Shown: in pieces, positions 1 to 64,000 of the stretch
How positions within the stretch are numbered: the first letter of the stretch is position 1
Layout of the letters: the number at the start of each line of letters is the position of its first letter
NCBI RefSeq assembly: GCF_000236565.1
Contig: NZ_AHAM01000020.1
Location: forward strand, 1 to 64,000
Direction of reading: 5' to 3'
Source: Mesorhizobium alhagi CCNWXJ12-2
Lineage (GTDB): Bacteria; Pseudomonadota; Alphaproteobacteria; Rhizobiales; Rhizobiaceae
DNA: 64,000 bases
Position numbers and translations under genes: made by a program
Notes under the pieces: generated by a model
Told to the model about the DNA's origin: nothing
What the model saw: the letters and a program-made list of their open reading frames with translations, nothing else
Databases searched by the model: none

Positions 1-1479
1 GATCTGCGCCTCAAGCACTACCGCCTGACGGTCGAGAAGGATTCGCCGAATATCGAGCTTCTCAACCCGTCGGCCCTGCCCAATGGCTACTATGCCGAGA
101 TCGGCTTCGTCGGCAACGAGGAGACCGGCTCGGTCCCGCGGCACGACACCGTCTGGGCGGTCGAGGGCAGCGCGACGCTGACTCCGGCAACGCCGGTCAC
201 GCTCTCCTACACGAACGACAAGGGCCTGACCTTCCGCCGCACCATCTCGGTCGACGACGACTACATGTTCACATTCTCCGACACCGTGACCAATTCCGGC
301 GCCGCCCCAGTCTCTCTCTCGAATTACGGCCGCGTGACGCGCTTCGACAAGCCGACCACCGCCAGCATCTGGGTGCTGCACGAGGGCCTGATCGGGGTCA
401 CCGGCGAGGAGGGCCTGCAGGAGATCGATTATTCGACGATCGAGGAAGATAAGCGGATCACACCTAGCAAGTCCACGGATGGCTGGCTCGGCGTCACCGA
501 CAAATACTGGGCGGTCACGCTGGTCCCTTCGGGCAAGCAGCCCTTCCAGCCGAATTTCAGCTATTTCAGCGACGCGCGCAGCCGCTACCAGGCGGACTTC
601 CTCACCGACGCCATGACGGTGGACGCTGGTCAGTCGGCAACGGTCGAGACGCTGGTCTTTGCCGGCGCCAAGGAAGTCGCGCTGATCGACGGCTACGAGG
701 AGGATCGCAATATCCGCCAGTTCGAGCTCCTGATCGACTGGGGCTGGTTCTACTTCATCACCAAGCCGATGTTCTGGCTCATCGACTGGTTCTATCGCCT
801 GCTCGGCAATTTCGGCTTCGCCATCCTCGCGACCACGGTCGTGGTCAAGGCCGTCTTCTTCCCGCTCGCCAACAAGTCCTATGCCTCGATGGCGAACATG
901 AAGAAGGTGCAGCCGAAGATGCTGGAGATCCGCGAGAAATACGCGGACGACAAGATGAAGCAGCAGCAGGCGATGATGGAACTCTACAAGACGGAGAAGA
1001 TCAATCCGCTGGCCGGGTGCTGGCCGGTGCTGATACAGATCCCTGTCTTCTTCGCGCTCTACAAGGTGCTCTACATCACCATCGAGATGCGGCACGCACC
1101 GTTCTTCGGCTGGATCCAGGATCTGGCGGCGCCCGATCCGACGTCGCTGTTCAACCTGTTCGGCCTGCTGCCTTTCGCGGTGCCCGAATATCTGCACATC
1201 GGCGTCTGGCCGCTGATCATGGGCGTGACCATGTTCCTGCAGATGCGCATGAACCCGACGCCTCCGGATCCGACACAGGCGATGATCTTCGCCTGGATGC
1301 CGGTTGTGTTCACCTTCATGCTGGCTTCGTTCCCGGCGGGTCTGGTCATCTACTGGGCGTGGAACAACCTGCTGTCGATCATCCAGCAGGGCGCGATCAT
1401 GAAGCGCCAGGGCGCCAAGATCGAGCTCTGGGACAATCTGGTCGGACTGTTCAAGAAAAAGCCCAGTCCGGCGGAATAG
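1..1479 (+). CDS. yidC: Membrane protein insertase YidC (5' end outside window)
   Basis: The reading frame is open from base 1, so the N-terminus lies upstream. The visible part starts in the periplasmic P1 beta-domain and ends with the conserved insertase core. Hydrophobic segments follow at about nt 740-880 (WFYFITKPMFWLIDWFY), 1000-1090 (GCWPVLIQIPVFFALYKVL), 1195-1255 and 1285-1395. YidC inserts and folds inner-membrane proteins, alone or with SecYEG. The order yidC-engB-argB downstream is the usual one in Rhizobiales. A strong hairpin follows the stop codon. Confidence 0.97.
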   Translation, partial: DLRLKHYRLTVEKDSPNIELLNPSALPNGYYAEIGFVGNEETGSVPRHDTVWAVEGSATLTPATPVTLSYTNDKGLTFRRTISVDDDYMFTFSDTVTNSGAAPVSLSNYGRVTRFDKPTTASIWVLHEGLIGVTGEEGLQEIDYSTIEEDKRITPSKSTDGWLGVTDKYWAVTLVPSGKQPFQPNFSYFSDARSRYQADFLTDAMTVDAGQSATVETLVFAGAKEVALIDGYEEDRNIRQFELLIDWGWFYFITKPMFWLIDWFYRLLGNFGFAILATTVVVKAVFFPLANKSYASMANMKKVQPKMLEIREKYADDKMKQQQAMMELYKTEKINPLAGCWPVLIQIPVFFALYKVLYITIEMRHAPFFGWIQDLAAPDPTSLFNLFGLLPFAVPEYLHIGVWPLIMGVTMFLQMRMNPTPPDPTQAMIFAWMPVVFTFMLASFPAGLVIYWAWNNLLSIIQQGAIMKRQGAKIELWDNLVGLFKKKPSPAE

Positions 1480-1500
1480 CCGGCTGACGCGTTGATCAGG

Positions 1501-1529
1501 AAAAGCCCCGGTCCGCCGGGGCTTTTTTT
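1501..1529 (+). terminator. Rho-independent terminator after yidC
   Basis: A perfect 11-bp stem (AAAAGCCCCGG / CCGGGGCTTTT) with a TCCG tetraloop is followed by a T run to 1529. It lies 21 nt after the yidC stop codon. It separates yidC from the acetyltransferase gene. The A/T-flanked symmetry means it could work in both directions. Confidence 0.9.
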
Positions 1530-1616
1530 CATACAGCCCCGCCGGGTATCGGCACGGCGGATCGGATGGCTATAATGGCCGCGCAACTTCATTCCACGAG
1601 ACCGGCGAGCCTTCCC

Positions 1617-2255
1617 ATGGACGGACCCAACCCAGCGATAAAGCACCCGATCCCGCTGCACCCGCGCGTCGGCTTCCTGAAGTCGCTCGTCACGGCCGAG
1701 AACATCGAAATCGGCGACTACACCTACTATGACGATCCGGACGGACCCGATCACTTCGCCGAAAAATGCGTGCTGCACCACTATCCCTTCATCGGCGACA
1801 AGCTCATCATCGGCCGCTTCTGCGCCATCGCGGAAGGCGCGCGCTTCATCATGAACGGCGCCAACCACGCAATGTCGGGGTTTTCGACCTATCCGTTCAA
1901 CATCTTCGGCCATGGCTGGGAACGGGGCTTCGACGTCAAGACCTGGGAGGCGGAGAACCGCGGCGACACCGTGCTCGGCAATGATGTCTGGATCGGCATG
2001 GAGGCCGTGATCCTGCCCGGCATAACCATCGGCGACGGCGCGATCGTCGCAGCCAAATCCGTCGTCACACACGACGTGCCGCCCTATGCGATCGTCGCCG
2101 GCAATCCGGCCAAGGTGGTCAAGATGCGCTTCGACAGGATTACGGTAATGCGGCTTCTCGCCATTGCATGGTGGAACTGGCCGGCCGATAAGCTGACGCG
2201 CAACCTCGACGCCATTCGTGGCGCCGACATCGACCGTCTGGAGCGAGCAGTTTGA
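1617..2255 (+). CDS. CatB/Vat-type xenobiotic acetyltransferase
   Basis: The 212-residue product is a left-handed beta-helix acyltransferase of the CatB/VatD class. These are trimeric acetyl-CoA enzymes that can acetylate chloramphenicol or streptogramins. Seen: hexapeptide-type repeats ([26 protein letters not shown]), the catalytic-His region [16 protein letters not shown], and the C-terminal [16 protein letters not shown] signature. ATG 1617 gives the family's usual N-terminus (MDGPNP) and length; in-frame ATGs at 1566 and 1575 would add 14-17 residues. The stop codon overlaps the engB TTG start (TTGA). Resistance is not implied, because most chromosomal members have unknown substrates. 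Confidence 0.85.
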
Positions 2256-2920
2256 GCGAAGCAACACAAAACGGCGCGACGGCAGTCGCAAGCGGACTGT
2301 TTGCGGCGCCTTGGGTCTTCATCCGTGGCGTCCCGTCGATGAAGTTCCTGCCGCCTGAAGGGCCGGTCGAGATCGCCTTCGCCGGCCGCTCCAACGTCGG
2401 CAAGTCATCGCTGATCAACGCGCTTGTCGGCCAGAAAGGCCTCGCCCGCACCTCGAACACGCCGGGCCGCACCCAGGAGCTCAACTATTTCGTGCCCGAC
2501 GGCTATTCCGGCGAAGGCGCCGACCTGCCGCCGATGGCGCTGGTCGACATGCCTGGTTACGGCTATGCCACCGCACCCAAGGAGAAGGTCGACGAGTGGA
2601 CCAAGCTCGTCTTCGACTACCTCAAGGGCCGGGTGACGCTGAAGCGGGTCTATGTGCTGATCGACGCCCGACACGGCATCAAGAAGAACGACGAGGAAGT
2701 GCTGCGGCTGCTCGACAAGGCAGCGGTATCCTACCAGATCGTCCTGACCAAGACCGACAAGATCAAGGCCGCCGGCGTGCCACGGCTGATCGAGGAGACG
2801 CTGGAAAAGATCCGGAAGCGACCGGCCGCCTTCCCGACTGTCATCGCCACCTCCTCGGAAAAGGGCGAAGGCATGGACGAGCTTCGCGAGGCGATCGCCC
2901 TGGCGGTAAGGGGCGGGTGA
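2252..2920 (+). CDS. engB: Ribosome biogenesis GTPase EngB (YihA/YsxC)
   Basis: This 222-residue GTPase assists assembly of the 50S ribosomal subunit. The G motifs are in order: P-loop GRSNVGKSS (residues 45-53), NTPGRTQ (G2), DMPGYGYA (G3), TKTDK (G4) and ATSSEKGEG (G5). The start is TTG at 2252, overlapping the previous stop by 4 nt, which implies translational coupling to the acetyltransferase. A short N-terminal extension before the G domain is normal for alphaproteobacterial members. Confidence 0.95.
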
Positions 2921-2958
2921 TTCTCAGCCGCCCGGCAGAATAGAATTTGCGGCGATTT

Positions 2959-3456
2959 CTAAGCCGTCGCCGGCTTGAACGTCAGCGCTAAACCATTGAG
3001 GCAGTGGCGCTTGCCGGTCGGCGGCGGGCCGTCATCGAATATGTGTCCAAGATGCCCGCCGCAGCGGCGGCAATGAACTTCGGTCCGCGTCATGAACAGC
3101 GAATTGTCTTCCTTGGTGCCGATTGCGCCGGGCAGCGAATCCCAGAAGCTCGGCCAGCCGGTTCCGGATTCATACTTCGTCTCCGAAGGATAGAGGGGAA
3201 GATCGCACCCAGCGCAGTGGAAGATGCCCTTGCGCTTCTCATTGTTGAGCGGGCTCGTGCCGGCAGGCTCGGTGTCCTCCTCGCGCAGCACCGCGTACTG
3301 CGCATCGCTCAGCAGCGCGCGCCATTCCTCTTCGGTTTTGATCACCTCGAAGGATTCCGCCCTTGCGTTGGTCGGCGCGCCCATGCGCCAGAACGCCGTC
3401 GTTCCGCCCAACAATGCGACGGCCGCACCGGAAAACAGGAAGCTGCGTCTTTTCAT
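2959..3456 (-). CDS. msrB: Exported peptide-methionine (R)-S-oxide reductase
   Basis: The 165-residue protein reduces methionine-R-sulfoxide in proteins. The N-terminus MKRRSFLFSGAAVALLGG is a twin-arginine-like signal peptide, so the enzyme probably acts in the periplasm, unlike the cytosolic paralogue most bacteria carry. Four zinc-binding cysteines are visible (C81, C84, C129, C132), and the catalytic cysteine is C152 in RHCLNG. The GTGWPSFW substrate-pocket motif is intact. It is convergent with engB, with a 38-nt gap. There is no MsrA domain. Confidence 0.94.
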   Translation of the reverse strand: MKRRSFLFSGAAVALLGGTTAFWRMGAPTNARAESFEVIKTEEEWRALLSDAQYAVLREEDTEPAGTSPLNNEKRKGIFHCAGCDLPLYPSETKYESGTGWPSFWDSLPGAIGTKEDNSLFMTRTEVHCRRCGGHLGHIFDDGPPPTGKRHCLNGLALTFKPATA

Positions 3457-3620
3457 GGCGTTCTCCTCTGACTACCGGTTTAGCGGCTCGGCCAGTCACG
3501 GCCAAATCAACTCCGATTGACCGGATCAATCGATGAACGCCCCATCCGACGCGCTTATCATTTGCACGTCATGAAATTTGCTCTAAGTAACCGCCGCCAT
3601 CCAGCTCCGGGGAAAGCCTT

Positions 3621-4520
3621 ATGACACCGACGGACGTTGCCGCCACAGCCGCCGAACAGGCGCACCTGCTTTCCGCCGCGCTGCCCTACATGCAGCGCTA
3701 CGAAAACAAGACCGTGGTGGTGAAATATGGCGGCCACGCCATGGGCGACGCCGCGCTCGGCCAGGCTTTCGCACGCGACATTGCGCTGCTGAAGCAGTCC
3801 GGCGTCAATCCGATTGTCGTGCATGGGGGCGGCCCGCAGATCGGCGCCATGCTCAGCAAGATGGGCATCGAATCGAAATTCGAGGGCGGCCTGCGCGTAA
3901 CTGACCGCAAGACTGTCGAGATCGTCGAGATGGTTCTGGCCGGCTCGATCAACAAGGAGATCGTCGCGCTCATCAACGCCGAGGGCGAATGGGCGATTGG
4001 GCTCTGCGGCAAGGACGGCAACATGGTATTCGCCGAAAAGGCCAAGAAGACCGTCACCGATCCGGATTCGAACATCGAGCGCGTGCTCGATCTCGGCTTC
4101 GTCGGCGAGCCCGTCGAGGTCGACCGCACCTTGCTCGACCTTCTGGCGCGTTCCGAGATGATCCCGGTGCTGGCGCCGGTTGCCCCCGGCCGTGACGGCC
4201 ACACCTACAACATCAACGCCGACACCTTTGCCGGCGCCATCGCCGGCGCGCTGGGCGCGTCGCGCCTGCTGTTCTTGACCGACGTTCCCGGCGTGCTGGA
4301 CAAGGACAAGAAGCTCATCGACGAGCTGACGGTGGCGGAAGCCCGCACGCTGATCCGCAACGGCACCATTTCCGGCGGCATGATCCCGAAGGTCGAGACC
4401 TGCATCGAGGCGATCGAGCGCGGCGTCGAAGGTGTCGTCATCCTCAACGGCAAGACGCCGCACGCCGTCCTGCTCGAACTCTTCACCCAGCACGGCGCCG
4501 GCACGCTGATCGTGCCGTAA
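3621..4520 (+). CDS. argB: Acetylglutamate kinase
   Basis: The product has 299 residues. It phosphorylates N-acetyl-L-glutamate, the second step of arginine biosynthesis. Amino-acid-kinase motifs are visible: [11 protein letters not shown] near the N-terminus, [23 protein letters not shown] and [11 protein letters not shown]. The N-terminal extension before VVKYGG is typical of the hexameric, arginine-inhibited type, so feedback control by arginine is likely. Position next to engB is conserved in Rhizobiales. Confidence 0.97.
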
Positions 4521-4567
4521 ATGAACAATCCCCCGCTTTGTAGCGTGGGATATTCGAGTGCCCAACC

Positions 4568-5050
4568 TCACCCCCGCAAATGCCCGAGCGGCACGTGGCC
4601 GGGACCTTTGATGTTCTGCAGCACCAGTTGCGTGTGCACGTCGCGCACGCCGGCAAGGCGCATCAGCCGGTGCATGACGAAGGCGTTCAGGTCGTCGACC
4701 GACGGCACCATCACATGCAGCAGGAAATCGTAGTCGCCGGTCATCGTCCAGCAGGCCGACACCTCGTCCATGCGCTGCACCGCCGCGATGAATTTTTCGG
4801 GCGACTCGTCGCTGTGGCTGGTGAGCCGGACCTGGATGAACACCTCGACCATCAGCCCGATCGCGCGGCGGCCAATCCGCGCCGAAAACCCCTTGATGAT
4901 GCCGGCCTGCTGCAGGGCCTCGAAGCGCCGCGCGCAGGGCGTGTTGGAAAGGCCGATCTCCTGCGCCAGTTCCGAAACGGGCTTGCGCCCGTCATGCTGC
5001 AGGATCTCCAGCATCCTGATCTCGAATTCGTCGAATTGAGGCAATTTCAC
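4568..5050 (-). CDS. Lrp/AsnC-family transcriptional regulator
   Basis: The 160-residue protein has an N-terminal winged helix-turn-helix (FEIRMLEILQHDGRKPVSELAQEIGLSNTP, split here only as a description) and a C-terminal RAM ligand-binding domain ending GHVPLGHLRG. It is divergent from phhA across about 130 bp. By position it is the likely regulator of phenylalanine hydroxylase, probably responding to an aromatic amino acid. That role is inferred from context only. Confidence 0.9.
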   Translation of the reverse strand: MKLPQFDEFEIRMLEILQHDGRKPVSELAQEIGLSNTPCARRFEALQQAGIIKGFSARIGRRAIGLMVEVFIQVRLTSHSDESPEKFIAAVQRMDEVSACWTMTGDYDFLLHVMVPSVDDLNAFVMHRLMRLAGVRDVHTQLVLQNIKGPGHVPLGHLRG

Positions 5051-5183
5051 TCCTGATCTAGGTTTTGCTGAGAACCTTACCTCATTTTGCCTGTCACGGC
5101 GACATCTCGGGAAGCATTCACTCGCGAACCTGGCGTATCCTGTCGGCAGATCGGCCTTGAGCCCTCGAAATGAGGAGGAACTT

Positions 5184-6014
5184 ATGGAAATCAGCGTTCA
5201 GGATTATGCACGCGAATGCGCCGACAAGGGTCTGCGCGGCAACTACGACGTCTGCCGCTCCGACTTCACTGTCGAACAGGAATACGACTACACCGATGCC
5301 GAGCAGGAGGTCTGGCGCATCCTGTCGGACCGCCAGACAAAACTTACGAAGCGGCTGGCGCACAAATCCTATCTGGACGGCGTCGAAGCCCTCGGCCTGA
5401 TCGACCGCATCCCGGATTTCGACGAGGTCAGCCAGAAGTTGCGCAAGCTGACCGGCTGGGAACTCGTGGCCGTGCCCGGTCTTATCCCGGCTCCGGCCTT
5501 TTTCGACCATCTCGCCGAGCGCCGCTTCCCGGTCACCAACTGGCTGCGCAAGCACGAGGAACTCGACTATATCGTCGAGCCCGACATGTTCCACGATTTC
5601 TTCGGCCACGTGCCCGCGCTGACGCAGCCGGCCTTTGCCGACTTCATGCAGATGTACGGGCAGAAAGCGGAAGGCCTGATCGAGCTGGGCGGCGGCGACA
5701 TGATCGAGCGGCTCTATTGGTACACAGCCGAATTCGGCCTGATGCAGGAGGCAGGCCAGGTCAAGGCCTTCGGCGCCGGGCTGATGTCGTCGTTCAGCGA
5801 GTTGCAGTTCGCAGTCGAAAGCCCCGACGCGCACCATGTGCCGTTCGACATCGAGACGGTCATGCGGACGGTCTACGAGATCGACAAATTCCAGCGCGCC
5901 TATTTCGTGCTGCCGTCATTTTCGGCGCTGAGGGACGGGTTCGAGAAGTCGGATCTCGCCGCCATCATCGCCCGCTGGAAGGATGCGCCGGTGCTCGATC
6001 CGGCAACGATCTGA
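5184..6014 (+). CDS. phhA: Phenylalanine-4-hydroxylase
   Basis: The 276-residue tetrahydropterin- and non-heme-iron-dependent monooxygenase converts L-phenylalanine to L-tyrosine. The 2-His-1-carboxylate iron site is visible as H137 and H142 (FHDFFGH) and E183 (YTAEFGL). ATG 5184 was chosen because GAGGAGGA (5172-5179) sits just upstream. An in-frame TTG at 5157 lacks a ribosome site. The pterin-recycling dehydratase phhB and homogentisate genes are not in the window. Confidence 0.96.
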   Translation: MEISVQDYARECADKGLRGNYDVCRSDFTVEQEYDYTDAEQEVWRILSDRQTKLTKRLAHKSYLDGVEALGLIDRIPDFDEVSQKLRKLTGWELVAVPGLIPAPAFFDHLAERRFPVTNWLRKHEELDYIVEPDMFHDFFGHVPALTQPAFADFMQMYGQKAEGLIELGGGDMIERLYWYTAEFGLMQEAGQVKAFGAGLMSSFSELQFAVESPDAHHVPFDIETVMRTVYEIDKFQRAYFVLPSFSALRDGFEKSDLAAIIARWKDAPVLDPATI

Positions 6015-6275
6015 GCAAGTTCTAGCGCCCGCGCTGCAGCTCGACTTGGCGTCGATGCCGGCGCGAGCGCCCGTTCCCCCCGCGGGAACTCGGGAACTTC
6101 TGTTAAAGCCGCCATGCCGTCCTGGCGTGGATTCTGCGGCGAGCGCTTCGGATCGGGGCGCTCACGACCGATGTAGCCAGAACCGTGCCAGTCGCATTCT
6201 ACGGGCTGATCGTCGGATAAATCGCTCGTCGGGATGTGCTCGCCGCCGCGATTGGCGATCTGCCGGTGGCGGCTC

Positions 6276-7181
6276 CTAGCCGACCAGAAGAAGCAGCAGG
6301 ATGCCGCCCACGATCAGCAGGCAACCTGCTGTTTCCAATGCATTTATCTTCTCCTTGAAGAAGAAGATCGACGACGCGAAGGTGAACAGCATTTCGATCT
6401 GCGCCAACGCCTTGACCACCGCCGCCTGCTGCAGGGTCATGGCCATGAACCAGCCGAAAGAGGCGGATGCGCCGACCAGGCCGACGAACAGAGCGGGACG
6501 CCATGCTCTCGCAATGTGTCCTATTTCGGCACGGTCGCGGAACACCATCCACGCGCCCATTACCAGCGTCTGGAACACAATGACGAAGGCCAGCGTGACC
6601 GCCGCCTGCATCATGAAGTTCGGGCCGCCCAGCGCCAGCGACGCGGCGCGGTAGGCCACCGCCGCTATGCCGAACAGGGTGCCGGAGGCCAGGCCGATGA
6701 GCGAGTTGCGGGAAACGACGGACGACACCAGCGTGCGCCAGCTGACGGCCATATGGGCGACCGAGATCAGCATGACGCCGAACACGCTGACGGCGATGGC
6801 CGACAAGGTGCCTGCCGTTACGCGCTCGCCGAGGAAGATCAAGCCGAACAGCGCCGCTTGCGCCGGCTCGGTGCGCGAATAGGCGGTGCCGACCGCGAAA
6901 TTGCGGAACGAGAACAGATAGACCAAAAGGAACGTCGCGGCGATCTGGCCGAGCCCGCCGACGACCATCCAGGCGAGGAAGGCGCCGTTGACGCTGGGCA
7001 GTGGATAGCCGGCGAAGCGGTTGAGAGCGAAGACGAAGAACAGCGCGAACGGGACGCCGAAGCCGAAGCGCACGAAGGTCGCGCCGGTCGTGCCCATCAC
7101 GCCCTTCAGGTGCTTCTGCGCCGCCGACCGCAGATTCTGCAGGAAGGCTGCGGCGATGGTGATGGGTATCCAGAGTTCCAT
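6276..7181 (-). CDS. DMT-superfamily (EamA) permease
   Basis: The product is a 301-residue integral membrane protein with about ten hydrophobic segments arranged as two EamA-type repeats. The first repeat contains FVRFGFGVPFALFFVF and the second ends ETAGCLLIVGGILLLLL. Substrate is unknown; relatives export amino acids, metabolites or drugs. MELWIP at 7181 is the preferred start; an in-frame start at 7202 adds seven non-hydrophobic residues. The 261 bases between phhA and this stop codon show no gene or structured RNA I can identify. Confidence 0.88.
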   Translation of the reverse strand: MELWIPITIAAAFLQNLRSAAQKHLKGVMGTTGATFVRFGFGVPFALFFVFALNRFAGYPLPSVNGAFLAWMVVGGLGQIAATFLLVYLFSFRNFAVGTAYSRTEPAQAALFGLIFLGERVTAGTLSAIAVSVFGVMLISVAHMAVSWRTLVSSVVSRNSLIGLASGTLFGIAAVAYRAASLALGGPNFMMQAAVTLAFVIVFQTLVMGAWMVFRDRAEIGHIARAWRPALFVGLVGASASFGWFMAMTLQQAAVVKALAQIEMLFTFASSIFFFKEKINALETAGCLLIVGGILLLLLVG

Positions 7182-7305
7182 GCGTCTTTGGCGGCCGCTC
7201 ATCCAACGCGACCGAAACGTCGCGGTTCAGCCTTTAGGCCAACCGCCGCCCGCTAGGCAAGCCGCCCGGCCAACAGGGCAATGCCGACCATGGGTGAAAC
7301 GCCGA

Positions 7306-7638
7306 TTACCGCTCGCCGCCCCAGATCACCCGGCCGCCATAACGGTAAGCCAATCGCTGCGCCTGGCGGCAGCTTGTCGGCGGGGGCTGCTGGCCAGCCG
7401 GGCGGTCGTAGAACCACACGCGGCAGCTTCCCGGCGGTGGTAAATGCCCACGGGGAATGCGGTAGGAATAGCGTCTGTAATCATCCCGGTCGCGCTCTCG
7501 CCAATCCCGGTAGCGGTCGCCTTCACGGCGATCCCAAACGCGGTAGGAACCCTTGCCGCTCTCGTCCTTGTAGGGGTCGGCAAGCGCGGGCGAGGCGATC
7601 AGAGCGACGGCGCCAACGAGAAAAAGACATTTCAGCAT
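7306..7638 (-). CDS. Small exported Arg/Tyr-rich protein of unknown function
   Basis: The product has 110 residues. MLKCLFLVGAVALIASPALA is a clean Sec signal peptide. The mature part is rich in Arg, Asp and Tyr (DRYRDWRERDRDDYRR), followed by GHLPPPGSCRVWFYDRPAGQQPPP and a second Cys. This 'PPPGxCRxWxxxxPxGxQPPPxxC' pattern recurs in small periplasmic proteins of Rhizobiales; the two cysteines could form a disulfide. No function is known to me. Confidence 0.75.
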   Translation of the reverse strand: MLKCLFLVGAVALIASPALADPYKDESGKGSYRVWDRREGDRYRDWRERDRDDYRRYSYRIPRGHLPPPGSCRVWFYDRPAGQQPPPTSCRQAQRLAYRYGGRVIWGGER

Positions 7639-7850
7639 TGGACATACCTCACTAGCAGTTCATTACGGCACCAGTTCCATATGCGGCCTGAACAAGGGCT
7701 GAACGGCGTTATGCTGTCTTGGGGTCGCGAGCCGGGTACCAGTTGGCATGCTACCTGCCAATAGCCTGGGTCCACTCCTTTGACGACAGCCCGCCAATAT
7801 GTGAATCGTTGGCGCGCGAGAACGGCAATCGCTGCCAAGGGAGGGAAAAC

Positions 7851-8765
7851 ATGTTCGGAGAGGTCGAAGGGACGGGATTCGAAGTCATCGAACGGCGCTT
7901 CGCGGATTGCTTTGCCGGCCATGCACGCGTCGAGCGGCTGTGGACGGGCGCGCGCTGGCTGGAGGGGCCGACGTGGTTCGCGGCCGGGCGCTACCTCGTC
8001 GTGTCGGACATTCCCAACAATCGCATGCTGCGCTGGGATGAAACCGATGGCGTCGTCTCGGAATTCCGCAAGCCGTCCAACAATTCCAACGGCAACACGG
8101 TGGATGGCCAGGGCCGGCTGCTAACTTGTGAGCACCTGACCCGCCGGGTGACACGGACCGAGTTCGACGGCTCGGTCACCGTGATCGCCGACCGGTTCGA
8201 GGGCAAGCGCTTCAATTCGCCCAACGACCTTGTGGTCAAGAGCGACGGGTCGATCTGGTTCACCGATCCGACCTATGGAATCATGAGCGACTACGAGGGC
8301 GAACGCCAGGACGAGGAGATCGGCGGCTGCCACGTCTACCGCGTCGACGCTGCGACCGGCTCGGTGACGAAGGTCGCCGGCGATTTCGTCAAGCCCAACG
8401 GCATTGCGTTCTCGCCCGATGAAAGCCTGCTCTACATCGCCGACACTGGCGCTAGCCACATGCCGGGCGGGCCACGCCACATCCGCCGCTTTTCCGTGGC
8501 CGGCGACGGGAGGCTGTCGGGAGGCGAGATATTCGCAGAATGCTCGAACGGATTATTCGACGGCTTCCGCGTCGACCGCGCCGGGCGAATATGGACGAGC
8601 GCCGGCGACGGCGTTCACTGCTTCGAGCCGGACGGAACCCTGATCGGCAAGATCAGAATCCCGGAACTGGTCGCCAACGTTACCTTCGGCGGGCCGCGTC
8701 GCAACCGCCTGTTCATCTGCGGGACCACGTCGCTCTATTCCGCATACCTGATCATCAACGGCTGA
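7851..8765 (+). CDS. SMP-30/gluconolactonase-family hydrolase
   Basis: The 304-residue six-bladed beta-propeller belongs to the SMP-30/gluconolaconase/LRE family, metal-dependent lactonases acting on sugar lactones. Metal-site motifs are visible: ARWLEGPTWF (Glu), FNSPNDLVV (Asn), FVKPNGIAFSPDESLLYIADTG (Asn and Asp). ATG 7851 follows AGGGAGGGAAAAC, a good ribosome site. The gene ends 3 nt before the pcaQ stop on the opposite strand. The natural lactone is unknown, and a role in the pca pathway is not indicated because PcaD supplies the enol-lactonase. Confidence 0.87.
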   Translation: MFGEVEGTGFEVIERRFADCFAGHARVERLWTGARWLEGPTWFAAGRYLVVSDIPNNRMLRWDETDGVVSEFRKPSNNSNGNTVDGQGRLLTCEHLTRRVTRTEFDGSVTVIADRFEGKRFNSPNDLVVKSDGSIWFTDPTYGIMSDYEGERQDEEIGGCHVYRVDAATGSVTKVAGDFVKPNGIAFSPDESLLYIADTGASHMPGGPRHIRRFSVAGDGRLSGGEIFAECSNGLFDGFRVDRAGRIWTSAGDGVHCFEPDGTLIGKIRIPELVANVTFGGPRRNRLFICGTTSLYSAYLIING

Positions 8766-8768
8766 GCC

Positions 8769-9677
8769 TCAGCGCGCCGCCTCGCGGATGGTCCGCAGCA
8801 GCACTTCGAAGGCAGGCGTCCGCGCCGTGTCGGTGCGCATGGTCAGCCCGACCGGCCCCCTTGTGTCCGCGGTGTCGACCGGCAGCACAGCAAGCGTGCC
8901 ATCGGAAAGATCGTTCGCGACCACGCCTTCCGAGATCACCCAGACCGCATCGCTGGCCCGCAGGAAAGCGCGCCCAAAACTGTCGGAAACCGTCTCGATC
9001 TCGGTTGCGATGGCAGGCATGCCGTTGGCGATCAGGAACCGTTCGACGAATGGCCGGATGATCGAGCCACGCGTCGGCATCAGCACCGGGAAATCCCCGA
9101 TCCGCGCAAAAATATCCTGACCGGCTGCAAGCAGCGGATGACCGCTCCTGACGGCAAACACCACCTTCTCCGAATAGAGATGTTCGAAGAAGAAGCCGCT
9201 CATCTTCTCCGGCGCGGCGAGCCGGCCGACGACGAGGTCGAGTTCGCCGAGGCGAAGCTGCTCCAGCAGCACCGCATTCTCGCCGGTCACGATCTTGATG
9301 CTGCTGCCGGTGCCCTGTTTCAGGAAGAGCGAGATGGCGCGCGGCATGATTCGCGCCGAAACGGTCGGCAGCGCGCCAATGCGAAGCGGCGGCCCCTCGC
9401 CTTCATCCGTATTCGTCACGGAATCGACGCCCTGCCTGACCGCGCTGAGCGCCATGCCGGCATGACGGAGGAATACCTCGCCATGGCGCGTGATGCGGAT
9501 GCGCCGGCCCTCGCGTTCGAACAGCGCGACGCCGAGCGTCTCCTCGAGTTCGCGGATCGTCTTGGTCACCGCCGGCTGGCTGACATGCAGGAGATTTGCC
9601 GCCGCGACCACGCTCTTCTGGCGCGCTACTTCGAGAAAAGTGCGCAGGTGGCGGAGCTTGATGCGCGCATCGATCAT
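8769..9677 (-). CDS. pcaQ: LysR-type activator PcaQ
   Basis: The product has 302 residues. An N-terminal LysR helix-turn-helix (FLEVARQKSVVAAANLLHVS) is followed by an effector-binding domain. It is divergent from pcaD with its promoter in the shared 94-bp gap, exactly as in Agrobacterium and Sinorhizobium, where PcaQ activates pcaDCHGB in response to beta-carboxy-cis,cis-muconate or a related lactone. Start ATG 9677 gives the standard MIDARIKLRHLRTF N-terminus; the open frame extends 41 codons further upstream but would run through the operator. Confidence 0.94.
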   Translation of the reverse strand: MIDARIKLRHLRTFLEVARQKSVVAAANLLHVSQPAVTKTIRELEETLGVALFEREGRRIRITRHGEVFLRHAGMALSAVRQGVDSVTNTDEGEGPPLRIGALPTVSARIMPRAISLFLKQGTGSSIKIVTGENAVLLEQLRLGELDLVVGRLAAPEKMSGFFFEHLYSEKVVFAVRSGHPLLAAGQDIFARIGDFPVLMPTRGSIIRPFVERFLIANGMPAIATEIETVSDSFGRAFLRASDAVWVISEGVVANDLSDGTLAVLPVDTADTRGPVGLTMRTDTARTPAFEVLLRTIREAAR

Positions 9678-9685
9678 GCTACCTG

Positions 9686-9701
9686 ATAACCTACAGGTTA
9701 T
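9686..9701 (+). promoter_or_regulatory. PcaQ operator palindrome
   Basis: ATAACCTACAGGTTAT is a perfect 6-bp inverted repeat with a 4-bp spacer. It matches the known PcaQ consensus ATAACC-N4-GGTTAA in all but the last base, which here completes the symmetry. It sits 8 bp from the pcaQ start and 70 bp from the pcaD start, as expected for LysR activation with autoregulation. Confidence 0.9.
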
Positions 9702-9771
9702 CGAACTGGCAAAAGAAATGATTTTACGAAACCGAAAAAGCATATCAATTTGAGGACAGGGAGGAGCCTGG

Positions 9772-10584
9772 ATGCAGTTCACCGATATTGGCGGCGTCAC
9801 GCTTCATTATGAGTATCGGGAGGGCGGGCCGGGAAAACCGCTGATCGTCTTCGCCAATTCGCTCGGCACCGATTTCCGCATCTGGCGCGAGGTCGTTGAC
9901 GACCTCGCCGCGGACTTCTCCACACTCTGCTACGACATGCGCGGCCATGGCCTGTCCGGCCTCGGCGCCCCGCCCTATACGATCGCGGACCATGTCGCCG
10001 ATCTTTCCGGCTTGCTCGATTTTGTCGGCGCGCGCGATGGTATTGTCTGCGGGCTCTCGGTCGGCGGCCTCGTCGCGCAGGGGCTCTATGCCATCCGCCC
10101 CGAGATCGTGCGCGCGCTCATCCTCTGCGATACCGCCCACAAGATCGGGACCGCGGAAACGTGGAACGCGCGCGTCGACACGGTGCGGCGGAGCGGCATC
10201 GACGCGATCGCGGACGGCGTCATGAAGCTTTGGTTCACGCCGTCCTTTCACGCCGAGAAGCCGGCATTGCTCGCCGGCTGTCGGGCGATGCTGGCGAGGC
10301 AGCCGGTCGAAGGCTACACGGGAACCTGCGCCTCGGTTCGCGATGCCGACCACACTGAGGCTGTTGGACGCATCAACGTGCCTACGCTCTGCATTGCCGG
10401 CGACCAGGACGGATCGACGCCGCCGCCGCTCGTCCGCTCGATGGCGGATTTGATACCAGGCGCGGAGTTTGAGATCATAGAAGGCGCCGGGCATATACCC
10501 TGCGTGGAGCAACCCGTGCAGTTCGTCGCGAGAATCCGCGAATTCCTCGCGCGCAAACAGCTTGGAGGCCATGCCGATGCATGA
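9772..10584 (+). CDS. pcaD: 3-oxoadipate enol-lactonase
   Basis: The 270-residue alpha/beta-hydrolase converts beta-ketoadipate enol-lactone to beta-ketoadipate. The nucleophile elbow is GLSVGG with Ser96. The acid is in GDQDGSTPP and the general base in GAGHIPCVEQP. A GGGAGGAGCC ribosome site precedes ATG 9772. First gene of pcaDCHGB; overlaps pcaC by 8 nt. Confidence 0.97.
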   Translation: MQFTDIGGVTLHYEYREGGPGKPLIVFANSLGTDFRIWREVVDDLAADFSTLCYDMRGHGLSGLGAPPYTIADHVADLSGLLDFVGARDGIVCGLSVGGLVAQGLYAIRPEIVRALILCDTAHKIGTAETWNARVDTVRRSGIDAIADGVMKLWFTPSFHAEKPALLAGCRAMLARQPVEGYTGTCASVRDADHTEAVGRINVPTLCIAGDQDGSTPPPLVRSMADLIPGAEFEIIEGAGHIPCVEQPVQFVARIREFLARKQLGGHADA

Positions 10585-10981
10585 AGCCGGACAGGCGGAT
10601 CGCCATAGCCTCGGCATGGCAACCCGGCGCGCCGTGCTCGGCGATGCGCATGTAGACCGCGCCGAAGCCGCCAAGACCGAATTCGACCAGCCGTTCCAGG
10701 ATCTCATCACCGAGGCGGCCTGGGGCCATGTCTGGTCGCGTCCGAACTGGACGCAGCGCGAGCGATCCATGGTCACCATCGCGTTGCTTGCTGCGCTCGG
10801 ACATTGCGAGGAAGTCGCCATGCATGTCCGCGCCACCGCCAACACCGGCGCGAGCCGTGAGGATATTTGTGAGGCCATGCTGCATGTGGCGATCTATGCC
10901 GGCGTGCCGGCCGCCAACCAGGCGATCAAGATCGCCAAGCAGGTATTCGACGAGATGGACGGCAAGGGCGAGCAGCGATGA
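10577..10981 (+). CDS. pcaC: 4-carboxymuconolactone decarboxylase
   Basis: The 134-residue protein of the CMD/AhpD-like fold decarboxylates gamma-carboxymuconolactone to the enol-lactone used by PcaD. Seen: WGHVWSRPNWTQRERSMVTIA and the LGHCEEVAMHVRA helix carrying the conserved Glu and His. ATG 10577 has GGAGG (10564-10568) at the right distance. ATG 10571 is too close to that site. It overlaps pcaD by 8 nt and pcaH by 4 nt (ATGA). Confidence 0.96.
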   Translation: MHEAGQADRHSLGMATRRAVLGDAHVDRAEAAKTEFDQPFQDLITEAAWGHVWSRPNWTQRERSMVTIALLAALGHCEEVAMHVRATANTGASREDICEAMLHVAIYAGVPAANQAIKIAKQVFDEMDGKGEQR

Positions 10982-11730
10982 CGGAACGCATGTCGAACCG
11001 CAGACCCGAGACCGGCGCATTCTTCCGGCGCGATCTCAACGCTCATCCGCCGGCCTATGCGCCGATCTACAAGACTTCCGTGCTGCGTTCGCCGCGGCGG
11101 GCGCTGCTGTCGCTCGACGGGACGCTGTCGGAGATCACCGGGCCGGTGTTCGGGCACAATATTCTCGGCGAACTCGACAATGACCTGATTCACAATTTCG
11201 CCAAGCCCGGTGAAAGCGCGATCGGGCCGCGCATCATAGTCTACGGCAAGGTGCTCGACGAGCGCGGCAAGGGCGTTTCCGGGGCGCTGCTGGAGTTCTG
11301 GCAGGCCAATGCCGGCGGCCGCTACCGCCACAAGAAGGAGGGATATATCGCGGCGCTCGATCCCAATTTCGGCGGCTGCGGGCGCACCATCACCGACGAG
11401 GACGGCTCTTATGCTTTCCGCACCATCCAGCCGGGACCCTACCCCTGGCCGAACGGTCCCAACGACTGGCGACCGGCGCATATCCATTTTTCGATATTCG
11501 GCCACGGCTTCGCGCAGCGACTGATCACCCAGATGTATTTCGAGGGCGACCCGATGATCTGGCAATGTCCGATCGTGCGCACTATCCCCGACCGCGCCGC
11601 GATCGAGCGGCTGGTCGCGGCGCTGGACATGGAGGCAACGATCCCGATGGATGCGCGCGCCTACAAATTCGACATCGTGCTCCGGGGCCGGCGCTCCTCG
11701 CTCTTCGAAAACAGGCTGGAGGGCAACTGA
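10978..11730 (+). CDS. pcaH: Protocatechuate 3,4-dioxygenase beta subunit
   Basis: The 250-residue iron-bearing subunit cleaves the ring of protocatechuate between its two hydroxyl groups, giving beta-carboxy-cis,cis-muconate. The four Fe(III) ligands of the family are present: Tyr116 (GGRYRHK), Tyr155 (PGPYPW), and His168 and His170 (RPAHIH), with Arg165 next to them. The N-terminal MTERMSN allows a start at ATG 10978 (ATGA coupling) or 10990. The stop overlaps the pcaG start by one base. Confidence 0.97.
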   Translation: MTERMSNRRPETGAFFRRDLNAHPPAYAPIYKTSVLRSPRRALLSLDGTLSEITGPVFGHNILGELDNDLIHNFAKPGESAIGPRIIVYGKVLDERGKGVSGALLEFWQANAGGRYRHKKEGYIAALDPNFGGCGRTITDEDGSYAFRTIQPGPYPWPNGPNDWRPAHIHFSIFGHGFAQRLITQMYFEGDPMIWQCPIVRTIPDRAAIERLVAALDMEATIPMDARAYKFDIVLRGRRSSLFENRLEGN

Positions 11731-12344
11731 TGGTACAGAGCCTCGACAGGCTGAAGGAAAGCCCTTCGCAGACCGCCGGGCCGTACGCCCATATCGGCCT
11801 GACGCCGAATTTTTCCGGTATTTCCGGCGTCTACGAGAGCGATCTGGGCGTGGCGATGGTCAACGAGAAAACCAAAGGCGAACGCATTGCCGTCAAGATC
11901 AGGGTGATCGACGGGTCGGGCACACCGCTCAAGGACGCGGTGGTGGAAATCTGGCAGGCTGATGCGGCAGGCCTCTACAATTCGCCTTCGGAAATGCGCG
12001 GGGCGGCCGATCCCAATTTCACAGGCTGGGGCCGGCAGGCGACCGACATGGCCACCGGCGAGTGCCTGTTCGAGACGGTCAAGCCCGGCCGCATGCCGTT
12101 CCCGGACGGGCGGCTGATGGCGCCGCACATCACGATCTGGATCGTGGCGCGCGGCATCAATATCGGCCTGCACACCAGGATGTATTTCGGCGACGAGGAA
12201 GCGGCCAATGCCGAGGATCCGGTCCTGGCGCGCATCGAGCACCGCGTTCGCGTAGCGACGTTGATCGCGCCGCGCGATGGCGACACCTACACTTTCGATA
12301 TTCATCTGCAGGGCGAGCGGGAAACCGTCTTCTTGGATATTTAG
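11730..12344 (+). CDS. pcaG: Protocatechuate 3,4-dioxygenase alpha subunit
   Basis: The 204-residue subunit pairs with PcaH. It shares the intradiol dioxygenase fold (SQTAGPYAHIGLTPNF, VVEIWQADAAGLYNSP, GRMPFPDGRLMAPHI), but lacks the complete iron site, as expected for alpha chains. Translation starts in a TGATG overlap with pcaH, so the two subunits are probably made in step. Confidence 0.97.
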   Translation: MVQSLDRLKESPSQTAGPYAHIGLTPNFSGISGVYESDLGVAMVNEKTKGERIAVKIRVIDGSGTPLKDAVVEIWQADAAGLYNSPSEMRGAADPNFTGWGRQATDMATGECLFETVKPGRMPFPDGRLMAPHITIWIVARGINIGLHTRMYFGDEEAANAEDPVLARIEHRVRVATLIAPRDGDTYTFDIHLQGERETVFLDI

Positions 12345-12346
12345 CC

Positions 12347-14600
<2,254 letters not shown>

Positions 14601-14603
14601 AAA

Positions 14604-16496
14604 TCAGGCGCGCGGCATGCCCTTCGGCCGCAAATGCCGCTTCTGCGCCGCTATCCTGAAAGGCGCGTTCGGAGCGCCGTAACCGCGGTAGCCGCCGCGG
14701 CGCTCGACGATCTCGAAGAAGAAGCCCTCGCCGTAATTCGGGCTGTAGAGCTGGAAATATTCGCCGCTCTCGTCGCGGTCGTAAAGAATGTTCTCCGCCC
14801 GCAACCGATCGGCGAGATCGGGATCGAGGCCGAAACGGGCTTCGACATCGTCATAATAGTTGGGCGAAATGTGCAACGGCTCGAAACCGTTTGCCCGCAA
14901 CGCGGCGGCGGCCGCGAAGATGTCGTCCGTGCCAAAGGCGACATGCTGGACGCTGGAGCCGAAGGATTCGTTGATGAAATGGCCGGCGAAGGTGCGGCGG
15001 TTTTCGGCACCGTTCAGCGTCAGCCGCAGGCTGCCTTCGTCGTTCTCGATAACCTGACTGCGCACCACGCCGGCCGGGTCGATGATGTCGACCATCGGCG
15101 TCTTCCTGGTCCTGAAGATCGCGGTGTAGAACAGCAGCCAGGTTAGCATCTCCTCATGCAGCATGGTCTGGCCGACATGATCTATGGCGGTGAGACTGGC
15201 ATCCTGCGGCGCATCGTCGCCCGCGACGGGGACGAACTCGGTCTCCCACACGCGGCGCAATTCCGACGTCTGGTCGATGAAGTAGATGACCCCGCCGCCG
15301 ACACCGCGGATCGCCGGTATGGTCAGTTCACCTGGCCCGACCGGCTGGCTGAATATCTCAGCGCCCAGCGCGCGGGCCCGTTCGACGGTCGCGGCGGCGT
15401 TCTCGACCTTGAGGCCGAGCGCGCAGACCGACGTGCCGTGGACGACGTAGGAGGAATGCGCGAAACCCTCGCGCTCGGTGTTGATGACCAGATTGATACC
15501 GCCCTGCCGATAGAGCGTCACGTCCTTGGAGACGTGCTTTCCGGATTTCCTGAAGCCCATGCCGCGGAAGAAGGCGGCCAGTTCCCGCGCCTCCGCCTCG
15601 CTGGCGGCGAATTCGATGAACTCGACCCCGCTTACCGCGATGCGGTCAGGGATTTCCGGCAGGCCGGCGGCGGCTTCCGGCTCGTCGCGGCGCACCTGGT
15701 CCATGAGGTAGATCAAAGAGCGGCGGCCGTCGACCGAGATGGATTTTGGCGAGCCGCCGCGGAACTGGTCGTTGAAGATTTCGAGCGAAAGATAGCCATC
15801 ATAGCCGGTGGCCGCCACCGCGCGCATGAAGTCGCGAACCGGCAAATCGCCTTCGCCCGGCATGTTCCGAAAATGCCGGCTCCAGTAGATCAGGTCCATG
15901 TCGATCTGTGGCGCGTCGGCAAGTTGGATCAGAAACAGCTTGTCCTTCGGAATCGCGCGGATCGAACTCACGTCGATCTTGCGCGCCAGCGTGTGGAAGG
16001 AATCGAGGATCAGCCCGACATTGGCATGGTCCGCGCGGCGCACGATCTCCCAGGCGTCGCGATGGTCGTTGATGTGCCGGCCCCAGGCGAGCGCCTCGTA
16101 GCCGACGCGCAGCCCGCGCGCCGCGGAATGTTCGCCGAGCTCGCGAAAATCGTCCGCGGCGCGGTCGATCCCGCCGAGCGATACCGAGGAAACATTCGAG
16201 CAGACGAGCATCAGCTCAGCGCCGAGCTCCAGCATCAAATCAAACTTGCGCTCGGCCCTGTCGAAGGCGCGAGACCGATGCGGCTCCGGCATGCCCTCGA
16301 AATCGCGGAACGGCTGGAACAGCGTGATCTCCAGGCCGGCATCTCGCACCATTCGGCCGGCCTCGGCCGGCGAAGCGTCGGAAGCCAGAAGGTCGTTCTC
16401 GAAAATCTCGACGCCGTCGAAACCTGCCGCAGCGATGGCGGCCAGTTTTTCGGAAAGGTCGCCGCTGATCGAGACGGTCGCGATCGAGGTTTTCAT
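14604..16496 (-). CDS. quiC: 3-dehydroshikimate dehydratase fused to HPPD-like domain
   Basis: The product has 630 residues. Residues 1 to about 275 are an AP-endonuclease-2/xylose-isomerase-like TIM barrel. Its metal ligands E134 (VGYEALAW), D165 (LILDSFH), Q191 (LFLIQLADAP) and E239 (YLSLEIFND) correspond to those of Pseudomonas QuiC1. The rest is a vicinal-oxygen-chelate domain like 4-hydroxyphenylpyruvate dioxygenase, whose role in these fusions is unclear. The reaction gives protocatechuate from 3-dehydroshikimate, linking quinate and shikimate use to the pca genes. It is the last gene of the pcaIJF-liv unit, 29 nt after livF. Confidence 0.93.
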   Translation of the reverse strand: MKTSIATVSISGDLSEKLAAIAAAGFDGVEIFENDLLASDASPAEAGRMVRDAGLEITLFQPFRDFEGMPEPHRSRAFDRAERKFDLMLELGAELMLVCSNVSSVSLGGIDRAADDFRELGEHSAARGLRVGYEALAWGRHINDHRDAWEIVRRADHANVGLILDSFHTLARKIDVSSIRAIPKDKLFLIQLADAPQIDMDLIYWSRHFRNMPGEGDLPVRDFMRAVAATGYDGYLSLEIFNDQFRGGSPKSISVDGRRSLIYLMDQVRRDEPEAAAGLPEIPDRIAVSGVEFIEFAASEAEARELAAFFRGMGFRKSGKHVSKDVTLYRQGGINLVINTEREGFAHSSYVVHGTSVCALGLKVENAAATVERARALGAEIFSQPVGPGELTIPAIRGVGGGVIYFIDQTSELRRVWETEFVPVAGDDAPQDASLTAIDHVGQTMLHEEMLTWLLFYTAIFRTRKTPMVDIIDPAGVVRSQVIENDEGSLRLTLNGAENRRTFAGHFINESFGSSVQHVAFGTDDIFAAAAALRANGFEPLHISPNYYDDVEARFGLDPDLADRLRAENILYDRDESGEYFQLYSPNYGEGFFFEIVERRGGYRGYGAPNAPFRIAAQKRHLRPKGMPRA

Positions 16497-16525
16497 CGAG
16501 GTCGATCTCCTCCGGCTGTTTCTTA

Positions 16526-17251
16526 TCAGGCCACGCTCTTCTGCGTCGAGCCGCCGAGGAAGAGCTGGCCGACACGTGGGTCGGCAAGCAGGGCGTCGGC
16601 GCGGTCGTGCATGCGGCGCTGGCCGAGTTCCAGCACGATGCCGTAGTCGGACATCGCCAGCGCCGCCTTGGCGTTCTGCTCGACCATCAGGATGGTGACG
16701 CCTTTGTCGCGCAACTTCTTCAGCGTCTGAAACACTTCCTGCACCAGATTGGGCGACAGGCCGATCGACGGCTCATCGATCAGGATCAGCTTGGGATCGA
16801 GCAGCAGCGAGCGGGCGATCTCCAGCTGCTTCTGCTGTCCTCCGGAGAGCGTGATCGCCTGGCTGTGCCGCTTCTCGCGCAGGATCGGGAACTGGTCCAT
16901 CACCTCCTCGATGCGGCGCTTCACCAGCGTCTGGTCCTTGGCGGTGATACCGCCGAGCTCGAGATTGTGCAGCACTGAAAGCTGCGGCACGACATTGCGG
17001 CCCTGCGGCACATAGGTGACGCCATGGGCGATTATCTGCGCCGGCGTCTGCCGCGTCACATCCTTGCCATCGAGCAGAATCTGGCCGGAGTGGATGTTGA
17101 GCAGGCCGAATATGGCCTTGAACACGGTCGACTTGCCGGCGCCGTTGGGACCGATCACGGTGGTGATGGTGCCCTTGTCGATCTTGAACGAGACCCCGTT
17201 CAGGATCGTCATCTTGCCGTATCCGCCGAAAAGCTCTTTCAGTTCCAGCAT
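16526..17251 (-). CDS. livF: Branched-chain-type ABC transporter ATPase (LivF)
   Basis: The 241-residue cytoplasmic ATPase pairs with LivG. Walker A (GPNGAGKST), signature (LSGGQQKQ) and Walker B (LILIDEPSIGLS) are intact. It starts 2 nt after the livG stop. The context between pcaF and quiC suggests that the transporter moves an aromatic or alicyclic acid rather than leucine; the substrate is inferred. Confidence 0.93.
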   Translation of the reverse strand: MLELKELFGGYGKMTILNGVSFKIDKGTITTVIGPNGAGKSTVFKAIFGLLNIHSGQILLDGKDVTRQTPAQIIAHGVTYVPQGRNVVPQLSVLHNLELGGITAKDQTLVKRRIEEVMDQFPILREKRHSQAITLSGGQQKQLEIARSLLLDPKLILIDEPSIGLSPNLVQEVFQTLKKLRDKGVTILMVEQNAKAALAMSDYGIVLELGQRRMHDRADALLADPRVGQLFLGGSTQKSVA

Positions 17252-17253
17252 GG

Positions 17254-18027
17254 TCAGCCTCCCAGATAGGCTTCGATGACTTCAGGATTGCTGCGGATCG
17301 CTTCGGGTGGTCCCTCGGCGATGATCCTGCCGCCGGCCAGCACCAGGATGCGCGTGCACAGCGACATGACGAATTCCATATTGTGCTCGATGACGACGAA
17401 GGTCGAGCCGCGCTCGGCATTGAAGGCGACGAGACGCTCCTTCAGGCTTTCCAGCATCGTCAGATTGACGCCGCCGGCCGGTTCGTCGAGCAGCACCAGG
17501 CTCGGCCCGGCCATGAACGCCATGGCGGCGTCCAGCAGCTTCTGCTGGCCGTACGAAAGCGAGCCGGCAAGCTCGTCCTTCAGATGACCGAGCCGGAAGA
17601 AATCGATCAGTTTTTCCGCCTCGCCTGTCAGCCCGGCGTCGGGCGCGCCGAACAGCCGCGAGAACATGGTGCCGTGATGCTCCTGGCCGGCCAGGATGAT
17701 GTTTTCCAGCACGCTCATCTGCGGAAAGACCTGCAGCATCTGGAAAGTGCGGCCGACGCCGAGCTTGTTCAAGTCGCAAGCGCGTTTGCCGGCGACCGAC
17801 CGGCCGTTGACATGGACCTCGCCGGCGTCCGGCTTCGATTGGCCGAGGATGCAGTTGAAGAGCGGCGACTTGCCGCTGCCGTTAGGCCCGATCAGGCCGA
17901 GTATTTCTCCCGCCTGCACATCGAAGGAGACATCCTGCACGGCCTTGATGCCGCCGAAGGATTTCGACAGATTGCGGACGCTGAGTACGGGAGTCGCCGT
18001 GGGAGCGGTCTGGACGTGCATGGTCAT
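17254..18027 (-). CDS. livG: Branched-chain-type ABC transporter ATPase (LivG), altered Walker A
   Basis: The product is a 257-residue ATPase with signature LSYGQQKL and Walker B LVLLDEPAGGVN. The P-loop reads GPNGSGKSPLFN: Lys53 and Ser54 are kept, but residue 55, almost always Thr in ABC ATPases, is Pro (codon CCG at 17865-17863, one base from ACG). This may weaken nucleotide binding. The start overlaps the livM stop (ATGA). Confidence 0.92.
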   Translation of the reverse strand: MTMHVQTAPTATPVLSVRNLSKSFGGIKAVQDVSFDVQAGEILGLIGPNGSGKSPLFNCILGQSKPDAGEVHVNGRSVAGKRACDLNKLGVGRTFQMLQVFPQMSVLENIILAGQEHHGTMFSRLFGAPDAGLTGEAEKLIDFFRLGHLKDELAGSLSYGQQKLLDAAMAFMAGPSLVLLDEPAGGVNLTMLESLKERLVAFNAERGSTFVVIEHNMEFVMSLCTRILVLAGGRIIAEGPPEAIRSNPEVIEAYLGG

Positions 18028-18995
18028 AGCTGCGCTCCCTGCTTGAGGTCTGCACGTACGCGCTGCCCCTTGAAGCGGCCGGCGATCCGCTTGCCGAGAC
18101 CGATCAGGCCGGTCGGGCAGAAGATCATCAGGACGAGGACCGTCGCGGCGTAGATCATCAGGTAGTAGCCTTCGGTGAAGCGAAGGAACTCAGGCATCAC
18201 AATAACGAGCCCGGCGCCGAGGATCGGCCCGAAGAAATATCCCGAGCCGCCGACCACGACCATCAGCAATATCTTCAGCGAATGCACCAGCGAGAACGCC
18301 GGCGGATCGATGAACTGCACCAGCGGCGCAGCAAGCGCGCCGGCCAGCCCGCCAAGCGAGGAGCCGATGGCGAACGCCAAGAGGGTCATGCGGCGGATGT
18401 CGACGCCGAGGCTGTTGGCGCGGATCGGGTTTTCCCTGAGCGCCCGGAAGGCGCGGCCCCAGGGCGATCGCACGAGGCCCCAGAAGAGCGCCGCCACGAT
18501 CAGGAAAACGACGAGCGTGAAATAATAGAAATGGATCTGGGGCATGGTGTCGAAGCCGAGGAAGGACGGCCGCATGATGCCCACCAAGCCGAGCGAACCG
18601 CCGGTCAGCCATTCCTCGTTGCGCAGCACCAGGAAGACCAGCGTGTTGAAGGCCAGCGTCACGAAGGCCAGGAAATGGTGCTGGACGCGCAACGCCGGGT
18701 AGCCCAGCAGGAGCCCGATGACGAAGCACAGCGCCATCGCCGCCGGCGCAGCCAGTATCCAGTGCCATCCGGCCATGGTTAGCAGCGCCGATGTATATGC
18801 GCCGATGCCCATGAAAGCCGCCTGCGCAAGCGAGACCTGGCCGGCGTAGCCGAGCGTCAGATTGAGGCCCATCGCCGCGATCGAGAAGATCAGCCACGAG
18901 CACAGAACGTAGATGACGTAATTGCCCTGGCCGAGCGGCGCCGCGATCAGCGCGGCGATGCCGAGAAGGAGAAGGATCAGATTGCGCAAGGGCAT
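18024..18995 (-). CDS. livM: Branched-chain-type ABC permease (LivM)
   Basis: The 323-residue membrane permease contains the family motif MGLNLTLGYAGQVSLAQAAFMGIGAYTSA near the N-terminus (described, not quoted in full elsewhere) and the C-terminal VVVGGSGYFFGPILGA. It has a string of hydrophobic segments and ends with the basic tail typical of LivM. The start overlaps the livH stop by one base (TGATG). The open frame continues upstream over livH, but that part is an overlap shadow. Confidence 0.93.
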   Translation of the reverse strand: MPLRNLILLLLGIAALIAAPLGQGNYVIYVLCSWLIFSIAAMGLNLTLGYAGQVSLAQAAFMGIGAYTSALLTMAGWHWILAAPAAMALCFVIGLLLGYPALRVQHHFLAFVTLAFNTLVFLVLRNEEWLTGGSLGLVGIMRPSFLGFDTMPQIHFYYFTLVVFLIVAALFWGLVRSPWGRAFRALRENPIRANSLGVDIRRMTLLAFAIGSSLGGLAGALAAPLVQFIDPPAFSLVHSLKILLMVVVGGSGYFFGPILGAGLVIVMPEFLRFTEGYYLMIYAATVLVLMIFCPTGLIGLGKRIAGRFKGQRVRADLKQGAQL

Positions 18996-19873
18996 CAGAC
19001 GGTCCTCCCCTCTGCCTTGCCCATGATGCCCTGCGGGCGGACAAGGATGATGACGATGAGCAGGAGAAGCGGCACGGCGGCCCTGTATTGAGCCGAAACG
19101 TAAGACGCCGCCAGATTGTCGACGACGCCGATCAAGAGGCCGCCGACGAGAGCGCCGCGGATCTGGTTGAAGCCGCCGACAATCGCCGCGATGAAGGCGA
19201 CAAGGCCGATCGGCTCGCCGTTGGAGAACTTCGCCAGATAGATCGGCGAGATCAGGAAAGAGGCCACGGTGGCCAGCGCCGCGTTGATGAGGAAGGTGTA
19301 CAGCACCATCCGCTTGATGTTGACGCCGAGGATCTCGGCGACGCCGGGGTTCTGCGCCGTCGCCTGCATGCAGCGGCCAGTGCGGGTGCCGTTGAGGAAG
19401 AACTGCAGCGCCACGACGACCAGCAGCGAGATGGCAAGGTTGGCGATGTCCTGGAACGACACCGAAGCGCCGAAAATGTCCACCGTGCGGTCGCTTACCA
19501 GCGCGGGAAAGGGCTGCGCCTCGGCACTGTAGAATTCCTTCACGCTCTCCTTCATCAAGATGCCGAGTGCGATCGTCGCCATGACGATCGGCAGCGTGCC
19601 GTGCGGAAGCATCGGCTCGATGACCAGCTTCTTGAACATTGCTCCGAGAAGGATGAGCGACAGCAAGAGCGCAAACAGCATGGCGACGAAGAGCGGCAGG
19701 CCGAGCACGTGCATGCCGATCAGGACGAAGAAGGCGGGCAGCATGACGAACTCGCCCTGCGCGAAATTGATCGTCTGCGAGGCCTGCCACAACAGCGTGA
19801 AACCGATCGCGGCCAGCGCATAGATCGAGCCCGTCGCAAGACCGGACAGCGTGATCTGCAGAAATTCAGCCAT
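18995..19873 (-). CDS. livH: Branched-chain-type ABC permease (LivH)
   Basis: The 292-residue permease partners LivM. Family features are visible: GLATGSIYALAAIGFTLLWQ at the N-terminus, INFAQGEFVMLPAF, and a loop GGFNQIRGALVGG. A TGATG overlap couples it to livM. A 136-nt gap holding a hairpin separates it from the binding-protein gene. Confidence 0.93.
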   Translation of the reverse strand: MAEFLQITLSGLATGSIYALAAIGFTLLWQASQTINFAQGEFVMLPAFFVLIGMHVLGLPLFVAMLFALLLSLILLGAMFKKLVIEPMLPHGTLPIVMATIALGILMKESVKEFYSAEAQPFPALVSDRTVDIFGASVSFQDIANLAISLLVVVALQFFLNGTRTGRCMQATAQNPGVAEILGVNIKRMVLYTFLINAALATVASFLISPIYLAKFSNGEPIGLVAFIAAIVGGFNQIRGALVGGLLIGVVDNLAASYVSAQYRAAVPLLLLIVIILVRPQGIMGKAEGRTV

Positions 19874-19971
19874 TGATGTTCCTCCACCTCCCGTGGATTC
19901 GAGCCGCCCCGGCTCGACGCGATGACCGGCCGCATCGGTGTTCGCATTTCACGCCGGCATCGCCGGGCGTC

Positions 19972-19998
19972 CCCTGCGGCGCCCGTTCCGCCGCAGGG
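19972..19998 (-). terminator. Intercistronic hairpin between binding protein and livH
   Basis: A 10-bp perfect stem (CCCTGCGGCG / CGCCGCAGGG) with a 7-nt loop lies just after the binding-protein stop codon and before livH. No T run follows on the minus strand. A hairpin here commonly stabilises the abundant binding-protein message and reduces read-through to the permease genes. That role is inferred. Confidence 0.6.
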
Positions 19999-20009
19999 AG
20001 CCGATGCCG

Positions 20010-21151
20010 TCAGTTGGCCGGCAGCGTCGCCTTGACGGTCTGCTTGCCGCCCTCGACCCCGACCAGGAAGCTTTCGCGCGAGACCTCGCCCGTATCGTCC
20101 CAAGTAATGTCCATCAGCACGCCGGGATGCTCGGCCGCCTTGAGGGTCAGGCCGTGCAGCTTGTCGGCGACTTTCTGCGAGTCCAGTTCGCCAACCAACT
20201 CGGTCGCGTATTTGATGGCGTAGGCGCCGATGTAGCCCTTGATGGCGTTGTGATCCGCCCGGTACTTGTACTTCTCCTCGAACTTCTTCGCCATTTCCTG
20301 TACGGCGGGAATGGGCGCGTCCGGCGTCAGGCTGACATGGCCGAGCGTGCCGTCGGAGGCGTCGCCGGCGAGGTCGATCACCTTCTGGCCGATCAGCGTC
20401 GTTTCGCCGACCAGCGGCACCGAAACGCCCTGCTTCTTGGCCTCGCGCAGGAAGCGCGCGCTCTCCTCTTCGGTCAGATAGACGAAGATCGCTTCGGCGC
20501 CCGAGCCCTTGAGCTTGACCACGTCGGAGGCGAAGTCGGCCTGCGCATTCTCGCTCGGAACGTCGGCGACGACCTCAATTCCCTTCTCTTCCATCTGCGC
20601 GACGAAGGCATCGTGGCCACCCTTGCCGAACTCGCTGTTGACCCAGGCGATGGCCACCTTCGACACCTTCATCTCGTCCTTGAGATAGGCTGCGATCTTG
20701 GGCATCGACTTCTGTGCGCCGAAAGAGGTGCGGAAGATGTAGGGGTTGCCGAGCGCGGTGATCTTCGGCGCTTCGGAACCGGTCATCTGCGGGATGCCGG
20801 CCTGCTGCGCAACCAGCATGTTGACGATGGTGGAACCCGAATAGACGGTGCCGAGCAGCGCGAACGCGCCATCGTCGATCGCCTTTTGGACCATTGCGCG
20901 CGAGGTCTGCGCGTCGCTCTGACTGTCGTACTGGGTCAGCTCGACCTGCTTGCCGAGAATGCCGCCGCCCGCATTGATCTCTTCGATCGCCATGGCGGCG
21001 CCGTCGCGCCAGTTGACGCCCGATGTTGCGCCCGGGCCGCTGAGCTCGCGGAGATGTTGGCGATCTTCACCGTCTCCTGGGCGTAGGCCGCCGGCATGAC
21101 CGCGCCAACCATCAGCGCCGTCGCCATTCCAAGAATGCTTCTTCTGTTCAT
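20010..21151 (-). pseudogene. LivJ-type periplasmic binding protein, frameshifted
   Basis: The first 34 codons (from ATG 21151) encode a signal peptide, MNRRSILGMATALMVGAVMP..AYA, and the mature start QETVKIANIS. The frame then runs into unrelated sequence. The rest of the protein is in another frame (ELSGPGATSGVNWRDGAAMAIEEINAGGG to the stop at 20010). The shift is at 21048-21050, where TCCGCGAG looks like TCCGGCGAG with one G lost; restoring it gives 380 residues. The remainder is a full-length type-1 periplasmic binding fold. It could be a real mutation or a sequence error. Translation of the downstream part from ATG 20993 would lack a signal peptide. Confidence 0.88.
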
Positions 21152-21192
21152 GTCACTTTCCTCCCTATGGTCTCATTGAGTTCAGTTGATGC

Positions 21193-22398
21193 TCACGCCC
21201 GTTCCAAAGCGATCGCGATGCCCTGGCCGACGCCGATGCACATTGTGGCCAGCGCCAGCCTGCCGCCGCGTTCCCTGAGTTCCAGCGCGGCGGTTCCGGT
21301 GATGCGCGCTCCCGACATGCCGAGCGGATGGCCGAGCGCGATGGCCCCGCCATTCGGGTTCACGTGCTCGGCGTCCTCGGCGACGCCGAGCTCGCGGAGC
21401 ACGGCGATGCCCTGGGAGGCGAACGCTTCATTGAGTTCGATGACGTCGAAATCCCGCGGCGCGATACCAAGGCGGGCGCAGAGTTTTTTGGTCGCCGGCG
21501 CGGGGCCCATACCCATGATGCGCGGCGCAATGCCGGCTGCCGCCCCGCCGAGAATACGGGCGATCGGCGTCAGGCCGTACTTCTTCGCAGCAGCCTCGGA
21601 AGCTATCATCAGCGCCGCGGCTCCGTCGTTGACGCCGGACGCATTGCCAGCCGTCACCGTCCCGCCCTGCCTGAAAGGCGTCGGCAGCTTGGAGAGCGCT
21701 TCCGGCGTGGTGCCGACGCGGGGGTGTTCGTCCCGGTCGACGACGATTGGATCGCTCTTGCGCTGGGGGATCGATACTCCGGTGATTTCCTTTCCGAGAC
21801 GGCCGTTCTCCTGCGCGGCTACGGCCTTCTCCTGGCTGCGCACCGCGAAGGCGTCCTGGTCGGCGCGCGAGATAGAGAACTCCTCGGCGACGTTCTCGCC
21901 CGTCTCCGGCATGGAATCGATGCCGTACTGCGTCTTCATCAACGGGTTGACGAAGCGCCAGCCGATCGTCGTGTCGTGGATCTCGGCATGACGGGAAAAC
22001 GCGGTTTCGGCTTTCGGCATGACAAAGGGCGCACGCGACATCGATTCGACGCCGCCGGCAATCATCAGTTCGGCCTCGCCGGCCTTGATGGCGCGCGCCG
22101 CGATGGTCACGGCGTCCATGCCCGAACCGCACAGCCGGTTGACGGTCGAGCCCGGCACCGCCTCCGGCAGTCCGGCCAGGAGCAGCGACATGCGCGCGAC
22201 GTTGCGATTGTCCTCGCCGGCCTGGTTGGCGCAGCCATAGACCACATCGTCAATGGCTGCCCAGTCGACGCCGGCGTTGCGCGCCATCAGCGCCTTCAGC
22301 GGTACCGCGCCGAGATCGTCGGTGCGGACCGCCGAAAGCGCGCCGCCGAAGCGGCCGATCGGCGTGCGGATATAGTCGCAGATAAAGGCTTCAGCCAT
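21193..22398 (-). CDS. pcaF: 3-oxoadipyl-CoA thiolase
   Basis: The 401-residue thiolase cleaves beta-ketoadipyl-CoA to succinyl-CoA and acetyl-CoA, the last step of the pathway. Catalytic residues are visible: Cys90 (NRLCGSG), His357 (GGAIALGHPLG) and Cys387 (TMCIGVGQG). It starts at ATG 22398 and overlaps the pcaJ stop by 8 nt. The open frame continues over pcaJ, but the MAEAFICDYIRTPIG start is standard. Confidence 0.97.
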   Translation of the reverse strand: MAEAFICDYIRTPIGRFGGALSAVRTDDLGAVPLKALMARNAGVDWAAIDDVVYGCANQAGEDNRNVARMSLLLAGLPEAVPGSTVNRLCGSGMDAVTIAARAIKAGEAELMIAGGVESMSRAPFVMPKAETAFSRHAEIHDTTIGWRFVNPLMKTQYGIDSMPETGENVAEEFSISRADQDAFAVRSQEKAVAAQENGRLGKEITGVSIPQRKSDPIVVDRDEHPRVGTTPEALSKLPTPFRQGGTVTAGNASGVNDGAAALMIASEAAAKKYGLTPIARILGGAAAGIAPRIMGMGPAPATKKLCARLGIAPRDFDVIELNEAFASQGIAVLRELGVAEDAEHVNPNGGAIALGHPLGMSGARITGTAALELRERGGRLALATMCIGVGQGIAIALERA

Positions 22399-23194
22399 CC
22401 TTCGACCCCCTCTTCGCTGCGGCGGCATCGCGCTTGTGGGCGGCGTCGGTGCGCGCCTTAAGATCGCGAAGCGTGGCGAGTTCGAGTTCGCTAGGCGCCG
22501 GCGTCTCTTCGAGCGCCGGGGAGAATTTAACCGCCCAGCCGCAGGTCTCCTGGACCATTTCACGGGTGGCTCCCGGGTGCAACGACACGACTGTGAACTC
22601 CTTCGTTTCGGGATCGGGCTTCCAGATGGCGAGGTCGGTGACAAGCAGAGTCGGCCCCGCCGTGTCGATACCCAGGCGCTTGCGGTGATCGCCGCCCTCC
22701 CCATGGCCGAAAGAGGTGTAGAAGTCGATCTTCTCGACCATGCCGCGCTTGCTTTGCGCCATGGTGATATAGATTTCGCGAGACGAGGTCGCGATCTCCG
22801 GCGCGCCGCCGCCGCCCGGCAGACGCGTCTTGGGATGCGCGTAGTCGCCGATGACAGTGGTGTTGATGTTGCCGAATTTGTCGAGTTGCGCTGCGCCAAG
22901 GAAGCCGATCGAAATGCGTCCGCCCTGCAGCCAATAGCGGAACATTTCGGGCACCGAGACGGTGGTGACGGCCGTGTCGCAAAGCTCGCCGTCGCCTATC
23001 GAAAGCGGCAGCACGTCCGGCGCTGTCCCGATTGTGCCGCTCTCGTAGATCAGCGTGATGTCGGGCGCATGCGTCAGCCGCGCCACATTGCAAGCCGCCG
23101 AAGGGGCGCCGATGCCGACGAAGCAGACATCATCGTTCTTCAGCGCGCGCGACGCCGCGATGGTCATCATCTCGTTGGGCGTGAATCCGGTCAT
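22391..23194 (-). CDS. pcaJ: 3-oxoadipate CoA-transferase subunit B
   Basis: The 267-residue subunit of a class I CoA-transferase activates beta-ketoadipate with CoA from succinyl-CoA. The active-site glutamate is expected at Glu51 in LIYESGTIG. The glycine-rich loop LPGGGGAPEIA is present. It overlaps pcaI by 4 nt (ATGA) and pcaF by 8 nt. The sequence is of the GctB/rhizobial PcaJ type rather than close to Pseudomonas PcaJ; context supports PcaJ. Confidence 0.92.
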   Translation of the reverse strand: MTGFTPNEMMTIAASRALKNDDVCFVGIGAPSAACNVARLTHAPDITLIYESGTIGTAPDVLPLSIGDGELCDTAVTTVSVPEMFRYWLQGGRISIGFLGAAQLDKFGNINTTVIGDYAHPKTRLPGGGGAPEIATSSREIYITMAQSKRGMVEKIDFYTSFGHGEGGDHRKRLGIDTAGPTLLVTDLAIWKPDPETKEFTVVSLHPGATREMVQETCGWAVKFSPALEETPAPSELELATLRDLKARTDAAHKRDAAAAKRGSKDG

Positions 23195-24066
23195 GCCACG
23201 CTCCTGAGACTTGCACCGGCCCTGAGACCTTCCACGCGCGCGGCGAAATCCTCCGGCTTGGCCCGCATCACGTTCTCCTCCATCCAGGCGCGGAAGCGGT
23301 CGCGATCGGCGCCAATCTCATCCCATTCGAGATAGGCCGCGTTGTCGCGGGCATAGCAGCCATGCGCGTAGGACGGATGTGAGCCACCGGGCACGATGGA
23401 GATGGCCGAAATCGTCCAGCGCGGCAGGATTGTCAGATTGGGATGCAGGCCGTCGAAGTCCTCGACCACCTCCTCGACCGTGACCACCGCGCGCTTGGCG
23501 GCGAGCACTGCTTCCTTCTGGATGCCGATAATGCCCTCGACGAGCACGTCGCCGCGCCGGTTAGCCTTCTGGGCGTGGATGAAGGTCACGTCGGGACGGA
23601 CCGCGGGGACGGCTGCCAGCTGTTCGCCGGTGAACGGACAGGTAATCGGCTTGATGTTCGGATTGACCTTCGCCAGTTCGGCGCCACGATAGCCGCGGAA
23701 GACGGCGCAGGGCAGTCCGGCCGCGCCCGCCTCATAGGCGTTGGCCATGGCGGCGTGGCTATGTTCCTCGATCTCCAGCGCGTTGGGGAAGCCGTTCTCG
23801 ACCGCATCGCGCACCCGGCGCAGGAGACCGACGCCGGGATTGCCGGCATAGGAGAAGACCAGCTTTTTCGCCATGCCCATGCCGACCATCTGATCGTAGA
23901 TCAGATCGGGGGTCATGCGGATCAGGGTGAGATTTCTGAATCCCTGACGGATCGCCTCATGCGCGGCAGCGGTCGGGATCAGATGGGTAAAGCCTTCAAA
24001 AGCGACCTTGTCGCCATCGCGCAAATTTTCGGCGACCGCATGTGCAAGCGGCAGGAACTTCGCCAT
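23191..24066 (-). CDS. pcaI: 3-oxoadipate CoA-transferase subunit A
   Basis: The 291-residue alpha subunit carries the CoA-binding FEGFTHLIPTAAAHEAIRQG region and FSYAGNPGVGLLRR. ATG 24066 was chosen because GGAGGAG lies 7 nt upstream; ATG 24072 is too close to it. First gene of the minus-strand unit pcaI-pcaJ-pcaF-binding protein-livHMGF-quiC. An operator palindrome is 20 bp upstream. Confidence 0.93.
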   Translation of the reverse strand: MAKFLPLAHAVAENLRDGDKVAFEGFTHLIPTAAAHEAIRQGFRNLTLIRMTPDLIYDQMVGMGMAKKLVFSYAGNPGVGLLRRVRDAVENGFPNALEIEEHSHAAMANAYEAGAAGLPCAVFRGYRGAELAKVNPNIKPITCPFTGEQLAAVPAVRPDVTFIHAQKANRRGDVLVEGIIGIQKEAVLAAKRAVVTVEEVVEDFDGLHPNLTILPRWTISAISIVPGGSHPSYAHGCYARDNAAYLEWDEIGADRDRFRAWMEENVMRAKPEDFAARVEGLRAGASLRSVA

Positions 24067-24086
24067 TCGCATCTCCTCCCAGCCCG

Positions 24087-24113
24087 ACAAATGTTCGTAT
24101 TGTGAACATTTGT
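24087..24113 (-). promoter_or_regulatory. Probable PcaR operator
   Basis: A perfect 10-bp inverted repeat, ACAAATGTTC and GAACATTTGT, with a 7-bp spacer lies in the 128-bp gap between pcaI and the divergent pcaR. A second pair, GTATTG (24097-24102) and CAATAC (24122-24127), overlaps it. IclR-family regulators bind such palindromes. Binding by PcaR is inferred from position. Confidence 0.75.
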
Positions 24114-24194
24114 TTTGTATGCAATACTCTTGATGGAGATTTGCACCGGTGTCAAGCTGCCTGCAGTGGACGCGCGGATTTTGGGGAGGACTAT

Positions 24195-24968
24195 ATGGCC
24201 GAGGCGCCGCTGCCACGCGACAATGTCGGCTCGCTCCAGCGTGGCCTTGCCGTGATGGAGATCCTGGCCGCCCATCCCGGCGGCCTGACGCTCACCGAAA
24301 TGGCCGAAAGGGCGCAATTGACGCGCGCCGGCGCGCGTCGTTTCCTGCTGACCTTGGTCGCCACTGAATACGCCGTCCAGGCTGGCCGTCGCTTCAGCCT
24401 GTCGCCCCGGCTGCTCTCGGTGGCGCGCACCTGGCTGCAAGGCGCGTCGCTCTGGTCTTACGCCGAGCCCTTCATGCGCGAAGTGGCGTCACGGCTTAAT
24501 GAATCGAGTTCGGCGGCGGTGCTCTCCGGCGAGGACGTGGTCTATGTCGCGCGCGTTCCCGGCCGGCACATATTGAGCGTGGCGCTGCATGTCGGGACGC
24601 GGCTGCCGGCCTGGTGCACCTCGATGGGACGCGTGCTTCTGTCGGACCTGCCCGCTCCGCAATTGCGGGAATTTCTGGAGAACGCAAAGATCGAGCGAAA
24701 CACCCACAAGAGCATCACCGACCGCGCGGCCCTGGCCTCCGAGATCACCAAGGCCGCGCAAGCAGGCTTCGCCATTGTCGACGAGGAACTGGAGATAGGG
24801 CTACGCTCGATCGCGGTGCCGATCCGCGACCGCTCTCGCAAGATCGTCGCCGCCATCAACGTGTCGACGCAATCGTCGCGGTTCACGACCGCCGAGATGA
24901 AGCGCGAAATCCTGCCGCATCTGCTCGCTGCTGCGCGCAATATTGAAGACTTTTTCATCGTCCAATAA
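24195..24968 (+). CDS. pcaR: IclR-family regulator PcaR
   Basis: The 257-residue regulator has an N-terminal winged helix (LTLTEMAERAQLTRAGARRF) and a C-terminal IclR effector domain (AWCTSMGRVLLS, FAIVDEELEIGLRSIAVPI). PcaR homologues control pcaIJF in response to beta-ketoadipate. ATG 24195 follows GGGGAGGA (24183-24190). The frame is open further upstream, but without a ribosome site. Divergent from pcaI. Confidence 0.93.
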   Translation: MAEAPLPRDNVGSLQRGLAVMEILAAHPGGLTLTEMAERAQLTRAGARRFLLTLVATEYAVQAGRRFSLSPRLLSVARTWLQGASLWSYAEPFMREVASRLNESSSAAVLSGEDVVYVARVPGRHILSVALHVGTRLPAWCTSMGRVLLSDLPAPQLREFLENAKIERNTHKSITDRAALASEITKAAQAGFAIVDEELEIGLRSIAVPIRDRSRKIVAAINVSTQSSRFTTAEMKREILPHLLAAARNIEDFFIVQ

Positions 24969-25064
24969 ACGGCGTGTCGGCAGTTTGCGGCTCACCCGTT
25001 CGAGCGTGGAACTCCTCTGATAAAATTTCTGGTGACTGCCAATTAGGCGCTTGCCGCGTCATTA

Positions 25065-25078
25065 ATCATACGTATGAT
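25065..25078 (+). promoter_or_regulatory. GntR-type operator palindrome
   Basis: ATCATACGTATGAT is a perfect 14-bp palindrome at the start of the GntR gene and overlaps its possible first codons. FCD-type GntR regulators bind short palindromes of this size. Autoregulation of this gene and the TRAP operon behind it is likely, but inferred. Confidence 0.7.
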
Positions 25079-25832
25079 GTTTCTGATGGCGATTTTGCGG
25101 ACCCGGCACCAGGATGCGGTCGACGTGATTGCCGGCTGGATCGTCGGAGGGCGGTTCGCCGCCGACTCCGTGCTGCCCACTGAAGACGAGATTGGCGGCG
25201 AGCTTGGGGTCAGCCGCACGGTCGTGCGCGAAGCGATGCGCACGCTGGTCGCCAAGGGCATGGTCAATGTGCGCCGGCGTCACGGCACGCAGGTGCAGCC
25301 GGTCGATTCCTGGAGCCTGTTCGACCCGCAGGTGGTTTCATGGCGGCTGTCGAGCGGCCTGACGCGCGAATTCATAGAGGATCTGATCCATTTCAGGCTC
25401 GGCATCGAGCCCTACGCGGCCGGACTTGCCGCTGCCAACCCGGAATTTCCGGGGGAGAAGCTGGATCTATATTTCCGCCGAATGGCGGCCGCGGTGGATG
25501 GCGACGGCGACTACCATCAGGCCGATCTGGCGTTCCACGAGACCATATTTCTCGGTTCCGGCAATCAGTTCCTGCGCCAGTTGGCGCCGCTGATGGCGAA
25601 CACGCTGCGCGTTTCGTTCAGCCTGTCGGTCATCAGCATGGATAGCGCACGGGCTTCGCTGCCTATGCATCGGGCCGTTGCCGACGCTATCATCGGCCGC
25701 GATCCGGGGGCAGCCAGGACGGCGCTCACCACACTCATAGAATCAGCGCGCGAGGATATTTTCCAGGTGCTGCCAGTTTCAACGGGAGGAACGAATGCTG
25801 AAAGGGATCGACTGGCTGGTCCGCGGGCTTGA
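25074..25832 (+). CDS. GntR-family (FadR/FCD) regulator
   Basis: The product has up to 252 residues. It has an N-terminal winged helix (LPTEDEIGGELGVSRTVVREAMRTL region) and a C-terminal all-helical FCD ligand domain with metal-site histidines (FHETIF, PMHRAVADAI). Start is uncertain: ATG at 25074, 25077 or 25086, none with a good ribosome site; the first two lie inside the palindrome. The 3' end overlaps dctQ by 38 nt. As first gene of the TRAP operon it probably senses the imported acid or its product. Confidence 0.9.
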   Translation: MMFLMAILRTRHQDAVDVIAGWIVGGRFAADSVLPTEDEIGGELGVSRTVVREAMRTLVAKGMVNVRRRHGTQVQPVDSWSLFDPQVVSWRLSSGLTREFIEDLIHFRLGIEPYAAGLAAANPEFPGEKLDLYFRRMAAAVDGDGDYHQADLAFHETIFLGSGNQFLRQLAPLMANTLRVSFSLSVISMDSARASLPMHRAVADAIIGRDPGAARTALTTLIESAREDIFQVLPVSTGGTNAERDRLAGPRA

Positions 25833-26331
25833 GGTCTTGCTCGTCATCCTGCTCGCGAGCATGGCGATCATGGTCTTCGGTAATGTCGTGCTGCGCTACG
25901 GCTTCAACTCGGGCATCCTGGTTTCCGAGGAGATGGCCCGCTATTTCTTCGTCTGGCTGACCTTCATCGGCGCTGTCGTAACCTTCCGCGAAAATGCGCA
26001 TCTCGGCGTCGAGTCCCTGGTCCAGCGCTTCGGCCGCAACGGCCGGCTCATCTGCATGGTGCTGAGCGACATCATCATCCTTTTGTGCATGGCGGCGTTC
26101 TTCTGGGGCACCTGGAAGCAATATCCGATCAACGCCTCGATGACGGCGCCCGTCGTCGGCATATCAATGAACTGGATCTACGGGATCGGCTTCTTCACCG
26201 CGATCGGCATTGGCGGGCTCGTCGTCATCCGGCTCCTCCGAACCATCACCGGCCGGATCACGGAGGATGAGATCAACGCCTTCGCCGGCGAGGGCGCCGA
26301 AGCAGCCGCCATCCGGGAGCGCGCCGAATGA
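25795..26331 (+). CDS. dctQ: TRAP transporter small permease (DctQ)
   Basis: The 178-residue protein with four hydrophobic segments is the small membrane subunit of a TRAP dicarboxylate-type importer. The family motif SEEMARYFFVWLTFIGA is present. It begins inside the end of the GntR gene, behind GGGAGGAACGA, and overlaps dctM by 4 nt (ATGA). The C-terminal tail (DEINAFAGEGAEAAA) is cytosolic and acidic. Confidence 0.93.
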   Translation: MLKGIDWLVRGLEVLLVILLASMAIMVFGNVVLRYGFNSGILVSEEMARYFFVWLTFIGAVVTFRENAHLGVESLVQRFGRNGRLICMVLSDIIILLCMAAFFWGTWKQYPINASMTAPVVGISMNWIYGIGFFTAIGIGGLVVIRLLRTITGRITEDEINAFAGEGAEAAAIRERAE

Positions 26332-27605
26332 CCATCGTCGTTTTCCTGGTTTCCCTGCTCGGGTCCATGGCGATCGGCGTGCCGGTCGCCTTCGCGCTGA
26401 TCTTCTGCGGCATCGCTTTGATGACCTATGGCGGCATCTTCGACACGCAGATCGTCTCGCAGCGCATGATTTCCGGCGCCGACACGTTCACCCTGCTCGC
26501 CATCCCGTTCTTCCTGCTCGCCGGCGAGATCATGAATGCCGGCGGTCTGTCGCGCCGCATTGTCGAATTCGCCATCGCCTGTGTCGGCCATATACGCGGC
26601 GGCCTCGGCATTGTGGCGATCGTGGCGGCCGTCATCATGGCCAGCATATCGGGCTCCGCCGCCGCCGACACGGCAGCGCTCGCCTCCATCCTCATTCCGA
26701 TGATGCGCGACGCCGGCTACAATGTGCCGCGCGCTGCCGGCCTGATGGCGGCAGGCGGCGTCATAGCGCCGGTTATCCCGCCGTCGATCGCCTACATCAT
26801 CTTCGGCGTGGCGGCCAACGTCTCCATAACCCAGCTCTTCATCGGCGGCATCGTGCCCGGTCTGATGATGGCGATGTCGTTGGTCCTGACCTGGCTGTTC
26901 CTGGCCAAGAAGGAAAGCGTGGCGGTTCTGCCGCGTCAGCCGATGGCCGTGAAACTGAAAGCGACGGGGCGCGCCGGCTGGGCGCTGTTCATGCCGGTGA
27001 TCGTGCTCGGCGGTATCCGCTTCGGCATCTTCACGCCTACCGAAGCCGCGGTCGTCGCCGCGGTCTATGCCCTTTTCGTCGGCATGTTCATCTACCGCGA
27101 GCTGAAGTTCCGCGACCTCTACGGCGTATTCCTCACCGCGGCCAAGACCACGTCGGTCGTGATGTTCCTTGTGGCGGCGGCGCTGGTCTCGGCCTGGCTG
27201 ATCACCTCGGCCAACATCCCGGCGGAGATCGGCGGCATGATCCAGCCGCTCGTAGACCGGCCGAAGCTGCTGCTCGCCGTCATCATGGTGCTGGTGCTGG
27301 TCGTGGGTACCGCGCTCGACCTGGCTCCGACCATCCTGATCCTGACGCCGGTGCTGATGCCGATCATCCGCCAAGCAGGCATCGATCCGGTCTATTTCGG
27401 CGTCCTGTTCGTCATGAACAACTGCATCGGCCTGCTCACGCCGCCGGTCGGCATCGTTCTCAACGTGGTGAGCGGCGTAGCACGTATTCCGCTCGGGCAA
27501 GTCATCGTCGGCGTCTGGCCCTTCCTTTTGGCGCAGACCGTCGTCATGTTCCTGCTCGTCATGTTCCCAGAGCTCGTTCTCGTACCCCTCGCCTGGCTTC
27601 GCTAG
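26328..27605 (+). CDS. dctM: TRAP transporter large permease (DctM)
   Basis: The 425-residue channel subunit of the TRAP importer uses an ion gradient to bring in the substrate delivered by DctP. It has about 12 hydrophobic segments. Family features include PFFLLAGEIMNAGGLSRRIVEF and NNCIGLLTPPVGIVLNV. It follows dctQ directly and is 62 nt from dctP. Confidence 0.95.
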   Translation: MTIVVFLVSLLGSMAIGVPVAFALIFCGIALMTYGGIFDTQIVSQRMISGADTFTLLAIPFFLLAGEIMNAGGLSRRIVEFAIACVGHIRGGLGIVAIVAAVIMASISGSAAADTAALASILIPMMRDAGYNVPRAAGLMAAGGVIAPVIPPSIAYIIFGVAANVSITQLFIGGIVPGLMMAMSLVLTWLFLAKKESVAVLPRQPMAVKLKATGRAGWALFMPVIVLGGIRFGIFTPTEAAVVAAVYALFVGMFIYRELKFRDLYGVFLTAAKTTSVVMFLVAAALVSAWLITSANIPAEIGGMIQPLVDRPKLLLAVIMVLVLVVGTALDLAPTILILTPVLMPIIRQAGIDPVYFGVLFVMNNCIGLLTPPVGIVLNVVSGVARIPLGQVIVGVWPFLLAQTVVMFLLVMFPELVLVPLAWLR

Positions 27606-27667
27606 GAATGAGAGGGCACGTGTCTTTCGAGAAACAGAAGTCCAAGTTCAACAACGGAGGAAACAAA

Positions 27668-28678
27668 ATGAAATCGACAATTCTCAAAGGTCTCGCGCTC
27701 GCGCTTTGCGCCGGCGTTTTCAGCGGACCGGCGCTCGCCGAAATCCAGGAACGCACCATCCGTGTCTCCAACGGCGTCGCCGAGGAGCATCCAGTCGGCA
27801 ATGGCGTGAAGGCGATGACGGAGTGCATGGCCGACAAGTCCGGCGGCAAGATGAAGCTTACGGCCTTCTGGAGCGGCGCGCTTGGCGGCGACCTGGACGC
27901 CACCCAGGCGTTGCGATCCGGCACGCAGGAAATGGTCATAACCTCGACCTCGCCCCTGGTTGGAATCGCGCCGGCGCTCGGCGTGTTCGACCTGCCCTTC
28001 CTGTTCAGTGACGAGAAGGAAGCCGACGCCATCCTCGACGGCGAGTTCGGCAAGTACATTTCCGACCAGATGCCGGGCCACGGCCTTGTCAACCTCGCCT
28101 ATTGGGAGAACGGCTTCCGCAATCTCACCAATTCGCAGCGCGCGGTGGCCGGGGTGGAGGACATCAAGGGCCTGAAGGTCCGGGTGATGCAGAACAACAT
28201 CTTCCTCGATTCCTTCCAGAACCTCGGCGCCAATGCCGTGCCTATGGCTTTCGGCGAAGTGTTCACCGCACTCGAGACCGGCGCCATCGACGGCCAGGAA
28301 AACCCGGTGGTGACCATCGACACCTCGAAATTCTCCGAGGTGCAGGACCATCTGACCCTGTCGCGCCATGCCTACACGCCGTTCATGGTGCTCTACTCGA
28401 AGCCGCTCTGGGATCAGCTTGACCCGGAGGAACAGGCCATCCTGCAGGAATGCGCGGTGGTCGGCCGCGACGTGCAGCGCAAGGCGAGCCGTGATCTCGG
28501 AGCCGAGTCGCTGGAAAACGTCAAGGCGGCGGGCATGGAAGTGACCGAGCTTACGCCAGAGGCGCAGGCCGAGATGCGCGAGGCGGTGAAGCCGGTCTAC
28601 GAGAAGCACGCCGCCACGATCGGCCAGGAGGTCGTCGACAAGATGATGGCCGAGCTGAAGAAGCTGCGCGGCGAATAA
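27668..28678 (+). CDS. dctP: TRAP transporter periplasmic binding protein (DctP)
   Basis: The 336-residue binding protein starts with signal peptide MKSTILKGLALALCAG..ALA. The DctP family region GLKVRVMQNNIFLDSF contains the conserved Arg that binds a substrate carboxylate, and AMDGQENP-like text appears as AIDGQENP. CGGAGG precedes ATG 27668. The enolase-superfamily gene downstream suggests an acid sugar as substrate. Confidence 0.94.
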   Translation: MKSTILKGLALALCAGVFSGPALAEIQERTIRVSNGVAEEHPVGNGVKAMTECMADKSGGKMKLTAFWSGALGGDLDATQALRSGTQEMVITSTSPLVGIAPALGVFDLPFLFSDEKEADAILDGEFGKYISDQMPGHGLVNLAYWENGFRNLTNSQRAVAGVEDIKGLKVRVMQNNIFLDSFQNLGANAVPMAFGEVFTALETGAIDGQENPVVTIDTSKFSEVQDHLTLSRHAYTPFMVLYSKPLWDQLDPEEQAILQECAVVGRDVQRKASRDLGAESLENVKAAGMEVTELTPEAQAEMREAVKPVYEKHAATIGQEVVDKMMAELKKLRGE

Positions 28679-28702
28679 GCCGCTTAGGCGATTTGATACT
28701 TC

Positions 28703-28733
28703 CGGGCGGCGGCGCAGTTCGCCGCCCGTTTTT
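28703..28733 (+). terminator. Rho-independent terminator/attenuator after dctP
   Basis: A 9-bp stem (CGGGCGGCG / CGCCGCCCG) with an 8-nt loop is followed by TTTTT. It lies between dctP and the dehydratase gene and probably lowers expression of the downstream enzyme and permease compared with the transporter. Confidence 0.85.
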
Positions 28734-28748
28734 CTACAGGGTTGCTCC

Positions 28749-29945
28749 ATGAAGATCACATCCGTCAAAACCGTCCGGCTGGGCGAATTCGCTAACATCA
28801 TCTGGGTCCGCATCCACACCGATGAAGGATTGACCGGGCTTGGCGAGACCTTCATGGGCGCCGCCGCCGTCGAGGCGTATATCCACGAAACCGTCGCGCC
28901 GAAGCTGATCGGCCGCGACCCGCTGCAGATCGAGGCGATCAACCGCGATCTGATCGGTTATCTCGGCTGGCGCGGCGCGGGCGTAGAGACGCGCGGAAAT
29001 TCGGCGGTCGATATCGCGCTCTGGGATATTTTCGGGCAGGCGCTCGGCGTTCCGGTCAGCGTTGCGCTCGGCGGCAAAAGCCGGGATTCGATCCGCACCT
29101 ATAACACCTGCGCCGGCTACAAATATGTGCGCGACGCCCGCGCCCAGGCCGTCGAGAACTGGGGCGTCGGCGCAACCGAGGGCCCGTATGAGGATCTCGA
29201 CGGTTTCCTGAACCGCGCTGACGAATTGGCGCACTCCCTGCTGGAGCAGGGCATCACCGGCATGAAGATCTGGCCGTTCGACATCGCCGCCGAACGCACC
29301 GGCGGCCTCGACATCTCCGCCGAGGAGCTGCGCACCGCGCTGAAGCCGTTCGAGAAGATCCGCTCGGCCGTCGGCGACCGCATGGATATCATGGTCGAGT
29401 TCCATTCGCTGTGGCAGCTTCCCGCCGCGCAGCGCATCGCCCGTGCGCTCCAGCCTTTCGATACCTACTGGCATGAAGACCCGGTGCGGATGGATTCGCT
29501 GGAGACGCTGAAAGCGTATGCCCCGCATTCGAAGGCGATGATTTGCGCCTCCGAAACGCTTGCCTATCCGCATGCCTTCCGCGACTATCTCGCGACCGGC
29601 GTCGCCGGCGTGGCCATGCTCGACCTTTCATGGTGCGGCGGCCTGTCGGAAGCCCGCAAGATTGCCGGTATGGCCGAAGCCCATCACATTCCGGTCGCCC
29701 CCCACGATTGCACGGGCCCGGTCGTGTTCATGGCCTCGTGCCATTTCTCGCTGCACGCGCGCAATGCGCTGATCCAGGAATCCGTCCGCGCCTTCTACAC
29801 CGGCTGGTACACCGAGTTGGTCACCGAACTGCCGCGGGTGAAGAACGGCCAGATCAGCCTCGGCGACGCACCGGGCCTTGGCCTCACGCTTCTGCCGGGA
29901 CTGACCGAGCGCGCGGATGCCATCGTGCGCTCCAGCAACGCCTGA
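28749..29945 (+). CDS. Enolase-superfamily acid-sugar dehydratase
   Basis: The 398-residue protein belongs to the mandelate racemase/muconate-lactonizing group. It has an N-terminal capping domain and a TIM barrel. Candidate metal ligands are Glu217 (MVEFHS), Glu243 (WHEDP) and Glu269 (ASETL). Candidate acid/base residues are Lys173 (GMKIWPFD) and His319 (APHD). Such enzymes dehydrate or epimerise acid sugars such as galactonate or rhamnonate. The exact substrate cannot be read from sequence. Linked to a TRAP importer and a GntR regulator. Confidence 0.88.
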   Translation: MKITSVKTVRLGEFANIIWVRIHTDEGLTGLGETFMGAAAVEAYIHETVAPKLIGRDPLQIEAINRDLIGYLGWRGAGVETRGNSAVDIALWDIFGQALGVPVSVALGGKSRDSIRTYNTCAGYKYVRDARAQAVENWGVGATEGPYEDLDGFLNRADELAHSLLEQGITGMKIWPFDIAAERTGGLDISAEELRTALKPFEKIRSAVGDRMDIMVEFHSLWQLPAAQRIARALQPFDTYWHEDPVRMDSLETLKAYAPHSKAMICASETLAYPHAFRDYLATGVAGVAMLDLSWCGGLSEARKIAGMAEAHHIPVAPHDCTGPVVFMASCHFSLHARNALIQESVRAFYTGWYTELVTELPRVKNGQISLGDAPGLGLTLLPGLTERADAIVRSSNA

Positions 29946-29955
29946 GGATGACACG

Positions 29956-30858
29956 ATGACTGCGGAAGCATTGCCGGCCCATTCGTCAGCCTCGCGCTCG
30001 ACGCAACTCGGCATCGCCGTGATGCTCGTCGGCATCCTCCTGTTCTCGCTCAACGACGTGATGGGCAAGTGGCTGGTCGCGACCTACAGCGTCGGCCAGG
30101 TGCTGCTGATCCGCAGCGCAGCCGCGCTGCTGATCCTGTCGCCATTCATCTGGAAGGCGGGTGTCCGCTCGCTGGTCCGTGTCGAGCAGCCCCGCATGCA
30201 GGTGCTGCGCGTCATCCTGTCCTCGCTGGAAGTCTACTGCTTCTATTTCGCGGTGGTCTATTTGCCGCTCGCCGACGTGATGACCTACTGGCTGGCGGCG
30301 CCGATCTATGTCGCCGCGCTTTCACCCTTCCTGCTCGGCGAGCATGTCGGCTGGCGGCGCTGGACCGCGATCTTCATCGGCTTCGTCGGCGTCATCGTGG
30401 CGCTCGAGCCGTCCGCCGCCACGCTGACCGCTCCGGCGCTGATCTCGATCTTCGGCAGCTTCGCCTTCGCTTTCATGATGCTGTCGGGCCGCTCGCTTCG
30501 CGCCACGCCGGATACGACGCTGGTGTTCTGGCAGACGATCGGTGCAGGCCTGTTCGGGCTCGCCACCGCACCGTTCGGCTGGGTGACGCCGAGCGGGCCG
30601 GACTTCGCACTGCTCGGGCTACTCGGCGTCGTCGCCATGGTCGCGCATGTCTGCGTCAATCGAGCGCTGAAGCTGGCGGACGCCGCGACCGTCGCGCCGT
30701 TCCAGTACACACTGCTTCTGTGGGCGGTGATTTTCGGCTGGCTGGTCTTCGGCGACATCCCGCGGCCGGCCATGCTGGCGGGCGCTGCGATCATCGTGGC
30801 CGCCGGCCTGTTCATCTTCTTCCGCGAACAGCGCGCGAAGAAGAACCCGAGCGCCTAA
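29956..30858 (+). CDS. DMT-superfamily (EamA) permease
   Basis: The 300-residue membrane protein has ten hydrophobic segments in two EamA repeats (LNDVMGKWLVATYSVGQVL in the first, YTLLLWAVIFGWLVFGDIP in the second). It is 10 nt after the dehydratase gene and is probably the last gene of the TRAP operon. Its substrate is unknown. The stop codon is 3 nt from the stop of the convergent aldo/keto reductase fusion. Confidence 0.87.
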   Translation: MTAEALPAHSSASRSTQLGIAVMLVGILLFSLNDVMGKWLVATYSVGQVLLIRSAAALLILSPFIWKAGVRSLVRVEQPRMQVLRVILSSLEVYCFYFAVVYLPLADVMTYWLAAPIYVAALSPFLLGEHVGWRRWTAIFIGFVGVIVALEPSAATLTAPALISIFGSFAFAFMMLSGRSLRATPDTTLVFWQTIGAGLFGLATAPFGWVTPSGPDFALLGLLGVVAMVAHVCVNRALKLADAATVAPFQYTLLLWAVIFGWLVFGDIPRPAMLAGAAIIVAAGLFIFFREQRAKKNPSA

Positions 30859-30861
30859 CGT

Positions 30862-32343
30862 CTACGCTTCCGTAACGACGGCCTCGGCTTCGATCTCGAC
30901 CTCGTAGTCGCCGATGAGATTGCCGGCCTCGATCAACGTGTTAGCCGGCAATACATCGCCGAAAACACGGCCATGTGCGCGCGACACCGGCTCCCAAAGC
31001 GCGGCATCGCGCAGGTAGATACGGGTGCGCACCACGTCTTCTATCCTGCCGCCGAGCGCGGTGATCGAAGCGGCGATCTTGTCGAGGATGTAAGTGGCCT
31101 GCGCGCCGGGGTCGCCGGGAGCGACGCAGCGGTCGGACGCATGGGTAGCCGTCGTGCCGGACACCCGGATCGTGTCCTTGACCCGCACCGCGCGGCTGTA
31201 GCCGGCGATCGGCTCCCAGACGCTGCCCGAAGAGACCCGCAGCCGCCCCGGCCGTCCCGGCACTGGCTCGGCCTTGAACACAGAAGGAATGGCGTCGAGA
31301 TGATGACTCAAGTCGCCGGACGCCGTGAGGTAGGGCGGGCGGCGGTATTCGTCGCCGCAATCGCCGGGGATTGGTTTCGTCCCTGCGAAAGTCTGTTCCA
31401 GCCTCGCTCTGTCCTCGGCGTCGAGCGCGAAGCCGAAGACGTTGAGATTGTCCGAGCGGTGCTCGCTTTCGCCGATCCTGGCGCCGACGATCGCCGCCGC
31501 CACAGCCTCGTGCTCCAGCACCCAGCGCGTCGCGACGTTGGAAATCGAGACGCCATGCTTTTGCGCGATTTCACCTGCCGCCGCCAATATGCCTTGGAAC
31601 GCCGTCCAACCACCCGCCGTGTCGATGAAGCGCTTGTATTTCGAGCGGCTCCAGTCAGCGATTTCGGTCGGCTCGGGCCGGCCCAGCCATTTGTCGGCGA
31701 GGAAGCCGCCGCATAGCGTGCCATAGGCCAGCAGCTTCACGCCGGATCTTTCGCAAAGCTGCGCCAGCGCACCCGCCGCCCGGCGGTCGATGATCGAGAA
31801 TGAAACCTGGTTGGTCGCGACCGGCACGCCGTCGGCCAGCGCCAATGCCAGATGAGCGGCGTCGAAATTGGTGACGCCGAGCGCGCCGATCAGGCCTTCC
31901 TGCCTCAACCGGGCCATTTCGTGCAGCGCGTCGAGCCATGCCGGATGCTCGAAGGTCCACCAGTGGAATTGCAGGAGGTCGATCCTGTCGACGCCGAGCC
32001 GGTCGAGCCGTTCCTGCACACCCTTTCGCACGATTTCCGCAGTCATCGGGCCGGGCTCGGGGCACCATTTGGTGAAAGCCGCCGGCCGGCGCGACGCATT
32101 GGGATAGCGCGCGAGCAGCCGCCCGGCGATCAGTTCGGCGCTGCCATAATGGTCTGCCATGTCGAACGTGTCGAAGCCCGCCTCGGCATAGGCCTGGAGC
32201 GCGTCGGCGGCGCGTTCGGGATCGAGCAGCCTGCCGCCCTTCTCGAGGTCCGCCACCTGCCATAATCCGCAGATCAGCCGGCTGATGTTGTTGTCACCAA
32301 GATCGATGCGGTCGGGACGTCTCTGCATGGAAGGCTCGCTCAT
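30862..32343 (-). CDS. Aldo/keto reductase fused to a RidA-like domain
   Basis: The product has 493 residues. Residues 1 to about 345 are an aldo/keto reductase with the tetrad Asp and Tyr in DMADHYGSAE, Lys in FTKWCPEP and His in QFHWW. Residues from about 365 to the end are a YjgF/RidA fold (DTIRVSGTTATHA, VVRTRIYLRD, EVEIEAEAVV). The Arg that RidA needs for imine hydrolysis, normally in a PAR(S/T) motif, is Asn468 here (LPANTLIEAG), so this domain is probably not a classical imine deaminase. It is coupled to livM by a 4-nt overlap as the last gene of the operon. Substrate unknown; a fusion of these two folds is unusual. Confidence 0.88.
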   Translation of the reverse strand: MSEPSMQRRPDRIDLGDNNISRLICGLWQVADLEKGGRLLDPERAADALQAYAEAGFDTFDMADHYGSAELIAGRLLARYPNASRRPAAFTKWCPEPGPMTAEIVRKGVQERLDRLGVDRIDLLQFHWWTFEHPAWLDALHEMARLRQEGLIGALGVTNFDAAHLALALADGVPVATNQVSFSIIDRRAAGALAQLCERSGVKLLAYGTLCGGFLADKWLGRPEPTEIADWSRSKYKRFIDTAGGWTAFQGILAAAGEIAQKHGVSISNVATRWVLEHEAVAAAIVGARIGESEHRSDNLNVFGFALDAEDRARLEQTFAGTKPIPGDCGDEYRRPPYLTASGDLSHHLDAIPSVFKAEPVPGRPGRLRVSSGSVWEPIAGYSRAVRVKDTIRVSGTTATHASDRCVAPGDPGAQATYILDKIAASITALGGRIEDVVRTRIYLRDAALWEPVSRAHGRVFGDVLPANTLIEAGNLIGDYEVEIEAEAVVTEA

Positions 32344-33326
32344 GGTTCGGATACCGGTTTGCCGGCGCTTCTGGCCAGCCGTCCTATGTGGCGGGAGACG
32401 GTCTTCACCTCGCCCAGAATGCCGCGCGGGCGCAACAGCAGGATGGCGCACAGGCCGACGCCGATCATCACGATCTGTAGCGAGGCAGCACGCGCCTGTT
32501 CGCCCGGCGGGAACAGCGACGCTATCGCGCCCGCCGAACCGGCCCAGATGCCCCAGACCAGGATCGCGCCGAGGATCGCGCCGCGATTGTTGCCGGAGCC
32601 GCCGACGATCAGCATCGCCCAGACCTGGAAGGTCAGCATCGGCATGTAATTGTCGGGCGCGATGAAGCCGATGAAATGCGCCTGCGCGGCGCCGGCGAGG
32701 CCCATGATTGCGCCGCCTATGGCAAATGCCTGCAGCCGGAATCTCGTCGCGCTCTTGCCGAGTGCGAGTGCGGCCGTCTCGTCCTCGCGGATGGCGCGCA
32801 GCACCCGGCCCCAGGGACTGCGCAGCAGCCGCTCCAGAGCGAGATAGAGCGCAAGCACGACCAGGACGAGGACGCCGAGATTGGCGAGACTGAAGGCCAG
32901 CGGATCGCCTGCCAGGCTGGCGAACGGCCGCGGAACGAAACCGATACCGAACGGCCCACCGGTGACCAGCTCCAGGTTGAGTGCGCAGAGTTGCACAGCG
33001 ACGGCGACGCCGAATGTCGCGATGGCGAGATAGTCGGCGCGTAGCCGAATGGTCAGCGCGCCGATCAGGAAGGCGACGAGCCCCGCCGCCAGCGCCGCGC
33101 CCAGCCAGCCGGCGACGATCGGCAGGCCGAAACCGCCGAAGCGGCCAGCCGCATCCGGCGTGGTCAGCAGCGCCGAGACATAGGCTCCGATCGCGACGAA
33201 ACCGGCAATGCCTACATTGAACAGGCCGGTCTGTCCCCACTGGACGTTGAGGCCGAGGCACATGATGGCGTAGGTCAGCGCCATGGTCAGGAAGAAAGCG
33301 CCGTAGGCGACCAGTTCGATGCTCAT
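32340..33326 (-). CDS. livM: Branched-chain-type ABC permease (LivM), second set
   Basis: The 328-residue permease has CLGLNVQWGQTGLFNVGIAGFVAIGAY near the N-terminus and GGSGNNRGAILGAILVWG near the C-terminus, both typical of LivM. Start ATG 33326 overlaps the livH stop (ATGA), and the stop overlaps the aldo/keto reductase start. The binding protein of this set is probably the one at 38180 on the other strand. Confidence 0.92.
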   Translation of the reverse strand: MSIELVAYGAFFLTMALTYAIMCLGLNVQWGQTGLFNVGIAGFVAIGAYVSALLTTPDAAGRFGGFGLPIVAGWLGAALAAGLVAFLIGALTIRLRADYLAIATFGVAVAVQLCALNLELVTGGPFGIGFVPRPFASLAGDPLAFSLANLGVLVLVVLALYLALERLLRSPWGRVLRAIREDETAALALGKSATRFRLQAFAIGGAIMGLAGAAQAHFIGFIAPDNYMPMLTFQVWAMLIVGGSGNNRGAILGAILVWGIWAGSAGAIASLFPPGEQARAASLQIVMIGVGLCAILLLRPRGILGEVKTVSRHIGRLARSAGKPVSEP

Positions 33327-34234
33327 TCCGGCCTCCCGAAAATCCCCTGCGGCCGGAAGAGCAGGACGGCGACCAGGATGACGAAGGCGATGGCAGCACG
33401 CCATTCGGCGCCGACGAACTGCACCGCGAAAGCCTCGGCAAGGCCGACGATCAGCCCGGCGAGCATCGCGCCCGGCACGCTGCCTATACCGCCGAGGATC
33501 GCCGCCGCGAACAGGGGCAACAGCAGGTCGAGGCCCATATAGGGACGGACCTGCACCAGCAGCCCGGCCATGATGCCGGCGACCGCCGCCAGTCCCGCCC
33601 CAAGCAGCCAGACGGTGCGGATCACCTTGCGCACGTCGACGCCGACGACGCCGGCAAGCTGCCGGTTTTCGCTCACCGCCCGCATCGAGCGGCCGATCGC
33701 GGTGCGGGTGAGCAGCAGATGGATGGCGACTACCAGAATTGCGGCGAGCCCAAGCGACAGCAACTGGTCCGGCGTCGCCCTCAGCCCTCCGCCGAGCGGC
33801 AGCGCGATCTGCAGCGCCTTGGTGTAGTAGGCGGGTTTTGCCGTGAAGATGAATTCGAGCAAGCTGCGCAGCGTCAGCGCAGCGCCGAAGCTCGCCATGA
33901 CCAAGATGATGACCGTACTGCGCTGCGCGCGCAGGCGACCGAACAGCATTGCGTCAACCAGGAGCGCAAGCCCGCCGGTCAATGCGATTGCCGCGATCGC
34001 CGCAATCGGCAGCGACCAGCCGAAGGAGAAAGGGCCGATCGGCGCCAGCAGCGAAGGAGCCAGCCAGCCGAGTGCGCCGCTCGCTGCAAGCGCGATGTAG
34101 GCGCCCCATGCCAGGAATTCGCCATGCGCGAAATTGGCGAAGCGCAGGATCGAATAGGTCAGCGTCACGCCGATCGCGCCGAGCCCTATCATCGAGCCGG
34201 TGACCAGCCCGTCCATAAGCGCCTGCGGGTTCAT
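33323..34234 (-). CDS. livH: Branched-chain-type ABC permease (LivH), second set
   Basis: The 303-residue permease has GLVTGSMIGLGAIGVTLTYS, RFANFAHGEFLAWGAY and a GGIGSVPGAMLAG loop, as in LivH. Both ends overlap neighbouring genes by 4 nt (ATGA), so the five genes from livG to the aldo/keto reductase fusion form one tightly coupled operon. Confidence 0.92.
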   Translation of the reverse strand: MNPQALMDGLVTGSMIGLGAIGVTLTYSILRFANFAHGEFLAWGAYIALAASGALGWLAPSLLAPIGPFSFGWSLPIAAIAAIALTGGLALLVDAMLFGRLRAQRSTVIILVMASFGAALTLRSLLEFIFTAKPAYYTKALQIALPLGGGLRATPDQLLSLGLAAILVVAIHLLLTRTAIGRSMRAVSENRQLAGVVGVDVRKVIRTVWLLGAGLAAVAGIMAGLLVQVRPYMGLDLLLPLFAAAILGGIGSVPGAMLAGLIVGLAEAFAVQFVGAEWRAAIAFVILVAVLLFRPQGIFGRPE

Positions 34235-34986
34235 CGGCCAGCCGCCTTCGGAACGTGCCGCGCGCCGAGATAGAGTTCCGCCACGATCGGATCGTCGGCG
34301 AGCGTCGCCGCCGGACCCTCATGGCGCAGCAGCCCTTCGACAAGGATAACCGCTCGGTCGGCGATGGCGAGCGCCGCCTTCACATTCTGCTCGACCAGGA
34401 CGATGGTGACCCCCGTTTCGTTGATCGCCTTCAGCGTCGAGAAAACCTCCGCGACGATCTTCGGGGACAGGCCGGCCGAGGGCTCGTCCAGGATCAGGAC
34501 CGACGGCTCGACGACCAGCGCCCGCGCCACGGCCAGCATCTGCCGCTGGCCGCCCGAAAGCTGGCCGGCGCGCAGCGACGGCCGTACAGCGAGATCGGGA
34601 AACATTCCATAAAGCGCGGCGATGCGATCCTGCCGCCGGTCTTTCGGCAGGATGTTCGCCGCCAGAAGCAGATTCTCATGGATGGAAAGCGTCGCGAAGA
34701 TGTTCTCGGTCTGCGGCACGAACGCCAGGCCGTGTTGGATCTTCTCATGGGCCGGCACAGATGTGATGTCGGCCGCGCCGAGCGATGCCGTTCCGGAATG
34801 CACCGGCACCAGCCCGGCTATCGCCTTGACGAAGGTAGACTTGCCGGCCCCGTTCGGCCCGAGCACCACGACCAGTTCCCCCCTGCGGATCACAAAATCG
34901 ACGCCGCGCACGATCGGCAGGTCGCGCTCGTAGCCGGCGACGAGAGCATGCGTCGAAAGCGCAATGGGCCGTTCGGGCACGCTCAC
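34231..34986 (-). CDS. livF: Branched-chain-type ABC transporter ATPase (LivF), second set
   Basis: The 251-residue ATPase has Walker A GPNGAGKST, signature LSGGQRQM and Walker B VLILDEPSAGLS. GTG 34986 is the preferred start: it overlaps the livG stop in GTGA and begins VSVPERPIAL. Upstream in-frame ATG 35097 lies inside livG. Confidence 0.92.
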   Translation of the reverse strand: MSVPERPIALSTHALVAGYERDLPIVRGVDFVIRRGELVVVLGPNGAGKSTFVKAIAGLVPVHSGTASLGAADITSVPAHEKIQHGLAFVPQTENIFATLSIHENLLLAANILPKDRRQDRIAALYGMFPDLAVRPSLRAGQLSGGQRQMLAVARALVVEPSVLILDEPSAGLSPKIVAEVFSTLKAINETGVTIVLVEQNVKAALAIADRAVILVEGLLRHEGPAATLADDPIVAELYLGARHVPKAAGR

Positions 34987-35792
34987 GCCGCGACCCCGCC
35001 GAGATAAGCTTCGATGACCGCCGGGTTGCGCGCGACCTCGGCCGGCGGCCCTTCGGCCAGGTGCCGCCCAGCCGCCATCACCACGACACGTCCGCAAAGC
35101 CGCGCCACCATTTCCATATTGTGCTCGATCAGCAGCACCGATTTCCCCCGCGCATTGAGGTCGAGAACGCGGTCGATGATGATCTCGAGCAGCGTCGGGT
35201 TGACGCCGGCCGCCGGCTCGTCGAGCAGGATGGTTTCGGGATCGGCCATCAATATGCGGGCAAGTTCGAGCAGCTTGCGCTGCCCGCCGGAAAGCACCCG
35301 CGCCGGTTCATCTTCGAGCCCGGATAGCGTGACGAAATCGAGCAGCGATCGCGCCCGGTCGACGGCGCCCTTCTCCTCGGCGGCGACGCGGCCGGGCTGC
35401 AGGAAATTCCTCCAGATGTGTTCGCCGGCCTGACTCTGGCCGCCGGTCAGCACGTTCTCCAGTACCGTCATCTCCGGAAACGGGCGCGGTATCTGGAACG
35501 TGCGCCCCAGACCGCGCGCGATGCGCCGCTCCGGGCCTTCACCGGACACCTCCTCGCCCGAAATCCGAATCGAGCCGGAGGTGGGCTTCAGGCTTCCGGC
35601 GATCAGGTTGAACAGCGTGGTCTTGCCTGCGCCATTTGGTCCGATAAGCCCCAGCATCTCGCCCCGTTGCAGCGCGATAGACATCCCGTCGACAGCGCGC
35701 AGTCCGCCGAACCGCCTCACCAGATCGCGCGCCTCCACGGGCGCGGCCGTTGCGGAACTCGTCGGTCTTGTTGCGTCGGCGACAGGCGGCAT
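34983..35792 (-). CDS. livG: Branched-chain-type ABC transporter ATPase (LivG), second set
   Basis: The 269-residue ATPase has Walker A GPNGAGKTTLFN, signature LSGGQRKL and Walker B TILLDEPAAGVNP, all normal (compare the altered copy at 17254). It is the first gene of the minus-strand operon and is divergent from the GntR gene. Start ATG 35792. Confidence 0.93.
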   Translation of the reverse strand: MPPVADATRPTSSATAAPVEARDLVRRFGGLRAVDGMSIALQRGEMLGLIGPNGAGKTTLFNLIAGSLKPTSGSIRISGEEVSGEGPERRIARGLGRTFQIPRPFPEMTVLENVLTGGQSQAGEHIWRNFLQPGRVAAEEKGAVDRARSLLDFVTLSGLEDEPARVLSGGQRKLLELARILMADPETILLDEPAAGVNPTLLEIIIDRVLDLNARGKSVLLIEHNMEMVARLCGRVVVMAAGRHLAEGPPAEVARNPAVIEAYLGGVAA

Positions 35793-35827
35793 CGCGGCAT
35801 CCGTGCGTCAAAATTGTGATCGCTGAT

Positions 35828-35839
35828 GTTTGATCAAAC
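35828..35839 (+). promoter_or_regulatory. Palindromic operator in livG/gntR gap
   Basis: GTTTGATCAAAC is a perfect 12-bp palindrome in the 180-bp gap between the divergent livG and gntR genes, 36 bp from the livG start. It is a plausible site for the adjacent GntR regulator, controlling both arms. Inferred from position. Confidence 0.6.
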
Positions 35840-35972
35840 TTTACATCGGCCCCAAACGCAACTAAAAAAAATCCGGATGGCCGCGCTCCGCGGCGTGAAG
35901 TCGAACGGCGGTCACAATGCCCGGACGGGAATGTCAGCGCGCAGTCGAATACGCCCGAACTGGGTTTTTCGC

Positions 35973-36686
35973 ATGAGCCGCCGCGCGCTCTCGCCGGTCG
36001 GCCGCGAAACCCTGCATGACCGCGTCTATGCCGAGCTGCGCCGCTCGCTGATCCACGGCATGTTCGACGCCGGCGACATGCTGCGCATCCAGGATGTCGC
36101 AGAGACGCTGCAGACCAGCACGATGCCGGTTCGCGAGGCGCTCGGCCGGCTCGTGTCCGAACAGGCGCTGGAGGCGCTGCCCAACCGCTCGGTGCGCGTG
36201 CCCGTTATCACCCGCGAAAGGCTGGACGATCTCGCCCGCGCACGCTGCCTGATCGAGGGGCAAATCACCGCGCTCGCTCTGCCCAACCTTTCGAGTGAGG
36301 ATTTCGCAAGACTTCGGCAGCTCACGGTCGAATGCGAGACGGCGTTCCGCGGCGATGAAAAGGACAAGGCGCAGACCACCTCCGAACTCAACCACGCCTT
36401 CCATTTCTACATTTACCGCGCCGCCGGCTCGGACGTGCTGATCCCGATCGTCGAAAGCCTATGGCTGCAGTCCGGCCCTTATGTGCGCGCCGCCGCCCAC
36501 ATCCATGACGAGCGCCGGGACATCCCTGCCACGCATCACCACTGGGCACTGATCGAGGCGCTGGAACGCGGCGACGTCGCCAGCTCCATCAAGGCGCTGA
36601 CTGACGACATCACCCGCTCCTTCAATCTCATCCGTTCCCGCCTCGACGAACAGGACATTCCGGAAAAGGCGGTGAGCTATGCCTGA
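35973..36686 (+). CDS. GntR-family (FCD) regulator
   Basis: The 237-residue regulator has a winged helix (ETLHDRVYAELRRSLIHGMF, IQDVAETLQTSTMPVREALGRL) and a C-terminal FCD domain with ELNHAFHFYIYRAAGS and THHHWALIEAL. ATG 35973 gives the usual short N-terminus; the open frame extends 49 codons upstream through the palindrome and is probably not translated. It overlaps the TIGR04076 gene by 8 nt. Confidence 0.9.
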   Translation: MSRRALSPVGRETLHDRVYAELRRSLIHGMFDAGDMLRIQDVAETLQTSTMPVREALGRLVSEQALEALPNRSVRVPVITRERLDDLARARCLIEGQITALALPNLSSEDFARLRQLTVECETAFRGDEKDKAQTTSELNHAFHFYIYRAAGSDVLIPIVESLWLQSGPYVRAAAHIHDERRDIPATHHHWALIEALERGDVASSIKALTDDITRSFNLIRSRLDEQDIPEKAVSYA

Positions 36687-37026
36687 CGCCCGCGACGATT
36701 CCTTCGAGCTTTACGATCTCCGCGTCGAGGTGACCGCGCCGGAAGGCGGCCCGATCTATTGCGGCGCCAAGGTCGGCGACCATTTCGAGTTGCGCGGCGA
36801 GATGCTGCATTTGCCACCGGGCCAAGGCTTTTCGATCTACTCGCTGGCTGCGCTCTTGCCGCTGCTGCCGGCCAAGCAGCGGCCGACCCACAAGAACGAC
36901 TGGATGACCACCGACGCGGAAGTGGCCTGCCCCGACCCGAACTGCTCGTCCCGCTTCCGTATCACCCGGCTCGGCCTTCGCCGCTTCAGCCATGCCCAGA
37001 CCACGGCGGTGCCGCTCGATGGCTGA
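36679..37026 (+). CDS. TIGR04076-family protein
   Basis: The 115-residue cytosolic protein matches the TIGR04076 pattern: a short beta-rich fold with a CGAKVGDHFELRGEML section, a FSIYSLAALLPLLPAKQR helix and CPDPNC near the C-terminus. The cysteines could bind metal. No function is known for this family. It overlaps both neighbours by 8 nt, so it is made together with the regulator and the aldo/keto reductase, which suggests a role in the same pathway. Confidence 0.8.
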   Translation: MPDARDDSFELYDLRVEVTAPEGGPIYCGAKVGDHFELRGEMLHLPPGQGFSIYSLAALLPLLPAKQRPTHKNDWMTTDAEVACPDPNCSSRFRITRLGLRRFSHAQTTAVPLDG

Positions 37027-38086
37027 CCACACGGCAATGCAGCGCATCCAACTGGCGCCAGGCTACGAAATTTCGCGCGTCATTCGCGGCGGCTGGCAGC
37101 TCGCCGGCGGGCACGGCGCTGTCCGCAGCGACGATCCTATCGCCGATATGATCGCGTTCGCCGACGCCGGCATCACCACCTTCGACTGCGCCGATATCTA
37201 TACCGGCGTCGAGGAACTGATCGGCCGCTTCCGCCTGCGCTACCGCGACTTGCGCGGACAGGAAGCGCTCGACCGCATCCGGGTGCATACGAAATTCGTG
37301 CCCGATCTCGACGTGCTGCCGCGCATAACCAAGGCCTATGTCGAAGGCGTCATCGACCAGTCGCTGCGCCGGCTCAATCTCGAAAGCCTCGACCTCGTGC
37401 AGTTCCATTGGTGGGACTACGACGCGCCGCGCTGGTTGGAGGCGGCGCAATGGCTCGGCGAATTGCGCCGGGAAGGCAAGATCCGCCAGATCGGTGGGAC
37501 CAATTTCGACACCGACCACATGCTCGCTATGATCCAGGGAGGCGTGCCGCTTGTCTCGATGCAGGTGCAATATTCGCTGCTCGACGCCCGTCCGGCCAAG
37601 CGCATGGCGGCCGCGGCCACCCGCCACAGCGTCTCGCTTCTGTGCTACGGCACGGTGGCCGGCGGGTTCCTCGGCGACAAATGGCTGGGCGCCGCCGAGC
37701 CATCGGAGCCGCTCGAGAACCGCTCGCTGGTCAAGTACAAGCTCATCATCGACGATTTCGGCGGCTGGAATCTGTTCCAAACGCTGCTCAAGACCCTGCG
37801 CGGCATAGCAGACCGGCACGGCGTCGATGTCGCGACTGTGGCCAGCGCGGCCATGCTCTCGCGGCCGGGTGTCGCCGGCGTCATCGTCGGCGCGCGCAAC
37901 CGCTCGCACCTCCAGTCCAATCTGGCGATCTCCAGCCTGTCGCTGACTGAAGACGACCATGGCCGGATCGAGGCCGTTCTGGCCATGGCTAATCCGCTCT
38001 CAGGCGACGTCTATGAGCTCGAACGCAACCGGCACGGACGCCACGGCTCGATCATGAAATACAATCTCAACAAGGGAGCCGCCTGA
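37019..38086 (+). CDS. Aldo/keto reductase
   Basis: The 355-residue NAD(P)H-dependent oxidoreductase has tetrad residues Asp and Tyr (FDCADIYTGVEE), Lys (VHTKFVPD) and His (VQFHWWDY). It closely resembles the reductase half of the 30862-32343 fusion (shared QFHWW and GGFLxDKWLG), so the two are likely paralogues acting on related substrates. ATG 37019 overlaps the TIGR04076 stop; ATG 37037 is an alternative. The RidA domain is absent here. Confidence 0.88.
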   Translation: MADHTAMQRIQLAPGYEISRVIRGGWQLAGGHGAVRSDDPIADMIAFADAGITTFDCADIYTGVEELIGRFRLRYRDLRGQEALDRIRVHTKFVPDLDVLPRITKAYVEGVIDQSLRRLNLESLDLVQFHWWDYDAPRWLEAAQWLGELRREGKIRQIGGTNFDTDHMLAMIQGGVPLVSMQVQYSLLDARPAKRMAAAATRHSVSLLCYGTVAGGFLGDKWLGAAEPSEPLENRSLVKYKLIIDDFGGWNLFQTLLKTLRGIADRHGVDVATVASAAMLSRPGVAGVIVGARNRSHLQSNLAISSLSLTEDDHGRIEAVLAMANPLSGDVYELERNRHGRHGSIMKYNLNKGAA

Positions 38087-38179
38087 AGGCCGCGCCTCGG
38101 GAGACGGCGCGAAGATACCGCAAGCAAGAATGAACCAGCGGCCGCGCGCATGCCGGCCTGACAAAAAGGGGAATGCGAC

Positions 38180-39445
38180 ATGAAGAAGATGCTTCTGATC
38201 ACCACGCTGCTGACCGGTCTTGTGGCGTCGGCCCTGCCGGCGGCTGCGCAGAATTGTGACATCACCATCGGCGTCGTCATGGAACTGACCGGCCCGGCCG
38301 GCGCCTATGGCCAGGCCGGCGCGAAGTCCGTCGAGATGGCCTTCCGCGACTTCAACGAGGCCGGCGGCGTCGGCGGCTGCAATCTCGTCACCGACACACG
38401 CGACAGCCAGAGCCAGGGCACCGTCGCGGTCGACCAGGCGACGCAGCTCGTCAATATCAAGAAGGTGCCGGTCGTCATCGGCGGCATCATCTCGTCGGTG
38501 TCGATTCCGATCCTGACCTCGGTCACCGCTCCGGCCGGCGTCGTGCAGGTTTCGCCCGCCTCGTCCTCGCCGACGCTGACCCAGCTTGCCCGCGACGGCA
38601 AGACCAACGGCGTCTTCTTCCGTACCATCACCTCGGATGCGCTGCAGGGCACGGCCGCCGCCAAATACGCGCTCGACCAGGGCCTGAAGAAGATCGCCAT
38701 CATCCACGTCAACAATGATTTCGGCGTCAACATGGTGCGCGAATTCACCGCCGCCTACGAAAAGCTCGGCGGCGGCATCACTTCGGTCACGCCCTACAAT
38801 GAGAAGCAGGCGAGCTACTCGTCCGAAGCGAGCGCGGCCATGGCCGGCGAGCCGGAAGCGCTCTACCTCGTCAGCTATCCCGTCGACGGCGCGACCATCG
38901 CCCGCGCCTGGATTTCAGGCGGCGGCGCGCCGAAATTCCTGCTCAATGACGGCATGAACTCGGCCGAATTCATAGAGGCCGTCGGCGCGCAATATCTGAA
39001 CGACGCCTACGGCACCTCCTCGGGCACCAGCCCGACCGCCTCGACCGAATATTTCAACAGCGCCTACGAGGAATTCTCGGGCGGCATCAAGCCGGACGCG
39101 CCGGCCGCCGACCGCTCCTACGACGCCGGCGCCATCGTGGCGCTGGCCGTGGCGAAGGCGGGCAAGGGCGACGCCGCCGCGATCAAGGCTGCAATCCCGC
39201 AAGTGGTCGCGGCCGGCGGCGAGCCGATCCACGCCGGCAAAGAAGAATTCGCCAAGGCGCTCGCTCTCATCAAGGAGGGCAAGCCGATCAAATATGAAGG
39301 CGTCATCGGCCCGGTCAGCTTCGACGAATATGGCGACATCACCGGTCCGTTCCGCCTGTGGCGCATCCAGAACGGCGAAGTGACCACGGTCGGCGAGATC
39401 AGCGCCGAGGAGGTCGGCAAGATAAAGAGCGGGCTGGCAAAGTAG
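38180..39445 (+). CDS. ABC transporter periplasmic binding protein (LivJ-type)
   Basis: The 421-residue type-1 periplasmic binding protein has signal peptide MKKMLLITTLLTGL..ALPAAA. The mature part has MELTGPAGAYGQAGAKSVEMA and HVNNDFGVNMVREF. An AAAAAGGGGAATGCGAC stretch precedes the start. It is the expected partner of the second LivHMGF set, though it is encoded in the divergent arm. It is convergent with the AroE-like gene, with a 25-nt gap. Confidence 0.92.
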   Translation: MKKMLLITTLLTGLVASALPAAAQNCDITIGVVMELTGPAGAYGQAGAKSVEMAFRDFNEAGGVGGCNLVTDTRDSQSQGTVAVDQATQLVNIKKVPVVIGGIISSVSIPILTSVTAPAGVVQVSPASSSPTLTQLARDGKTNGVFFRTITSDALQGTAAAKYALDQGLKKIAIIHVNNDFGVNMVREFTAAYEKLGGGITSVTPYNEKQASYSSEASAAMAGEPEALYLVSYPVDGATIARAWISGGGAPKFLLNDGMNSAEFIEAVGAQYLNDAYGTSSGTSPTASTEYFNSAYEEFSGGIKPDAPAADRSYDAGAIVALAVAKAGKGDAAAIKAAIPQVVAAGGEPIHAGKEEFAKALALIKEGKPIKYEGVIGPVSFDEYGDITGPFRLWRIQNGEVTTVGEISAEEVGKIKSGLAK

Positions 39446-39470
39446 ACGTCAGTTTGCAGCAGGCCGTGCG

Positions 39471-40280
39471 TCAGCGCGCCGCCTCTCCCTGCCCGAGCAT
39501 GTGGTTGACGAGCAGTTCAGCCTGCGCGTTGAACATGCCGACGCCCATCATCGTGCCGCAGCCCAGATCGCGAGCGTGCTGCACGAGCGGCGAGACCGCC
39601 GGCCTGGTGATGACGTCGGCCACGAACTGATGCTTCGACAGGCGGGCGGCATCGACCGGCAGCGGGTCGCCCTCTTTCATGCCCATCGGCGTCGCATTGG
39701 CGACGAGATCGAAGCCTGTCGGGTCCGCGCTTCCGACTTCCGCCCGGCCGGGGAAGCGTCCCGCCAGCTTGGCGACCAGCCGGTCACGGCGCTCCGTATC
39801 GGCGTCGTAGATGGCGAGCCGCATCGCTCCGCGCTCCAGCATTTCGAGCGCGATTGCGGAACCCGCGCCGCCCGCCCCGACCAGCAGCGCCGACTTGCCG
39901 GCCACCGAAAAGCCTTCCCTGGCGATGCCGTCGAGATAGCCGACGCCGTCGAGATTGTCGCCGTCCCAGCGACCGTCCGCCAGCCGGCGCATGACATTGA
40001 CCGAACCAACGAAGGCCGCCCGCTCGGTCGTCAGGTCGCAATAATCGAGCGCGGCGAATTTGTGCGGCACGGTCACCACGATGCCGTCGAGGTTCTGCAT
40101 CAGCCGCACCGAGCGCATGAAGGCGGGCAGGTCAGCCGCGCCGACATGGGCAGGCACGACCAGCGCGTTGGCGCCGCGCCGCGCCAGTATCCCGGACAGG
40201 AAGGCCGGTGACTTCACCTGGGCGACCGGGTCGCCGATGATGATGAACAGCCGGGTTTCGCCGTCGAGCTTCAAGGTCAT
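39471..40280 (-). CDS. AroE-like (shikimate dehydrogenase family) oxidoreductase
   Basis: The 269-residue NAD(P)-dependent enzyme has the catalytic Lys74 (TVPHK) and Asp111 (DNLDG), the Rossmann GAGGAGSA and NATPMGM. The first substrate-binding position of true AroE (SxS before P) is Val22 here (QVKSP), as in atypical family members, so shikimate may not be its substrate. A biosynthetic role is less likely than a catabolic one, given its neighbours. ATG 40280 is preferred; ATG 40298 is possible. A decayed epimerase gene ends 1 nt upstream. Confidence 0.85.
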   Translation of the reverse strand: MTLKLDGETRLFIIIGDPVAQVKSPAFLSGILARRGANALVVPAHVGAADLPAFMRSVRLMQNLDGIVVTVPHKFAALDYCDLTTERAAFVGSVNVMRRLADGRWDGDNLDGVGYLDGIAREGFSVAGKSALLVGAGGAGSAIALEMLERGAMRLAIYDADTERRDRLVAKLAGRFPGRAEVGSADPTGFDLVANATPMGMKEGDPLPVDAARLSKHQFVADVITRPAVSPLVQHARDLGCGTMMGVGMFNAQAELLVNHMLGQGEAAR

Positions 40281-40281
40281 G

Positions 40282-40485
40282 TCAAACTCTCTTTCCATAA
40301 TGGGCGAGCGTACGCGCGATCCCGTCGGCCGCGCCCGTTTTCGGCAGGCCGGCGAGCCAGGCCGGCTGCGGTGCGATTTCAAGATCGGATGCGATCAGCA
40401 ACGGCGCGCCTCATATCCGCGCCGGACCAGCGCGCACCACCCATCCGCCCAGGACCCCGCAGCCACCTGTGATCAGGACGCGCAT
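40282..40485 (-). pseudogene. NAD-dependent epimerase remnant
   Basis: From ATG 40485 the frame reads MRVLITGGCGVLGGWVVRAG, the N-terminal Rossmann strand of a sugar-nucleotide or sugar-acid epimerase, and stops at 40411. After the stop, the same frame carries a typical epimerase C-terminus (LKTGAADGIARTLAHYGKR-like) up to TGA 40282. The roughly 250 central residues are missing, so this looks like an internal deletion. ATG 40485 overlaps the flavoprotein stop (TGATG), the arrangement of an intact operon gene. Confidence 0.7.
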
Positions 40486-42209
40486 CAGGAAGCCGCCCGG
40501 CGTGAGGCATGCGTGGCGGCAATGTAGCCGAAGGTGATGCCCGGCCCTATCGTGATGCCGGGGCCGGGATAGGCTCCACCCATGATCGAATGCATGTCGT
40601 TGCCGATCGCATAGAGCCCTTCGATCGGGGTTCCGTCCCGGCGCAGCACGCGCGCATTCTCGTCGGTCACCAGCCCCATCGCCGAGCCGATGTCGCCGGG
40701 ATAGAGCTTCACCGAGTAGAAGGGCGCCGCCCCGATCGGCCCGAGCGTCGGGTTCGGCCCGTGAGCGGGGTCGCCGTTGGCGCGCTCGTAGATCGTCGTG
40801 CCGCGCCTGAAGTCGGGATCGACGCCGGTCCCGGCATATTCATTCATGGATGCGACCGATGCCGCCAATCCTCCGGCGTCGATGCCGAGCTTTTGCGCCA
40901 GTTCGGCAAGCGTATTTGCCTCGGTGAGATAGCCGTCGACGAGGAAGGGCTTCAGCCGCTTGCCGCCGGGCCGGATCATGCCCAGCCCGTATTTCTTCAG
41001 CCCCGCGCTATCGGTGATCAGATAGGCCGGGATGGTCGAGCCGTCTTTGTTGGCTGCGAACATCGCGCTGACGAAGAGATGATAGGACGTGCTTTCGTTG
41101 ACGAAGCGCTTTCCGTCGCGTCCGACCGTGATGATGCCCGGCTTCGAGCGATCGAAAACGAAATGCGGGAATATCGCGGTCGTGCCGTCGGCGCGCTTGC
41201 GCACCGAAACCGGCGCCCAGAAGCAGTTCTGCTGTGCGCCCTCGCCGTGATGCGCGCCGAGATTCAGCGCCAGATCATGCAGCTCGCCGGTGTGGCCGGG
41301 CGCCGAGGGACTGTGTTCCGGAACCGGCTTCGGCAGGTATTTCTGCCTTAACTCCGGATGTCTCGCGAAACCGCCGCTCGCCAGCACCACACCTCCGCTG
41401 ACCGAAAGCCGCCGGGCTACGCCGTTCTGGACGGCAACGATGCCCGTCACCCGACCTTCGTATTCAACGATCTCTGTGACGCGGGTGTTCACCGCGATCT
41501 CGACGCCGAGCCGGCGCGCCGCCTCCAGCATCCGTCCGATCAGCGCATTGCCCATCACCAGCCGCGTGCCGCGCGAATGGCTGAGCCGGTCGAGGAAGTA
41601 GCCGCCGATGAGCTTCGTCGAATAGCGCGCCGCTTTGAGCGACTTCGTCATCGCAAGCAGATTGGCGATGTCGTCGCGGTCGACCATCAGGCCGCCTAGA
41701 ATGGTGAATTCCGGTATCGGCGGCCGGATCAGGTCGAGATCGTTGCCGAGGCCTTTGGCTGAGAACGGCAAAGGCTCGAGCGCACGGCCAAACGAGGTCG
41801 ATCCCTCCAGTTCGGACAGATAGTCGGGATGAAATGGCCGCGGCCGGAATCGCACATCCGCGCCTTCCTCGATGATGCGAATCGCGTCGGGACCGGCCTT
41901 CAGGAAAGCGTCGCGGATGGTCTTGGAGGAGCGGTTGCCAACGGCGCGGTCGAGGTAGCCGCTTGCCTTCTCGAAACTGTCTTCTGCCCCGATCGCCTTC
42001 GAATGATGCGTGTTGGGTATCCAGGTCGTCGCCGCCGAAAACGCCGAAGTGCCGCCGACATACTCGGTGCGCTCGATCAGGATGACGCGCCTGCTTTCGA
42101 GCGCCGCGTAAATTGCGGCCGCCATGCCGGCCGCACCCGCGCCGAGCACCGCCACATCATAGCGTGCGCCGTCGGGGATGCCGGCCAGGACGGTTGATGC
42201 TTTGCTCAT
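40485..42209 (-). CDS. FAD-dependent dehydrogenase (KstD/fumarate reductase-like)
   Basis: The 574-residue flavoprotein has N-terminal FAD motif VLGAGAAGMAAAIYA, GGTSAFSAATTWIP, and C-terminal GPGITIGPGITFGYIAA. These place it with 3-ketosteroid Delta1-dehydrogenases and related enzymes, which remove hydrogens next to a ring ketone. The substrate is probably not a steroid; neighbours suggest an alicyclic or sugar-derived acid. It heads a minus-strand unit with the epimerase remnant and the AroE-like gene. Start ATG 42209. Confidence 0.87.
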   Translation of the reverse strand: MSKASTVLAGIPDGARYDVAVLGAGAAGMAAAIYAALESRRVILIERTEYVGGTSAFSAATTWIPNTHHSKAIGAEDSFEKASGYLDRAVGNRSSKTIRDAFLKAGPDAIRIIEEGADVRFRPRPFHPDYLSELEGSTSFGRALEPLPFSAKGLGNDLDLIRPPIPEFTILGGLMVDRDDIANLLAMTKSLKAARYSTKLIGGYFLDRLSHSRGTRLVMGNALIGRMLEAARRLGVEIAVNTRVTEIVEYEGRVTGIVAVQNGVARRLSVSGGVVLASGGFARHPELRQKYLPKPVPEHSPSAPGHTGELHDLALNLGAHHGEGAQQNCFWAPVSVRKRADGTTAIFPHFVFDRSKPGIITVGRDGKRFVNESTSYHLFVSAMFAANKDGSTIPAYLITDSAGLKKYGLGMIRPGGKRLKPFLVDGYLTEANTLAELAQKLGIDAGGLAASVASMNEYAGTGVDPDFRRGTTIYERANGDPAHGPNPTLGPIGAAPFYSVKLYPGDIGSAMGLVTDENARVLRRDGTPIEGLYAIGNDMHSIMGGAYPGPGITIGPGITFGYIAATHASRRAAS

Positions 42210-42283
42210 CGAATGGCCCCAGCGAAACCTACCAGCCGCCCAAAATCTCACGGCTGGCCTGCGCCGTCGAAGACGGTTTATAG

Positions 42284-42301
42284 CAAATGGTATTTCATTT
42301 C
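42284..42301 (+). promoter_or_regulatory. Possible IclR operator
   Basis: CAAATGGTATTTCATTTC contains the inverted repeat AAATG / CATTT with a 6-bp spacer, in the 160-bp gap between the divergent flavoprotein and Gfo/Idh genes. An IclR-family regulator is encoded two genes downstream. Short repeat, so weak support. Confidence 0.35.
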
Positions 42302-42369
42302 GATTTCGACAGCTTTAGCGTAGAGAAGTGCGTCTCGGCGCTCAAGGCCGAGTACCGTGGGAAGATGGC

Positions 42370-43447
42370 ATGGCGGACATTCGCATTGGACTGGTGGGAG
42401 CCGGCCTCATCGGAATGACCCACATGGAAACGATCGCCCGGACGGACGGCTTCCGGCTGACGGGCATTGTTGATCCGGGTCCCAACGCCGCCGGTATCGC
42501 CAAAGCCCACGGCGTGCCGCTGCATTCCAGCGTCGAGGCGATGATAGCCGCCGGTGGCGCCGATGGCGTGATCGTGGCGACGCCGAACGAGTTGCACGTC
42601 TCAATATCCGCCCTGTTGCTCGAAGCCGGCCTGCCGGTGCTTGTCGAAAAGCCGATCGCCAACACGGTCGCCGAAGCAGCCGCTCTGCTCGCAGTCGCCG
42701 AGCGCACCGGCGTGCCGCTGTTGATCGGTCATCACCGGCGCCACAACCCGATCATCCGGGCCGCGAAAAAGGCAATCTCCGAAGGTGCGATCGGCAGCCT
42801 CGTCATGGCTTCCGTGATCTGCTCGCTCTACAAGGGCGGCAATTATTTCGACGTCGCATGGCGACGGCAGCCGGGAGTCGGCGGTCCACTGCTGATCAAT
42901 CTGATCCACGAGATCGACCTGATGCGCCATTTCTTCGGCGGCGTCGCCTCCGTCTCGGCGATCAGTTCAAATGCCGCGCGCGGCTTCGAGGTGGAGGACA
43001 CAGCGGCGGCCATTCTGCGTTTCGAAAATGGCGGGCTGGCGTCGCTGACGGTCTCGGATGCGGCGGTCGGGCCGTGGGCCTGGGACCTTTCGGCCGGCGA
43101 AAACATAGAGCGCTTTCCGGCGCATCCCGTGCAGTCGCATTTCTTCGCCGGCTCCGATGGCGGACTGTCGCTGCCCGACCTCACCTACTGGTCCCATAGA
43201 GGCGAGAAGAGTTGGACGCACACCCTTGAACGGAAGAGTCTCGCCATCGAGGCAGAAGACCCCTACGGCGCAGATAAGGCATTTCGGCGCGGTGATCGCG
43301 GGCCGCGCCGAGCCGCTGGTTTCGGGGATCGAAGCCGCGAAAAACCTCGCCACCATCGATGCGATCCGCCGGGCGGCCGAGAGCGGGCGCGAAACACAGG
43401 TCGAGGCCATTTCCGCCCGCCCCGCCAATACGGAGCATCCGGCATGA
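42370..43447 (+). pseudogene. Gfo/Idh/MocA oxidoreductase, frameshifted near C-terminus
   Basis: From ATG 42370 the product shows Rossmann GLVGAGLIGMTH, the catalytic-Lys motif VEKPIA and the C-terminal beta-sheet domain with GGPLLINLIHEIDLMRHFFG. At 43270 the frame changes: ...EDPYGA continues as unrelated sequence in frame 1, while the correct tail (QIRHFGAVIAGRAEPLVSG... to TGA 43447) is one base on. An extra G or loss of two bases would explain it. About 300 of 358 residues are read before the shift. The proper stop overlaps the iclR start (ATGA). Family members oxidise cyclitols or sugars. Confidence 0.87.
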
Positions 43448-44280
43448 CCAGCGTTCTCGAACGGTCGCTCGGCATACTCGAACTCCTCTCGGAAAATGCC
43501 GAGGGCCTATCGGTCAGCACCATCGCCAACCGCCTCGGCCTGCCGCCGAGCGCCGCTCACCGCCTCCTCAACGAACTCGCCCGCTTCGGCTATGTGCGCC
43601 AGGACCGTGCACAGGGCGACTATTCGCTGACCATCAAGCTCGCGGCCATGGGTTTGAGCTTCCTCGGCCAGAGCGGCGTCACCGACATCGCCCAGCCGAT
43701 CCTCGACCGTCTTGCGGCAGCCAGCGGCGAACTCATCCGGCTCAGCGTCCTCGACGACCGCAAGCTAGTCTGGGTCGCCGTCGCCCAAGGGGCGACCGCA
43801 GGCCTGCGCTACGATCCCGGCCAGGAACAGGGCGTCGTGCTCCACTTAGCCTCTACCGCCGGCGGGCAGGCCTTCCTATCCGCGCTCGACGACGAGGAGG
43901 CTCTAATGATGGTTGCCGAACAGGGCTTTGTGCCAAGGCTGCAGACGCCAGGCCCCAAGGCGCCAAAGACGGCCACGGAACTGCTCGCACGGCTCGCCGA
44001 TACGAGGCAGCGCGGCTACTCCGTTGCCGTCGACAGCTACATCGTCGGCATGGCGGCGATGGCCGTGCCCGTCCGCATGAGCCAGCAGGACACTGTGATC
44101 GGCGCACTCAGCATCGCCGGCCCCGCTGCCCGTCTGACGCCTGAGCGCATGAAGGAACTCGCCGCGCCGCTGCAGGCAGCCGCCATCGAACTCAGTCAGG
44201 CAAGCAGTGCATCCCGCTTCTTCCGCCGCGCCCGCAGCCTTTCACCGGACGCATTGGAAACCGAGAGCCTGTCGGGATGA
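43444..44280 (+). CDS. IclR-family regulator
   Basis: The 278-residue regulator has an N-terminal winged helix (LSVSTIANRLGLPPSAAHRLLNEL) and a C-terminal effector domain (VLDDRKLVWVAVAQG, GYSVAVDSYIVGMAAMAVPV). ATG 43444 overlaps the Gfo/Idh stop. It probably controls the two divergent units starting at 42209 and 42370. The C-terminal extension after residue 255 is Ser/Arg-rich. Confidence 0.9.
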   Translation: MTSVLERSLGILELLSENAEGLSVSTIANRLGLPPSAAHRLLNELARFGYVRQDRAQGDYSLTIKLAAMGLSFLGQSGVTDIAQPILDRLAAASGELIRLSVLDDRKLVWVAVAQGATAGLRYDPGQEQGVVLHLASTAGGQAFLSALDDEEALMMVAEQGFVPRLQTPGPKAPKTATELLARLADTRQRGYSVAVDSYIVGMAAMAVPVRMSQQDTVIGALSIAGPAARLTPERMKELAAPLQAAAIELSQASSASRFFRRARSLSPDALETESLSG

Positions 44281-44496
44281 GCAGTGACGGCCCAATCGGC
44301 GTATGCGACGTGCTCATCGTCGGCTCTGGAGCAGGGAAGCAAAATGATTCCCGCCGACGATTCCCGTTCCTACCGCTTCATCGGCCATCATTATCCTGGC
44401 CTGAAGGCCGATCTCCTGCATCCGGCCTACCGCGCGGAAGACGATCCGCGGCGTGACGGTCTCGCCTGTCTGCGGGACTTCCTGGCCGGCTGCTAG
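44277..44496 (+). pseudogene. Truncated flavoprotein start joined to an unidentified gene end
   Basis: ATG 44277 overlaps the iclR stop (ATGA) and reads MSSDGPIGVCDVLIVGSGAG, the start of an FAD-binding Rossmann fold. It then loses similarity and stops at 44456. A different frame from about 44344 (MIPADDSRSYRFIGHHYPGL...RDFLAGC, stop 44496) looks like the C-terminal end of another protein that I cannot identify. The simplest reading is a deletion that fused two genes. The stop at 44496 overlaps the cyclase stop on the other strand. Confidence 0.55.
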
Positions 44497-45254
44497 GCAG
44501 CCTCGGCGATGCCGTCATCGACTATGACAAGATTGCGGCCGCCGTTCTTGGCCTCGTAGAGCCGCTTGTCGGCTGCGCGCATCAGATCGGACACGCTTGC
44601 GGCCGCCGCGCAATTGGCGCCGCCTATGCTGACGGTCAGCGGGATCGTCCTCTCGTCGATAGGGCGGAAGCGGATCAACTCGACCTCGCGGCGGATGCGC
44701 TCGGCCACGTACTCGGCCTCCTTGGCCGTGGCGCCGACCAGGAAGGCGCCGAATTCCTCACCGCCGATCCGGCCGAGAACGTCGCCGCCGCGCACGCCGC
44801 GGGCGATCGCCGCCGCAATCTCGAGCAGCGCCCGGTCGCCCGTTAGATGGCCGAAACTGTCATTGATTTTCTTGAAATGATCCGCGTCGATGATCAGCAG
44901 CGCGCCACGATCCGACTTGCGTCGCGAGCGGTCGAGGGCCGCGAAGAAGCTTTCGCGGTTAAGCATGCCGGTCATGTCGTCGCGGCTGGCCTTTTCCGCC
45001 AGCCGGCGATGTGCCGCGGCAAGCTGCGCGTGCGCCCGGGCGAGTTCGCGATGCGCCTGTTTCAGCCTGTCGCTTTGCCAGAAGGTGAAGGCGCTGGCCG
45101 GCCACGCCGTCGCCAGCGGGCACAGAATGCACATCAGGATGGCTGGCCCGTCGACCGTGCCGCCAAGTGCTGGAACGGCCGCCGAAACGATCAGCACCGA
45201 GACGGCGGCGGCCATAAGCGCCACGATTGCCGATCTCACGATAACGCTGTTCAT
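44493..45254 (-). CDS. Membrane diguanylate cyclase (GGDEF)
   Basis: The 253-residue protein has two N-terminal hydrophobic segments (residues 8-30 and 36-58), a short helical linker (about 60-88) and a GGDEF domain. The active-site motif is GGEEF (164-168), compatible with c-di-GMP synthesis. An inhibitory I-site RGGD (155-158) is five residues upstream, so product inhibition is likely. ATG 45254 follows GGAGGCGG. There is no EAL domain. Confidence 0.92.
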   Translation of the reverse strand: MNSVIVRSAIVALMAAAVSVLIVSAAVPALGGTVDGPAILMCILCPLATAWPASAFTFWQSDRLKQAHRELARAHAQLAAAHRRLAEKASRDDMTGMLNRESFFAALDRSRRKSDRGALLIIDADHFKKINDSFGHLTGDRALLEIAAAIARGVRGGDVLGRIGGEEFGAFLVGATAKEAEYVAERIRREVELIRFRPIDERTIPLTVSIGGANCAAAASVSDLMRAADKRLYEAKNGGRNLVIVDDGIAEAA

Positions 45255-45419
45255 CCGCCGCCTCCGCCAGGCAGCCTCAATGCCGCAAAGCGCTGAAGTT
45301 CTCCTTTCCGCCATGGCTAAAATTTGAGCCATCGCGGCATTTCCACCACCATTGGTTGCGGCAAATCGGCCACGCGTGCGCCGGCTTCCAAAAGTCTCGA
45401 TGTTTGCGTAAGGAACCCT

Positions 45420-46130
45420 ATGACCGAGCTTCCGGATCCCGCCCGCTTCGCCCATGTCACCGACTGGGTGTTCGACCTCGACAACACGCTCTACCCGCAC
45501 CACACCAATCTGTTCTCGCAGATCGATCAGAAGATGACGGCCTATGTGTCGGAACTGCTGACGCTTCCGCGCGACGAGGCGCGCAAGCTGCAGAAGGAAC
45601 TCTATCAGGAATACGGGACGACGCGCTCCGGGCTGATGCAGCGCCACAAGATCGACCCCGACGACTTCCTCAACAAGGTCCACGACATAGATTATTCCTG
45701 GCTGGTGCCGGACCCGGTGCTGGGCGTCGCCATCAAGCAACTGCCGGGCCGCAAGTTCATCTTCACCAATGGCGACCGCGGCCACGCGGAGCGGACCGCG
45801 CGGCAGCTCGGCATACTCGATCATTTCGACGACATCTTCGACATCGTCGCGGCCGGGCTGACGCCGAAGCCGGCGCAGCAGACATATGACCGCTTCCTCG
45901 AGCTTCATGAGATAATCGGGCGCAACGCCGTGATGTTCGAGGATTTGGCGCGCAATCTCATCGTGCCCAAGGCGCTCGGCATGCTCACCGTGCTGATCGT
46001 GCCGAAGAATTTCGAGCCGACCTTCTCCGAAATCTGGGAACGCGATCCCGCCTTCGACGATGCGGTCGATTTCGTCACCGACGATCTCGCCAGCTTCCTC
46101 AACACGCTGATCCGGGAACCCGAGGCTTGA
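45420..46130 (+). CDS. Pyrimidine 5'-nucleotidase-type HAD hydrolase
   Basis: The 236-residue HAD phosphatase has motif I DLDNTLYP, motif II FIFTNGDRGHAER and motif III/IV MFEDLARNLIVPK. It belongs to the SDT1/pyrimidine 5'-nucleotidase group, which dephosphorylates UMP, CMP or damaged nucleotides. ATG 45420 gives the usual N-terminus. The stop overlaps the DUF817 start (TTGA). Location near dapD is common in Rhizobiales. Confidence 0.9.
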   Translation: MTELPDPARFAHVTDWVFDLDNTLYPHHTNLFSQIDQKMTAYVSELLTLPRDEARKLQKELYQEYGTTRSGLMQRHKIDPDDFLNKVHDIDYSWLVPDPVLGVAIKQLPGRKFIFTNGDRGHAERTARQLGILDHFDDIFDIVAAGLTPKPAQQTYDRFLELHEIIGRNAVMFEDLARNLIVPKALGMLTVLIVPKNFEPTFSEIWERDPAFDDAVDFVTDDLASFLNTLIREPEA

Positions 46131-47008
46131 AGCGATTCACTTCGGTCGAAGCGCGGATCGACGACGCCGCGCATGGCGTGCTCGACCGGCTTCCGGCGCG
46201 CGGCCTTTACGGTGCGCTGGTAGAGTTCCTGGTGTTCGGCCTGAAGCAGGCATGGGCCTGCCTGTTCGGTGGAGCCATGCTGGCTCTCATCATCGCGACG
46301 CGATTGTTCTGGCCGGACGACGCCGGCATCGCACGCTACGACTTCCTGTTCCTCGCCGCTCTGGCGATCCAGCTCGGCATGCTTGGCTTCAAACTCGAAA
46401 CACTCGCCGAAGCCAAGGTCATCCTGATCTTCCACATCGTCGGCACGGCAATGGAGCTATTCAAGACATCGGCCGGCTCCTGGATCTATCCCGAGGAGAG
46501 CCTGTTTCGGATCGGCGGCGTACCCCTGTTTTCCGGCTTCATGTATGCTGCCGTCGGCTCCTACCTCGCCCGCATCTCGCGCATTTTCGACATGCGCTAC
46601 GCCTCCTATCCGCCGCTCTGGGCGACGGCCGTTCTCGCAGTTGCGATCTACGTCAATTTCTTCGCTCACCATTATATCGTCGACATCCGCTACGGGCTGT
46701 TTGCCGCAACGGCGATCCTCTATTTCCGCACGGTCGTTCACTACCGCGTCTTCCGCGTCCGCCACAGGATGCCGCTGCTGGTCGGCTTCCTGCTGGTCGC
46801 GCTGTTCATCTGGTTCGCCGAGAATATCGGCACATGGTCGCGCGCGTGGATCTATCCGGGGCAGCAGGACGCCTGGACGCCTGTATCGATCCAGAAGCTC
46901 GGCTCCTGGTATCTGCTGATGATCATCTCTTTCGTGCTGGTGACGTTCGTCCATCGGCCCCGGCCGGCCGAGGCGAAGTTGGCCGCCAAGCCGCAAGCGG
47001 CGGAATAG
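46127..47008 (+). CDS. DUF817 membrane protein
   Basis: The 293-residue integral membrane protein has about eight hydrophobic segments. DUF817 features are visible: FGLKQAWACLFGG, TAMELFKTSAGSWIYPE and NIGTWSRAWIYPGQQDAWTPVSIQKLGSWYLLM (only parts shown). Function is unknown. The start is TTG 46127, in a 4-nt overlap with the nucleotidase stop. Confidence 0.85.
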   Translation: MKRFTSVEARIDDAAHGVLDRLPARGLYGALVEFLVFGLKQAWACLFGGAMLALIIATRLFWPDDAGIARYDFLFLAALAIQLGMLGFKLETLAEAKVILIFHIVGTAMELFKTSAGSWIYPEESLFRIGGVPLFSGFMYAAVGSYLARISRIFDMRYASYPPLWATAVLAVAIYVNFFAHHYIVDIRYGLFAATAILYFRTVVHYRVFRVRHRMPLLVGFLLVALFIWFAENIGTWSRAWIYPGQQDAWTPVSIQKLGSWYLLMIISFVLVTFVHRPRPAEAKLAAKPQAAE

Positions 47009-47016
47009 GCCCAGCT

Positions 47017-47286
47017 TCAGGCCTTGCGGCTGCCGCGCTTGATATTCGAGCGGACGACTGCGCGCTTCAGCGCGTCTTCGGTCTCGCTGTCGTCGAGGCC
47101 GCGATCGGTTCGCGAAATGCCGAGCCCGTCATTGCCACGAACGCTCTCCTCCAGCCGCCGCTCCAGCCGCTCGACGCGCTTTTCCAGCGCGTTCTCGTCG
47201 CTTTCCGGCTGGTCGACCGCCGGCTTTCCAGTCTCGGCCGCGCGGCGCTTGGCGGTCACGTCGGTCGGCTTCGTCGTGCGGGCCAT
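47017..47286 (-). CDS. Small charged hypothetical protein
   Basis: The product has 89 residues, is hydrophilic and has no membrane segment. The middle (ENALEKRVERLERRLEESVRG) has a heptad-like pattern that suggests a coiled coil, and both ends are basic. A GGGAGAACG ribosome site precedes ATG 47286. I do not recognise a family. Convergent with DUF817 (8-nt gap). Confidence 0.6.
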   Translation of the reverse strand: MARTTKPTDVTAKRRAAETGKPAVDQPESDENALEKRVERLERRLEESVRGNDGLGISRTDRGLDDSETEDALKRAVVRSNIKRGSRKA

Positions 47287-47357
47287 CGGCGTTCTCCCTT
47301 GGCATAGCCGAAGTTAACACCGAAGCCCGCACGACGTTCCGAACTCAAAGTCTCGCC

Positions 47358-47400
47358 GCATGATCTTTCCCGAAAAGTCTGCAACTTTTCGGGATCATGC
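47358..47400. repeat. Rhizobiales-type palindromic repeat
   Basis: GCATGATC at 47358 pairs with GATCATGC at 47393, and CCGAAAAGT at 47370 with ACTTTTCGG at 47384, forming an imperfect long hairpin with a small asymmetric bulge. Elements with the GATCATGC and CCGAAAAG arms are scattered between genes in Mesorhizobium and relatives. It lies between two minus-strand genes and could act as a terminator. Confidence 0.75.
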
Positions 47401-47401
47401 T

Positions 47402-48358
47402 CTAATGGTTGGAATGATCCCCGCCGCCGCTGGCCGCTTTGACCGGCAGCGTCAGGGCGACCTTGCCGGCCTTCTCGAACTCCCGCGTCAGCGGCACGCT
47501 CGCGCCCTCCTCGAAGCGCTCGGCTACCTCCATGAACATAAGGTGCAAGCCCCCGGGCTTCAGTTCGACCGTCGCGCCGGCCGGAATCTCCAGCCCGCCA
47601 GCCGCCGGACGCATGACCATCACGCCGTCGACCACCTCCATCGAGTGGATCTCGGCCCTGCCAGCAGCGGCCGAGGTGATCGACACGAGGCGGTCGGGCT
47701 CGCTGCCCTTGTTGGAGATGGTCATATAGCCGCCGCCGGCCGGCTGGCCAGGCAGCATCGCCCGCGCCCACTGGCCGGAGATTTCGAGATCTCCTATGGC
47801 AACTGGCGCGTCGCCGTGCGCGCCGTGCCCTTCGTGGCCACCGCCGGCCGCCGCGATCTTTAGCATCGGCGCGGGATATTCCAGCGAATGCGGATCCTGG
47901 CCCTCGGTCGGCTCCTCGGTCCACGCAACCTCGCCATCGGCGCAAAGCTGCGTCGCCTTGAAGAACAGCGTCTGCCCGGCCTCGACGCCGGCCAGCGTGC
48001 CGCTGACCGTGAATTCGTCGTAGAAATCGTCAGGCAGTTCGCCGCCGCTCCAGGTGACTTCGGTGACGCCGGAAGCGACCTCCTCACCGTGCAGGTCGTA
48101 TTTCCTGGCATAATCGCCCTTGGCCGTCGCAATGGTCCAGCCCGGCTTGGGCATAGGCTTCACGCCGATATATCCCTCGGGGATTTGCAGGCGAACCGTA
48201 TGTGTCGCCTGGCCATCGCAGCCATGCGGGATTTTCAGCACGGCCTTGTAGGAGCCCGGCGAGGCTTCGCGCTTTTCCAGCGAAGCGTGGGCGTGGGCGG
48301 TAATGATCGAGATAGCCGTCAGTGCACAGGCAGCGGCAATCGGCATGAGAATTCGCAT
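47402..48358 (-). CDS. DUF1775 (YcnI) - PCu(A)C copper-chaperone fusion
   Basis: The product has 318 residues. Signal peptide MRILMPIAAACALTAIS..AHA is followed by a DUF1775/YcnI domain (mature HASLEKREA start, about 24-165). After a His/Gly linker (GGGHEGHGAHGD) comes a PCu(A)C domain (about 185-300). Copper-site motif residues HSM, MVM and HLMFM are present, and the tail is GGGDHSNH. YcnI and PCu(A)C bind copper in the periplasm; PCu(A)C delivers copper to cytochrome oxidase. The fusion brings both into one chain. A DUF2946 gene sits upstream. Confidence 0.9.
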   Translation of the reverse strand: MRILMPIAAACALTAISIITAHAHASLEKREASPGSYKAVLKIPHGCDGQATHTVRLQIPEGYIGVKPMPKPGWTIATAKGDYARKYDLHGEEVASGVTEVTWSGGELPDDFYDEFTVSGTLAGVEAGQTLFFKATQLCADGEVAWTEEPTEGQDPHSLEYPAPMLKIAAAGGGHEGHGAHGDAPVAIGDLEISGQWARAMLPGQPAGGGYMTISNKGSEPDRLVSITSAAAGRAEIHSMEVVDGVMVMRPAAGGLEIPAGATVELKPGGLHLMFMEVAERFEEGASVPLTREFEKAGKVALTLPVKAASGGGDHSNH

Positions 48359-48422
48359 GATGTTTCCTTTCGCGTCCAAAACAGATTTTTCTCCGGCGCA
48401 CAGGCGCAAGAGCCTTCATGTC

Positions 48423-48839
48423 TCAGGCGGAAAGGGGTGGGGCGCGGATGGCCGGTGGAGGTTCGTTCAAACGGCCCGGCGGATTCTCCGTCTCAGCCAC
48501 ATGCGCGAGCCGTCCGGCATAAGCCGCCGGCGCGGCGAAAGCGGGCTCGGAATCCGCCGAAAGCTTTGGTGGGGTATCCATCCCGGCGCAAGGGCCGCCG
48601 ATGCAGGTCGGACAATCGTCGGCGGCGACGGGCAGCGGGAAGGCGCCGTCTGCGGCCGGGGAACTCGCCTCGCCGAACATCGAGCAGATCACCCAGGCCT
48701 TGGCCGTATTGGCGGCATTCGCCTCGGCCAGCGGCTGGAACAGATGCGTCAGCAGCACCAGCGTAGCAGCCACCGCAAACAGCGCGCGGTCGCGCCGCAG
48801 CGCCTCAAACCAACCCGTCGATGTCCTGCGGCCTGCCAT
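48423..48839 (-). CDS. DUF2946-type membrane/exported protein
   Basis: The 138-residue protein has one hydrophobic N-terminal segment (residues 19-38) and a conserved DCPTCIGGPC cysteine cluster. DUF2946 proteins often neighbour copper-handling genes. The rest is Pro/Ala-rich and low complexity. It is probably in one operon with the DUF1775-PCu(A)C gene 64 nt downstream and so may take part in copper handling. Confidence 0.7.
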   Translation of the reverse strand: MAGRRTSTGWFEALRRDRALFAVAATLVLLTHLFQPLAEANAANTAKAWVICSMFGEASSPAADGAFPLPVAADDCPTCIGGPCAGMDTPPKLSADSEPAFAAPAAYAGRLAHVAETENPPGRLNEPPPAIRAPPLSA

Positions 48840-48948
48840 GGCAAATTGCTTAGCGGAATCGCCGGCGTCCCGCTACCGCGACGCTCTGCGGCATGGCGGC
48901 GCTACGCTTATTTTTGCCGCTTCGTGATCAAGCCAGTTGTGGGATGTG

Positions 48949-49359
48949 TCAGTTCGCGGCCGGAACGGGACAGCTCATGTCCCCTTCCTCGCAATTCAGG
49001 TAACCCTCGAAATCTTTGACGCGGGCCTGCGCCAGGCTATCCATGCACTGCGCGACGAGCATTGGCATCATGCTTCCTCCGGCCGCTTCCGCGGTCTGGA
49101 AACTGCACTCCGCGTCGCGAAACTTGACCCAATCGCGCTGTGCCTGAATGAGAAGCTTCTTGGCATCCGCATCGTCGTTCAGTCGGGCTTCGATCTGCTT
49201 GTAAAGCTCATTGAGCTTCATGTCGGATTTCTTGAACGCAGCATCGGCGCACTCGTTCAGGGCGGCCTGATCCTTGGCGTCGTCGTAGCACTTGTCCTGG
49301 GAGAATGCGAAAGCCGGCATGGCCAGAACCATGGCAGCAGTGAGTATCGCGGTTTTCAT
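48949..49359 (-). CDS. LprI-like (DUF1311) exported protein
   Basis: The 136-residue protein has signal peptide MKTAILTAAMVLAMPAFAFS and a DUF1311 domain. Family features include six cysteines (CYDDAKDQAALNEC, CSFQ, QC, NCEEGDMSC), LNELYKQIEARL and QRDWVKFRDAEC. Relatives include the lysozyme inhibitor LprI. ATG 49359 follows GGAGGACAATCG. Function here is unproven. Confidence 0.85.
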   Translation of the reverse strand: MKTAILTAAMVLAMPAFAFSQDKCYDDAKDQAALNECADAAFKKSDMKLNELYKQIEARLNDDADAKKLLIQAQRDWVKFRDAECSFQTAEAAGGSMMPMLVAQCMDSLAQARVKDFEGYLNCEEGDMSCPVPAAN

Positions 49360-49498
49360 CGATTGTCCTCCGTTTAGAATCCACCCGTGACGGGCGGGGT
49401 TCACCCCGTATGAGCGGGACGGCTACGCCGGGCGGCAATCTCCGGCGACGCAAGGAGGCTCAAGGCTTCCTTGGCAGACCTTCGGTTCGGGATCATGC

Positions 49499-50338
49499 CT
49501 ACAGTTCATAGAACCGGCCGATAATTTCCCAGGCCTCGTCGGCGGTGTCGACAAAGTCGATGATATCCTGGTCGCCGGGTGTGATGGTGCCCTGCTCGGC
49601 CAGGAAGTCGAGATCGATGGCGCGCTGCCAGAACGCCTTGCCGAACAGGATCACCGGCACGCGCTCCATGCGCCCGGTCTGGATGAGCGTCAGCGTCTCG
49701 AAGAACTCGTCCATCGTGCCGAAGCCGCCAGGAAACACCGCCACCGCCTTGGCGCGCATGACGAAGTGCATCTTGCGGATCGCGAAATAGTGGAAGTTGA
49801 AGCACAGTTCCGGCGTCACATAGGCGTTGGGCGCCTGCTCGTGCGGCAGAACGATGTTGAGCCCGATCGACGGCGCCCCGACATCGTCAGCGCCGCGGTT
49901 GCCCGCCTCCATCACGCCCGGTCCGCCGCCCGTCACAACCACGAATTCGCGGTAGTAGGACAGCGCCGAATGCTTCGAGCACAGCCGCGCGAATTTACGC
50001 GCCTCCTCGTAATAGACGCTGTTCTTTTCGAGGTTGCGCTTCTGCCTCTCGTCCTTGGCCGCCCAGGCCTCGCCGCCGGGCTCAGGAATGCGCGCGCCGC
50101 CGAACAGGATCACTGTGGAGCGGATGCCGCGCTCGGCGAGGATCATTTCGGGCTTCAGCAGTTCGAGTTGCAGCCTGACCGGGCGCAGTTCGCGCCTCGT
50201 CATGAAGTCCTCGTCGTCCCAGGCCAGCCGGTAGGTCGCGGCGCGCGTCTGCGGCGTGTCCGGCACGCTCCTGGAGCGCTCCAGATCCTCGTCCGCGTGC
50301 GGCAGCGGCGTCCATCCCGCTTTTTCCGTCGGATTCAT
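49499..50338 (-). CDS. LOG-family (TIGR00730) Rossmann protein
   Basis: The 279-residue protein has the nucleotide-binding FVVVTGGGPGVMEAGNRGA and the catalytic-type motif PGGFGTMDEFFE of lysine-decarboxylase-like/LOG proteins, which remove ribose phosphate from nucleotides and can release cytokinins. The N-terminal extension of about 95 residues is longer than in plant LOG. ATG 50338 is preferred. Divergent from dapD. Confidence 0.88.
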   Translation of the reverse strand: MNPTEKAGWTPLPHADEDLERSRSVPDTPQTRAATYRLAWDDEDFMTRRELRPVRLQLELLKPEMILAERGIRSTVILFGGARIPEPGGEAWAAKDERQKRNLEKNSVYYEEARKFARLCSKHSALSYYREFVVVTGGGPGVMEAGNRGADDVGAPSIGLNIVLPHEQAPNAYVTPELCFNFHYFAIRKMHFVMRAKAVAVFPGGFGTMDEFFETLTLIQTGRMERVPVILFGKAFWQRAIDLDFLAEQGTITPGDQDIIDFVDTADEAWEIIGRFYEL

Positions 50339-50485
50339 ATACTTCCCCGTCCACATTCTGCCTGCCTGCGCCGTCCCGTGACGCTGGGCGTGATTGACCC
50401 GATACATCCCTCTGACATAGGGTCCGCGCGATTTTAAACCACGTTAACGACAGCGCCCTTAACAGCGCGTGTAGCGGAGCAATTC

Positions 50486-51340
50486 ATGTCCAAGCCCGAT
50501 CTGGCCAGCCTCGAAAAGACCATCGAAAAGGCATTCGACGAGCGAGAGGCCATTTCGACGGAAACGCGCGGCGAAACCCGCGAGGCGATCGAGACATCGC
50601 TCGACCTGCTCGACCGCGGCCTGGTCCGTGTCGCGGAGCGCCGGACGGACGGGGAATGGCAGGTCAATCAATGGCTGAAGAAGGCGGTGCTCCTGTCCTT
50701 TCGCATCAACCCGATGGAGATCGTCAAGGGTGGCCCGGGCGACGCGGTCTGGTGGGACAAGGTGCCGTCGAAATTCTCCGGCTGGGGAGCGGTCGATTTC
50801 GAGAAGGCCGGGTTCCGCGCCGTGCCCTCGGCGGTGGTGCGGCGCTCCGCCTATATCGCGCCGGGCGCGGTGCTGATGCCGTCTTTCGTCAATCTCGGCG
50901 CCTATGTCGATACGGGCACCATGGTCGACACCTGGGCCTCGGTCGGCTCCTGCGCACAGATCGGCAAGAACGTGCATCTGTCGGGCGGCGTCGGCATTGG
51001 CGGCGTGCTGGAGCCGATGCAGGCCGGACCGACTATCATCGAGGACAATTGCTTCATCGGCGCGCGCTCCGAGGTCGTCGAGGGCTGCATCGTACGCGAG
51101 GGCTCGGTGCTCGGCATGGGTGTGTTCATCGGCAGGTCGACGAAGATCGTCGACCGCGCCACGGGCGAGATCAGCTATGGCGAGGTTCCGGCCAATTCGG
51201 TGGTCGTGGCCGGCGCGCTGCCGGGAAAACCCTTCCCGAACGGCCAGCCCGGTCCGAGCCTCTACTGCGCTGTCATCGTCAAGCGCGTCGATGCGCAGAC
51301 CCGCTCCAAGACCTCGATCAACGAGTTGCTCAGAGATTGA
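50486..51340 (+). CDS. dapD: Tetrahydrodipicolinate N-succinyltransferase
   Basis: The 284-residue left-handed beta-helix enzyme succinylates tetrahydrodipicolinate in lysine/diaminopimelate synthesis. Hexapeptide-type region [20 protein letters not shown] and the [16 protein letters not shown] region are present. It shares the succinylase route with dapE at 53212. The order dapD ... dapE-truA-fmt-def is common in Rhizobiales. Confidence 0.97.
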
Positions 51341-51364
51341 GCGCGTAACACGGGGCGCATCGGT

Positions 51365-51727
51365 TTGGCGAATAGCTCACGACTTCTCTGGCTTTGCTTT
51401 AGCTTTTCGGGCCGGCTCAGCCGGCAGCCATATGCGCTGGCCGGCATGCTATGCTATCTGGGGAGGATGTTTCCGGTCTACAGGATGACCATTGCCCCTG
51501 ACGAGGCGGCAGCGGCCTATTGGGGCGGCATCTTCCTTCTCGCTACTCTTTTGTCTTTCGTGGTTCTGATCCCGCTGGCCGCCAAACGTCTCCAGGATTT
51601 CGGCAGGCCAGGTGCGCTGGCATTCCTTTGCATTCTCTTCGACATCCTGATGTACCTGCCGCTGTGCCTCATTCCCGGCACGCCGGGCCCAAACCAATAT
51701 GGCGCGGCGACCAATCAGCCGAAATGA
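51365..51727 (+). CDS. DUF805 membrane protein
   Basis: The 120-residue protein has three hydrophobic segments. The N-terminal LCFSFSGRLSRQPYALAG and central AAKRLQDFGRPGALA are the DUF805 signature. The start is TTG 51365, 24 nt after dapD; an ATG at 51446 would remove the signature. Function is unknown. Confidence 0.78.
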   Translation: MANSSRLLWLCFSFSGRLSRQPYALAGMLCYLGRMFPVYRMTIAPDEAAAAYWGGIFLLATLLSFVVLIPLAAKRLQDFGRPGALAFLCILFDILMYLPLCLIPGTPGPNQYGAATNQPK

Positions 51728-51749
51728 GCTAGTTCAGGACGGGCGAAAC

Positions 51750-52463
51750 ATGTCCTACCGCACACTAGACCCGGTGCTCATCATAGGAACGGCGGAACGG
51801 CTGGAGGAGCGCATCGCCGATCGCTTTCCCGAGTCCGGCTTGCGCAAGGTCGCGGCCGGACTGGTGCATTTGTCGCGCGACCTAGCCAAGGCAGCCAAGG
51901 AACTGGAGCGGCCGATCTGGTGGGTCCGCATCCTGATCGGCCTGGCCATCGCCGTCGGCGCCTCCGTTTTCCTGTTCGTCGGAACGTTCCTGTCCTTCGA
52001 TCGCATCTCCACCGGCGCGTTCGACTTCGTGCAGGGCATCGAAGCTTCGCTGAATACGCTGCTGCTCGCCGGCCTCGGCTTCCTCGCCTTGGTGCGGGCG
52101 GAGGAGCGCATCAAGCGCAAGCGGGTGTTTCGCGAACTTCACGGGCTGCGTTCGCTCATCCACGTCATCGATATGCACCAGTTGACCAAGGATCCGGCCG
52201 CGCTGTCGGCCGGCTTCATGCCGACCGAGCACTCTCCGGTACGCGTCCTGAACGCCGCCGACCTCGCCCGCTATCTCGACTACTGCTCCGAGATGCTGTC
52301 GATCTCGGGAAAGCTCGCCGCCCTCTTTGCGCAATCGGTGAATGACGAGGTGGTCGTCGATGCCGTAAACGACGTCGAGAGCCTGGGTTCCAACCTGTCG
52401 CGCAAGATCTGGCAGAAGATCATGATGATCGAGCAATCCGGCAGCGGCGGTCAGAAAGGTTGA
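51750..52463 (+). CDS. Membrane protein of unknown function
   Basis: The 237-residue protein has two hydrophobic segments, IWWVRILIGLAIAVGASVFLF (about 57-78) and a second at about 100-118, then a cytosolic helical domain. I do not recognise the family, but the position between dapD and dapE is shared in related genomes as far as I recall. The start ATG 51750 is 23 nt after the DUF805 stop; the stop overlaps the methyltransferase start (TGATG). Confidence 0.75.
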   Translation: MSYRTLDPVLIIGTAERLEERIADRFPESGLRKVAAGLVHLSRDLAKAAKELERPIWWVRILIGLAIAVGASVFLFVGTFLSFDRISTGAFDFVQGIEASLNTLLLAGLGFLALVRAEERIKRKRVFRELHGLRSLIHVIDMHQLTKDPAALSAGFMPTEHSPVRVLNAADLARYLDYCSEMLSISGKLAALFAQSVNDEVVVDAVNDVESLGSNLSRKIWQKIMMIEQSGSGGQKG

Positions 52464-53179
52464 TGGTGCGCGGCCCTGACCTGGACCTCCACCAATTCAT
52501 CCGGGCGAACCTGCCCGCGATTCCGGTTCCCGGCATCCCCGAAATCCATCTCCACAAGGCCGGGCCGGCCAGCGGCCTACGCCGTCTCGCCGAGGTGGAC
52601 GAGCATGGTTTCGGCTCGCCCTATTGGGCTTATTATTGGGGCGGAGGGTTGGCGCTCGCGCGGCACATTCTCGACCGGCCCGAAACTGTGGCAGGACGAC
52701 GCGTGCTCGACCTTGGCGCCGGTTCGGGCATCGTCGGCATCGCCGCGGCAAAGGCGGGCGCGAGCGAGGTGATCGCGGCGGAAACGGACCGCTACGCGGT
52801 GGCGGCGATCGACCTGAACGCCGCCGCAAACGGCGTGACGATCTCGACGGCCTCCGGCGATCTCACCTCCGGCTTGCCGCCGCCGGTCGATGTCGTCGCC
52901 GTCGGCGATCTTTTCTACGAACGCGATCTCGCCGAACGCGTCACCGCTTTTCTCGATCGCTGCCTCACTGCAGGCATCGACGTGCTGATCGGCGATCCAT
53001 GGCGCGCCTACCTGCCCCGCCCACGGCTTCAGCTGATTGCCGAGTATCCCGTATTGGAATTCGGCGAGGCCGGGAATGCCGCAACAAAGCCAGGCGCCGT
53101 GTTCTCGCTCATGTCGCAAACCGCCGACCCGGGATCGCCAACGCAAGGATGCGCTATTGGCCCAGCCGCCGCTGCGTGA
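52463..53179 (+). CDS. Class I SAM-dependent methyltransferase (METTL20-like)
   Basis: The 238-residue protein has [19 protein letters not shown], the SAM-binding [20 protein letters not shown], and a [13 protein letters not shown] region in place of a DPPY-type motif. This resembles the ETF-beta lysine methyltransferase (METTL20) group, which has characterised bacterial members. The start is ATG 52463 in a TGATG overlap. An ETF target is inferred from similarity alone. Confidence 0.83.
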
Positions 53180-53211
53180 CAGGGGCGGCTGTTTGCAGTA
53201 TCCCGCTTGTC

Positions 53212-54399
53212 ATGAAACTGCCCGCCGATCCCGCCGAAAATCTCGCAACCCTGATCCGCTGCCCGTCGGTCACGCCGGCCGAGGGCGGCGCGCTCACAGC
53301 ACTTGCCGCCATGCTGAAGCCGCTCGGCTTTTCGGTCGAGCGGCCGATCTTTTCGGAAAGCGGTACGGCCGACATCGAAAACCTCTATGCCAGGCTGTCG
53401 GGCAACGGCCCGCATCTGATGTTTGCCGGGCACACCGACGTGGTGCCGGCCGGCGACGATTCGGCGTGGACGCTGCCGCCTTTTTCCGGCGAAATCCGCA
53501 ACGGCGAGATGTATGGCCGCGGCGCGGTCGACATGAAGGGCGGCATCGCCTGCTTCGTCGCCGCCCTTGCGCGGCACATCGAAAAACACGGCAACCCAAA
53601 GGGCTCCGTGTCGCTGCTGATCACCGGCGACGAGGAAGGCCCGGCCATCAACGGCACGGTGAAGCTGCTCGACTGGGCTGCGTCCCGAGGCGAGGGATGG
53701 GACGCCGCAATCGTCGGCGAACCCACCAATCCGGATGCGCTCGGTGACATGATCAAGATCGGCCGGCGCGGCTCGCTGTCGGGCTCGGTCACCGTGCATG
53801 GCCGGCAGGGCCACGTCGCCTATCCGCATCTGGCCGACAATCCGGTGCGCGGGCTGATGACGCTCGTCGACGCACTGATCGAGCCGCCCTTCGACGCGGG
53901 CACCGCCGACTTCCAGCCGAGCAATCTGGAAATCACTTCGATCGATGTCGGCAATCCGGCCACCAACGTCATCCCGGCCAAGGCGACCGCGATCTTCAAC
54001 ATCCGCTTCAACGATGCGTGGACAGCCGAAACGGTTCAGGCGGAGATCCACAACCGGATGGACGCCGCCAGCCGCCGCAAGAAGTACCGCAAGGGCAGCC
54101 GCGAGCCGATTGAGTACGAGCTTGTCTGGCGCGACGGACCGAGCCATGTCTTCCTCACCCGCGACGAGAAACTGATCGAGACGCTGAGCGGCTCCGTGAA
54201 GGCGATAACCGGCAGGCAGCCTTCGCTTTCCACCTCGGGCGGCACGTCGGACGCCCGCTTCATCAAGGATTTCTGCCCGGTCGTCGAATTCGGCCTTGTC
54301 GGCAAGACCATGCACATGGTCGACGAGCGCGTCGCAGTCGCCGACCTCGAAACGCTGACGCAGATCTATTCCCGCTTCATCGAAGACTGGTTCGGCTAG
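53212..54399 (+). CDS. dapE: Succinyl-diaminopimelate desuccinylase
   Basis: The 395-residue M20 zinc enzyme hydrolyses N-succinyl-LL-diaminopimelate. Zinc ligands and catalytic residues appear in [22 protein letters not shown] and ITGDEEGPA, and near the C-terminus in GKTMHMVDE. Start ATG 53212, 32 nt after the methyltransferase stop. Works with dapD in the lysine pathway. Confidence 0.96.
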
Positions 54400-54403
54400 G
54401 CCA

Positions 54404-54997
54404 ATGCCAAGCGCCGCCGAAATCCAGCGATATCTGACCGGCGCATGGCGGCTGATGACCGGCAAGCCCGACGGGCTGCTGCTGCTCGACCTCTCGGCCG
54501 ACGGCTTCTGGAACTCGTTCTTCGCCATTGTCATAGCGCTGCCGGCGCTCTTCGTCAGTTGGATCGGCGTTGCCAATGAAATCGCGGATGAGCCGTTGGC
54601 GGGAGGCCGGCTGTCGATCCTGCTGCGGCTGGCCGCGATCGATCTCAGCGCCTGGATCCTGCCGCTCGTTGCGCTAGCGGTGGCAGCGCCGCTTGCCGGT
54701 ATCGGCGCCCGCTTCGTCCACTACGTCGTCGCCAGCAATTGGGGCTCCGCTCTGATCATCTGGCTGATGCTTCCGGCTGCCCTGCTCAGGCTGATTTCGC
54801 CGTCTTCATCCGATCTGGCGGCGCTGCTGTCGATCGGCCTGTTCGGCCTTTCCATGGTGCTGACATGGCGGCTCACCAACGTGGTGATCGGCAGGGGGCC
54901 GGCCATCGGCACGGCGGTCTTCGCCGGAATGTTCATAGCCTCGCTTGCCGTGCTGTTCCTACTCCAGGCAGCGCTGGGAATTCAGGTTCCCGGATAG
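54404..54997 (+). CDS. Membrane protein of unknown function
   Basis: The 197-residue protein has five to six hydrophobic segments (for example [19 protein letters not shown] and [21 protein letters not shown]) and a short cytosolic N-terminus. It is 4 nt after dapE. The last 16 nt overlap the truA gene on the other strand. I do not recognise a functional family. Confidence 0.78.
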
Positions 54998-55734
54998 CGC
55001 ACGCCGGTCAGATAAAGCCCTTCCGGCGGTGCGACCGCCCCGCACGCCGCCCGGTTCTTCGCCTCAAGCGCTGCCTTGACGTCGGCCGGCCTCCATCCGC
55101 CTTCGCCGACGCGCTTCAGCGAGCCGACCATCGATCGCACCTGATTGTGCAGGAAGGATCGCGCCGCGGCGTGGATTTCGATCAATTCGCCCGAGCGCCT
55201 GACGTCCAGCCGTTCCAACGTCCGCACCGGGCTGCTCGCCTGGCACTGCACGGAGCGGAAGGTGGTGAAATCGTGCCGGCCCACAAGCATGAGCGCCGCT
55301 TCCTGCATGGCCTCGACGTCGAGTTGCTTCGGCACCCACCAAGCCCTGTTCTTTTCCAGCGCCGCCGGCGCACGCCTGTTGATGATGCGGTAGAGATACT
55401 GCCGGCCGGTCGCAGAGAAGCGCGCGTCGAAATCGTCAGGAACGGGTTTGGCCGCCAGCACCGCCACGGCTTCGCCGGCCATCTGCAGATGGGCGTTTAT
55501 GGCGTCGCGCACCGTGTCCGCCGGCCATTCCTTGGTCAGGTCGGCATGCGCGACCTGGCCTGTGGCGTGAACGCCGGCGTCGGTGCGGCCGGCGCCGCGC
55601 AGCGCTATTTCGTCGCCGCAAAAGCTCTTGATCGCCTGCTCGATCGCCGCCTGCACCGAATGCGGCCCATCCTGCCGCTGCCACCCGGCATAGGTGCTGC
55701 CGTCATACTCGATGTCGAGGCGGTAGCGCGGCAC
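54982..55734 (-). CDS. truA: tRNA pseudouridine(38-40) synthase
   Basis: The 250-residue enzyme makes pseudouridine at positions 38-40 of tRNA. The catalytic aspartate is Asp52 in [11 protein letters not shown]. The C-terminal [18 protein letters not shown] is characteristic. It is the last gene of def/fmt/GNAT/truA, 6 nt after the GNAT stop. Confidence 0.97.
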
Positions 55735-55740
55735 TGGCTA

Positions 55741-56253
55741 CTAGGCAGCCAAAGCAGACCCGAAGGCCGATGCATAGACCAGGCTTCCCGTCTCAGGAGC
55801 GGCCTCGTCCCAGGCGAGTGCCTGCAGCGCCTCGCCCTGATACTCGCTTTCGAATTTCGCGGCACGCTCGTGCGAATAGCCGAAGCGCCCATAATAGGCG
55901 GGTTCGCCCAGCACCACCGACAGCTTTTCGCCTGCGGCCTTCAATCTCAAATGCGCCTCGCGGATCAGTGCGCCGCCGATGCCGGTGCCATGGAAGGCGG
56001 GCTCGACGGCGAGCGGCGCCAGCGCCACGGCCGGAAAATTCTTGCCGCCCTTCGACACGAAGAGCCGCGAAAACAGGATGTGCCCGACCACCTGGCCGTC
56101 ATCTTCCGCCACCAGTTCGACGATCGCGTCGCCATCTCTGACCAAAGCGTCGACCAGCCCGGCCTCCATCTTCTGGCCGAAAGCGTGCTCTTCGACGAGG
56201 CGGATCGCGTCGCGATCCCTCGGCGTTGCTGTCCTGATCGACATCATGCTCAT
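55741..56253 (-). CDS. GNAT-family N-acetyltransferase
   Basis: The 170-residue protein has the acetyl-CoA-binding region [23 protein letters not shown] and the [12 protein letters not shown] motif of the YhbS-like GNAT subgroup. Substrate unknown. It sits between fmt and truA and starts in an ATGA overlap with the fmt stop, so it is translated with fmt. ATG 56244 or 56247 is a shorter alternative. Confidence 0.88.
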
Positions 56254-57185
56254 GCGAGTTTCATTCCTTTTCTTGCTTTTGCGCCGCGCAGGAATTGCTC
56301 GGCGGTGACGGGCTTGCCGCCCGCGCGTTGCAGTTCAAGCAGCCGTACCGCTCCCTCCCCGCAGCCGACGGTAAGCCGCTCGTCGAGAATTTCGCCCGGT
56401 TCGCCTTGCCCATCGGCGAGCGTCGAGCGCAGCAATTTCAGCCGTTCGGCCTTGCCGGCTATCTCCATCTCGCACCACGCCCCGGGAAAGGGCGAGAGGC
56501 CGCGAATATGGTTGTGAACCTGCTGGTTTGCCAGCATCCAGTCGGTGCGCGTTTCCGCTTTATCGATCTTGCGCGCATAAGTCACGCCATTGGCCGGTTG
56601 CGGCCGCAGCGTCAGTTCGCCCCGTTCCAGTCCGGACATCGCCTTGGCCATCAGGTCAGCGCCGATTGTCATCAGGCGGTCGTGCAACTCGCCGGCGGTC
56701 ATGTCCGGCGCGATCGCGACACGTTCGGCTACCGCGACCGGCCCGGTGTCCAGCCCCTCGTCCATTTTCATGATCATCATGCCGGTTTCCCGGTCGCCGG
56801 CCATGATGGCGCGCTGGATGGGCGCAGCGCCTCGCCAGCGCGGCAGCAGCGAGGCATGGCCGTTCCAGCAACCGAACCTGGTCCCTTCCAGAATGGCTTT
56901 TGGCAGAAGCAAGCCATAGGCGACAACCACCGCGACATCTGCCTGCAGCGCCGCAAAAGCGGCCTGCTCGGCCTCGCCCTTCAAAGAGACCGGCGTGCGC
57001 ACCACAAGCCCCAGCCTTTCGGCCTCGCGCTGCACCGGCGACGGCGTCAGGTCTAGCCCGCGACGTCCCGCCGGCCGCGGCGGCTGGGTGTAGACAGCCG
57101 CGATCTCGTGCCCGGCTTCGGCAAGCGCCCGAAGCGTCGGCACGGAAAATTCCGGCGTTCCCATGAAGATGATGCGAAGCGGCAT
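56250..57185 (-). CDS. fmt: Methionyl-tRNA formyltransferase
   Basis: The 311-residue enzyme formylates initiator Met-tRNA with 10-formyl-tetrahydrofolate. Active-site residues Asn108 and His110 are in [14 protein letters not shown], next to the substrate-binding SLLPRWRG loop. N-terminal [12 protein letters not shown] is standard. It is upstream of GNAT and 105 nt downstream of def. Confidence 0.97.
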
Positions 57186-57290
57186 GTGTTCCCGTTCGGC
57201 GGTGTGGCGCGATGCGCGTGTTTACACGCCTGCTTCAAACGGGTTTACGAGTTTCAGGTCAAGCCTTTCGAAATCGCTGGCCGTGGTCGC

Positions 57291-57821
57291 CTACCCCACC
57301 ATCCGGTTCGGCGGCCGGTCCTTGGCCAGCTTCTTGAACTTCTTCACCACCATGTCGCGCTTCAGCTTGGAGATGTGGTCGATGAACAATACGCCGTTGA
57401 GATGGTCGATCTCGTGCTGCAGGCAGGTGGCCAGCAGGCCTTCGGCATCGATTTCCTGCAGCTTGCCGTCGCGATCGAGATATTTCACGCGAACGGTCGC
57501 GGGCCGCTCGACTTCGGCATAATAATCCGGGATCGACAGGCAGCCTTCCTCGTAGACCGCACGCCCTTCCCCGGTCTCGACGATCTCCGGATTGATGAAG
57601 AGTTGCGGCGCGGGCGGCTCGCCTTCCTTGGCGAGATCGATCACCAGCATTCTGAGCGGTTCGCCGATCTGGATCGCCGCCAAACCGATGCCCGGCGCGT
57701 CATACATGGTTTCCAGCATGTCATCAGCCAGCTTGAGCAGCGGCGCGTCGACTTGGCCGACAAGCTTTGAAACCTGGCGGAGTACGGGATCGGGAAGGAT
57801 GATGAGAGGCTTGATCGACAT
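57291..57821 (-). CDS. def: Peptide deformylase
   Basis: The 176-residue metalloprotease removes the formyl group from new proteins. The three motifs are [17 protein letters not shown] (Cys94) and QHEIDHLNG (His136, Glu137, His140). First gene of the minus-strand def-fmt-GNAT-truA unit; divergent from rmuC. Confidence 0.97.
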
Positions 57822-57919
57822 TCGTTTTCACGTAATCGCTCGCCTCAATCCCGTCAACCGCGACAGCCGCGCAAATGTTCATGTTTTGATCTTTCGCCGA
57901 ATCGCGTATCCTGCGCGGC

Positions 57920-59176
57920 ATGAACGAACTCAGCTCAATACTGTCGGCCCCAGTCGCCCAACTTGGCGCCTCCACCGTCACGCTCGGCCAGTTGCTCGCC
58001 GTCGTCGCCGCGCTGTTCCTCGTCCTGCTGGTGGCGCTGATTGCTGCGCTCTGGCGCGCGGCGAATGCGCGTGCGGCAGCCGCGGCCGAAGCCGCCGACC
58101 ATGCACGCGATGCCGAAGCGCGCATGGCCGGCATATTGCAGGCGCAGGCCGAAATGCAGGGCCGGCTCGGCGCGGTTGCCGAGGTGTTCGGCGCACGGCA
58201 GGCCGAACTCACCCAGTCGATCGGCCAGCGCCTCGACGCCATGACCGGCCGCATCGGCCAGACCATGACCGAGCAGACCAGATCGACGCATGAGAGCCTG
58301 GCGAAATTGCAGGAGCGGCTGGCGGTCATCGACACCGCACAGGGCAACATCCAGTCGCTCGCCGGCCAGGTCGTGCAACTTCAGGCGATCCTCTCCAATA
58401 AGCAGACGCGCGGCGCCTTCGGTCAGTCGCGCATGGAGGCGATCGTCGCCGACGGGCTGCCGCACGGCGCCTACGAGTTCCAGGCGACTCTGTCCAATGG
58501 CAACCGGCCGGACTGCGTGGTGAGGATGCCGAATGATGCGCCGTCCCTGGTCATCGACGCGAAATTCCCGCTGGAGGCGTGGAACGCAATCCGCGCCGCC
58601 GCCGACAGCGGCTCCGAGGCGCAGAAATACGCAGCGCAAGCCTTCCGGCGCGATCTCGAAGTCCACATCAAGGCAATCTCGGAAAAATACCTGATCAATG
58701 GCGAGACGCAGGACACCGCCTTCCTGTTCGTGCCGTCGGAATCGATCTTCGCCGAGATTCACGAGAATTTCGAATCAATCGTTCATCGCGCGCACCGCGC
58801 CCGCATCGTCATCGTCTCGCCCTCGCTCCTGATGCTGTCCATCCAGGTCATCCAGGCGATCCTGAAGGACGCATCGATGCGCGAGCAGGCGCATCTGATC
58901 CAAGGCGAGGTCATCCGCCTGATGGAGGACGTGTCGCGGCTCGACGACCGGGTGCGCAAGCTGCAGACGCATTTCGGCCAGGCCTCGAAGGACATTGACG
59001 ACATTCTGGTGTCTTCGTCGAAGGTCACCAAGCGCGGCCAGAAGATCGAGGCGCTGGAATTCGGGACGCCAGGTGCGGAAACCGCGGAAGCTGTCGCCGC
59101 ACCGGTCAAGGCGCAGGGGGCGGATTCCCGAACCGGTCAGCTCAGGTTGCGCGTGGTTGACGAGGCGGGTGCCTGA
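57920..59176 (+). CDS. rmuC: DNA recombination protein RmuC
   Basis: The 418-residue protein has an N-terminal membrane segment (LGQLLAVVAALFLVLLVALIAAL, about 23-45), a long coiled coil (about 50-150) and a nuclease-like RmuC domain. Domain residues include DCVVRMPNDAPSLVIDAKFPLEAW. RmuC limits rearrangements between inverted repeats. Location next to def is usual. Confidence 0.93.
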   Translation: MNELSSILSAPVAQLGASTVTLGQLLAVVAALFLVLLVALIAALWRAANARAAAAAEAADHARDAEARMAGILQAQAEMQGRLGAVAEVFGARQAELTQSIGQRLDAMTGRIGQTMTEQTRSTHESLAKLQERLAVIDTAQGNIQSLAGQVVQLQAILSNKQTRGAFGQSRMEAIVADGLPHGAYEFQATLSNGNRPDCVVRMPNDAPSLVIDAKFPLEAWNAIRAAADSGSEAQKYAAQAFRRDLEVHIKAISEKYLINGETQDTAFLFVPSESIFAEIHENFESIVHRAHRARIVIVSPSLLMLSIQVIQAILKDASMREQAHLIQGEVIRLMEDVSRLDDRVRKLQTHFGQASKDIDDILVSSSKVTKRGQKIEALEFGTPGAETAEAVAAPVKAQGADSRTGQLRLRVVDEAGA

Positions 59177-59257
59177 CGTCGTCGCACCTCACGCGCCTCT
59201 TGCCCTCGCCTAATTCCCCTGTTTCACTCATCCGTCAGCCAGCCGGAGGAACGAATC

Positions 59258-59386
59258 ATGGCCAAGGGTCAAATGCGCAGCAACAAGGAAGCCAGAAAAC
59301 CGAAGAAGGACGCCAAGAAGCCGGCGCCGGCACCCGCGCTCAAGGCGGCGCCGGTTCCCGCAGCCAAGCTGAAGGAAAAGAAGTAG
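59258..59386 (+). CDS. Tiny Lys-rich protein
   Basis: The product has 42 residues and reads MAKGQMRSNKEARKPKKD..., continuing with Lys/Ala/Pro-rich sequence and ending KLKEKK. GGAGGA (59245-59250) gives a strong ribosome site, and a 12-bp terminator hairpin follows the stop. Similar short MAKGQxRSNxEAxKPKK proteins exist in Rhizobiales. Basic and probably disordered; nucleic-acid binding is possible but untested. Confidence 0.75.
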   Translation: MAKGQMRSNKEARKPKKDAKKPAPAPALKAAPVPAAKLKEKK

Positions 59387-59405
59387 CCTTCGGAGGAACC
59401 GAAAC

Positions 59406-59441
59406 GTCCGGCCGGCGCGACATCACGCCGGCCGGACCTTT
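59406..59441 (+). terminator. Terminator after the Lys-rich gene
   Basis: A perfect 12-bp stem (GTCCGGCCGGCG / CGCCGGCCGGAC) with an 8-nt loop is followed by CCTTT. It lies 19 nt after the stop codon. The T run is short, so termination may be partial. Confidence 0.8.
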
Positions 59442-59449
59442 AAAACGTC

Positions 59450-59490
59450 GCGCGCTTTCCGAAACCGATTCCGCTTTGGGGTCATGCGCT
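59450..59490. repeat. Degenerate intergenic palindromic repeat
   Basis: CGCGCGCTTTCCGAAACCGATTCCGC..GGGGTCATGCGC resembles a degraded member of the intergenic element family seen at 47358 (shared CCGAAA and GGGxTCATGC arms). The symmetry is poor. Confidence 0.35.
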
Positions 59491-59518
59491 GAAGAAGATG
59501 CCGGAAATCCTCTGGCGG

Positions 59519-59565
59519 TGCGGGACGGCCCTGCATCTTGCGACAACGGTCGGGACGGCCCGCCG
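59519..59565 (+). promoter_or_regulatory. Guanidine-II (mini-ykkC) riboswitch
   Basis: Two short hairpins each show a GGG-ACGG-CCC core: 59522-59531 and 59552-59561, 30 nt apart. ACGR tetraloops in paired hairpins are the hallmark of the mini-ykkC/guanidine-II class, which turns on guanidinium exporters when guanidine is present. The second hairpin ends 18 nt before the sugE start codon, close to the ribosome site AGGG (59574-59577), fitting control of translation. Confidence 0.85.
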
Positions 59566-59582
59566 AATCCACGAGGGCCAGA

Positions 59583-59897
59583 ATGGCTTGGACTTATCTT
59601 TTCTTCGCGGGACTGTTTGAAATCGGCTGGGCGATCGGCTTGAAATATACCGATGGTTTCACCCGTCTCACGCCGACGCTGCTTACCGTCGCCAGCATGG
59701 TGGTGAGCCTTGGCCTGCTCGGGCTCGCCCTGAAGACGCTGCCGGTCGGCACCGCCTATGCGGTCTGGACCGGCATCGGCACGGTCGGCACCGCGGTGCT
59801 CGGCATCTACCTTCTCGGCGAGCCGGCCACGGTCATCAGGCTGGTCTGCATCGGGCTGATCGTGGCAGGTATTGTCGGCCTCAAGCTGGTCGCCTGA
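59583..59897 (+). CDS. sugE: SMR guanidinium exporter (SugE/Gdx)
   Basis: The 104-residue small multidrug-resistance protein has four membrane segments and the essential Glu13 ([15 protein letters not shown]). The Gdx/SugE subtype exports guanidinium in exchange for protons. The guanidine-type riboswitch directly upstream supports that role. ATG 59583 gives the standard [11 protein letters not shown] start. It is convergent with DUF6481 (12-nt gap). Confidence 0.93.
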
Positions 59898-59909
59898 GGC
59901 CGTCGCGTA

Positions 59910-60317
59910 TTAGCCGAACCGCTTGCGCTGCTTGCGCGCCGCGTAGCGCGCGTCGCGCTTGGCTTTGCGTTCTGCCTCGTCGGCGAGAAGGCGAGCGATA
60001 CGCTCGGTTTCTTCCGCTTCCTTGGCTTTGGCCTCGGCGGCGGCGGCTTCCTCGGCGGCAATGCGTGCTGCTTCCGCCGCAGCCTCGCGCTCGGCGCGCT
60101 CGGCCGCTTCACGGGCCAGCTTTTCCTGCCTCAGCTTTTCCTTCTCGGCGGCCCGCTTCTCGCGTGCCTCCAGGATAGCCTTGCGTTCTGCCTGCCTGGC
60201 CAGCACCTGCGGGTCATCCGGGGCCGGCTTTGACTTGAACCGCTCCAGCAGCGCCTTTTTAGCCTCGTTCGCCGCGTTGCGCCGCTCGAAAATGTCTTTC
60301 TCTCTATAGATAGCCAA
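59910..60317 (-). CDS. DUF6481 coiled-coil protein
   Basis: The 135-residue protein is almost entirely charged helix, rich in Ala, Glu, Lys and Arg from about residue 35 to 130. It has a conserved N-terminus IYREKDIFERRNAANEAKKALLE and a basic end ARKQRKRFG, matching DUF6481. The start is TTG 60317. Function is unknown. Confidence 0.8.
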   Translation of the reverse strand: MAIYREKDIFERRNAANEAKKALLERFKSKPAPDDPQVLARQAERKAILEAREKRAAEKEKLRQEKLAREAAERAEREAAAEAARIAAEEAAAAEAKAKEAEETERIARLLADEAERKAKRDARYAARKQRKRFG

Positions 60318-60534
60318 TGTCCGCCTTCAATTCTTATCGTCGATTGCGCCGCTTACATACGCGCGATAGCCGAGAGTTCAAGCGTCAAATGGGCATGCCA
60401 GCCATGAAATCGCCCGCTATGTTGCCGCAGGGGAACGCTTTTGCGGCATCCTCGAAATGGACTGTTCACCGGATGGGCACTGGCAGTTGCACGGCCGCGC
60501 CGCTACCTGTGGCGGCAACATAGCGAGGGAATCC

Positions 60535-61593
60535 ATGGAACTTGGGCTCTACACCTTTGCCGACGTCAGCCTCGACAAGGGGCCAGGCGCGATCAACCCG
60601 CACCAGCGCCTGCGCAACCTGATGGAGGAGATCGAACTGGCCGATCAGGTCGGGCTCGACGTGTTCGGCCTCGGCGAGCACCACCGGCCCGACTATGCCG
60701 CCTCGGCTCCGGTCGTGGCGCTTGCCGCAGCCGCCGAGCGCACGAAACGCATCAGGCTGACCAGCGCCGTAACCGTGCTCTCCTCGGACGATCCGGTGCG
60801 CGTCTTCCAGCAATTCTCGACCCTCGACCTTCTCTCGGGCGGGCGCGCCGAGATCATGGCCGGACGCGGCTCCTTCATCGAATCCTTCCCGCTGTTCGGT
60901 TATGACCTGAACGATTACGACACGCTGTTTGCCGAAAAGCTCGAGCTGCTGCTCAATCTGCGCGAAAGCGCGCGGATCTCATGGCCGGGCGGGAAGCATA
61001 CGCCGCCGATCGAAGATCGCGGTGTCTATCCCCGCCCGTTTCAGGAAAGGCTGCCGATCTGGATCGCGGTCGGCGGCACACCCAATTCGGTTGCCCGCGC
61101 AGGCGTGCTCGGCCTGCCTCTGGCGCTCGCCAGCATCGGCGGCGAGCCGGCGCGTTTCGCGCCGCTCTTCGACCTCTACCGGCAGGGAGCCGGCCGCGCC
61201 GGCCAAGATCCGGCTGAGCCTGCCAGCAGCATTAACGTCCACGGCTTCGTCGGTGAACCCACCGAACAGGCCGCCGACGATTTTTATCAGCCGCAGGCCG
61301 AGGTGATGAACCGCATTGGGCGTGAACGCGGCTGGGGCCCGACATCGAGGGCGCATTTCGACCAGTCGCGCGGACCGCGCGGCGCGCTCTTCGTCGGCAA
61401 TCCCGAAGAGGTCGCCGAAAAGATCGTCGCCCACTATCGCATCTTCAGGAACGATCGCTTCCTGCTGCAGATGGCGATCGGCATCATGCCGCACGCCAAG
61501 CTTATGAAAGCTATCGAACTTTACGGCACGAAAGTCGCGCCGATGGTACGCAAGGAAACGGCAGCCGCGAAGGCATCTCCGACGGCCGACTGA
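60535..61593 (+). CDS. LLM-class flavin-dependent oxidoreductase
   Basis: The 352-residue luciferase-like monooxygenase-fold enzyme has [39 protein letters not shown] and [16 protein letters not shown]. Such enzymes use reduced FMN or F420 with a varied range of substrates; none is indicated here. ATG 60535 gives the family's MELGLYTF start; the frame is open upstream but less likely. Confidence 0.87.
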
Positions 61594-61720
61594 CATGCTG
61601 CCACCGACATAGCTCGCCTTCACTTTGCCGGCGGAACATCGGCTTCGTCTGCGCATTGTTGCGATGAAGGAATTTTCGCGGGCCACGAGGCCAGATACCG
61701 CGAAAATCGGGGACACCGCC

Positions 61721-62866
61721 ATGACGGTCCAGCCACCCGGTGAAGCGACGCCGGAAGTCATCCGAACCGCATCCGACACCAGGCTTATGCGTTCGCTGCT
61801 GATCGGCATCTTCATCTTCATGGCGGTCTATGCGCTCTATTTCGCGCGCGAATTCTTCATGCCGGTCATTCTCGCCTTCATGCTCGCTCTGATGCTGACG
61901 CCGATCGTACGTTTCCTGCGCAAGCGCGGCGTTCCCGAATCCATCTCCGCGACGCTTCTCGTTCTCCTGTCGGTCATCGGCATCGGCGGCACGGGATATT
62001 TCATGAGCGGCCCGGTCATGGAGCTCGTCAACGATGCGCCGGCGATCGGACGCCAGCTCACCGAGCGGCTGGCGGAACTGCGTCATCCTTTCGAGCGGGT
62101 GATGCAGGCTTCCCGTCAGGTTGAAGAAGTTGCAGATACCGCGCAGGAGCCGGGCGTGCAGAAGGTCGTCATGGCTCAGCCGGGCATCATCTCCCAAGCC
62201 GCTGGCAACCTCCTCGCGGCCGCGACCACGGTCGCGATCACCTTTGTGCTGTCACTGTTCCTGATGGCCTCCGGCACGATGTTTTACGAGAAGATCATCC
62301 AGTCCTTCGGCCGGATGAGCGAGAAGAAACGGGCGTTGCGCGTCGTCTATGATGTCGAGCGCGAGATTTCCCGCTATCTGCTTACCGTTGCCCTGATCAA
62401 TGGCAGCCTCGGAGTCGTGATCGGTTTCGGCTTGTGGGCGATCGGCATGCCAAACCCGTTTGTCTGGGGCGTCTTCGCAGCTCTTTTCAACTTCCTGCCC
62501 TACATCGGCGCGGTGATGACAATACTTTTGGTGGCGGCGATCTCGATCATCAGCTTCGACAGCCTGGCCTACGCGCTGCTGGCGCCGGCTTTCGTCGTCT
62601 TGTGCAACATCATCGAGGGCCAGTTCGTCACGCCGCTGGTGGTCGGGCGCCGCCTCGAGATCAATGCAGTCGCCATCTTCATCGCGATTGCCTTCTGGTC
62701 ATGGCTGTGGGGCTTCGTCGGCGCGCTGATCGCGGTGCCGATCCTGGTCGTTATCAAGGTCTTCTGCGACCATTTCGAAAGCCTGCGCCATGTCGGCAAT
62801 TTCCTGGCGGCGCAGCAGACGGTGGAAGAACCGGAGGAACAGTCGGAGCCTACCGGCGCCGGTTAG
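61721..62866 (+). CDS. AI-2E-family membrane transporter (YdiK/PerM-type)
   Basis: The 381-residue membrane protein has seven to eight hydrophobic segments and the C-terminal family region [45 protein letters not shown]. Members include the AI-2 exporter TqsA and Na+/H+ antiporters, so the substrate is unclear. ATG 61721 is preferred; ATG 61664 adds 19 residues. Confidence 0.87.
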
Positions 62867-62942
62867 GTCGTTTGTTGGTCCAGGCTTTGCAGCAGTGGAC
62901 ATCGCTCCCCATATCCGGTTTCCGATCCCCGGAAGCCGTCCA

Positions 62943-63944
62943 ATGATCCCTCTTTCCGTTCTCGACCTGTCGCCGATCACCGAAGGCGGCACCGCCTCGC
63001 AGTCGCTCGCCAACACGCTCGATCTCGCCCGCCACGCCGAGCGGCTCGGGTACCGGCGCTACTGGCTTGCCGAGCATCACAACATGCCTGGCATAGCCAG
63101 CGCCGCCACCTCCGTGGTTATCGCCCATGTCGCAGCCGGCACCTCCACCATTCGCGTCGGCGCCGGCGGCATCATGCTGCCCAACCATGCACCGCTGGTC
63201 ATCGCCGAGCAGTTCGGCACGCTCGCTGCCCTTCATCCCGGCCGCATCGACCTCGGCCTCGGCCGCGCGCCGGGCACCGACATGGCGACGGCCCGCGCCT
63301 TGCGCCGCAATCTCGATGCCGGCGCCGACAGCTTCCCGCAGGATGTCGTCGAGCTGATCGGCTATTTCCAGCCGGCCGAACCCGGCCAGCGCATTCGCGC
63401 CGTGCCCGGAGAGGGCCAGAATGTGCCGGTGTGGATCCTCGGCTCGTCGACCTATGGCGCGCAGCTTGCAGCCATGATGGGCCTGCCCTACGCCTTCGCT
63501 TCGCATTTCGCGCCGGCCGAAATGGAGCACGCGATGGACATCTACCGCTCCCGTTTCCAGCCTTCGGCGCAGCTCGACAAGCCCTATGTGATGCTAGGCC
63601 TGAATGTCATCGCCGCGGCGACCGACGCGGAAGCCGAGCTTCTGTTTTCATCGCTGCAGCAGGCCTTCGTCAATCTCCGCACCGGCCGCCCGGGGCCGCT
63701 GCCGCCGCCGGTCGCCGGCTACAGGAGCCAGATCGAACCGATGGCCAGCGCTATGCTCGCCCAAGCGCTTTCCTGCGCGATCGTCGGCTCACCCGAAACA
63801 GTGCGCAGTGGCCTCGACGCCTTCATCCGCCGAACCGGAGCCGACGAACTGATGGTCACGGCGCAGATTTTCGGCCATTCCGCGCGGCTGCGCTCGTTCG
63901 AGATCCTGGCCGAGGCGCACCGGGAGCTGTCGAAGGCGGCTTAG
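62943..63944 (+). CDS. LLM-class flavin-dependent oxidoreductase
   Basis: The 333-residue protein has [42 protein letters not shown] and [13 protein letters not shown], the signature of the YhbW-like group of luciferase-fold oxidoreductases. It is a different subgroup from the enzyme at 60535. ATG 62943 matches the family N-terminus. 76 nt after the AI-2E gene. Confidence 0.88.
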
Positions 63945-63957
63945 CCCAGGGGACAGT

Positions 63958-64000
63958 TTACTTCTTGCCCCCGGAAAAGCCGCGGCAGCGGAGAGACTGC
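63958..64000 (-). other. Possible 3' end of a minus-strand gene
   Basis: Reading the minus strand from the window edge, the frame CRGFSGGKK ends in TAA at 63958, 13 nt after the LLM stop. This may be the C-terminus of a convergent gene that lies outside the window. Too short to identify. Confidence 0.2.

Follow-up and report, generated by a model that had tools for sequence, protein, structure and literature searches.

Rid proteins are trimers (PMC4433059, PMC1884159). In one of them, TdcF, the carboxylate of the ligand is held by Arg-105 and the keto oxygen by Glu-120 and the Cys-107 amide, 2-ketobutyrate being bound via Glu-120 and Cys-107 in what the authors consider to be the enol form (PMC1884159). 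Replacement of the corresponding Arg by Ala nearly abolishes the activity of plant and Salmonella enterica RidA (PMC4433059). This Arg is missing from the Rid4 to Rid7 subfamilies, with the position described as "variable in Rid5 and Rid6", and the four subfamilies were left without a function and said to "remain mysterious" (Niehaus 2015, PMC4433059). The available portions of that article give an assay for S. enterica Rid7 alone among them, and those of a 2017 paper back the prediction with a single Rid7 isolate (PMC5619798). The initial annotation of the locus described here had stated that Rid subfamilies without the Arg do not hydrolyze imines; the absence of the residue from Rid4-7 stands, but the inactivity was overstated, based as it is in these sources on one S. 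enterica Rid7. For the clade of the protein reported below, a step from no Arg to no imine chemistry would thus be unproven, and the missing Arg alone is a known subfamily property and no discovery.

The 64,000-nucleotide stretch of Mesorhizobium alhagi CCNWXJ12-2 DNA analyzed here (the window) encodes a Rid domain of this kind joined to an aldo/keto reductase (AKR). The gene lies on the minus strand (positions 30862 to 32343) and is a single uninterrupted frame of 493 amino acids by frame and Pfam analysis. Its AKR half (residues 22 to 317; 31393 to 32280, minus strand) matches PF00248 (Aldo_ket_red) with an E value of 2.9e-56 and 191.1 bits against a cut-off of 24, and the Rid half (residues 377 to 490; 30874 to 31215, minus strand) matches PF01042 (Ribonuc_L-PSP) with an E value of 5.6e-20 and 72 bits against a cut-off of 27.3; a genome search places the latter identically. 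The AKR-Rid fusion and the coordinates and residue number given for it in the initial annotation are therefore correct, the gene being on the minus strand. Between the halves runs a near-invariant linker (residues 326 to 349, PGDCGDEYRxPPxLTASGDLSHHL; 31297 to 31368, minus strand) in an alignment of 16 fusions picked for spread, down to 57% identity. The share of invariant positions in these 16 rows is 44% for residues 321 to 370, 35% for residues 20 to 320, and 27% for residues 371 to 490. D61, Y66, K92, and H127, which by AKR motifs we take to be the Asp-Tyr-Lys-His tetrad, are present in all 16. The ATG of the fusion shares 4 bases with the end of the upstream livM-like gene (32340 to 33404), an overlap of start and stop as in translationally coupled genes.

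In the Rid half, the motif around the position of RidA/TdcF Arg-105 reads LPANTLIEAG (DVLPANTLIEAG), and by alignment to solved Rid proteins the position itself is occupied by Asn468 (codon at 30940 to 30942, minus strand). The replacement of Arg by Asn noted previously was borne out by phmmer alignments to Arg-bearing solved Rid proteins, in which Asn468 faces the catalytic Arg of 2dyy (PARV), 1x25 (PARV), and 3r0p (PARA). A search of public genomes gave 318 relatives among 368 pattern matches, of which the best 80 were retained. Asn468 is invariant in these 80 and the window protein (81/81, 73 to 93% identity) and in the 16 fusions of the spread set, all of which also carry the complete PANT string (residues 466 to 469), as do five more fusions from the family search (L179 to L183). 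Since it is invariant in both sets, Asn468 represents conservation, not decay, and as judged from these alignments is kept by selection. E483, E485, R384, R439, R441, T397, T398, and H457 are each likewise present in 16 of 16. E483 aligns with TdcF Glu-120, so that the protein has the Glu of the RidA subfamily and, at Arg-105, Asn468 in place of its Arg; the RidA subfamily model TIGR00004 gives 47.2 bits against a cut-off of 106.25.

The two halves were found together consistently. An AKR-half profile run against 398 genomes of the phylum returned seven matches at E ≤ 1e-180, none of them in a frame shorter than 495 amino acids; the next matches listed were at 1.2e-75 and weaker, in shorter frames that included the second AKR gene of the window, akr2 (see below). 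With the Rid-half profile, 101 of the 398 genomes had a match at E ≤ 1e-12, and the top seven were the same seven frames. Among 151 genomes of the family there were 22 AKR-half matches at E ≤ 1e-120 in frames of at least 489 amino acids; the Rid half was directly seen in seven of these (G000, G331, G467, G480, G494, G511, and G531), and the other 15 were taken as fused from frame length only. No unfused version of the fusion's AKR was seen in the 398 phylum and 151 family genomes. Plasmid records contributed 18 matches at E ≤ 1e-100, 17 of them with a query coverage of 80% or more; an Ensifer adhaerens plasmid record covers residues 201 to 480 only.

By both sequence and predicted fold, the closest solved relative of the Rid half is Mycobacterium tuberculosis Rv2704 (3i7t), the best Foldseek match (E value of 5.2e-10) of a monomer model with a mean pLDDT of 78.3. 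The full-length AlphaFold model was not used for reading the pocket owing to its low confidence in the Rid half (ten-residue means of about 30 to 73, with residues 444 to 482 below 50). A tree of Rid domains was built from 93 rows and 130 columns, including the 11 other Rid domains of the same genome, four of which keep the Arg. Several of its branches are long and 25 of its 89 inner branches are open, and only well-supported groups were used. The 16 fused Rid domains form one clade (100/99), nested in a 51-row group that includes Rv2704 (98/97). Arg-105 is absent from all 51 rows of this group and Arg384, two residues after the pocket Tyr/Phe (the Tyr-17 equivalent), is present in all 51. Across the 93 rows, 51 have Arg at 384 and none at 468, 31 the reverse, 11 neither, and none both; in the 31 rows with Arg-105, position 384 is never Arg and most commonly Gln (13/31). 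Because the 51 rows with R384 form one group, this mutual exclusion amounts to about a single evolutionary event; many of the rows were moreover fetched using a profile of the fusion's own Rid domain. The likely subfamily name of the Rid half is Rid6 (YjgF_YER057c_UK114_like_6), Rv2704 being presumably a Rid6 protein; the features of that subfamily (no conserved Arg-105, Glu and Tyr/Phe kept) are all seen here, and Rid5 as described fits too. No assigned function was found for the Arg-105-less Rv2704 clade. Of 11 pattern matches to the Rid half in viruses, none was confirmed. In another genome (G420, contig C9, 14714 to 17196), two frames of 417 and 443 amino acids with three Rid matches each are apparently tandem-repeat Rid proteins.

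The fusion closes a livG-livF-livH-livM-AKR-Rid series divergent to gntR-TIGR04076-akr2-sbp, and the two blocks include the genes of an importer of the HAAT type. The left-hand block, on the minus strand, comprises the livM-like permease (32340 to 33404, PF02653), the livH-like permease (33323 to 34234, PF02653), the livF-like ATPase (34231 to 35001, start uncertain, PF00005), and the livG-like ATPase (34983 to 35792, PF00005 and PF12399). On the plus strand follow a divergent GntR/FCD regulator (35826 to 36686, PF00392 and PF07729), a TIGR04076 small protein (36679 to 37026, 64.2 bits by NCBIfam against a cut-off of 33), the second AKR akr2 (36992 to 38086, PF00248; 40% identical to the fusion's AKR half), and the substrate-binding protein sbp (38180 to 39445, PF13458). 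At the loci of the best 80 of the 318 relatives and a match threshold of E ≤ 1e-15, livM was found in 80/80, livH, livF, and livG each in 78/80, gntR in 72/80, and TIGR04076, akr2, and sbp each in 73/80. The two loci without livF/G/H, sbp, akr2, and TIGR04076 (L070 and L084) are truncated where their contigs end. Five more (L020, L044, L045, L054, and L059) have no linked right-hand block; in all five genomes a TIGR04076 ortholog (74 to 79%) lies elsewhere, each time inside gntR-TIGR04076-akr2-sbp. The full set is hence present in the genomes of all 78 untruncated loci, linked in 73 and split in 5, with gntR in L081 as the sole gap. The locus L024, from a record titled Mycobacterium sp. KBS0706, is an alphaproteobacterial cassette with 83% identity, like the Inquilinus loci, and the title may be wrong.

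Beyond these loci the gene order varies. In G319, G099, and Pannonibacter, sbp-livMHFG-akr2-TIGR04076 is divergent to the fusion, and in G511 gntR is divergent to TIGR04076-akr2-livGFHM-sbp-fusion; the importer proteins of G319, G099, and G511 share 36 to 53% identity with those of the window. Five of the 18 plasmid neighborhoods were inspected, four of which had TIGR04076, a second AKR, and HAAT genes, and no GntR is annotated in that of Microvirga. The Antarctobacter fusion (L131, 57% identity) has no adjoining akr2, TIGR04076, or HAAT genes and is a counterexample to strict cassette linkage; it adjoins polyamine-type transporter and glutamine-synthetase-family genes, an amine-compatible setting in a single record. 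In G147 (L203), akr2 and TIGR04076 lie by an MFS-type gene (by eye) and a contig end in a genome with no fusion-strength AKR match, so the pair can exist without the fusion. Among downstream frames of at least 150 amino acids, the commonest family (35% identity, 60% coverage) occurs at 18 of the 80 loci and resembles an ABC-transporter ATPase. An ornithine cyclodeaminase-family gene was considered as a guide to the substrate and rejected; it is near only five loci (L020, L044, L045, L054, and L059), too few for the purpose.

TIGR04076 proteins are "potentially involved in redox reactions or iron cluster metabolism" according to the available text of the only paper found to name them (PMC8667426). 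The window's copy has no Pfam match; three Cys (one in CG, one in CPDPxC) and one His are invariant in all 73 cassette copies, a pattern suggestive of a small protein of the metal or redox type. The family was found in 12 of 299 genomes, four with the fusion and five with the cassette type described next; the others are G147, G178 (L207, without cassette parts), and G022 (below the family cut-off).

Five genomes of one genus (G123, G071, G274, G171, and G051) carry a sister cassette without the fusion, whose livMHFG, gntR, TIGR04076, akr2, and sbp products are 49 to 79% identical to those of the window. In all five, the gene that follows livM is not the fusion but one for an FAD oxidoreductase. 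For the L206 copy, Pfam gives DAO (1.1e-66) and NCBIfam gives L-pipecolate oxidase (NF050086) as the best model, with 305 bits, below the 600-bit cut-off. All five sister cassettes (L201, L202, L204, L205, and L206) also have DUF3830 and NTF2/DUF4440-like genes by TIGR04076 and akr2; an NTF2-like gene lies between akr2 and sbp in four fusion cassettes too (L086, L121, L181, and L182). No relative of the FAD protein above 46% identity was found in any of seven fusion genomes searched, two of which (G194 and G197) belong to the same genus. The FAD-type rows of the akr2 tree group as a single clade (100/100), which has the fusion-type L181 as its sister (100/99) and lies among fusion-type rows. 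The simplest reading of this arrangement suggests that the FAD enzyme displaced the fusion within an existing cassette. Having occurred once, in a single genus, the displacement suggests, and does not prove, that the two proteins serve the same step. DAO enzymes oxidize alcohols as well, and the displaced step may have changed instead of being swapped like for like.

Elsewhere in the window, a PcaR/PcaU/PobR-type IclR regulator (24042 to 24968, plus strand; 305.9 bits against a cut-off of 284.75) overlaps a divergent CoA-transferase-type gene (23191 to 24216, minus strand; PF01144), and beyond this pair lie a regulator of the GntR type, genes judged TRAP-type solely by eye, and a member of the enolase superfamily (28749 to 29945) nearest to galactonate dehydratase and below the cut-off of that model. 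In the window the cassette adjoins an AroE-like gene (39471 to 40382, minus strand) that reaches the cut-off of none of the shikimate dehydrogenase models listed; among the 80 loci it occurs only in the closest, L009.

Taken at the level of its sequence, the fusion is an intact, fixed member of a HAAT import and catabolism cassette, undescribed in the literature found. As to its function, we tentatively favor a reading in which it is bifunctional and performs, or couples to, an amine or imine-carbonyl step, with an NAD(P)-linked AKR and a Rid half that handles an imine or enamine. The HAAT importer would bring in a probably nitrogen-containing compound, on which, or on whose product, the AKR half would use NAD(P)(H); the Rid half would then process an adjacent unstable imine or enamine, or an enol tautomer. 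Toward the ligand, Glu483 would have the part that Glu-120 plays in TdcF, while orientation of the ligand would fall to some basic residue that is not Arg-105, with R384 as the leading candidate. The nearest Rid relative in the same genome (L127, contig C187), a standalone protein of the Arg-less clade, has a class-III aminotransferase gene on one side and a BKACE (beta-keto acid cleavage enzyme) gene on the other; a DAO-type gene lies some 6 kb upstream, and aldehyde dehydrogenase and OYE-type flavoprotein genes are close by. L126 of G071 resembles this setting by eye. Together with the displacement by the FAD enzyme, the neighbors of L127 make up a genome context that points towards amine chemistry. 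Other standalone relatives adjoin a DNA polymerase III tau-type gene (L122), a DUF502 gene (L124), and acyl-CoA and aldehyde dehydrogenase genes (L125). The favored reading is weakened by these last three neighborhoods, by G147 and Antarctobacter, by the score of the FAD protein below the pipecolate oxidase cut-off, by the usual action of AKRs on carbonyls, and by the fact that the displacement and the R384 clade are each single. A more specific version, which we consider quite improbable, would make the fusion a self-contained NAD(P)-dependent amine dehydrogenase/imine hydrolase, perhaps acting on a cyclic amine, in which the Arg has been relocated to the Tyr-17 strand (R384) from that of Arg-105 and whose step has been taken over by an FAD amine oxidase in the sister lineage.

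AKRs usually act on carbonyls, and with two of them per cassette the Rid half may act on, or simply bind, a nitrogen-free carbonyl or enol compound delivered by the AKR half, as a tautomerase or on a lactone or hemiketal, with Asn468 as a neutral ligand-binding residue. Binding of a carbonyl or enol compound was also what the initial annotation had put forward. This reading agrees with the retention of the Glu-120 equivalent and the loss of the carboxylate-anchoring Arg, and with the binding by TdcF of 2-ketobutyrate, in its enol form according to the authors (PMC1884159); the amine-oxidase-like nature of the FAD gene that replaces the fusion in five sister cassettes and the amine-type cluster around the closest relative in the same genome speak against it, however, and we regard it as somewhat unlikely. 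The Rid half might instead be noncatalytic, trimerizing the AKR or sensing a ligand, given that Rid proteins form trimers (PMC4433059, PMC1884159), that Arg-105 is absent, that the fused clade has a single origin (100/99), as would an accessory domain gained once, and that over the 16 rows the overall share of invariant positions is lower in the Rid half than in the AKR half (27% versus 35%). But E483, E485, R384, T397, T398, H457, and N468 are kept in 16 of 16, seemingly beyond the needs of a bare scaffold. We regard this reading as unlikely as well.

That the Rid half is a canonical RidA-type 2-imino acid deaminase despite Asn468 appears highly improbable. The Rid fold, the Glu, and the Tyr/Phe are kept, and in the available text a single Rid7 protein served to test the rule of no activity without the Arg (PMC4433059), but the Arg-to-Ala change nearly kills the plant and S. 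enterica enzymes (PMC4433059) and 4 of the 11 other Rid domains of the genome retain the Arg. An artefact, a frameshift, or a decaying gene has a negligible chance of accounting for the data and was ruled out by the one open frame, the 318 relatives among 368 pattern matches, and the invariant catalytic residues; nothing was found in its favor.

As far as the literature found goes, two things are new: the recurrence of the AKR-Rid fusion in a HAAT cassette, and the presence in one genus of an FAD amine-oxidase-like gene as its replacement. Literature searches with mostly open-access coverage, over titles and the starts of abstracts, returned no paper on such a fusion, and the gene-fusion survey PMC4921024 has RidA in its reference list only. 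An Arg-less Rid domain is here covalently tied to an enzyme, within a recurring uptake cassette, and replaced in one lineage by a better-known enzyme class. This setting offers a direct route to the function of such a domain, through the ligand of the binding protein and then an enzyme assay, and makes the fusion a test of the presence or absence of Arg-105 as a predictor of imine chemistry. If the amine dehydrogenase/imine hydrolase reading were true, an Arg-105-less Rid clade of this type would gain an assigned function. If the Rid half were inert, the locus would still be a catabolic module of many Alphaproteobacteria without a description in the literature found. Retained in many soil and marine bacteria, the fusion is a good handle on the arginine-less Rid proteins.

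Compared with the systems already described, the fusion shares with RidA/TdcF the fold, the Glu-120 equivalent, and the Tyr-17 equivalent (Tyr or Phe), but differs in having Asn at Arg-105 and an Arg (R384) two residues after the Tyr. It is closer to the Rv2704 clade, where Arg-105 is also absent (Thr in Rv2704) and R384, R439, R441, and both Glu are kept; in contrast to that clade, it is joined to an AKR and has Asn where the clade has Thr, Ser, or Ala. From the AKR superfamily (PF00248) it has the tetrad and the barrel, with the AKR11B4 glycerol dehydrogenase 3n2t as the best solved match to the AKR half by sequence (28% identity in the fold match, where 7utf ranked top), yet unlike the superfamily it bears a C-terminal Rid domain after a near-invariant linker. 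The L-pipecolate oxidase-like FAD oxidoreductase, lastly, occupies the operon place of the fusion after livM, next to a matching importer, akr2, TIGR04076, and GntR, but it belongs to an unrelated family and would use FAD where the fusion would use NAD(P).
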